Assembly (NCBI GenBank): GCA_027034005.1
Contig: JALVJU010000287.1
Location: 1 to 36,365 of the forward strand
Source: Marinilabiliaceae bacterium
GTDB taxonomy: Bacteria > Bacteroidota > Bacteroidia > Bacteroidales > Marinilabiliaceae
Direction: 5' to 3'
DNA length: 36,365 bases
A program made the translations under genes and the position numbers. Shown here in pieces: positions 1 to 36,365 of the stretch; the stretch's first letter is position 1, and every line of letters starts with the position of its first letter. The notes under the pieces are model-generated. The model searched no databases, had not been told where the DNA came from, and saw nothing but the letters and a program-made list of their open reading frames with translations.

Positions 1-773
1 TCCGAACCAAACCACAACATGCCGTCAATCTCGGCAACTGAGGTCAGTTTTACACAGGGCAACTTTTGATCACTCTTTGTCACCTTCTCCAGCCCCTTGT
101 CGTAGATGCTGTATCCGTTACTTGTGGCAATGGCAAGCTCACTGTGGTTTTTCATCAGGGTAAAAGCTGTGAAGCCCGTTCCGTCAAGTTTCTTTTGAAG
201 CTCTTTGGCTTTGGCATCTAAAAAGAAAAGTCCGTTCCTGGTAAGTATCCAGAAACCGTTGTAGTCTTTATCAAAGCGGATATCAACTATCGTGCTTCCT
301 TTAGGCAGTTTTCCTTTCCACAACTCACCGGTTTTATCAACATATTTCAGGCCTTTGTCCGATCCCACAAGAAAATCAAAATCAGCGCCCGTATCAAAAG
401 TTTTAACATCTTTCAGGTCATACTGCACATAGACAGTCCCGGCCCAGGCATTGCTCAGCAACGCCTTATCGGTAAGATACATGTACTGCTCCCGGTATAG
501 TTTCATGTCTATGATGTCCATATCCGTCAACGGCCTGTAAAGGTACTGTTTCACAATGGTCTCCTTGTTTGGTTTCATCAATCCTTTATCGGTAAGTATC
601 TGAACCACGGTGTTCCTGTCAACAAAAACTTTCTCCATCACAGGAGTTGCATCGGCATTGCCAAAAACATACTCACTCTTGTCCTGCCAAAAAGGAACAT
701 CCTCATAAACCGGCTGCTGTGCAAATCCGGCAAACGACATAAAAACGCTTAGAAGAAAAACCAATCTTTTCAT
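1..773 (-). CDS. Partial secreted protein, possibly two-component-regulator-propeller/beta-propeller type (C-terminus outside window)
   Basis: Reverse-strand ATG at 771-773, open to the window edge: MKRLVFLLSVFMSFAGFAQQPVYEDVPFWQDKSEYVFGNADATPVMEKVFVDRN...; signal peptide; propeller-like 'GLKYVDKTGELWKG...GLFFLDAK...MLWFGSE' repeats. Absent from the ORF track because it is open at the edge. Confidence 0.7.
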   Translation of the reverse strand, partial: MKRLVFLLSVFMSFAGFAQQPVYEDVPFWQDKSEYVFGNADATPVMEKVFVDRNTVVQILTDKGLMKPNKETIVKQYLYRPLTDMDIIDMKLYREQYMYLTDKALLSNAWAGTVYVQYDLKDVKTFDTGADFDFLVGSDKGLKYVDKTGELWKGKLPKGSTIVDIRFDKDYNGFWILTRNGLFFLDAKAKELQKKLDGTGFTAFTLMKNHSELAIATSNGYSIYDKGLEKVTKSDQKLPCVKLTSVAEIDGMLWFGS

Positions 774-964
774 AACTATTTCTTTTAAATTATTTCAATG
801 ATTTATTTGGCACAAGATACCACCATATATAAACTAACCATTCCTTATTTTTAATTGATACATATTAAAATTTAACCCATAAATATTTTAAATTAACCCA
901 GACTATCATTTTGCATTTAAATATTTATATTTGGTCACTTACTTAATCAATAAAAAATAAAAAC

Positions 965-2125
965 ATGAAAAGATTATTCTCAGTAAAAATTGCGATCTTA
1001 CTGTTGATCCCGTTTTTCACCGGTTGTACAACCCCGCAAAACGACAACGATAAAAAAGATCAAAAAGAAACAAAGATCATCGGCCCATACCTCCAGAAAA
1101 TGAGCACACGAGGAGTGACGGTATGCTGGGCAACCCTTGACGGTACAACTACAGTGACCAAACCCGACGGCAGTGTAAAAAAGGTGAACCGTTACACCGA
1201 ACATCAAACCATACTTTACGGATTGGAACCGGGCAAGAAGTATTCGTACGATGTGTTCAACGATGGTACAGACAGGGGCAAAGGAACTTTTACCACTTTC
1301 CCTAAAGGGACACAACCGTTCCATTTTGCCGTTCTAGGCGACACACGCTCACGCCACGATGTACATCAGAAGGTAGTAAACGAGATCATCAAGGAAGATC
1401 CGCTGTTCGTTATCAACACCGGCGACCTTGTAGCGCATGGAAACGAAATGAGTGACTGGGAACACTTCTTCGACATCAACAAAGAGCTGATACGCAACGT
1501 GCCCTACTACACCGTTCTTGGCAATCATGAGCAAAACTCCGACAACTACTTCAACTTCTTCGATCTTCCTGGAAATGAGAGTTACTATTTCTTCACTGTT
1601 GGCGATGCCCTTTTTGTAGTGCTCGACATGGAAGGCGAAGATATTCACACCCCGGCATACCTGAATGCAGAGCAGCGTGAAGAGTTTTGGGAAAATGTAA
1701 GCAAAAGATATTTCGAGAAAGAGAAGCAATGGCTCGAAGATGTACTGAACCTGAACAAAGATGCCGGTTATATCTTCGTGATGTTCCATCCCACATGGTA
1801 CAGTGTAAAGAAAAGCCGAACCGAAGAAGCTGCCCTGAGGCGCAAGTTCTGGGGCGATATTTTCGAACGTCACCATGTAACCGCTGTGCTTAACGGACAC
1901 GACCACTACTACCATCATGCACGCCACGGTGGTGTTGACTACATAGTGACTGCAGGCGGAGGCGCCCCTCTGTACGACATAGATGCCATACAGCCTGAAA
2001 CAGTAAAAGCCGTTAAAATAGAACATCACATGCGCATTGATATAAACAATAAAGAAGCCGTGATGAAGGCCATAGATATCAACGGAAAGCTGATTGAAGA
2101 GATACGTGTACCAAGAAGGCATTAA
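965..2125 (+). CDS. Metallophosphoesterase lipoprotein (purple acid phosphatase-like, N-terminal Fn3-like domain)
   Basis: Lipobox FFTGC; motifs GDTRS, NTGDLVAHG, VLGNHE, MFHPTWYS, LNGHDHYYHH. Confidence 0.9.
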   Translation: MKRLFSVKIAILLLIPFFTGCTTPQNDNDKKDQKETKIIGPYLQKMSTRGVTVCWATLDGTTTVTKPDGSVKKVNRYTEHQTILYGLEPGKKYSYDVFNDGTDRGKGTFTTFPKGTQPFHFAVLGDTRSRHDVHQKVVNEIIKEDPLFVINTGDLVAHGNEMSDWEHFFDINKELIRNVPYYTVLGNHEQNSDNYFNFFDLPGNESYYFFTVGDALFVVLDMEGEDIHTPAYLNAEQREEFWENVSKRYFEKEKQWLEDVLNLNKDAGYIFVMFHPTWYSVKKSRTEEAALRRKFWGDIFERHHVTAVLNGHDHYYHHARHGGVDYIVTAGGGAPLYDIDAIQPETVKAVKIEHHMRIDINNKEAVMKAIDINGKLIEEIRVPRRH

Positions 2126-2145
2126 CCCTGAATAAATTTTCACAT

Positions 2146-2188
2146 AGCCGGTGTTGGTTGTTCTTGAACGGCCGGGCCGGCTTTTTTT
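2146..2188 (+). terminator. Predicted intrinsic terminator
   Basis: agccgg...ccggct stem followed by a T-run (ctttttttac). Confidence 0.6.
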
Positions 2189-2212
2189 ACCCTAAATCAA
2201 AAAATAACGATC

Positions 2213-4750
2213 ATGAGAACGTCCCTAACCTTAGCAATATCTTTGTTCTTGTCCCTAGCCCTGATACGATGCTCTGAGCAAAACAAAAACATCGACACCC
2301 GGCAGGTTGGCCCGCAGCCCGTTGGGAGCATCCTTGTGCCCACCAACCAGCTTCTCAGGCCGGCAGGTTTCCAGATACAACTTCCCGGACGCCCCGTTGA
2401 CCTTGCCCTCAGCCCCGATGGTAAGTGGATGGCCGTTTTGAACGAGAGCACACTCGACCTCATCAGGGTGCTCGACAGGACATTGATGCAGAGATTGCCC
2501 ATCAGGCGTGATGGCTCATACAACGGTGTGACCTTCTCAAAAGACGGCAAAAAGATTTATGTCAGCCAGTCGAGAGACTTTGTCATGATTGCCGAATTTG
2601 GGGATGACAAAGTGTTGCACTTCACTGACAGGATAAAGTTCCCGCTACTCGTTGTGGGCGGCCATCCGGTGCCGGGAGGTATGGAACTGAACGAAAAAGG
2701 CGATAAACTTTATGTAGTACTTAACCGTAACAACACCCTCGGCATTGTTGACCTTGCCACAAAAAATATTAAACAGATACCAGTAGGTGTGGCACCGTAC
2801 GAGGTAAAACTCTTCTCCGAAAACAAAGCTTATGTTTCAAACTGGGGAGGCAGGCATCCCAAAGAGGGAGAAGAGTCGTACCCGTCGTCAGGGACAGAAA
2901 TGCTCGTTGACCCCGAAACAGGAATAGCAAGCAGCGGAACCGTTTCTGTTATTGACCTGAACGAGGGGAAAGAGGTAAAAAGCATTGAAACAGGGCTGCA
3001 CCCGACAGCCATGATCTTCAGTCCCGATAAGAGCAAACTGTATGTTGCATGCTCAAACAGCGACATCATCTCGGTGATAGACACAAAGAGTGATGAAGTG
3101 ACAGATTCCATCTCCGTACACATCTCCAAAGAGCTCCCTTTCGGCTCTGCCCCGAATGCACTTGAGATATCCGCCGATGGTTCCAGGCTGTACGTAGCCA
3201 ACGGAACGGACAATGCCGTAGCAGTTATCGACCTTAAGAACAAAAAACTTCTCGGGCTGATACCTACCGGATGGTATCCCGGGGCACTTCAATTCGATAA
3301 GGATAAAAAGTATCTTTTTGTGGCAAACACAAAAGGCATAGGTACCCGTAACATGCGTGCCGACCGTCCGGGGTACAACACCCACAACCCCATGGGTACT
3401 ATCTCTGCCATCCCCGTTCCGGGTGACAAGGAGCTTGCAAAAATGACAGAGACGGTCAAGGAGAACAATTCGTATGCAAAACTTCTTGAGGAGATTTATA
3501 AAAAAGACAAAAAGAACAACAAGGTTGCCGTGCCGGTTTACCCTGGACAGACATCGCACTTCAAACATGTTGTTTACATCATTAAAGAAAACAGGACTTA
3601 CGACCAGGTACTTGGTGATATGCCGCAAGGGAACGGCGACACGGCACTCGTACATTTTGGCAAAGAGGTGACGCCCAACCACCATGCCCTAGCTGACGAA
3701 TTCGTCCTGATGGACAACTACTACTGCAGCGGAGTGCTTAGCGCCGACGGCCACCAATGGACGGATGAGGCCTATGCCACCGACTACCTTGAAAAGTTCT
3801 TCGGCGGCTTCCCGCGAAGCTATCCCTACAACGGTGACGACCCTCTTGCCTACTCTCCCACGGGTTTTATATGGGACAATGTTCTGAAACACGGACTGAC
3901 ATACCGGAACTACGGTGAATTCGTATCTGCAAAGATCAAACCGGCAGGCCTGCGGTTTGCCGACATCTACAGGGATTTCCTTTCGGGTGAAGGGAAGGTT
4001 TCGATACAGGCAAAATGCAACCTCCCGCAGATGGAGCCATACACCTGCCCTACCTACATCGGTTTCCCCAACATTGTTTCCGACCAGTACAGGGCATCGG
4101 AGTTCATCAAAGAGCTTAAGGAGTTTGAGAAAAACGGCAATTTCCCGAACTTCATTATCATGCTGTTACCTGCCGACCACACATCGGGCACAAAACCATA
4201 CATGCCCACACCAAAGGCGGCAGTTGCCGACAACGACCTTGCACTTGGAAGGATAGTGGAAGCGATATCGCACAGTAAGTTCTGGAAAGAGACATGCATA
4301 TTTGTCACCGAGGACGACCCGCAGGCAGGCCTCGACCATGTTGACGGGCACAGGACTGTTGGCTATGTGATAAGCCCCTACACAAAACGCCACGAGGTGA
4401 TTTCCATGAACTACACACAGATAAACATGTTCCGCACCATGGAAAACATCCTCGGGATACCGCCCCTGAACAAGTTTGACCTGACAGCAGAACCAATGAC
4501 CGACTGCTTCACAGAACATGCTGATTACACACCATACAAGGCCAGGCCTAACAACATACCTCTTGACAAACTGAACCCTCCCCTCTCTGCCCTTTCGGGC
4601 AAAGCCCTCTATTGGGCTAAAGAGTCGATGGAGCAGGAACTTGACGAGCTTGACATGATTGAGGAGGATACTTTTAACCGCATCATCTGGCATGCCGTGA
4701 AAGGTTACGATGTACCGTACCCGGTGCTTGCGAAGAATGAAAGCGATTAG
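2213..4750 (+). CDS. Bifunctional YVTN/YncE-like beta-propeller and alkaline phosphatase-like phosphoesterase, secreted/lipoprotein
   Basis: N-terminal repeats such as YVANGTDNAVAVIDLKNKK; C-terminal HVVYIIKENRTYDQVLGDMPQGNGD...GHQWTDEAYATDYLEK...TEDDPQAGLDHVDGHRT. Confidence 0.88.
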   Translation: MRTSLTLAISLFLSLALIRCSEQNKNIDTRQVGPQPVGSILVPTNQLLRPAGFQIQLPGRPVDLALSPDGKWMAVLNESTLDLIRVLDRTLMQRLPIRRDGSYNGVTFSKDGKKIYVSQSRDFVMIAEFGDDKVLHFTDRIKFPLLVVGGHPVPGGMELNEKGDKLYVVLNRNNTLGIVDLATKNIKQIPVGVAPYEVKLFSENKAYVSNWGGRHPKEGEESYPSSGTEMLVDPETGIASSGTVSVIDLNEGKEVKSIETGLHPTAMIFSPDKSKLYVACSNSDIISVIDTKSDEVTDSISVHISKELPFGSAPNALEISADGSRLYVANGTDNAVAVIDLKNKKLLGLIPTGWYPGALQFDKDKKYLFVANTKGIGTRNMRADRPGYNTHNPMGTISAIPVPGDKELAKMTETVKENNSYAKLLEEIYKKDKKNNKVAVPVYPGQTSHFKHVVYIIKENRTYDQVLGDMPQGNGDTALVHFGKEVTPNHHALADEFVLMDNYYCSGVLSADGHQWTDEAYATDYLEKFFGGFPRSYPYNGDDPLAYSPTGFIWDNVLKHGLTYRNYGEFVSAKIKPAGLRFADIYRDFLSGEGKVSIQAKCNLPQMEPYTCPTYIGFPNIVSDQYRASEFIKELKEFEKNGNFPNFIIMLLPADHTSGTKPYMPTPKAAVADNDLALGRIVEAISHSKFWKETCIFVTEDDPQAGLDHVDGHRTVGYVISPYTKRHEVISMNYTQINMFRTMENILGIPPLNKFDLTAEPMTDCFTEHADYTPYKARPNNIPLDKLNPPLSALSGKALYWAKESMEQELDELDMIEEDTFNRIIWHAVKGYDVPYPVLAKNESD

Positions 4751-4807
4751 TTGAAAGCTTGAAGGAGTAAAAACAATTAAAAACAACATAAAAAAGTAAA
4801 AACGATC

Positions 4808-5623
4808 ATGAAGAATTTAACATTAACAGCATTTGTTCTTATCCTGACACTTCTTGCAGGATGTAGTAAAAAGCCACAAGTAAAAGTCATTGCCCACCGC
4901 GGGGGCAGCCACCTTGCACCGGAGAATACCGCTCCCGCATTCGCCAATGCCATGAAACTTGGCGTTGACATGATAGAGATAGATGTGGAGCAGACCATCG
5001 ACGGAAAAGTGGTGGTGATACACGATGCCAGGGTTGACCGCACTACCAACGGCACCGGGGCTGTCGATTCGCTCACCTTCGATTACGTCAGGTCGCTTGA
5101 TGCAGGCAGCCACTTCAGCGACAAGTATAAGGGAACGCAGATCTCCACGCTTGACGAGGTGATACAACAACTGAACGGCAAAACGGGACTGCTGATCGAG
5201 ATAAAGCAAGGCAGCGAGCGCTATCCCGGCATTGAGCAAAAAGTGGTGGATGAGATACAAAAACACAATGCTTACAAATGGGTGGTCGTGCAGTCATTCA
5301 ACAAGAAGGCCATCGACAGGGTGAAGAAAGCCGACAATAAGATCGAGACGGTCTATCTGCTTGGACAAAGTACTTTTCCAGCATACTACAACAAACTGAT
5401 AAAAGGGGAAGTTAAACCCGATTTCCAGGGTCTGGCAGTAAGCCGGAAAGCATGGAGCAAAAACTCTCTTGACAGTGTGAAAATGTTAGGGCTCGACACC
5501 TACGCCTGGACTGTGGATGACACGACCGCCATGAAACAGCTGATAAACTGGAATATCTCAGGCATCATCACCGACGACCCCGACAAGCTGATAGATATAC
5601 TGGAAAAGATGGGCAAAAGGTAA
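4808..5623 (+). CDS. Glycerophosphodiester phosphodiesterase family lipoprotein
   Basis: Lipobox LLAGC; GDPD motif VIAHRGGSHLAPENTAPAFANAMKLGVDMIEIDV...VVVIHDARVDRTTNGTG. Confidence 0.92.
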   Translation: MKNLTLTAFVLILTLLAGCSKKPQVKVIAHRGGSHLAPENTAPAFANAMKLGVDMIEIDVEQTIDGKVVVIHDARVDRTTNGTGAVDSLTFDYVRSLDAGSHFSDKYKGTQISTLDEVIQQLNGKTGLLIEIKQGSERYPGIEQKVVDEIQKHNAYKWVVVQSFNKKAIDRVKKADNKIETVYLLGQSTFPAYYNKLIKGEVKPDFQGLAVSRKAWSKNSLDSVKMLGLDTYAWTVDDTTAMKQLINWNISGIITDDPDKLIDILEKMGKR

Positions 5624-5675
5624 AGACAATACCGTATCTTCTAAACAAAAAAACTTATGCCTTCTACAATACTTT

Positions 5676-5805
5676 AATCCCTCGGGGTATGACAGCCCCG
5701 GGGGCAAGGAATTAATTTATGAATGAATTTCATTAGTCCCGTTAGGGACGAAACTATGGTAAAACAAATAAACAAACCAGGTTTTTAAGCCCTGTTAGGG
5801 CTACA
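5676..5805. repeat. REP-like palindromic repeat cluster
   Basis: gtccc-gtta-gggac (5736-5749), agccct-gtt-agggct (5788-5802) and an imperfect ctcgggg...ccccgggg stem in one intergenic region. Confidence 0.6.
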
Positions 5806-5851
5806 TTACAACACATACAAGAAGGCAGTCCCATAAATTCACAGAACCCAA

Positions 5852-7126
5852 ATGAAAAAGAACAAATCGTTAACCATCATCATGGCAGCCCTGCTGCTTG
5901 GTTTTGCCTGGCAGATACGCGGCTCCGGAACTTCCGACCCATCGGTTGTTGCTGTCCTTTTTCTCCTCTTCCTATCGGTCAACTACAGCCCGCGCAGGAA
6001 GTTCGGCTTGTTCGTTTTCGGGTTGATAGCGCTGTCGTTCAATGTGATGAGAACAGGTTGGGGAACATTCATTTCGCAGGCAGGCCTGCCGGGGATAATT
6101 CCGGGTTACCTCCCACCGGACATGACCATTGAAGTGCCCTGGTGGTACGGCTATTCCTGGCTCTTTGTAGTAGGGATATCATGGATGGGAATACCTTCAC
6201 TGCTTTTTGGCGGCTATTTTTTTACTAAAAAAAGTTACTCGTGGAAAGACGTTACAGTGATAGTTGTAATTTTTATTGCAGCAAACTATTTGCTCTCATT
6301 TATTGTCGAACCGCTCATTCCTCTCCTCGCACCTGAATACTACAAAGGCATTTACCTTACCGGAATATCCGACAGGAGTTACGGTTCTATGATCGGCAAC
6401 CTATCTACCGCCCTCGCGATCATCCCGGTACTGCTCTACATCCTTTACGTTAAAAAAGACAAGAACCTTTTCAAAAATTCACTTGCAGCCATGCTGATCT
6501 TTGCATTCTCCCTCTCTGTCGCCAATGTCTGGCGTCCGATTTCCACCCTTACCGGAGTGGCAAAATACGGCGGCTGGAGCATGTGGGAATACACATCCGG
6601 GCTCTTGTTTGGAGGCTTTATCTTTTGGTACTACAGCAGGATCCCTGAAAAAGAGCTTAAAGAGACCGACCTGCCTGTTGACCTGAAGTATGAACGGTGG
6701 AACCCCGTATTTAAGTTCCTGCTTCTGGCATTCTCTTTTTACAGATTGGTCCTGTACGGCATAGGCGAAGGCCTCAACGGGGCAGTCCGCAAATCGTTGT
6801 CTGCTCTTGGCTACGAAAATTCACCGTTAGGTGAATCGTTGATGCTTGCCACGGTTGTCATCGGGATAATTTTGTATGCGCTTTACTTTACCGGAAAGAT
6901 AGGCAAACGGTTTGCCCAAAAGAGTTTCAGAGAGAAAAGCCTTATCGCACTGTTAGTTCTGCTGCCCCTGCACTACATACTGTTCGCGACACATCACATC
7001 CTTGAAGGCAACCTGTTCCTGTGGCAAAAGGACAACATTGCCGTTTGGACAGATACGATATCGTTTGCGATTGTTGAGACATATTTGATATATCTTTGGG
7101 GGAAGATGAACACGGAGACACAGTAA
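5852..7126 (+). CDS. Uncharacterised polytopic membrane protein
   Basis: 424 aa with many hydrophobic segments; N-terminal LLLGFAWQIRGSGTSDP; no recognised catalytic motif. Confidence 0.8.
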   Translation: MKKNKSLTIIMAALLLGFAWQIRGSGTSDPSVVAVLFLLFLSVNYSPRRKFGLFVFGLIALSFNVMRTGWGTFISQAGLPGIIPGYLPPDMTIEVPWWYGYSWLFVVGISWMGIPSLLFGGYFFTKKSYSWKDVTVIVVIFIAANYLLSFIVEPLIPLLAPEYYKGIYLTGISDRSYGSMIGNLSTALAIIPVLLYILYVKKDKNLFKNSLAAMLIFAFSLSVANVWRPISTLTGVAKYGGWSMWEYTSGLLFGGFIFWYYSRIPEKELKETDLPVDLKYERWNPVFKFLLLAFSFYRLVLYGIGEGLNGAVRKSLSALGYENSPLGESLMLATVVIGIILYALYFTGKIGKRFAQKSFREKSLIALLVLLPLHYILFATHHILEGNLFLWQKDNIAVWTDTISFAIVETYLIYLWGKMNTETQ

Positions 7127-7200
7127 CACGGAGAAAAGCATTTAAACTGAACTTTTTGTCGGAATATGGATATTGAAAAATGAACACGGTCCTGCCCGAA

Positions 7201-7290
7201 TGCATAGTCAGGCGGGCCCGACTGCGTGATCAGGCCTGTCTGCCTGTCTAACTGCGTAGCCAGGTAGAACTGCACAGCCAGGCAGGCGGG
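7201..7290. repeat. Imperfect intergenic repeats of tgc(g/a)tag(t/c)cagg units
   Basis: tgcatagtcagg (7201), tgcgtgatcagg (7223), tgcgtagccagg (7253), tgcacagccagg (7271), interleaved with gcaggcggg/cctgtctgcctg. Confidence 0.6.
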
Positions 7291-7381
7291 AACACGGAGG
7301 AACAGAGTATGATGTTTGGGGATTCTTGCTTCAGCCTTGAATAATTACGATATCATAATGTGAAAAGTTTATAAAGTAGAA

Positions 7382-8107
7382 ATGAGTGACAGGAATATTT
7401 TCAAAGAGTTGTTTTCGCTGAAAGGGAAAACAGGGATAGTTACCGGTGCAGCGAACGACCTGGGGCTGGAGATGAGCCGGACCCTTGCCATTGCAGGAGC
7501 TAAGGTGTTTTGCCATTAGCCGGTCGGACAAGGTGAAAGGTGAAACTGATAAACCGTTACCGGAAACCGTGGAACACATTGCTGTCGATGTTACGGATTA
7601 CGACCGGATTGGAAAAATTATTGACCGAATCGGGAAAGATCATGGCATCGATTTTCTGGTGAACAATGCCGGCATAACCAACCGCACCCCGGCAGAGGAG
7701 TAGGACATGAAAGATTTTGATAAGATAGTAAAGATCAATGTTGATGCTGTGTTCAACCTTTGCAAAGCCTGTTGCCCATGCATGAAGAAAGCACAGGGCG
7801 GCGGCAGTATCGTGTCCATATCATCAATGGCAGCACACCTTGGCTTTCCCGAAGTGGTGCGGTACAGTGCAACCAAATCGGCAATAACGGGCATGACTAG
7901 TGGGCTTACCAAAGAAGTGGGTCATTGAAAATATTCATGTCAACTCAGTTGCTCCCGGATGGTTCCTCTAGGAAATACTGTAGCTGATACTGGACGATAA
8001 GCTTAGAAATAAGATACTGAACCGTATGCCTACACACCGTTCGGATGGCCTAGGGAAGCTGGCAACCATGAACCCTTGTATTTACCTGCCGAATCCTATA
8101 TTACCGA
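7382..8107 (+). pseudogene. Decayed short-chain dehydrogenase/reductase (gluconate 5-dehydrogenase-like)
   Basis: SDR motifs spread over frames: GIVTGAANDLGLEMSRTLAIAGAKV, DFLVNNAGITNRT, GGSIVSISSMAAHLGFPEVVRYSATKSAI, ENIHVNSVAPGWF. Frameshift at T-run 7508-7511, in-frame TAG 7701-7703, frameshift near 7925, further stops near 7970. Confidence 0.85.
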
Positions 8108-8154
8108 AAATTACATTAAAAAGAATGATAAAACACAATTATTTTCAATAATAA

Positions 8155-8185
8155 TTTGACACTATCAAATATCATTTTATATTTG
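8155..8185 (+). promoter_or_regulatory. Predicted Bacteroidetes-type promoter of the GntR-led operon
   Basis: -33-like TTTG (8155-8158), 19-nt spacer, -7 TATATTTG (8178-8185) matching TAnnTTTG. Confidence 0.6.
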
Positions 8186-8187
8186 TC

Positions 8188-8205
8188 CTACATGTAAACA
8201 TGTAG
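8188..8205. promoter_or_regulatory. Candidate GntR-family operator (perfect palindrome)
   Basis: ctacatgt-aa-acatgtag, perfect 8-2-8 inverted repeat immediately after the predicted -7 element and about 80 bp upstream of the GntR gene. Confidence 0.6.
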
Positions 8206-8283
8206 ACATACAGACACGTGGATATCTAAATAAAGTATTCCGCTTTTTGAAAGGACTCTTTAATAAATTAGAATTATTAAACT

Positions 8284-9000
8284 ATGGAAGGCTTAAACAA
8301 AAAGGAATTTTCACCAATAAAACGACCAAAAAAGTTAAGCTATCAAATAGAAGAACAGATATTGAATGCCATTAGGCAAAAAGTTTTTGGTGTTGGTGAT
8401 CTGTTGCCTGCCGAAAATAAATTAACAGAAATATTTAATGTTAGTAGAGGTGTAATTCGCGAGGCACTGCAAATGTTATCAACTAAAGGATTAATCGAAA
8501 TTCAGAAAGGTAAAGGTGCAATTGTTCTAAATCCCTCTATTGAAGCAATACTCGATCCATTTTCTTCATTTATAGATTATAAATGTGGGAACAAAGGTCT
8601 TATTTGTTCTTTAGGGGCCAGGATAAACATTGAACCACAAGTTGCTGCTTTAGCTGCCCAGAACAGAACAAATAGAGATATTGAAAAATTGAAGGGATTT
8701 TATGAGAATATGGAAAAGAATAAAAAAGATATAGAAACTTTGCATTTTTATGATATTGAATTCCATAATGCAATCTCAATAGCTAGTGGTAATCCTTTGT
8801 TTGCTATAATTTTAGAACCTATTTATCATTTTCAGCAAACTTATTATAAAGAAGCCCTAAATATTTTCCATCAAGATCATGAGACTTTTGATTATCATTT
8901 AAAGATTCTTGATGCCATAAAGGAAAAAGACAGCAAATCTGCAGCTCAGTTTATGAAAGAACACTTATCAATTGCCTTAAAATACATAGAAAGTCTATAA
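8284..9000 (+). CDS. GntR/FadR-family transcriptional regulator
   Basis: Winged HTH: LSYQIEEQILNAIRQKVFGVGDLLPAENKLTEIFNVSRGVIREALQMLSTKGLIEIQKGKGAIV; FCD-like helical C-terminus. Confidence 0.92.
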   Translation: MEGLNKKEFSPIKRPKKLSYQIEEQILNAIRQKVFGVGDLLPAENKLTEIFNVSRGVIREALQMLSTKGLIEIQKGKGAIVLNPSIEAILDPFSSFIDYKCGNKGLICSLGARINIEPQVAALAAQNRTNRDIEKLKGFYENMEKNKKDIETLHFYDIEFHNAISIASGNPLFAIILEPIYHFQQTYYKEALNIFHQDHETFDYHLKILDAIKEKDSKSAAQFMKEHLSIALKYIESL

Positions 9001-9063
9001 TATGATTTATTTCACGGATGAAGTTAAGATCAATAACCAAATGAAAATAATCAATCTTAAAAA

Positions 9064-9852
9064 ATGAGAGCGAGCAAAGTTTTAAAAAAATTACGAAAAG
9101 GGGAGGTAGTGAGCTGTTTCAATGTTCATTTGGATGCCCAGGTGTCTGATATTGCAGGGTTAGCAGGCTATGACTGCCTTTGGATAGACAGGGAACATCT
9201 GGCTCAGGATTGGAGCATTCTTCAATCACATATTTGGGCAGCTAAAGCTCATGATACGGATGTCATGGTAAGGGTATCACGTGGTAGTTACAGCGATTAT
9301 ATAAAACCACTTGAAATGGACGCATCAGGAATAATGGTACCACATATCATGGGGCTGGAAGATGCCAGGAATGTAGTTAAAATGACACGTTTTCACCCAA
9401 TTGGCCGTCGACCATTAGATGGTGGAAATGCAGATGGGGATTATGCATCTATGAACTATGCCGAATACCTACCACAAGCAAACAGAGAACGGTTTGTAAT
9501 TGTACAAATTGAAGATCCTGAACCATTAGATGAGCTTGATGCAATCGCTGCATTAGACGGGATTGACATGCTTTTTTTTGGCCCTGCCGATTTTAGTCAT
9601 TCAATTGGTGCACCGGGCGAATGGGGCCACCCAAGATTATTAGAAGCACGAGAATTAGTGGCCAAGGTTGCCAAAAAACATGGCAAATATGCCGGGATCC
9701 CGGCTAATCTTGAGAACATGGAAGAACTTGTTGCCATGGGTTACAGATTTATTACTCTTGGCGCTGATGTGGTAGCCGTTGGAGCATATTGCAAAAATTA
9801 TATCAATAAATTTTCTGAAACATTTAATAATTTTAAAGATAAAACAGTATGA
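9064..9852 (+). CDS. HpcH/HpaI aldolase/citrate lyase family protein
   Basis: DCLWIDREH, VMVRVSRG, VIVQIEDPEPL, LFFGPADFSHSIG retain the HpaI catalytic residues. Confidence 0.9.
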   Translation: MRASKVLKKLRKGEVVSCFNVHLDAQVSDIAGLAGYDCLWIDREHLAQDWSILQSHIWAAKAHDTDVMVRVSRGSYSDYIKPLEMDASGIMVPHIMGLEDARNVVKMTRFHPIGRRPLDGGNADGDYASMNYAEYLPQANRERFVIVQIEDPEPLDELDAIAALDGIDMLFFGPADFSHSIGAPGEWGHPRLLEARELVAKVAKKHGKYAGIPANLENMEELVAMGYRFITLGADVVAVGAYCKNYINKFSETFNNFKDKTV

Positions 9853-11219
9853 GCAAAGATTGGTGGAAAGAGTCCGCAAATGGAATCCCAAATATTATTA
9901 CAGATTTACCCGGCCCAAAATCAATTAAAATGCATGCTAATGCAAGCAAGTATATACGTGGGCTCTCATCACAGGTAAAGCAGTTCCCCGTAGCTTTCGA
10001 AAAAGCCAAAGGGATTACCATGACAGATGTTGACGGAAACAAATACCTTGACTTTTCATCCGGGATATATGTAACATCCCTGGGGCACATTCATCCTAAG
10101 ATTTCAGAAGCCATCTCAAAATGGGCGAATAAGTTAATGAATTGCCATGATTTCACAACACCTGTTAAGGAGAAATTGCTGGAGAAAATGTCTGATGTGC
10201 TTCCCGGAAGCCTCAATTCTATTCAGTTGTACAGTGATGGAAGTTCTGCAGTGGAGGCAGGAATCAGGGCTGCAAGGGCTATTGGAAATCATCACGAATT
10301 TATCTCCTGCTTTCGGGATTTTCATGGTAAAAGCATGGCGGCCGTAAGCATGGCACAAATGGTTCGAGGAGATGTTTTCAGTTATGGCCCTACACGTGCA
10401 CCCGGTTTTTATATGGTACCGCGCCCTGATCCCTATCGCCCATTATTTAAAAAAGATGATGGAAGCATTGATACAGATGCATATATTAGCTTTTATAAAG
10501 AATTCATCCGCGAAAGCACTGTTGGAAACGTTGCAGCTTTTGTTTTAGAACCTGCACAAGGTTGGGGGGGGTCGATCTTTCCCCCGGACGACTATTTTCC
10601 AAAATTAAAAAAATTATGCGATGAACATGGGATACTTCTCTTTGCTGACGAAGTACTTACCGGCATGGGACGTACCGGGGAATGGTTGTGTATGAACCAT
10701 TGGGATGTAACGCCAGATATCGTCACCTTGGGCAAATCCTTCGGAAATGGATTTCCTGTTACCGCCATGGTTGTTAAAGATGAATATGCCGAAGCTTTAG
10801 ATAAAATTTCTGCTTCTTCAAGTTATGGTGGTAATCCAATGGCATGTGCTGCCGCCTTGGCTTCTATTGAGGTAATTGAAGAGGAACAGATATTGGAGAA
10901 TGTACAATCAGTTGGGGCATATTTTATTAAAAGGATGAACAAAATGAAAGAAGATCATCCTATTATTGGTGACGTGAAAGGGAAAGGGTTTTTACTCGGA
11001 ATGGAATTGGTGAAAGATAAAACTACTAAAGAACCTTTTGATGAAGCAGGAAAACTGGTTTATCAAAAAGCATTCAGCAAAGGCCTTGCTTGGATTCCGG
11101 CAGGGCATATTCTCAGGATGTCCCCACCACTTATCATGGATGAGAAATATGCGGATTTGGGTTTGGATATTATTGAAGAGTCTATAGCAGAGGTTGAAAA
11201 AGAGTTTGGATATAAATAA
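9849..11219 (+). CDS. Class III (PLP-dependent) aminotransferase
   Basis: ATGA overlap with upstream gene; LYSDGSSAVEAGIRAAR, LLFADEVLTGMGRTG, VTLGKSFGNGFPVTAMV (PLP lysine), SSYGGNPMACAAALA. Confidence 0.92.
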   Translation: MSKDWWKESANGIPNIITDLPGPKSIKMHANASKYIRGLSSQVKQFPVAFEKAKGITMTDVDGNKYLDFSSGIYVTSLGHIHPKISEAISKWANKLMNCHDFTTPVKEKLLEKMSDVLPGSLNSIQLYSDGSSAVEAGIRAARAIGNHHEFISCFRDFHGKSMAAVSMAQMVRGDVFSYGPTRAPGFYMVPRPDPYRPLFKKDDGSIDTDAYISFYKEFIRESTVGNVAAFVLEPAQGWGGSIFPPDDYFPKLKKLCDEHGILLFADEVLTGMGRTGEWLCMNHWDVTPDIVTLGKSFGNGFPVTAMVVKDEYAEALDKISASSSYGGNPMACAAALASIEVIEEEQILENVQSVGAYFIKRMNKMKEDHPIIGDVKGKGFLLGMELVKDKTTKEPFDEAGKLVYQKAFSKGLAWIPAGHILRMSPPLIMDEKYADLGLDIIEESIAEVEKEFGYK

Positions 11220-11236
11220 TTGCAAATAATAAACAC

Positions 11237-12067
11237 ATGAAACAATATAGATTAAACCGATTATTTAATAAAAAATCGAAACGCTGCCTCAATGTAGCAA
11301 TAGATCACGGTTTTTTTAATGAATTTGGGTTTTTAAAAAGTATTGAAAATATTGAACAAGCCATAAATACAGTAATAGAAGCAGCTCCGGATGCTATTCA
11401 GCTCACTGTGGGCCAAACAGATTATTTACAATCCAAAATAGGAAAAGACAAACCAACTTTGGTTATGAGGACCGATGTTGCCAATGTTTATGGTCAGCAA
11501 CTGCCCGATTATTTGTTTAGCAGGATGATCGAGTACCCGGTTGAACAAGCGCTAAACAAAGACGCAGCCTGTGTTGTTGTCAACCTATTTAGGATACCAG
11601 GTCAACCGGAAGTATCAGATCAATGCATCCAAAATATATTGAAAATAAAACCTCTTTGTGATCGTTTTTCAATGCCCTTAATGATAGAGCCTCTTGTTTT
11701 TCAATCAAACGAAAAAGCAGGTGGTTATATGGTTGATGGAGACCTTAATAAGATCTTACCATTAGTCCGTCAGGCAGTTGAACTAGGAGCTGATATAATT
11801 AAAGCTGACCCAACTGATAATATAGAAGATTATCACAAGGTCATAGAAATTTCCGGGAAAGTTCCTGTACTGGTCCGGGGCGGAGGAAAAGTTTCGGACA
11901 AGGAAATCCTTACCCGCACCAAAGCAATTATTGACCAAGGGGCTGCCGGTATAGTGTATGGAAGAAATATTATCCAACACAAAAACCCAAAAGCAATTAC
12001 CAAATCACTTATGAGCATTGTGCATGATAATCTTAACGTAGAACAAGCTCTTGAATTTTTGGCATAA
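11237..12067 (+). CDS. Class I aldolase, DeoC/FbaB/LacD (DhnA-type) family
   Basis: CLNVAIDHGFF, GADIIKADPTDN (Schiff-base Lys), VPVLVRGGGKVSDKE, GAAGIVYGRNIIQHKNP. Confidence 0.85.
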   Translation: MKQYRLNRLFNKKSKRCLNVAIDHGFFNEFGFLKSIENIEQAINTVIEAAPDAIQLTVGQTDYLQSKIGKDKPTLVMRTDVANVYGQQLPDYLFSRMIEYPVEQALNKDAACVVVNLFRIPGQPEVSDQCIQNILKIKPLCDRFSMPLMIEPLVFQSNEKAGGYMVDGDLNKILPLVRQAVELGADIIKADPTDNIEDYHKVIEISGKVPVLVRGGGKVSDKEILTRTKAIIDQGAAGIVYGRNIIQHKNPKAITKSLMSIVHDNLNVEQALEFLA

Positions 12068-12181
12068 ACCGAACTAAAAATTAACACTTGGCTTAAATAC
12101 TGAAAAATAGTTAATATAGCCACTATACATCTTTATCGATTAAAGTATATGAATGAATGAATGAATAAGTAATTTATAAAA

Positions 12182-13477
12182 TTGTCAAAAAACATAGCCA
12201 TAATAATAGATATCGGTACAAGTTACATTAAGTGTTACTGTATTAATTCTGATCATAAAATCTTGACTTCTCATCAAAAAAAATTCCCAATGATAGAAGT
12301 TCATGATAGTTATGAGCTTGATTTCCAACTATTTCTAAGAACTACAAAAGGCCTTATTTTCAAATGCTTACAAGATATAAACATCAAAGGATCAGGCATT
12401 GAGGCATTATTGATAACAAGTCAGGCTAACACTTTTGTACCTGTCAATTATGATTTCGAACCATTATGCAATGGTATTGTTTGGTTGGATGAAAGAGCAG
12501 TAAAGGAAGCAGGCTATCTTAATTGTGAATTACCCGATTATTCAAAATATTCGGGCTTTAAACAAATACACCCCAGTCTGTATGCAGCAAAATTATTATG
12601 GCTAAAACGAAATGAAGCTTCAATTTATAAAAAAGCTGCACATTTCCCGCTAATAAATGAATACATAGTTTATAAACTCACTGGCCATTACTATTCTGAC
12701 ACTACAAGTTTTGGGATGAGTGGCATGTACGATCACATTGAAAATGAGCCTATTCTCAAGTTGCTACAAATACTCGAACTTACCGGCAATCATTTCCCAA
12801 TGATTGAAGATCCCGCAAAAAGGGGCGAACTGATTTCAATCGATTTTATGAAAGAATTGGAGCTTGACCATAGATTCCCAGTCTATTTATGCGGAAATGA
12901 CCAAGGTGCTTCAGCTATTGGTGCGGGATTAAGAGACCCCGGTGATATCAATATAAATTTTGGCACTGCCATGGTTTTGTACACTATTACCCAAAAGCTT
13001 AGCAATAAGTTGAACAATCAACAAATCGCAGGAAAACATCCTGTGGGGGATTACTATTTTTTGTTGAATTATGAAGCTGATTTTGGAATTCAAATCCGAT
13101 GGCTAAAAGATTATTTTTTCAGAGAAGGAACATATGATCAGTTGTTTAAAACATACCTTGATTATCCCTCAACAGCTGAAAAAGTCCCATTTTCCAAAGC
13201 AGACGACCTGAATTTGATCAGTTCTTCAGAATCGCCACAATATTGTGCAGGTATCATAAAATATTATTTGAACAGATTAAAAAGACATTTATCTCAAATC
13301 AAAAAATCGATTAAGATAAATAACGTATTTATTTCCGGCGGCATGGCGCAATCAACAGTATGGCTTGAGATACTTAACAACACTCTAAATATGCCAATTA
13401 CGGAAAATCGCGAGAAACATGCAGGTATTTTGGGTGCGTATGGAATATATCAACAATTCAAAATTAAAAAAGATTAA
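12182..13477 (+). CDS. FGGY-family carbohydrate kinase (TTG start)
   Basis: IAIIIDIGTSYIKCYCI; GIVWLDERA; YLCGNDQGASAIGAGLRDPGDININFGTA; NNVFISGGMAQSTVWLEILNN; in-frame TAA just upstream at 12170. Confidence 0.85.
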   Translation: MSKNIAIIIDIGTSYIKCYCINSDHKILTSHQKKFPMIEVHDSYELDFQLFLRTTKGLIFKCLQDINIKGSGIEALLITSQANTFVPVNYDFEPLCNGIVWLDERAVKEAGYLNCELPDYSKYSGFKQIHPSLYAAKLLWLKRNEASIYKKAAHFPLINEYIVYKLTGHYYSDTTSFGMSGMYDHIENEPILKLLQILELTGNHFPMIEDPAKRGELISIDFMKELELDHRFPVYLCGNDQGASAIGAGLRDPGDININFGTAMVLYTITQKLSNKLNNQQIAGKHPVGDYYFLLNYEADFGIQIRWLKDYFFREGTYDQLFKTYLDYPSTAEKVPFSKADDLNLISSSESPQYCAGIIKYYLNRLKRHLSQIKKSIKINNVFISGGMAQSTVWLEILNNTLNMPITENREKHAGILGAYGIYQQFKIKKD

Positions 13478-13478
13478 C

Positions 13479-14414
13479 ATGGGCAAATTTACTTACGAAC
13501 CTTCAAAACATGTGCCTTTCCGGGATAAGAAAATCCTGGAAAGAGTACGTAAAATTGAACGAAAAGATATTGAAAAGCATAAAAACCCTGATTTTAGGAT
13601 TAAGGTAATTCCCGATGCTGATATGAGTATTATTATGCTTTTTGATATTTTTCACCGTATAAAAACTGCCTCAGATAATAATGAAGCTATTGTTTTGATT
13701 ATGCCAAATCCCTGGCCTCATTACAGAATGTTGGCACACATGCTAAATAAGTTTCGTGTTGATTGCAGTAAATTATATACTTTCAATATGGATGAATATG
13801 CCGACCAGGATGGAAATATAGCCCCGGAAAATTGGAGATACGGTTTTGGCTATGCATTTAAGAACTACTTCTTTTATAATTTAGACAAAGACCTCAGGCC
13901 TCCTGAAAATCAAATACACACATTTACTAATAAAAACATAAATGATTATGGTAAGATGATAACCGACCTCGGTGAGGCTGACATGGTTTATAGCGGCCCC
14001 GGCTGGACTGGTCATCTGGCATTTATTGAACCTGATGCGCCGGAATTTAAAGCCAATTCAATGGATGAATGGATGGAGATGGAATCCCGAATCGTTACTC
14101 TTAGTCCGTTTACTCTTGCACAAAACTCTTTACATGGCAGCTTTGGAATGAGTGGCGATTTGGCAATGGTGCCTCCTAAAGCAGCCACTATTGGCCCGGC
14201 ACAGGTAGTACGAGCAAAAAACAGAATGCAATTTTGTGGAATTAGTGTGCATGGAACAACTACATCATGGCAAAGACTGATCACCCGACTTGTTTTACAT
14301 GGCGACCCAACACCTCTAGTCCCGGAATCAGTACATCAATTATTACGAACAGACTCCTATGTGTCGGAAACCATTGCAATGAATATCGAACCAGATTTTG
14401 AAAAAGGATATTAA
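13479..14414 (+). CDS. Glucosamine-6-phosphate isomerase/deaminase-like (NagB superfamily), divergent
   Basis: Start moved to ATG 13479 (MGKFTYEPSKHVPF), 2 nt after the kinase stop; LYTFNMDEYADQDG; SGPGWTGHLAFIEPDAPEF corresponds to NagB GxGxDGHIAFNEP. Confidence 0.8.
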   Translation: MGKFTYEPSKHVPFRDKKILERVRKIERKDIEKHKNPDFRIKVIPDADMSIIMLFDIFHRIKTASDNNEAIVLIMPNPWPHYRMLAHMLNKFRVDCSKLYTFNMDEYADQDGNIAPENWRYGFGYAFKNYFFYNLDKDLRPPENQIHTFTNKNINDYGKMITDLGEADMVYSGPGWTGHLAFIEPDAPEFKANSMDEWMEMESRIVTLSPFTLAQNSLHGSFGMSGDLAMVPPKAATIGPAQVVRAKNRMQFCGISVHGTTTSWQRLITRLVLHGDPTPLVPESVHQLLRTDSYVSETIAMNIEPDFEKGY

Positions 14415-15427
14415 TGAACAGGGCACCATCAAAAAACATATTACGTAAAAAAAAGGCTGTCGTCGATGCGCATACCCATGTTGGTATTTCGCCCAGGTTT
14501 TATAGTCAATATGGCTATCCTTATGCTCTTTCATTCGAAGACTTGAATTTAAGAATGAAAGTTCTTGGAATTGATTACTCCGTTGTTTTTCCGTTTGTCG
14601 ACTCCCGATATTATGAGTATGATAATGATTCAGCAGAAATTACAACAACCACAAAACATTGTAATTTTCCTTATGAACTTGAAAACAAGAATTTACTAAA
14701 TGAGATATACAATATATTTCCAAAATATAGCCATAAAGCACTACCTTTTCTCATGTTCGACCCTTCACGCGAAACAGAAAAGCAGGCTGATTTTATGGAA
14801 GGTTTAATGGAGAAATATCCTGTTTTCGGCTTAAAAACAGCTTCTACCTACATACAGTCTTTTATCTCAGATTTGGAAATCAAAGGCAAACCAATACTTG
14901 ATTTAGTAAGAAAGAAAGAGCTCCCTATCACTTTTCACTCCTCGGTACACCCTAAAGATCCCTGGGCCGGAGTAAATGATATTTTAACTTTTGCAAAACA
15001 CAACCCTGATATTAGGGTCTGTATCGCCCACTCTGCCCGCTTTTTAAAACCGGCGTTGCAAGAAGCAGATAAATTAGAAAATTGTTTTGTTGACCTTTCT
15101 GCTTTTATCATCCATTGTAGGCTGGCAGTCCAAAACTCAAAAAACATAGCTGTTCCGGGACTGCGGTTTGATGCGGATTATGAAGACCCTCTATCCGTGA
15201 TGTTTAAATTAGCCAAAACATATCCGGACACAATAATATGGGGAAGCGATACACCTTTCAACTATTGGATTCAAAAATATCATACTGCCGATGGTAAATT
15301 AATAGAAGACCGCTTAGATTGTCGTTATGACGAAGAATCTCAATTGTTAAAGGGATTATCTTCGGAAATAAGAACCAAGATTACCTATACAAACACAATG
15401 CGATTTCTTTTTGGAAGTAAAATCTGA
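14414..15427 (+). CDS. Amidohydrolase family (TIM-barrel metal-dependent hydrolase)
   Basis: VVDAHTHVGIS, LPITFHSSVHP, VCIAHSARF, IIWGSDTPFNYW; abuts the preceding gene (TAATG). Confidence 0.82.
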   Translation: MNRAPSKNILRKKKAVVDAHTHVGISPRFYSQYGYPYALSFEDLNLRMKVLGIDYSVVFPFVDSRYYEYDNDSAEITTTTKHCNFPYELENKNLLNEIYNIFPKYSHKALPFLMFDPSRETEKQADFMEGLMEKYPVFGLKTASTYIQSFISDLEIKGKPILDLVRKKELPITFHSSVHPKDPWAGVNDILTFAKHNPDIRVCIAHSARFLKPALQEADKLENCFVDLSAFIIHCRLAVQNSKNIAVPGLRFDADYEDPLSVMFKLAKTYPDTIIWGSDTPFNYWIQKYHTADGKLIEDRLDCRYDEESQLLKGLSSEIRTKITYTNTMRFLFGSKI

Positions 15428-15433
15428 AGAAAA

Positions 15434-16741
15434 ATGAAAACACTTTTAGTTGGATCAGCCATTATCGATGTAACGCCTAAAAAACCAATGTTTCTGCATG
15501 GTTATCCCCATGTAGAGAGAGTTAGTGAAGGAGTTCACGACCCTCTGTATGCCTCTGCATTAATTATAGACAATGGAGAGACTCAGATCGGGTTTTGCGC
15601 AGTAGATGTCATATTTATTTCAAAGGACATAACAATGCGTGTCAGGAAACAAGTTCAGGAAGCAACCGGGATAAAAGGTGAGAACCTGATGATTTCCGCC
15701 ACTCACACTCATTCCGGCCCGGTAACATTTAGCGATATTTTTTATGACCCGGTTGTGCCAAAGGCAGATGGTGAATATATTACTTTTTTGGTAAATAAGA
15801 TCGCGACAGTTTACATTGAGGCTTTTCGCAACAAAAAAGCATCTAAAATTGCAATCACTACGGCAGATGCTACCGGAGTTGGAGGCAATAGGCGAAGCAT
15901 AAATGACGTAATTGATCCAGAAGTCCCTATTATTGTTTTAAAAGATATGGCTACGGATAAAATATTCGCCTTATCTACGATATATTGCATGCATCCTACT
16001 GTTTTGCACGAAGATTCCAAACTATATTCAGCCGATTTTCCAGGATATACGAGAACATATATCAAAGAAAAATTAGGTAAAGATATCGTTTTATTATACC
16101 ACACCGGGCCTTCCGGCAATCAATCTCCGAGACATTTTATCAATTCAAATACATTTGAAGAAGCAGAGCGATTGGGTTTTAAATTGGGCAGACTAATTAC
16201 TAAAAGTATCTTAAGATTAAATGAATCGGATTATCAAAATTGGATCTCCATTAACATAAAACAATTCAAAATAAACCTGCCTCAAAAAAAATTTATGACA
16301 GTTGATGAGGCAGAAAAAAAGGTGATTTTTGTAAAAAACAAGTTAACAAAAATGCAACTTGATAAGGAACCCGCCAAAGAGATCAGAACTGTTGAATGTG
16401 ACTGGTTTGGCGCATTGGAGAACAAACAACTATCAAAAATGCATGAAAATGGAGAGCTTAAAAAAGTATATGAATCTGTATTACCGGCCGAAATAAATAT
16501 AATTGGGCTTGGAGATGTTCAGTTTGTTTTTTTACCGGGTGAGTTGTTTGTAGAATATTCATTGGAGATAAAAAAACATTCAGCAAAAAGAACATTCGTC
16601 AATAGTTTGTCCAATGGGGTACTTGCCGGATACCTTGTTACACCAGAGGCTGAAAAAGAAGGTGGTTATGAAGCTTCTAACAGCATATTCTCAGCTAAAG
16701 CAGGTCAAGTCTTAATAGAGGAACTCAGTACTAAAATATAA
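15434..16741 (+). CDS. Neutral/alkaline non-lysosomal ceramidase-like protein (no signal peptide)
   Basis: GSAIIDVTPKKPMFLHGY, MISATHTHSGP, CMHPTVLHEDSKLYSADFPGY, HTGPSGNQSPRHF, VFLPGELFVEY, GYLVTPEAEKEGGYEA. Confidence 0.8.
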   Translation: MKTLLVGSAIIDVTPKKPMFLHGYPHVERVSEGVHDPLYASALIIDNGETQIGFCAVDVIFISKDITMRVRKQVQEATGIKGENLMISATHTHSGPVTFSDIFYDPVVPKADGEYITFLVNKIATVYIEAFRNKKASKIAITTADATGVGGNRRSINDVIDPEVPIIVLKDMATDKIFALSTIYCMHPTVLHEDSKLYSADFPGYTRTYIKEKLGKDIVLLYHTGPSGNQSPRHFINSNTFEEAERLGFKLGRLITKSILRLNESDYQNWISINIKQFKINLPQKKFMTVDEAEKKVIFVKNKLTKMQLDKEPAKEIRTVECDWFGALENKQLSKMHENGELKKVYESVLPAEINIIGLGDVQFVFLPGELFVEYSLEIKKHSAKRTFVNSLSNGVLAGYLVTPEAEKEGGYEASNSIFSAKAGQVLIEELSTKI

Positions 16742-16748
16742 AATAACC

Positions 16749-18242
16749 ATGGAAAAAATATCATTAACAATTATTGACTGGATAATAATTATTGCCTATG
16801 GTATAGGGATGTTACTTGTAGGTTTTTATTTTTCACGTCAAAATAAAAACGCTGAAGATTATTTACTTGGAGGTCGAGGAATGAAATCATGGAAAGTAGG
16901 GATATCTCTTTTTGCTACCATGTTTAGTGCTATAACTTATCTTTCCTTGCCCGGCGAAATGGTAAAACATGGGCCAATGATATTCATAATGATTTTTGCT
17001 TTACCATTTATATACTATGTCGTTGCTTATTTTTTCATCCCTTTTATAATGAGACTCAACGTAAGTAGTGCTTATGAATTACTGGAAAAAAGGGTTGGAA
17101 AGCAAAATCGCGTAATTGCCTCTGTTTATTTTTTAACAATGCGTTTTCTATGGATGAGCGTGATTATTTATATGGTTTCAGAAAAGATAATTATCCCGAT
17201 AATGGGATGGTCTGAACAAACTGCATTGATGGTTGGTATTGTAATGGGAATTATTACCATTATTTATACCTCATCAGGGGGATTACGAAGCGTGGTACTT
17301 ACTGATGTTGTTCAATCCTTTGTTTTATTTGGGGGGACTATACTTGCAATCACTCTGATTGTTAAGGACCTAGGCAGCCCGGCAGATATCATCCCTAAAG
17401 AATGGCCGAAAAACTGGTCAGGCTGGGTGTTTTTTGATACCGATGTCAGAGTGAGTTTCTTAACTGCATTTATTTCAACATTTGGATGGTATGTATGTAC
17501 GGCAGGTTCTGACCAGATGGCCATCCAACGATATCTTGCTACTAAGGATGTTAAAGCGGCAAAAAGGATGTATCTGAGCTCTGTCTTGGTTAATATTTTT
17601 GTTTATATATTACTTCTCATTCTGGGACTAGGACTTTTTGCCTATGTAAAAATCCATCCGGAGATATTAAGTGGTGTATCCATTGAAGAAGGGGCGGATT
17701 CCCTGTTTCCAAAATTTATTGCTATCGGCCTTCCAGCAGGGTTCTCAGGGCTTGTTTTGGCCGGCCTACTTGCAGCGGCTATGTCCAGCCTTTCGTCAGG
17801 TATAAATTCTTCTTCATTATCAATTGTTGACGATTTTATCCTTCATTCAGGAGCCAAATTAATGAGCGACAAGAAAAAGATCAAATTGGCCCAAGGCATC
17901 TCAGTAATTATAGGGGTGGTAATTGTTTTTGTGAGTTTGCTAATTAGTAATATTCAAGGAAACCTTTTAGAAATTACCTTTAAAACCAGTAATTTATTCG
18001 TTGCCCCGCTTTTTGTACCATTCTTTATGGCAATGTTTATAAAAAAGGCATCCCCAAATGCAACTTTTATTGGCACACTACTTAGTGGTATCTCTGCCAT
18101 ATTAGTTAGTTTCTCAAATGAATTATTTAATGTTAATATATCATTTTTATGGATTATCCCTATCTCGTTTATAGTTGGAATTTCTTTCAGCATTGCTTTA
18201 AGTTATCTTCCTTTTAGATATGGAAAAGTTATTTCTGATTAA
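16749..18242 (+). CDS. Sodium:solute symporter (SSS family)
   Basis: Polytopic; AEDYLLGGRGMKSWKVGISLFATMFSAITYLSLPGE; SDQMAIQRYLATKDVKAAKR; SSLSSGINSSSLSIVDDF. Confidence 0.92.
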   Translation: MEKISLTIIDWIIIIAYGIGMLLVGFYFSRQNKNAEDYLLGGRGMKSWKVGISLFATMFSAITYLSLPGEMVKHGPMIFIMIFALPFIYYVVAYFFIPFIMRLNVSSAYELLEKRVGKQNRVIASVYFLTMRFLWMSVIIYMVSEKIIIPIMGWSEQTALMVGIVMGIITIIYTSSGGLRSVVLTDVVQSFVLFGGTILAITLIVKDLGSPADIIPKEWPKNWSGWVFFDTDVRVSFLTAFISTFGWYVCTAGSDQMAIQRYLATKDVKAAKRMYLSSVLVNIFVYILLLILGLGLFAYVKIHPEILSGVSIEEGADSLFPKFIAIGLPAGFSGLVLAGLLAAAMSSLSSGINSSSLSIVDDFILHSGAKLMSDKKKIKLAQGISVIIGVVIVFVSLLISNIQGNLLEITFKTSNLFVAPLFVPFFMAMFIKKASPNATFIGTLLSGISAILVSFSNELFNVNISFLWIIPISFIVGISFSIALSYLPFRYGKVISD

Positions 18243-18254
18243 TTAAAAATTCAA

Positions 18255-19211
18255 ATGAACAAAAGACCCCTTGGAAAAACCGGTATAGAAGTCTCAGAAA
18301 TTGCATTTGGTGGCGTAGAAATAGGAATGCCTTATGGTATAGGTATAAATAATAAATCCGATATGCTCCCTCGGTCGCAGGCAATTTCATTACTGCAATC
18401 TGCTTTGGACAGGGGCATTAATTTTTTTGATACTGCACGAATGTATGGTGAGAGCGAATCTATCATAGGACAAGCATTTAAAAAGATCAGGGATCAGGTA
18501 GTTATCAGTACCAAATGTCGACATATTAAAGACCCAAAAGGATATCTGCCTGATTCTAATCGTATTAAGAAGATCATAGAAGGATCTGTAATAAAAAGCC
18601 TTAACGAATTAAAGACAGGATACATAGATGTATATATGTTACATCAGGCAGATACAGAGATTCTTGAAAACGAAACAGTTAGCAAAACATTTTTAGATTT
18701 GAAACGGAGAGGGACAATCCGGGCAACCGGTGTTTCCACCTATTCGGTAGAAGAATCAAAAACCGCAATTGAAAGCGGTATATGGGATGTGATTCAACTA
18801 CCATTTAATTTGATGGACCAGTCTCAGGAAACTGTTTTTGCATCAGCAGCAAAACAGGGAGTTGGTATAATGGTGCGTTCAGTACTATTCAAAGGATTAT
18901 TAAGTAGTAAAGGCAGGAAACTGCACCAAAAGCTGAATACTGTAGAGCAGCACATCAGACAATATGACGAGCTAATCAACAGTTCTGCCCCTGACCTTAC
19001 ATCTGTTGCAATTAAATTTGCCCTTTCTTTTAGGCAAATTTCGTCCGTATTGGTGGGGATAGACAAAATGGATTATTTACAAAAAGCTGTTGATATAGCA
19101 AATGGATATTACTTCAGCAAAGAAATATTAAAACGTGCCAAAAAACTCCAATACCCTGATCTGCAATTCCTTGATCTACCTAAATGGGACAGGATGGGTT
19201 GGTTAACCTAA
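18255..19211 (+). CDS. Aldo/keto reductase
   Basis: RPLGKTGIEVSEIAFGG; INFFDTARMYGESE; VVISTKCRHI; YIDVYMLHQAD; catalytic D/Y/K/H present. Confidence 0.92.
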   Translation: MNKRPLGKTGIEVSEIAFGGVEIGMPYGIGINNKSDMLPRSQAISLLQSALDRGINFFDTARMYGESESIIGQAFKKIRDQVVISTKCRHIKDPKGYLPDSNRIKKIIEGSVIKSLNELKTGYIDVYMLHQADTEILENETVSKTFLDLKRRGTIRATGVSTYSVEESKTAIESGIWDVIQLPFNLMDQSQETVFASAAKQGVGIMVRSVLFKGLLSSKGRKLHQKLNTVEQHIRQYDELINSSAPDLTSVAIKFALSFRQISSVLVGIDKMDYLQKAVDIANGYYFSKEILKRAKKLQYPDLQFLDLPKWDRMGWLT

Positions 19212-19260
19212 GCTGCAAGATTCACGTATTTGATTTGATGCATGTATGATAATAAACTAT

Positions 19261-20147
19261 ATGAAAATAATCAAAAACCGCTTTAGAAAGTTTTTTTGTC
19301 AAGGTTTAGTTTTGATAATCAGTGCATCTAAAATCTTTTCTTGTAAAAATGAAACTATAAGTTCATCACAAGAATTTATAGGTTTGAAAAAAATGGTGAT
19401 GTAATGTCAGTGATGCAAAATAAAAATACGGGGAAATTTGTTGCCTGTTCCAAAGGTTGGGCTAACGCAAGGCCATCACACCGACATTTTGTACGTGTAG
19501 AAAATGACGATTTTATTCATTGGCCTGAGCCAGAGGTAGCGATTAGGCATGCTAATGATTCTATTGGCCCAAAATCTTATGGAATAAATACTTCACATTA
19601 TGGAAGCAGTTACATAGTGTTGCTGCATTCATATAAAAAAACCGGTAATGAAACCATTGATATCCAATTGACCATTAACCATGAAAATAAAAACTGGATA
19701 CATGTTGCCAATAAGGAGACTTTTATTCCAGTTGGTGCAGTAGGTACCTTGAACAATGGGATGCTCTTTACCGCCCCATCAATTAATCATAGTGACAAAA
19801 GGCAGAACTATTATGGTGCATGGGATGGCCAACATGACATAAAAGAGCATAAAAGCGGAATTGATTTGGCTACTTTGCGAAATAATGGTTTTGTTTCGCT
19901 CTATGCAACCGTCTGGGAACATATCACAACATATCCCATAAAAGACACCAGTGGATATTTGCTCGTAAATATTAATGCGACAGGAGGTCCAATGCCTGCC
20001 GAACTGTTAAATGAAAATGGCAAGCCAATTAGTGAGTATACATTAAATGAATCTGTTCCTATTCATTCCGATGAAATTTCAGTCCCAGTTCAATGGGAAA
20101 ACCATATTAAACTACCTGAACAGGCATATAGCATTCGTTTTCATTAG
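19261..20147 (+). pseudogene. Remnant of a secreted GH32-like (five-bladed propeller) glycosyl hydrolase: signal peptide plus C-terminal portion
   Basis: MKIIKNRFRKFFCQGLVLIISASKIFSCKN... stops after 48 codons in one frame; homologous-looking FEKNGDVMSVMQNKNTGKFVACSKG...DDFIHWPEPE...GMLFTAPSINHSDKRQNYYGAWDG...GIDLATLRNNGFVSLYATV...LLVNINATGG continues in another frame from about 19383. Confidence 0.65.
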
Positions 20148-20202
20148 AAGAATGCTTCATTATACTATTTTTATACAGATCACAATGCTAAACGGCGTAA
20201 TA

Positions 20203-21126
20203 ATGATTAAAATTGGAATTCTAGGATTAAACGAAGGGAATGGCCACCCTTATTCATGGGCTGCCATTATCAACGGAGATTACAACGAAAAAGAGATGGA
20301 GAAGTGTGGCTATGCAGGAATACCCCTCTACCTGAAAGCAAACAAGAATACATTGGGCATTGACGGTGCAGCAGTCACACATATTTGGACCCAGGACAGA
20401 AAACTATCCGAACATATTGCCAGGGCTTCGGGCATTACACATGTTGTAGAAAAAGCCGAAGAAATGATCGATCAGGTTGATGCTGTAATACTGGCTAGAG
20501 ATGATCCCGAAAACCACGTTGCTATGGCAAAACCATTTTTGGACGCAGGAGTCCCCATTTTCATAGACAAGCCTTTGGCCATGTCATATGCCGACCTGAA
20601 TTATTTCAAATCACAACAACAAAAAGGAAAGTTCATCATGTCATGCTCCTCAATGCGCTATTCGTCTGAATGCCTATCTTTAAAAACAGAATTAAACACG
20701 ATAGGGAAAATAGAGCTGGCTACTGTTGTTGGCAGCAAAGACTGGACAAAATACGGGGTTCACATGCTGGAAGCCTTATTTGCACTATTGGATGATCCAA
20801 AAGCTGTAAATGTGCAAAATATTGGAAAACCTGGAAAAGAGATCGTCAGTGTTGTTTTTGACAATGAACTGCAAGTTACAGTACATATCTATATGGATAT
20901 ATCAGCTACTTTTCAAATATCCCTTTATGGACAAAAGGGATGGCAAACAATTGACATCAAAAACTCTTACGTCATGTTTAAAGAAAACCTGAATGAGTTT
21001 GTCCGTTCCGTCCGGGAGGGCAAACCAAGGATCCCGTTTGAAAAAACAGAAAATATTATTAGAACCCTCATTGGAGCCAAAGAAAGCCTTGGGCAAAATG
21101 GTAAAATAATTGACCTTACAAATTAA
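20203..21126 (+). CDS. Gfo/Idh/MocA family oxidoreductase
   Basis: Start moved to ATG 20203 (MIKIGILGLNEGNGHPYSW); VDAVILARDDPENHVAMAKPFLDAGVPIFIDKPLAMSYADL; DWTKYGVHMLEALFALLDD. Confidence 0.85.
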   Translation: MIKIGILGLNEGNGHPYSWAAIINGDYNEKEMEKCGYAGIPLYLKANKNTLGIDGAAVTHIWTQDRKLSEHIARASGITHVVEKAEEMIDQVDAVILARDDPENHVAMAKPFLDAGVPIFIDKPLAMSYADLNYFKSQQQKGKFIMSCSSMRYSSECLSLKTELNTIGKIELATVVGSKDWTKYGVHMLEALFALLDDPKAVNVQNIGKPGKEIVSVVFDNELQVTVHIYMDISATFQISLYGQKGWQTIDIKNSYVMFKENLNEFVRSVREGKPRIPFEKTENIIRTLIGAKESLGQNGKIIDLTN

Positions 21127-21147
21127 GAAGTAAAAAATAGACAAATA

Positions 21148-21924
21148 ATGAATGTTAAAGATTTATTAAGTTTAAAAGGTAAAATTGCTCTTGTTACCGG
21201 TGGCGCTGGAAATTATGGCAAGTGTATTGTAGAAGGTCTTGCAGAAGCTGATGCCACTGTGATTACTGCTTCCAGAAATATAGAAAATAGTAAAAAGTTT
21301 GCGCAAAAATGTATAGCCAATGGATTAACTGTACATGTTATGCAAGTTGATCAGGCAGACCATGATTCTGTTATGTCATTAAAACAACAAATAATAAAAA
21401 AATTTGGAAGACTTGATGTTTTTGTCAACAATGCCGTTAGTCGCCCTATGTCCGGCTATAACGACCCTATTGAACTTTTTGAAGAATCTATGCGTGTAAA
21501 TGCAACCGGAATGTTCGATATCCTTCGTGAAATGACTGGTCTGATTACATTAGCCGGTGGAGGCAGTATTATCAACATAAGTTCTATGATGGGCGTTTTT
21601 GGCCCCGACCTGACAAATTATGAAGGTACAGATATGGGGGACATGCCCCCTGATTATTTCTTTCACAGGGGAGGTTTGATAAATCTTACCCGCTATTTAG
21701 CAAGAATGTTGGCAAATAAAAACATACGTGTCAATTGCATCAGTCCGGGAGGTCTTTTCAATAATCAACCTAAACGGTTTGTTGAAAATTATTGTAAAAA
21801 AGTTCCCGTTGGTCGAATGGCAAATAATGATGACATAAAGGGCCTAGTGGTATTTTTAGCTTCAAAGGCATCTGCTTATGTCAATGGTGAAAATATTTTA
21901 ATGGACGGTGGAATGCATGCATAA
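21148..21924 (+). CDS. Short-chain dehydrogenase/reductase (SDR)
   Basis: KIALVTGGAGNYGKCIVEGLAEADATVITASRN; DVFVNNAVSRP; IINISSMMG; NIRVNCISPGG; AYVNGENILMDGGM. Confidence 0.9.
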   Translation: MNVKDLLSLKGKIALVTGGAGNYGKCIVEGLAEADATVITASRNIENSKKFAQKCIANGLTVHVMQVDQADHDSVMSLKQQIIKKFGRLDVFVNNAVSRPMSGYNDPIELFEESMRVNATGMFDILREMTGLITLAGGGSIINISSMMGVFGPDLTNYEGTDMGDMPPDYFFHRGGLINLTRYLARMLANKNIRVNCISPGGLFNNQPKRFVENYCKKVPVGRMANNDDIKGLVVFLASKASAYVNGENILMDGGMHA

Positions 21925-22107
21925 ACAACTATGTTTCCAAACCAAAATTAACACACCTTTTTTATAATCGTATTGTATTATATGAACACTGAAGCACAGA
22001 GGATGATGTTTTACCTGCCCGGAAAAAACATTAAAACCAATTTTGCCCTTAACATAAAATCTTCATGAATTATCAGAGAATACCGGGCATTAACATATAA
22101 AAACCTA

Positions 22108-22719
22108 TCACCTGATCATAAAGTCAAGCATCTGCTCATCCTCGATGTAGAGCTGCAGCCTGTCGTCAATCTTCACCGGGCCTACTCCGGCAGGCGTTCC
22201 AGTGAAAATTATGTCCCCTATCTTCAGTGTGAAATATTTTGAGAGGTGAGAAACAATGGTATCTATCTTGTATATCATCATAGAAGAATTGCCCCTCTGT
22301 CGGGTCTCGCCGTTAATATCAAGTCGGAAATTTATGTTGTTTATGTCAGGATATTTTGATTTCGGAACAAACTCACTGATAGCTGCCGAACTGTCGAATG
22401 CTTTGCACTTCTCCCACGGCAGTCCTTTTTTCCGCAGTTTGTTCTGCAGGTCGCGTGCAGTAAAATCAATGCCGATACCGATCTCCTCGTAATACCTGTG
22501 GGCAAATTCAGGCTCAATGTTTTTCCCCAGTTTGTTTATCTTCACAAGCAGTTCAACCTCGTAGTGAAACTCATCGGCAAAATCCGGAATGTAAAACGGG
22601 TTCCCGTTACGCAGCAAAGCGGTATCAGGTTTAAGGAAAACAACCGGCTCACCGCTTACCTCATTCTCCAGCTCTTTAATGTGCTCTACGTAATTCCGTC
22701 CTATGCAAAGGATCTTCAT
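22108..22719 (-). CDS. Fumarylacetoacetate hydrolase family protein
   Basis: MKILCIGRNYVEHIKELENE; EVELLVKINKLGKNI; GIGIDFTARDLQNKLRKKGLPWEKCKAFD; IGDIIFTGTPAGVGPV. Confidence 0.93.
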   Translation of the reverse strand: MKILCIGRNYVEHIKELENEVSGEPVVFLKPDTALLRNGNPFYIPDFADEFHYEVELLVKINKLGKNIEPEFAHRYYEEIGIGIDFTARDLQNKLRKKGLPWEKCKAFDSSAAISEFVPKSKYPDINNINFRLDINGETRQRGNSSMMIYKIDTIVSHLSKYFTLKIGDIIFTGTPAGVGPVKIDDRLQLYIEDEQMLDFMIR

Positions 22720-22745
22720 TTGATAAAGGGTTTAAGGTTCGACAA

Positions 22746-23516
22746 TCACTTTTTCAGCTTCCTTAATTTGATCTCAGTAAGCACTTTCTTGGTATAAAGC
22801 GGAAAATCCCCGTTCATCATCCAGCCATAATAGCCTGGATCCTTCTCAAACACTTCCTCCACTTTCTTTCCTTTGTACTTTCCAAAATTGAACACCTCTT
22901 CATTCTTGTCGTTAAAGATGATCCTGCCCACAAAATCGGCATTCTTGTTAAAAGTCGAGAAACCGGCAAGATAGTCTATCTCATTCTTCAGCTGGGGTTC
23001 ATACCTTTCAAGCTGCGCTTTAAGTATCTCGTATGTAGCCACAGTATCCGCCTCTGCCGAATGGGAGTTTTTAAGCTCCTTGTCGAGATAAAACTTGTAG
23101 GCCGATTTAAGGTCCCGTTTTTCCATCTTGAAAAAGATAGTCTGCACATCAACAAATTTCCTCTTCTTCAGATCAATATCGACACCTGCCCTCAGGAACT
23201 CCTCGGCAAGTAAAGGAATATCAAACTTATTGGAATTGAAACCACCAAGGTCACATCCTTTGATGAACCGTGCTATCTCGTTAGCTATCTCTTTAAAAGT
23301 GGGGGAATCCTTGATATCTTCATCAGTAATCCCGTGAATATCCGTCACCTTCTTTGGAATGGGAATCTCCGGATTTACACGGTAGGTTTTAAGCTCTTCA
23401 CTACCGTCAACATTTACCTTCAAAAGCGAAACTTCAACTATCCTGTCTTCAGCAATATTCAGTCCGGTAGCTTCAAGGTCAAAGAAAACTATCGGATTCT
23501 TTAAATTAAGATCCAT
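22746..23516 (-). CDS. 3'-5' exonuclease (DnaQ-like/DEDD)
   Basis: IVFFDLEATGLNIAEDRIVEVSLLKV; GGFNSNKFDIPLLAEEFLRAG; HSAEADTVATYEIL. Confidence 0.92.
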   Translation of the reverse strand: MDLNLKNPIVFFDLEATGLNIAEDRIVEVSLLKVNVDGSEELKTYRVNPEIPIPKKVTDIHGITDEDIKDSPTFKEIANEIARFIKGCDLGGFNSNKFDIPLLAEEFLRAGVDIDLKKRKFVDVQTIFFKMEKRDLKSAYKFYLDKELKNSHSAEADTVATYEILKAQLERYEPQLKNEIDYLAGFSTFNKNADFVGRIIFNDKNEEVFNFGKYKGKKVEEVFEKDPGYYGWMMNGDFPLYTKKVLTEIKLRKLKK

Positions 23517-23579
23517 TAAAAAACATTTATGATGCCGTGAAAGGGCATTGAATTAACATTTCGCAAATGTAATCAAATA

Positions 23580-25154
23580 TTATTTTTTAGAGGCAGGTGT
23601 CAGGACATACATTTTATCGTGTGGAACAGCCCTGTAAAGTTTTTCGGGAACCGATATGGTATCAACGAAGGACCGTATCGCCTCATCCTCAACCTTCAGA
23701 TAGTAATCACCCGGAGGAAGGGCCATGATAAACCTGGCGGAATCCCCGGCCATTGCATAACTGCCCACCTTCAGGTCCAGTGTATCAAAAACATTTATCT
23801 GCGGGGTAAACCATGGTACAACAAGCCCGGTATCAGTCTGTACTCGCAACGAACAGCGATAGATCACGTCAGACGCCTCCCTGTTTACGAATACCACCTT
23901 GTAGATATCCCTGCTACCATATCCTTCGGGCCGCACGGCAGAAACATAGCCGATACGCTTCCCTTTCACCCACGAAATGGAGTAGTTGTCATAAGTGTCG
24001 TTAATGGGATATCCGAGATTGACCGGCTCGCCCCATTCGCCTGTGGCGGTGTCAAGCTGCGAATAGAAAAGATCATACCCGCCCATGGACTTTGGATTGT
24101 TACTTGAAAAATATATCCGTTTTTCATCCGACATGTAAACGGGAAAGTTCTCGTCGTACTTACTGTTTATCTTTCCGGGCAACGGGCGTGATACGCCCCA
24201 CTCGCCTGTCGGGAGTTTCAATGCATAAAAAAGGTCTGTCGAACCATTCTTTGCTTCGGCAGAGTAAATTATGGTATCACCTCCTTCGGTCATACAAACG
24301 CCGTACTCCCCTCCTTTCATGTCGATGGGATACCCAAAATCTGACATCAGGTCGAACCGGTAATGCCCTTTATATTTTGCATAAGCGATCACATTGTCGC
24401 CATAGCGGTTATGAAAAATAAAAACCTCATCACCGGAAGGACTTATCCCGGCCACTATCTCATCAAAATCAGAGTTCACATATGATCCGGGCATTTTATA
24501 CTTTCCCCAGCCTTCGTCCTGCATCTGCGATACACAAACATTAAAGTAATAATTCCCGATGCGGTTGTTGTACCTTTTATCAGAAGAGTAGAACAGTGTT
24601 GATTCATCGCTTGTAACAAAAGGGCTTAACTCCGACCTCGGGGTATTAATATTTTGTCCCATGTTAATAAGATCGACAATTTGCGGTTCACTGGTGTATG
24701 CTATCGCATTTTTTATATAACTTCTCAACTGTTTTATCTTATCAAGGCTTTGCGGTCTGAGCAGCTTTACCTGCTTCTCATACCTGTCCAGATAGTCCTG
24801 TGCTTCATCAAACTTATGCCCGTGAAAATAGGCCTTTGCAAGATCGAAAAGAATCTCCTTGTTCTCCGGCTTAAGCTCTTCCAGCTTTAACAGATACGGG
24901 ATCGCTTTATCCTTCAGCTGATTACCTGTCAAATAACAATACGATATTTTATAGAGTACCTCCGGATTATTGTTGTTCTTTTTGTATGCTTTCAGATATT
25001 CCTTCAAGGCCCTTTCGTAGTTGTATACTTTTAAATACTTGTCACCACGCTTCTCGTAATCTTTCGATGTAAAAGACATGACACCAAGCAGTAAAAGCAT
25101 CGCTACGGCTATTTTCATATATCCTGAATTAGACAGGCGTTTTTTTAAACTCAT
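23580..25154 (-). CDS. TPR and PD40 (WD40-like) repeat protein
   Basis: N-terminal TPRs (RALKEYLKAYKKNNNNPEVLYKISYCYL); PD40 repeats (FYSSDKRYNN, IYFSSNNPKSMGGYDLFYSQLD); no OmpA domain. Confidence 0.8.
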   Translation of the reverse strand: MSLKKRLSNSGYMKIAVAMLLLLGVMSFTSKDYEKRGDKYLKVYNYERALKEYLKAYKKNNNNPEVLYKISYCYLTGNQLKDKAIPYLLKLEELKPENKEILFDLAKAYFHGHKFDEAQDYLDRYEKQVKLLRPQSLDKIKQLRSYIKNAIAYTSEPQIVDLINMGQNINTPRSELSPFVTSDESTLFYSSDKRYNNRIGNYYFNVCVSQMQDEGWGKYKMPGSYVNSDFDEIVAGISPSGDEVFIFHNRYGDNVIAYAKYKGHYRFDLMSDFGYPIDMKGGEYGVCMTEGGDTIIYSAEAKNGSTDLFYALKLPTGEWGVSRPLPGKINSKYDENFPVYMSDEKRIYFSSNNPKSMGGYDLFYSQLDTATGEWGEPVNLGYPINDTYDNYSISWVKGKRIGYVSAVRPEGYGSRDIYKVVFVNREASDVIYRCSLRVQTDTGLVVPWFTPQINVFDTLDLKVGSYAMAGDSARFIMALPPGDYYLKVEDEAIRSFVDTISVPEKLYRAVPHDKMYVLTPASKK

Positions 25155-25247
25155 TTTTTTCAGATCAAAAAACAGATTAATTGAACAAATACCCTCCGTT
25201 AATCGTTTATAATGAACTTACGAAAATAAATCAAAAAAGATACAAGA

Positions 25248-25991
25248 ATGCACAGAAGAGGTTTCATAAGTTTAGTAGGTTTAGGTGTCATCTCGGCATG
25301 TGTACCAGGCACATCTAAGTCATCTGACAAAAATACCAAAGCAAAAAGCAGTTCGCCCGGGACTATCTCCGAACACAAATTCCCGCCGCTGCCCTTTGCT
25401 TATAACGCACTTGAACCATACATTGATGCCCGTACAGTTGAAATACATTACGATAAACATCACAGGGGATATTTCAAAAAATTCTCAGCTGCCATAAAAG
25501 GCACCGAGCTTGAAAAGATGCCTATGTACAAGATCTTTGCAAACGTGTCGGCATACAGCGAAACAGTTAAAAATTATGGCGGAGGATATTACAATCACAT
25601 GCTTTACTGGGACAATCTCAGCCCTAAGGGAGGAGAACCGTGTGCAAAGTTGCTGAGTAAGATTGTGAAGTATTTCGACTCTATGGTTCAGTTCAAGGCC
25701 GAATTCAACAAAGCTGCGAAAACACTGTTCGGCAGTGGTTGGGCATGGCTGATAATGACAGATAACAAAGAGCTGAAGATTGTTACTTCAACAAATCAGG
25801 ACAACCCGCTTATGGACTTTGCGGAAGTAAAAGGTGTGCCTTTGCTTACCATCGATGTTTGGGAACACTCGTACTACCTGAGATACCAGAATCGCAGGGC
25901 TGACTACATAAACAATTTCTGGAACATAGTAAACTGGAATACTGTAAACGAAAGGTTTCTCGGGGCTAAAGAAGGTACATGGAAAGGGTGA
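25248..25991 (+). CDS. Superoxide dismutase (Fe/Mn), predicted Tat-exported lipoprotein
   Basis: RRGFISLVGLGVISAC leader; EIHYDKHHRGYF, GGYYNHMLYWDNLSPKGG, LFGSGWAWLI, DVWEHSYYLRYQNRRADYI. Confidence 0.9.
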   Translation: MHRRGFISLVGLGVISACVPGTSKSSDKNTKAKSSSPGTISEHKFPPLPFAYNALEPYIDARTVEIHYDKHHRGYFKKFSAAIKGTELEKMPMYKIFANVSAYSETVKNYGGGYYNHMLYWDNLSPKGGEPCAKLLSKIVKYFDSMVQFKAEFNKAAKTLFGSGWAWLIMTDNKELKIVTSTNQDNPLMDFAEVKGVPLLTIDVWEHSYYLRYQNRRADYINNFWNIVNWNTVNERFLGAKEGTWKG

Positions 25992-26012
25992 CACTCTAAC
26001 CACTAAAAATAA

Positions 26013-26037
26013 AAAAGGGAGCTGAAAGCTCCCTTTT
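26013..26037. terminator. Bidirectional intrinsic terminator between convergent genes
   Basis: aaaagggagct-gaa-agctccctttt perfect hairpin. Confidence 0.8.
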
Positions 26038-26040
26038 CTG

Positions 26041-27414
26041 TTAATAATCATCGTTTAATGCAAATATCGGTTTTCTCTTTATCCAGTTGCCCCGTGTAAA
26101 ATCGGGGAATGTCTGAGGTGCATTTCCTTCGGCAAGTGACCTTTCCGAAAGCGGAGTAATAGCACTCCATGCAGCTGCATCATAAACATCCAGTGGCGGC
26201 TCCTCCTTACGCTTAACAACTTCTACAAAAGCATGATCAACAAAGAAGTCCATACCTCCGTGCCCTGAACCGGCTGCATATTCTCCATATTTCTTCCAGA
26301 GCGGGTGATCATACTTTTTAAGCCACTCACGCATATCGTCCCAGTGATGAGGCTTGCTCACTCCTTCAACATAAATACGTTTTTTATCGTAATCGAATTC
26401 TGTCAACCCCTGTGTTCCCTGAACCTGAAAGTCAAGAGAGTAAGGCTTGGGAGAATTGGTATCATGGGTAACAATTATAGTTTCACCCATAGCAGTATTT
26501 ATTGTTGTGGTAACAATGTCGCCGAGTCTCCATTTCAGTTTTGCATTGGGATGGTCTTCGCCTGCATGATCGACGATATATTTGTGCAATCCACGCGACT
26601 TGGTTGCATGTGAAGTCAGGGAAACAAATGCATTGCCCCTGTTAACGTTCATCATGGTGGCAACAGGCCCTACTCCATGTGTAGGATAAAGGTCAGCATT
26701 CCGCTTCAGTGAATGCTGGGTACGCCACCTTGCTTCTCCATTGGCACCTTTACCGAATTCCACACCAGGGTTGAATTTAACCCCGCGCAGATCATGACGA
26801 TAGCCGCAGCGGGCATGCAGTAATTCTCCGAAAACATTCTGACGGACCATGTTCATAACTGCCATCACATCACGACGGTAGTTGACATTCTCAAGTATCA
26901 TCAAAGGTGAACCTGTCTCTTCATAAGTATCAACAAGATCCCAGCACTCAGCGAGTGTTGTGGCCGCAGAGACTTCAACCCCAACATATTTCCCTGCTTT
27001 CATTCCGTCAACCGACATTGGAGTATGCCATAACCAGGGCGTGGCAATGATAACCCCCTCAACGTCATCCCTGGCAAGAAGTTTTTCATAGGCATGCTCT
27101 CCGTCCTGATAAACCTCAGGCTTTGGAAATCCCGCTTTAGAGATCATATCCAAAGCTTTCTCAATTGCTTTAGGATCAATATCGCAAATGGCAGGAATTG
27201 CCACATCGTCCCTTTTCAGGATGTTATGCAGGTGCGAACGCCCGCGCCCGCCAACACCTATAAAACCGATCTTAACCTTTTTTGACTTATCTTTTTTATT
27301 TTTGCCAAAAGCCATGTTTGGCGCTACGGAAATTGCTGCTCCGGCAGCAGCTGCAGTTTTAATGAATGAACGCCTGGGCAGCCTTTCTTTATCATTTTTC
27401 ATATCGAATAGCAT
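26041..27414 (-). CDS. Gfo/Idh/MocA family protein, GH109-like (alpha-N-acetylgalactosaminidase family), Tat signal
   Basis: PRRSFIKTAAAAGAAI; VKIGFIGVGGRGRSHLHNILKRDDVAIPAICDID; SGHGGMDFFVDHAFVEVVKRKEEPPLDVYDAAAWSAITPLSERS. The start may be the internal ATG (MKNDKERLPRR). Confidence 0.85.
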   Translation of the reverse strand: MLFDMKNDKERLPRRSFIKTAAAAGAAISVAPNMAFGKNKKDKSKKVKIGFIGVGGRGRSHLHNILKRDDVAIPAICDIDPKAIEKALDMISKAGFPKPEVYQDGEHAYEKLLARDDVEGVIIATPWLWHTPMSVDGMKAGKYVGVEVSAATTLAECWDLVDTYEETGSPLMILENVNYRRDVMAVMNMVRQNVFGELLHARCGYRHDLRGVKFNPGVEFGKGANGEARWRTQHSLKRNADLYPTHGVGPVATMMNVNRGNAFVSLTSHATKSRGLHKYIVDHAGEDHPNAKLKWRLGDIVTTTINTAMGETIIVTHDTNSPKPYSLDFQVQGTQGLTEFDYDKKRIYVEGVSKPHHWDDMREWLKKYDHPLWKKYGEYAAGSGHGGMDFFVDHAFVEVVKRKEEPPLDVYDAAAWSAITPLSERSLAEGNAPQTFPDFTRGNWIKRKPIFALNDDY

Positions 27415-27453
27415 TATAATTAAAAAACCAAAGTATAAAAATAAACATTTTTA

Positions 27454-27921
27454 TCAGATCAACTTATAGACAGTACTGTTTTTTAATTCATTCATAACAA
27501 ATGAACTTCGTACATTGCCTATGTTGTCAATGGTCGCAAGCTTGTTGTAAATGAAATCGTGATACGAATCCATGTTCTCGGTCGTGACCTTAAGCATGTA
27601 GTCATACATACCCGCAATATGATAGCACTCCATCACTTCCGGAAATTTAGTGATCTGTGTCTCGAAATGATGGATATACTCCCGTGAATGTTCCTTGATC
27701 GACACATTACAAAAGGCTATGAGTTTTCGGCCTATCTTCTCTTTGTTCAGCATTGCCACATATCGTTCGATAACTCCTTGCTTTTCCAGCCTCTTGATCC
27801 TCTCGAACACCGGGGTCACTGTCAGCCCGAGATGATGGGCGAGCTGTTTAGTTGTCAGTTTTGCATCCTCCTGAAGCAGCATCAGGAGTTTCCTGTCCGT
27901 TGAATCCAGTTTAATTTCCAT
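27454..27921 (-). CDS. Lrp/AsnC family transcriptional regulator
   Basis: LDSTDRKLLMLLQEDAKLTTKQLAHHLGLTVTPVFERIKRLEKQGVIERYVAMLN; RAM-like C-terminus. Confidence 0.93.
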   Translation of the reverse strand: MEIKLDSTDRKLLMLLQEDAKLTTKQLAHHLGLTVTPVFERIKRLEKQGVIERYVAMLNKEKIGRKLIAFCNVSIKEHSREYIHHFETQITKFPEVMECYHIAGMYDYMLKVTTENMDSYHDFIYNKLATIDNIGNVRSSFVMNELKNSTVYKLI

Positions 27922-28050
27922 TTCAGAATTATTTTCTGGTTTAAAACAATTTTCAAATCAAATAAATCATTTTATTTCTGCTTATCAAATTTTATTTAGG
28001 TTTTTTTTCCTGTTTATTGATTTTTTTAAGAATCTATAACCACTCATTCG

Positions 28051-28058
28051 TAACTTTG
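28051..28058 (+). promoter_or_regulatory. Candidate -7 element (TAACTTTG) for the downstream PLP enzyme gene
   Basis: Matches TAnnTTTG about 25 nt upstream of the start codon; no clear -33 element seen. Confidence 0.4.
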
Positions 28059-28082
28059 GATAAATAAAAAACTTAAAAAACC

Positions 28083-29381
28083 ATGAAAAGTCCATCAATG
28101 TCTCCCGAAAGTTATATGATGTCACTTGGTTACTCTGCCAAAGAACATCAGGGAGCGGTAAAGTCACCGATATTCCAGACCTCAACATTCGCTTTTCACA
28201 CGGCGGAGGAAGGGAAAGCCTTCTTCGAGATCGCTTACGGATTAAGGGACAAGAAAGAAGGTGAAGAGCTTGGAATGATCTACAGCAGGGTGGATAACCC
28301 CAATATGCATGTTCTTGAGCAGCGGCTTGCCGTATGGGACAACGCCGAAGCCGGAGCCTTTTTCAGCAGCGGCATGGCGGCGATAACAACTACTGTGCTC
28401 ACATTCGTACGGCCGGGTGACCTGTTCGTGTATGCTTCACCGGTGTACGGAGGCACCGACCACTTTTTCAATCATGTGCTGCCGCAGTTTGGTATTAAAG
28501 TAATAAAATTCTTCCCGGGAGAAACAGAAACAGAGATACAGAAAAGAATAAAAAAAGAAGCTCCGGGGCTGGAACCTGCCATGATATACGTAGAAACGCC
28601 AGGGAACCCCATCAACTCTCTTATCGACCTTGAGACGGTGAGGGATATGGCCGATGGCTTCACAAGTTTTGAACGTGAATGCCTCATGGTCGTGGACAAT
28701 ACTTTCCTCGGGCCTGTTTTCCAGCATCCCATGAAATTCGGCGCCGACCTTGTTGTTTACTCAGCTACCAAGTTCATTGGCGGGCACAGTGATGTAATTG
28801 CAGGTGCATGCGTGGGAAACAACAGCCTGATAGGCCAGATAAAGGCAATGCGCACGTTCTTTGGCAGCCAGATAGACCCCAACTCTGCCTGGCTCCTGAT
28901 GCGCAGCCTTGAAACACTTAAAATAAGAATGGAACAACAGTCACGCAGTGCCATTGAGATCGCGCAGTATCTGTTAAGCCATAACATGGTAACGAACCTG
29001 CATTACCTTGGATTCCTTGAAAATGGATCTGATCAGGAACGTATTTACAAAAAACAGTGTGAAGCCCCGGGATCGATGATAGCATTTGAGATAAAAGGAG
29101 GAGAAAAAGAGGCATTTGCATTTCTGAACAACCTTGAGATGTTCAAACTGGCTGTAAGTCTCGGCTCAACTGAAAGCCTGGCCGAACACCCCGCAACCAT
29201 GACCCATGTGGATGTCTCTCCCGAAGACAGGAAGCGCCTCGGGATAGCTCCAAACCTAATACGTCTCAGCATCGGACTTGAAAACCCGGGAGACCTGATT
29301 CTTAAAATAGAAAAAGCTCTGGAGATCGCCGAAGAGGTTCATTCTGGACGAAAAAAACGGAACACAGTTTCTAACACCTAA
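28083..29381 (+). CDS. Cys/Met metabolism PLP-dependent enzyme (cystathionine gamma-synthase/methionine gamma-lyase family)
   Basis: SLGYSAKEHQGAVKSPIFQTSTFAF; FFSSGMAAI; YVETPGNP; VYSATKFIGGHSDVIAG; IRLSIGLENPGDLI. Confidence 0.92.
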   Translation: MKSPSMSPESYMMSLGYSAKEHQGAVKSPIFQTSTFAFHTAEEGKAFFEIAYGLRDKKEGEELGMIYSRVDNPNMHVLEQRLAVWDNAEAGAFFSSGMAAITTTVLTFVRPGDLFVYASPVYGGTDHFFNHVLPQFGIKVIKFFPGETETEIQKRIKKEAPGLEPAMIYVETPGNPINSLIDLETVRDMADGFTSFERECLMVVDNTFLGPVFQHPMKFGADLVVYSATKFIGGHSDVIAGACVGNNSLIGQIKAMRTFFGSQIDPNSAWLLMRSLETLKIRMEQQSRSAIEIAQYLLSHNMVTNLHYLGFLENGSDQERIYKKQCEAPGSMIAFEIKGGEKEAFAFLNNLEMFKLAVSLGSTESLAEHPATMTHVDVSPEDRKRLGIAPNLIRLSIGLENPGDLILKIEKALEIAEEVHSGRKKRNTVSNT

Positions 29382-29400
29382 TATGATCAAACACCGGAAG

Positions 29401-29447
29401 GCTCCCGCTCCATCGGTTTTTTCCGAAGGAACGGGAGTTTTTTTTAT
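29401..29447 (+). terminator. Predicted intrinsic terminator
   Basis: ctcccgctcc...tcgg-tttttt-ccga...ggaacgggag stem followed by a T-run. Confidence 0.75.
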
Positions 29448-29450
29448 CAA

Positions 29451-29594
29451 ACCTTAAATCTGCAATAGTGTTTCTGCTGCAACCTCCAAAGTCACATCAT
29501 TATTGAAAATACTCGTTTGAAGCTTCTCACCGTAGCTAATGCTACGCTTACGATGCTTCTTCGCTGCTACAAAGCACCCTTGCGGATTTAAGGT
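29451..29594. repeat. 144-bp element bounded by imperfect inverted repeats
   Basis: accttaaatctgcaa (29451-29465) versus ttgcggatttaaggt (29580-29594), 14/15 complementary; internal palindrome cgtagc-taat-gctacg (29531-29546). Confidence 0.55.
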
Positions 29595-29790
29595 CAAAAA
29601 TAAAGTGACGTGACCTGGCTTTATTCATTTGAGAACCATACAGCCATATCAAGGGGAGGGAGACGACAAAATCCACGAAATAAAAATAAGGTATAAAAAC
29701 AGAAATATTATTGTTGTACCAATTTCACAAACTGCTAATTGATATATTTGGGACACATAAAGCAAAATATCCCTATCCATGGCCAAAGCA

Positions 29791-29835
29791 AGCCCCATCG
29801 GGGCGTAACAATGGTAACCCCGTAACTTAGGAGAT
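29791..29835. repeat. REP-like palindrome
   Basis: gcccc-atc-ggggc (29792-29804) followed by gtaacaatggtaaccccgtaac. Confidence 0.45.
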
Positions 29836-30013
29836 CTTATTGCCTTTTTCAAAAGGATGCATATCCGATAAAAACATCATTCTGCCTTCCAAAATAACGG
29901 ATAACATAAAAGCTGTTTCATAACGATCCCCTGGAATTATATTCCTTTCATTTGATTTTCAGCAAGAAAAAAAGTAGTTTCAGCTGTTAAAGATTAACCC
30001 ATACACAAAAATC

Positions 30014-31798
30014 ATGTTACGGACCATATTTATTTTATCCATCTCACTTGCTTTTTTAATATCCTGCAGCACAAATTCCGTTAAAGTAAAAGAGCCTGTG
30101 AAAAAAGTAACTCTAAAGCTGGAACCGGGCCCGGGAAACCCGAGGAACAGTGAAGGCGATTTCATCAAACTAAAAGACGGAAGGATACTTTTCGTTTATA
30201 CTCATTTCACAGGAGGAACAGGAGATGCAGCCAGCGCCTTCCTGGCCGGCAGATACTCCTCGGACAAAGGAATGACCTGGACAAAGCAAGACACTGTTAT
30301 CCTGCCCAACGAGGGAAAACAGAACACAATGTCTGTATCTTTGCTGCGTCTCACATCAGGAGATATCGCCATGCTGTACCTGCGCAAGGACAGTGATGAC
30401 ATCTGCATGCCCTATCTGCGCAAATCAAATGACGAAGCACATAGCTGGGGTTCTCCTGTCAAATGCGTTGATGAAAACGGATACTATGTTGTCAACAACG
30501 ACAGACTGGTGCAATTGAACAACGGCCGGCTCATATTCCCATCTTCACAACATTTCATGTCCAGTGCGAGCCACGGTGTGATAAGCGCCCACTTCTCCGA
30601 TGACAACGGGAAAACATGGAAACGCTCGGAAGCAGTCCCTAACCCGGAAAAAATCATTTTACAGGAACCTGGACTGATAGAACTGAAAGACGGCAGGCTG
30701 CTGTTGTTTTGCCGTACTCCTGAAGGCCATCAATACTTCTCCTTTTCCGGTGACAATGGCAAAACATGGAGTGCAGTCGCCCCCGGTAACATAAAATCAC
30801 CTCTTTCACCTGCTTCAATAAAGAGAATCCCCAAAACAGGCGACCTGCTGCTGGTGTGGAACAACAATTTTGCAAAAGGGCGTGACGGAGGCAGGCGTAC
30901 TCCATTCAACATGGCAATATCGAAAGATGAAGCAAAAACCTGGGAGAAGGTAAAGACCATAGAAAGTGATCCCATGGGCTGGTACTGTTACACTGCCATC
31001 GAGCTTGTTGACGATAATGTTTTGCTCGGACACTGTGCAGGTGATACCCGCACCAATAACGGACTGTCAACAACCAACATTACAGTTGTGAACCTCGACT
31101 GGGTATATGCCGACGCTACTCCTGCCCCATACATTGCATCGGACGATAACGGATTGATAACACTGGGATGCAAAGACAGGAATGCACAAATCTTCTACAC
31201 TCTTGACAGCAACCTGCCTGGATATAAAAAAGGAGAACTTTATGAAAAACCTTTTAAGATAACACACCTTACACCTTTGACGATGCAGGCATTCAGTCCC
31301 GGAAAAACAGAGAGCAGGATCGTCAGCATCACGGCAGGAACAGGTATCATCATGTCTGCTGTCACCTCCATCAGCAATCCCCACAAAGGGTTCAAGTACC
31401 GGTATTTTGAAGGCAAAGCACATAACACATCGCAAATAAAAGATTTAACATTGATAGCAAAAGGCAATGTTCAGAATATTTCACTCGAAAAAGCACGCAG
31501 GGAAAAGGATTTTGCATTCATCTTCGACGGTTTCATTAATGCACCGGAAAACGAGATCTATACTTTTTACCTGACATCCAACGACGGTAGTGCCCTTTAC
31601 ATCGATAACATTAAAATAATTGACAATGACGGAGCTCACGGCAAACTTGAAAAGAGTGCTAAAGTAACACTTCAGAAAGGTTTGCATAAGGTCACTCTTT
31701 ACTACTTTCAGAATGGCGGAGGTTCTGCTATCAAGGCTGAATGGGCGGGGAAAGGTATGGAAAGACAGCTGCTGAAAACTGCAGTACAAATTGAATAA
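30014..31798 (+). CDS. BNR/sialidase-like exported lipoprotein with chitobiase/hexosaminidase C-terminal-like and PA14 domains
   Basis: Lipobox LISC; Asp-box-like SSDKGMTW, SDDNGKTW, SGDNGKTW, SKDEAKTW; QIFYTLDSNLPGYKKGELYEKPFKI; PA14-like FIFDGFINAPENEIYTFYLTSNDGSALYIDN. Confidence 0.82.
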   Translation: MLRTIFILSISLAFLISCSTNSVKVKEPVKKVTLKLEPGPGNPRNSEGDFIKLKDGRILFVYTHFTGGTGDAASAFLAGRYSSDKGMTWTKQDTVILPNEGKQNTMSVSLLRLTSGDIAMLYLRKDSDDICMPYLRKSNDEAHSWGSPVKCVDENGYYVVNNDRLVQLNNGRLIFPSSQHFMSSASHGVISAHFSDDNGKTWKRSEAVPNPEKIILQEPGLIELKDGRLLLFCRTPEGHQYFSFSGDNGKTWSAVAPGNIKSPLSPASIKRIPKTGDLLLVWNNNFAKGRDGGRRTPFNMAISKDEAKTWEKVKTIESDPMGWYCYTAIELVDDNVLLGHCAGDTRTNNGLSTTNITVVNLDWVYADATPAPYIASDDNGLITLGCKDRNAQIFYTLDSNLPGYKKGELYEKPFKITHLTPLTMQAFSPGKTESRIVSITAGTGIIMSAVTSISNPHKGFKYRYFEGKAHNTSQIKDLTLIAKGNVQNISLEKARREKDFAFIFDGFINAPENEIYTFYLTSNDGSALYIDNIKIIDNDGAHGKLEKSAKVTLQKGLHKVTLYYFQNGGGSAIKAEWAGKGMERQLLKTAVQIE

Positions 31799-31840
31799 GT
31801 ACAAAGCTCAAAAAAAAAGCAGAGCCAACAGGTAAAATAA

Positions 31841-31870
31841 AAAAAGAACCGGAAAAAACCGGTTCTTTTT
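31841..31870. terminator. Bidirectional intrinsic terminator between convergent genes
   Basis: aaaaagaaccgg-aaaaaa-ccggttcttttt perfect hairpin. Confidence 0.85.
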
Positions 31871-31896
31871 TTGTCAAATAACTTTGGAACACTCTT

Positions 31897-33783
31897 CTAT
31901 TGATATCCTGGATTCTGCTGAAGCTGAGTAGCCTTATTGATCTCAGTCCTTGAAATAGGTATCCAGTACTGACGGTTATCCGGCCATGTCCTGTCGTCAA
32001 CTATGGTTTCTGTATCATAGTTCCATTCTACACTTCCGTCATCATAATGGAAGATCTTAATAGGATGAACATTTTCTATCACCTGATCGGCGATCATCCA
32101 CTTACGGATACAGTACCAGCGATCACCTTCACCAAACATCTCTATCTGACGTTCGTGGCGATACCACTTACGTGCCTGAGCCTGATCAACTCCTGTATCC
32201 CTGTCGGGCAAACCGGCACGGTTACGCAGCATGTTCACAGCACCTAATCCCTCGGCCACATCACCAAGTTCTATACATGCCTCGGCATAATCCAAAAGGA
32301 CCTCTGCATAACGAAACTCTATCCATGCATTCTCATTTCGATAAAACTGACCAATAGTATTTATATCCACATATTTCTTGAGATAGTATCCAACTTTGGT
32401 CCCGTTCCATGCTTCAATAAGGCTTTGACGTGTATCCAGACCTGCTGTTACTGTCCCATCATCATGTACCCAATAACCTGTCTGAACGCGGCCTTCCGGG
32501 TCCATTCCGGCACCGTCACTCGGACGCTGCTGCCATTTTGCACCATCAAAAAGTATTGTTGCATAGAAACGCGGTTCTCGTCCGTTGTATGGATTTCTTT
32601 CCGGGTCGGCAGCCAGCTCGTCCGCAGTAGCAGTACGGACATTATCATTCCCCGGATCATATTTATCCCACTGAAAAGGAGTACCGTCCTTCATCTCAAA
32701 CTTACGAACCACAGGTTCCAGAGGGTTGTTGTTACCCCAGTTATGATAACCATTAGGCCCCCACCATATATTCTGCCAGCTTTGATTACCTTTCTCGTTC
32801 AGATACTGAACTCCCCAGATAACCTCCTGGTTCCATTCTCCTTTCTGGGTAAATATGTTATAGAAATTATCAGCATATTCCATAACCTGCTCTTCCGTCA
32901 TATTTGCCGGGGGATCATCAGTAGAGCCGGTCAGGCCAAATTCACCATATTTGCCATCAATGATATCTTTGGCTGCTGCTTTGGCTGCTGCAAGCCTTTC
33001 CTGACGAGTACCTGTTGTGAAAGACACAAGAGGATTACTTCCCTCGTATCCTCCATTGACAAGTTCTCCTGAACAGAAACTCAACAATCTTGATTTCAAT
33101 GCTGCGGCAGCGCCTTTTGTAGCACGCCCCTGTTCTATGTCCCCGTTTTTAGGAAGCCCCTGTATTGCCTTGTCGATATCGGCCAATATGAATTGCAGCG
33201 TCTCATCAAGAGATGATCTTTTATAAGTACTAAAATCTTCACCCAGTTCAAATGGTTTGTCAACCAGGATCAAGCCACCATAAGAACGCAAAAGATTAGT
33301 ATAGTCAAAAGCCCTGATAAAATATGCTTCAGCTTTCATCCTTGCAATAAGATCTTTATCACCCTGTGTTTCTGCCGGGACGTTATCGATATTAGCAAGC
33401 AAAACATTGACATTCTGGATGTTTTTATACAATGGCTCCCATCGTATCCAGTCAAAACGAGTATTTCCGAAATGTCCAAGTTCATCAGGACTAAGAGTAC
33501 CCTTTACAAAAGTGTAACCACCCGGACGGTGAATACACAAACCTTCGTCAGTAGCAGAGGCAAGCAGGTCTTCACGTAAACCAAGTGTCACGCCGGCTCC
33601 CCACCAGGGACCTGAACCGCCCATAAAATCATAACATTTTCCAAGATAAGCTTTGGTCAGGTTTATATCCTGGAAAACCGAGTTTTGGTCGAAAGAATCA
33701 ACCGGAGCCTGGTCAAGTACATTCTCACAAGATGTTATTATAAGTAACATCAGAGGAAGTATCATATATATTAATTTCTTCAT
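31897..33783 (-). CDS. susD: SusD/RagB family nutrient-uptake outer membrane lipoprotein
   Basis: Lipobox LIITSC; ARMKAEAYFIRAFDYTNLLRSYGGLILVDKP; WIEFRYAEVLLDYAEACIELGD; YWIPISRTEINKATQLQQNPGYQ. Confidence 0.93.
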   Translation of the reverse strand: MKKLIYMILPLMLLIITSCENVLDQAPVDSFDQNSVFQDINLTKAYLGKCYDFMGGSGPWWGAGVTLGLREDLLASATDEGLCIHRPGGYTFVKGTLSPDELGHFGNTRFDWIRWEPLYKNIQNVNVLLANIDNVPAETQGDKDLIARMKAEAYFIRAFDYTNLLRSYGGLILVDKPFELGEDFSTYKRSSLDETLQFILADIDKAIQGLPKNGDIEQGRATKGAAAALKSRLLSFCSGELVNGGYEGSNPLVSFTTGTRQERLAAAKAAAKDIIDGKYGEFGLTGSTDDPPANMTEEQVMEYADNFYNIFTQKGEWNQEVIWGVQYLNEKGNQSWQNIWWGPNGYHNWGNNNPLEPVVRKFEMKDGTPFQWDKYDPGNDNVRTATADELAADPERNPYNGREPRFYATILFDGAKWQQRPSDGAGMDPEGRVQTGYWVHDDGTVTAGLDTRQSLIEAWNGTKVGYYLKKYVDINTIGQFYRNENAWIEFRYAEVLLDYAEACIELGDVAEGLGAVNMLRNRAGLPDRDTGVDQAQARKWYRHERQIEMFGEGDRWYCIRKWMIADQVIENVHPIKIFHYDDGSVEWNYDTETIVDDRTWPDNRQYWIPISRTEINKATQLQQNPGYQ

Positions 33784-33816
33784 TTTATTATATTTTTAAT
33801 TTATTCATTAAATTAA

Positions 33817-36365
33817 TTAAAACGTAACCTTAGCTCCAATGGCTATTGTTCTTACAGCAGGATAGGTCATTGGCCGGCCTATTTCAGGATCGAAATTATG
33901 CTGCGCTGAATAAATGAGCGCAAGATTATTACCTGACAAGTACACGCTGAAGTCATTTAATCTAAGATCCCTTATAATATTCTTAGGTAAAGTATAAGAA
34001 AGGATAAGGTTCTTCAAACGGCAATATGCCATATTGTCCCAGTGGTATGTACTGTTATTACGGCCAAATGCCCAGTAAAGGTCATTCCTGTTGTATGCCC
34101 TGGCAATATCAGTATGGATATGATCCGGTGTCCAGCGGTTCTCATAACTCCATTTGAAGTAGTTTCCTGCTTCCCCGCGGCGACCGTCCTGAATATTCAT
34201 CCTGTAGTAAGTTCCTTGTCCCTGGAACAATATGGAGAGTGTAAAATTCTTGAATGAAGCATCCAGTGATAAACCGTAAAATATCTCAGGTGCGTCGGCT
34301 TTATCGAGAAGTATTTTATCATCACTATTTATTACACCGTCATTATTGTAGTCATCAAAAATCACATCACCCGGTTTTGCTCCCGGCCAATGCGGATAGT
34401 TATCAACTGCTGCCTGGTCGGCAAAAACGCCGATAGATTTGTAAAGAAGAACGGCTCCATATGGGTGACCGGTACGCTGTTGCCATGGTACAGCCCTCTC
34501 GGGTTCATCCATAAACACAACTTTGTTCCTGTTAAAACTGAAGTTTCCGTTAACATTGAACATAAATGTATTATGTCCTTTGTAATGATATCCTCCATCT
34601 ATCTCAAATCCGTGGTTTTTAACTTCTGCTATGTTCTCGTCCGGAAGCTGAAGCCCTGTGAATGAAGGTACAGATGCGTTCCTTGGAGCAAGAATATCAG
34701 ATCGTTTGTTCCAGAAGAATTCAGCATTCAGATGGAACATATTGTCCAGTATCTGGGAATCAAAACCTGCATTATAGGTTGTTTGCTTCTCCCAGGTAAT
34801 ATTCGGGTTGGCAACACCGGCTTGTTGAACTATAGTTTCAACAATTTTATCGGTCCCAAATGTCATACCTTTCGCCAGCTCATATTTATTCATGTACTGG
34901 AAAGGAGCTCCCGGGTCCATACCCATTTTACCATACGAGGCTCTCAGCTTAAAATAATTGATAGCACTAAGATTGTTTTTCCAGAATTCCTCTTCTGAGG
35001 CACGCCAGCCCAGCAACAGTCCGGGGAAGTTACCCCACCTACTGTCCGGCGGGAACTTAAGTGATCCGTCACGCCTGAAGATGAACTCTGCAAGATATTT
35101 ATTTTTGTAGTTGTAGTTAACACGGCCAATCCATGATTTACGTGCATATATTCCTATACCGCCCCAGTTGTCTTTACCTTCATCAGCACCTGCACTAAGA
35201 GTCTGAACAATATCAGAGATATAATCTTTACGGAAAGCTCCGAAGTTGTTCCAGTCTTCCTGTATCTGCTCATAGGCGCCAAAAAACTTCAATCTGTGAT
35301 TACCGAATTTATGTTCGTAAGTGAAACTCGAGTTCCACACTTGTCTCATATATCTGTCATAATACTCGCTCAACTGAGGTGAGGGATATCCTCTTGGCGT
35401 AGGGGTCAGATCCATTGATGTTATAAAACCTTCACTGTCACGCACAGCTGTATCCCACTGCGGGAAATACAGTATCCAGGGCTTCATAAACCTTTTCCTG
35501 TATGAGTTTGTTATGTCGAAAGTGTAGTAAACATCTATGGACAATCCTTTGAGCGGAGTTAAAGATCCGAGAAATTTAGTCTGGTTCTTATATACATTGG
35601 TATCGTCCGTACCTGTCTCGAATGTGGATGTAACCACCGGGTTGTCACCATATTCAATATCAGGCCCGGGTTCACCTGTTGGCCAGTATGCCCATTGTGT
35701 CGGCACAAGGCGTGTTGCCTGACCGTAAATGGAGCTTGCACTCTTGGTCGGATAAAGTTTCTTGTTTACATATCCTGCATAATCGATCGAAGTCCTGAAC
35801 CATTTGGTGATCGGAAGATTCAGGTTAGCACGCAGGTTGTACTGCTTGTAATTTGTTGATTTGGCCTTGTAGATTGCTTCCTGGTTCCTGTAACCAAACG
35901 ACACAAAATATGTCCTCCCTTTGTTACCTCCTTCTATAGAAACATTGTGCTTCATTGAAGTAGTGTTCTTTGCAATAAGTTCTCCCATCCAGTCAGTATT
36001 CGGGTGCTCCCAGGGGTCACGGCCGCTGTAGAAAAGTTCTATATCACGGTCGCTGTATGTACGCTCGCGTCCTTCATAATCCTGATATTCGCTAAGCATA
36101 GTTGCATAATCGCCTGCATTAAGGACTTCAGGAAGAACCGTCGGTTTCATGAATCCCTGATAGAACTGATATGTTATTTTCGGCAAGCCCTGTTTCCCTT
36201 TTTTGGTTGTAACCAGAATTACACCGTTGGCAGCAGATGATCCGTAGATCGCAGCTGCAGCATCTTTCAAAATAGAGATACTTGCAATATCAACAGGGTC
36301 AACTTCACTCAACGATCGACCGGGAATACCATCAATAACAACCATAGGCCCGGTGTTCTTTCCTA
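33817..36365 (-). CDS. susC: SusC/RagA family TonB-dependent receptor (N-terminus outside window)
   Basis: [60 protein letters not shown]-terminal beta-barrel end [15 protein letters not shown]. Frame is open past the 36345 Met. Confidence 0.95.

Follow-up and report, generated by a model that had tools for sequence, protein, structure and literature searches.

We found that positions 8181-8203 of a 36,365-nucleotide stretch of DNA from an uncultured Marinilabiliaceae bacterium (the whole stretch is called the window below) quite likely serve a GntR repressor of the FadR subfamily as its autoregulatory operator. The array reads ATTTGT-CCT-ACATGT-AA-ACATGT. In the mechanism that we propose, a GntR dimer would bind the convergent pair ATTTGT-CCT-ACATGT, while the third half-site, an ACATGT located 8 bp beyond the second, would aid binding, possibly by bringing a second dimer. 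GntR on this segment would cover the -7 element together with the predicted start site, and RNA polymerase would be blocked at the promoter of gntR and of the catabolic operon until GntR is released by a pathway metabolite that docks in its FCD domain. Such coverage should result in autorepression, as in other regulators of the FadR type. The sequences themselves show the promoter-like elements, an operator-like sequence with conserved spacing at orthologous promoters, the family of the regulator and the genes of the operon; from these we infer operator function, GntR binding, a repressing and not an activating role, the position of the start site, the effector and the effector-driven release. 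The presence of a GntR-type operator at the predicted start site is well supported by the comparison of promoters described below.

Positions of the promoter elements, the candidate operator and the genes downstream of it in the window.
Feature	Position	Strand	Basis
-33 promoter element TTTG	8155..8158	+	sequence; Bacteroidota primary sigma consensus
-7 promoter element TATATTTG	8178..8185	+	19 nt after the -33 element; sequence and pattern search
Candidate operator half-site 1, ATTTGT	8181..8186	+	overlaps the -7 element; aligned Arenibacter promoters
Inverted repeat CTACATGT-AA-ACATGTAG (= CTACATGTAAACATGTAG)	8188..8205	.	sequence; shuffle test
Candidate operator half-site 2, ACATGT (left-arm core of the repeat)	8190..8195	+	TGT-CCT-ACA core with half-site 1
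Candidate operator half-site 3, ACATGT (right-arm core of the repeat)	8198..8203	+	offset +17 scan; composite pattern
Two weak units of 8-bp pitch, ACATAC (8206-8211) and ACACGT (8214-8219)	8206..8219	+	doubtful
gntR, FadR-subfamily regulator with GntR and FCD domains, 238 aa, predicted autorepressor	8284..9000	+	Pfam
Co-directed genes, presumed operon	9064..21924	+	ORFs, family matches, Arenibacter relatives

An earlier note on this DNA had described a promoter followed, 3 nt past its -7 element, by a perfect 18-bp palindrome, and had proposed that the GntR protein encoded by the first gene downstream represses itself from there. Both promoter elements are indeed present with the 19-nt spacing, in line with the TTTG at -33 and TAnnTTTG at -7 reported for the primary sigma factor of Bacteroidota (PMC7366714), and the first downstream gene does encode a GntR protein with an FCD domain. 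Taken by itself, the promoter pattern carries no significance, with two copies in the window against 1.55 expected by chance; only its position makes it plausible. The repeat is real as well, but the gap to the -7 element is 2 nt, and the palindrome is not a strict one. The arms CTACATGT and ACATGTAG match perfectly over 8 bp each, while the central AA is asymmetric, so that 16 of the 18 positions of CTACATGTAAACATGTAG are symmetric and two differ from the reverse strand; the arms form an inverted repeat around a 2-nt spacer. In the 198-bp region before gntR, 8-bp arms separated by at most 3 nt arose in 4.8% of dinucleotide shuffles, and arms that in addition hold at least three G/C each in 0.3%. 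The repeat occurs once in the 3.9-Mb draft genome at up to two mismatches. Both arms contain ACATGT; the segment can thus equally be read as a direct repeat (ACATGTAA ACATGTAG), a reading that the earlier note does not mention. As this hexamer reads the same on both strands, any pair of copies mimics an inverted repeat.

Conservation at orthologous promoters points to a different register. Arenibacter latericius and Arenibacter catalasegens carry the same operon genes, headed by a GntR protein 48-50% identical to that of the window, and both of their gntR promoters contain ACTTGT-N3-ACAAGT. Together with the promoters of a SusC gene and of a putative hydrolase in A. latericius, four Arenibacter promoters carry ACTTGT-N3-ACAAGY, all with the N3 spacing, and these boxes begin 5-6 nt past a -7-like element. 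In the window, ATTTGT-CCT-ACATGT (8181-8195) matches AYTTGTNCTACAWGT exactly, and an unguided DNA alignment placed the window's TTGTCCTACATGT in the same columns as the Arenibacter boxes. When one mismatch to AYTTGTNCTACAWGT was allowed, contig C32 of A. latericius gave three sites, which precede gntR, SusC and a 342-aa ORF. The latter has a signal-like N terminus and no Pfam match; we call it a putative hydrolase from reading and neighbors only. A second exact match to AYTTGTNCTACAWGT in the window's genome (C518) falls within an RNase E/G-like coding frame and was taken as chance.

The operator is thereby found at both orthologous gntR promoters, two orthologues in total, and at two further promoters of A. 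latericius. What is kept upstream of the orthologous genes is AYTTGT-N3-ACAWGY-N2-AYRNGT, not the 18-bp palindrome itself. Thus, the proposal of autoregulation gains from the comparison, since a GntR-type operator lies beside the predicted start of both Arenibacter gntR genes, while the palindrome as it was drawn is not supported. Judged from these alignments, the register first noticed is probably off by 8-9 bp, with an array that begins some 8 bases before the palindrome does, and the palindrome probably consists of half-sites 2 and 3 of a three-half-site array. Its striking appearance would then be a by-product of spaced self-complementary half-sites. The argument for the register draws on five sites from three genomes, two of which belong to one genus.

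Distant relatives of the regulator (31-36% identity) showed the same spacing. TGT-N3-ACA was present within 150 bp upstream in 9 of 27 of them (0.76 expected; 0 of 500 shuffles), whereas TGT-N2-ACA, the spacing of the palindrome, was not enriched upstream of the same 27. The top unguided word in their upstream regions, GTC-N2-ACA, is matched by both the window and A. catalasegens. In other classes of the phylum, FadR-type operators (e.g., AGATGTCAGACATCT and AGTTGTCTGACAACT) were also seen less than about 50 nt from the start codons of gntR-like genes in L025, L032, L034 and L010, whose regulators are distant and NanR-like.

These data bear directly on the idea that the palindrome itself is the dimer site, with ACATGT-AA-ACATGT and its 2-nt spacer as the functional operator and the upstream ATTTGT merely part of the -7 element. 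The rarity of such G/C-containing arms among shuffles speaks for it, as does the occurrence of GT-N2-AC operators in some FadR-subfamily groups (PMC4494728). The position relative to the promoter favors it too: the core box of the window runs into the -7 element, a shift of about 10 nt toward it as compared to Arenibacter, which counts against the array, while the 4-nt gap between the -7 element and the palindrome's ACATGT is nearer to the 5-6 nt of Arenibacter. Moreover, part of the match of half-site 1 could be coincidence, because its TTTG is common to the -7 consensus. This displacement keeps the palindrome alive as a rival. However, N3 was found in all four Arenibacter sites and is the spacing enriched in the distant relatives, and an array in which the self-complementary ACATGT fills two half-sites yields the palindrome at no cost. 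We therefore consider it unlikely that the palindrome is the dimer site.

The three-half-site array is further indicated by a scan of the aligned promoters. Scored against AYWTGT across five promoters, the hexamer at offset +17 reached 26 of 30, the highest of 129 offsets (next best 19; mean 13.0, SD 3.0), and the Arenibacter sites alone reached 20 of 24, a level seen in 0 of 2000 shuffles. The orientation of this half-site is ambiguous (a left-half reading scores 26, a right-half reading 25), its counterpart in A. catalasegens is weak (ATAAAT), and none was seen at this offset in the distant relatives. The composite pattern TTGTNNNACAWGYNNAYRNGT occurred once in the window's genome, three times in A. 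latericius and not at all in the other four genomes, each time at an array promoter, and its reversed control gave one match across all six genomes; as the pattern was built from these very sites, only its rarity elsewhere is new information.

By the same token, a chance repeat or the operator of another regulator, with no role for this GntR, appears very improbable. Short inverted repeats do arise in AT-rich DNA, in 10.8% of shuffles when spacers of up to 10 nt are allowed, but in the genomes that we searched the composite element was confined to the promoters described above, the orthologous ones among them.

The A. latericius sites suggest a small predicted regulon. On its contig C32 (L071), GntR-type operators at 10891-10905 and 15803-15817 precede the SusC gene and the 342-aa putative secreted hydrolase, and a GH32 enzyme and a SASA-family esterase sit between the two. 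This context suggests a glycan-use locus of which the operon is a part. The array in the window also provides, for a FadR-type regulator of Bacteroidota, a testable operator with a small set of predicted targets (the gntR operon, SusC and the putative hydrolase in A. latericius) and would tie an uncharacterized catabolic operon to one switch.

The presumed operon encodes an HpcH/HpaI aldolase, a class III aminotransferase, a DeoC/LacD-type aldolase, an FGGY kinase, a NagB-like protein and an amidohydrolase, followed by a ceramidase-like protein, a sodium:solute symporter, an aldo/keto reductase, an unnamed ORF (19404-20147), a GFO/IDH oxidoreductase and an SDR. The proteins are 49-88% identical to those of the two Arenibacter loci. 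The aminotransferase (9849-11219) and the NagB-like protein (13419-14414) are 85-88% identical (85-86% for the class III aminotransferase), as compared to 48-50% for gntR and 60% for hpaI; such uneven divergence possibly reflects horizontal transfer plus strong constraint. The unnamed ORF has no Pfam match; it is probably a real gene, because a stretch 49% identical to it lies in A. catalasegens (L066, 6984-7733) at that very place, between the symporter and the aldo/keto reductase. On the upstream side, the gntR promoter is adjoined by the remnant of a short-chain dehydrogenase (7400-8110, + strand) with frameshifts and stop codons, matched by adh_short in two pieces; the assembly is a draft, and these lesions may be assembly errors.

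We detected no orthologue at E ≤ 1e-40 among 60 relatives from the window's own genus, family and order, no orthologue of the class III aminotransferase when 294 further genomes from the class were searched at E ≤ 1e-130, and none in the Arenibacter genus or in a sample of its family besides the two already mentioned. Plasmid records yielded only generic FadR-type regulators, less than 60% identical. With no further orthologue at the 48-50% level among the sampled genomes, the operon is patchy.

The regulator is a FadR-subfamily protein, with PF00392 (GntR, 1.5e-18) and PF07729 (FCD, 6e-23) both past the Pfam cutoffs. The recognition-helix arginines R55 and R59 are present in all relatives examined. 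When aligned by eye, Asn45 occupies the position of the Arg that reads G in TGGT-reading regulators (PMC4494728), which is in line with the T/A found at this place in the predicted TTGT/ATGT half-sites.

The nearest solved relative of the protein is E. coli NanR (6on4, E 4.6e-29), and NanR is also its best NCBIfam model (NF003011), with 148.9 bits against a curated cutoff of 260. E. coli NanR binds its operator, three direct GGTATA repeats, cooperatively (PMC8012715), and an exact match confirmed GGTATA-ACA-GGTATA-AA-GGTATA in the E. coli nanR-nanA gap. The window array resembles this operator in its number of half-sites, three, in their 9 + 8 bp pitch and in lying downstream of where the polymerase would bind. 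It might extend into a tandem NanR-like series from 8181 to 8219, in which four or five units follow one another every 8-9 bp and are occupied cooperatively by several dimers. In the window, period 8 stands out (P 0.007, one of eight periods tested), and 8206-8221 matches two copies of ACATGTAG at 12 of 16 positions, a level reached by 0.13% of the window's intergenic 16-mers. On the other hand, the Arenibacter promoters have no conserved unit at offset +25, past the third half-site, and the core pair is inverted, not direct. The homology with NanR begins at residue 15 here and at residue 29 in NanR, so that about 14 residues are missing from the N terminus as compared to NanR, in which a 32-residue N-terminal extension drives cooperative assembly. 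We thus regard the longer tandem array as quite unlikely. GGTATA is absent from the site, where the half-sites are of the ACWTGT type, and the operon has no recognized nan genes. Since the NanR score, the repeat and the N terminus all failed to fit, we read the protein as a FadR-type repressor with NanR-like spacing, not as a NanR.

As in other FadR-subfamily operators, convergent TGT/ACA half-sites with a 3-nt spacer lie at the start of the operon of a GntR + FCD regulator. The consensus of the subfamily is TNGTNNNACNA (Rigali 2002 as cited in PMC2230225), also given as TKGT-N3-ACMA (PMC4494728). The window's TTGT-CCT-ACAT (8183-8193) is a convergent GT-N3-AC and differs from the full consensus by a T for A at the last position, whereas all four Arenibacter sites fit. 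It thus departs from the usual form in being asymmetric (TTGT/ACAT), one base off TNGTNNNACNA, and in having a spaced third half-site. The FadR-subfamily GT-N2-AC groups (GntR, UxuR, PrpR and others; PMC4494728) have a 2-nt spacing like that of the palindrome, but the orthologues of the window gntR use 3 nt. The host adds a further difference, as the survey in PMC4494728, the main published FadR-type operator set, includes no Bacteroidetes FadR-type regulators. The same survey describes a weaker extra half-site 7-12 nt from the operator center in 13 FadR-subfamily groups; here it recurs at one fixed offset, three times within a single genome and again in a genus distant from it. It is conceivable, albeit rather unlikely, that the operators of this GntR clade, with at least three half-sites, are intermediates that link the symmetric palindrome of FadR to the tandem array of NanR, holding at least two adjacent dimers at a fixed pitch of 9 + 8 bp with a protein that lacks the full NanR N-terminal extension. 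If true, this would illustrate a route by which palindromic operators can evolve into tandem ones. GntR-family palindromes flanked by additional half-sites have already been published (PMC4494728), and in this respect the site in the window is an ordinary further case of a known type of switch.
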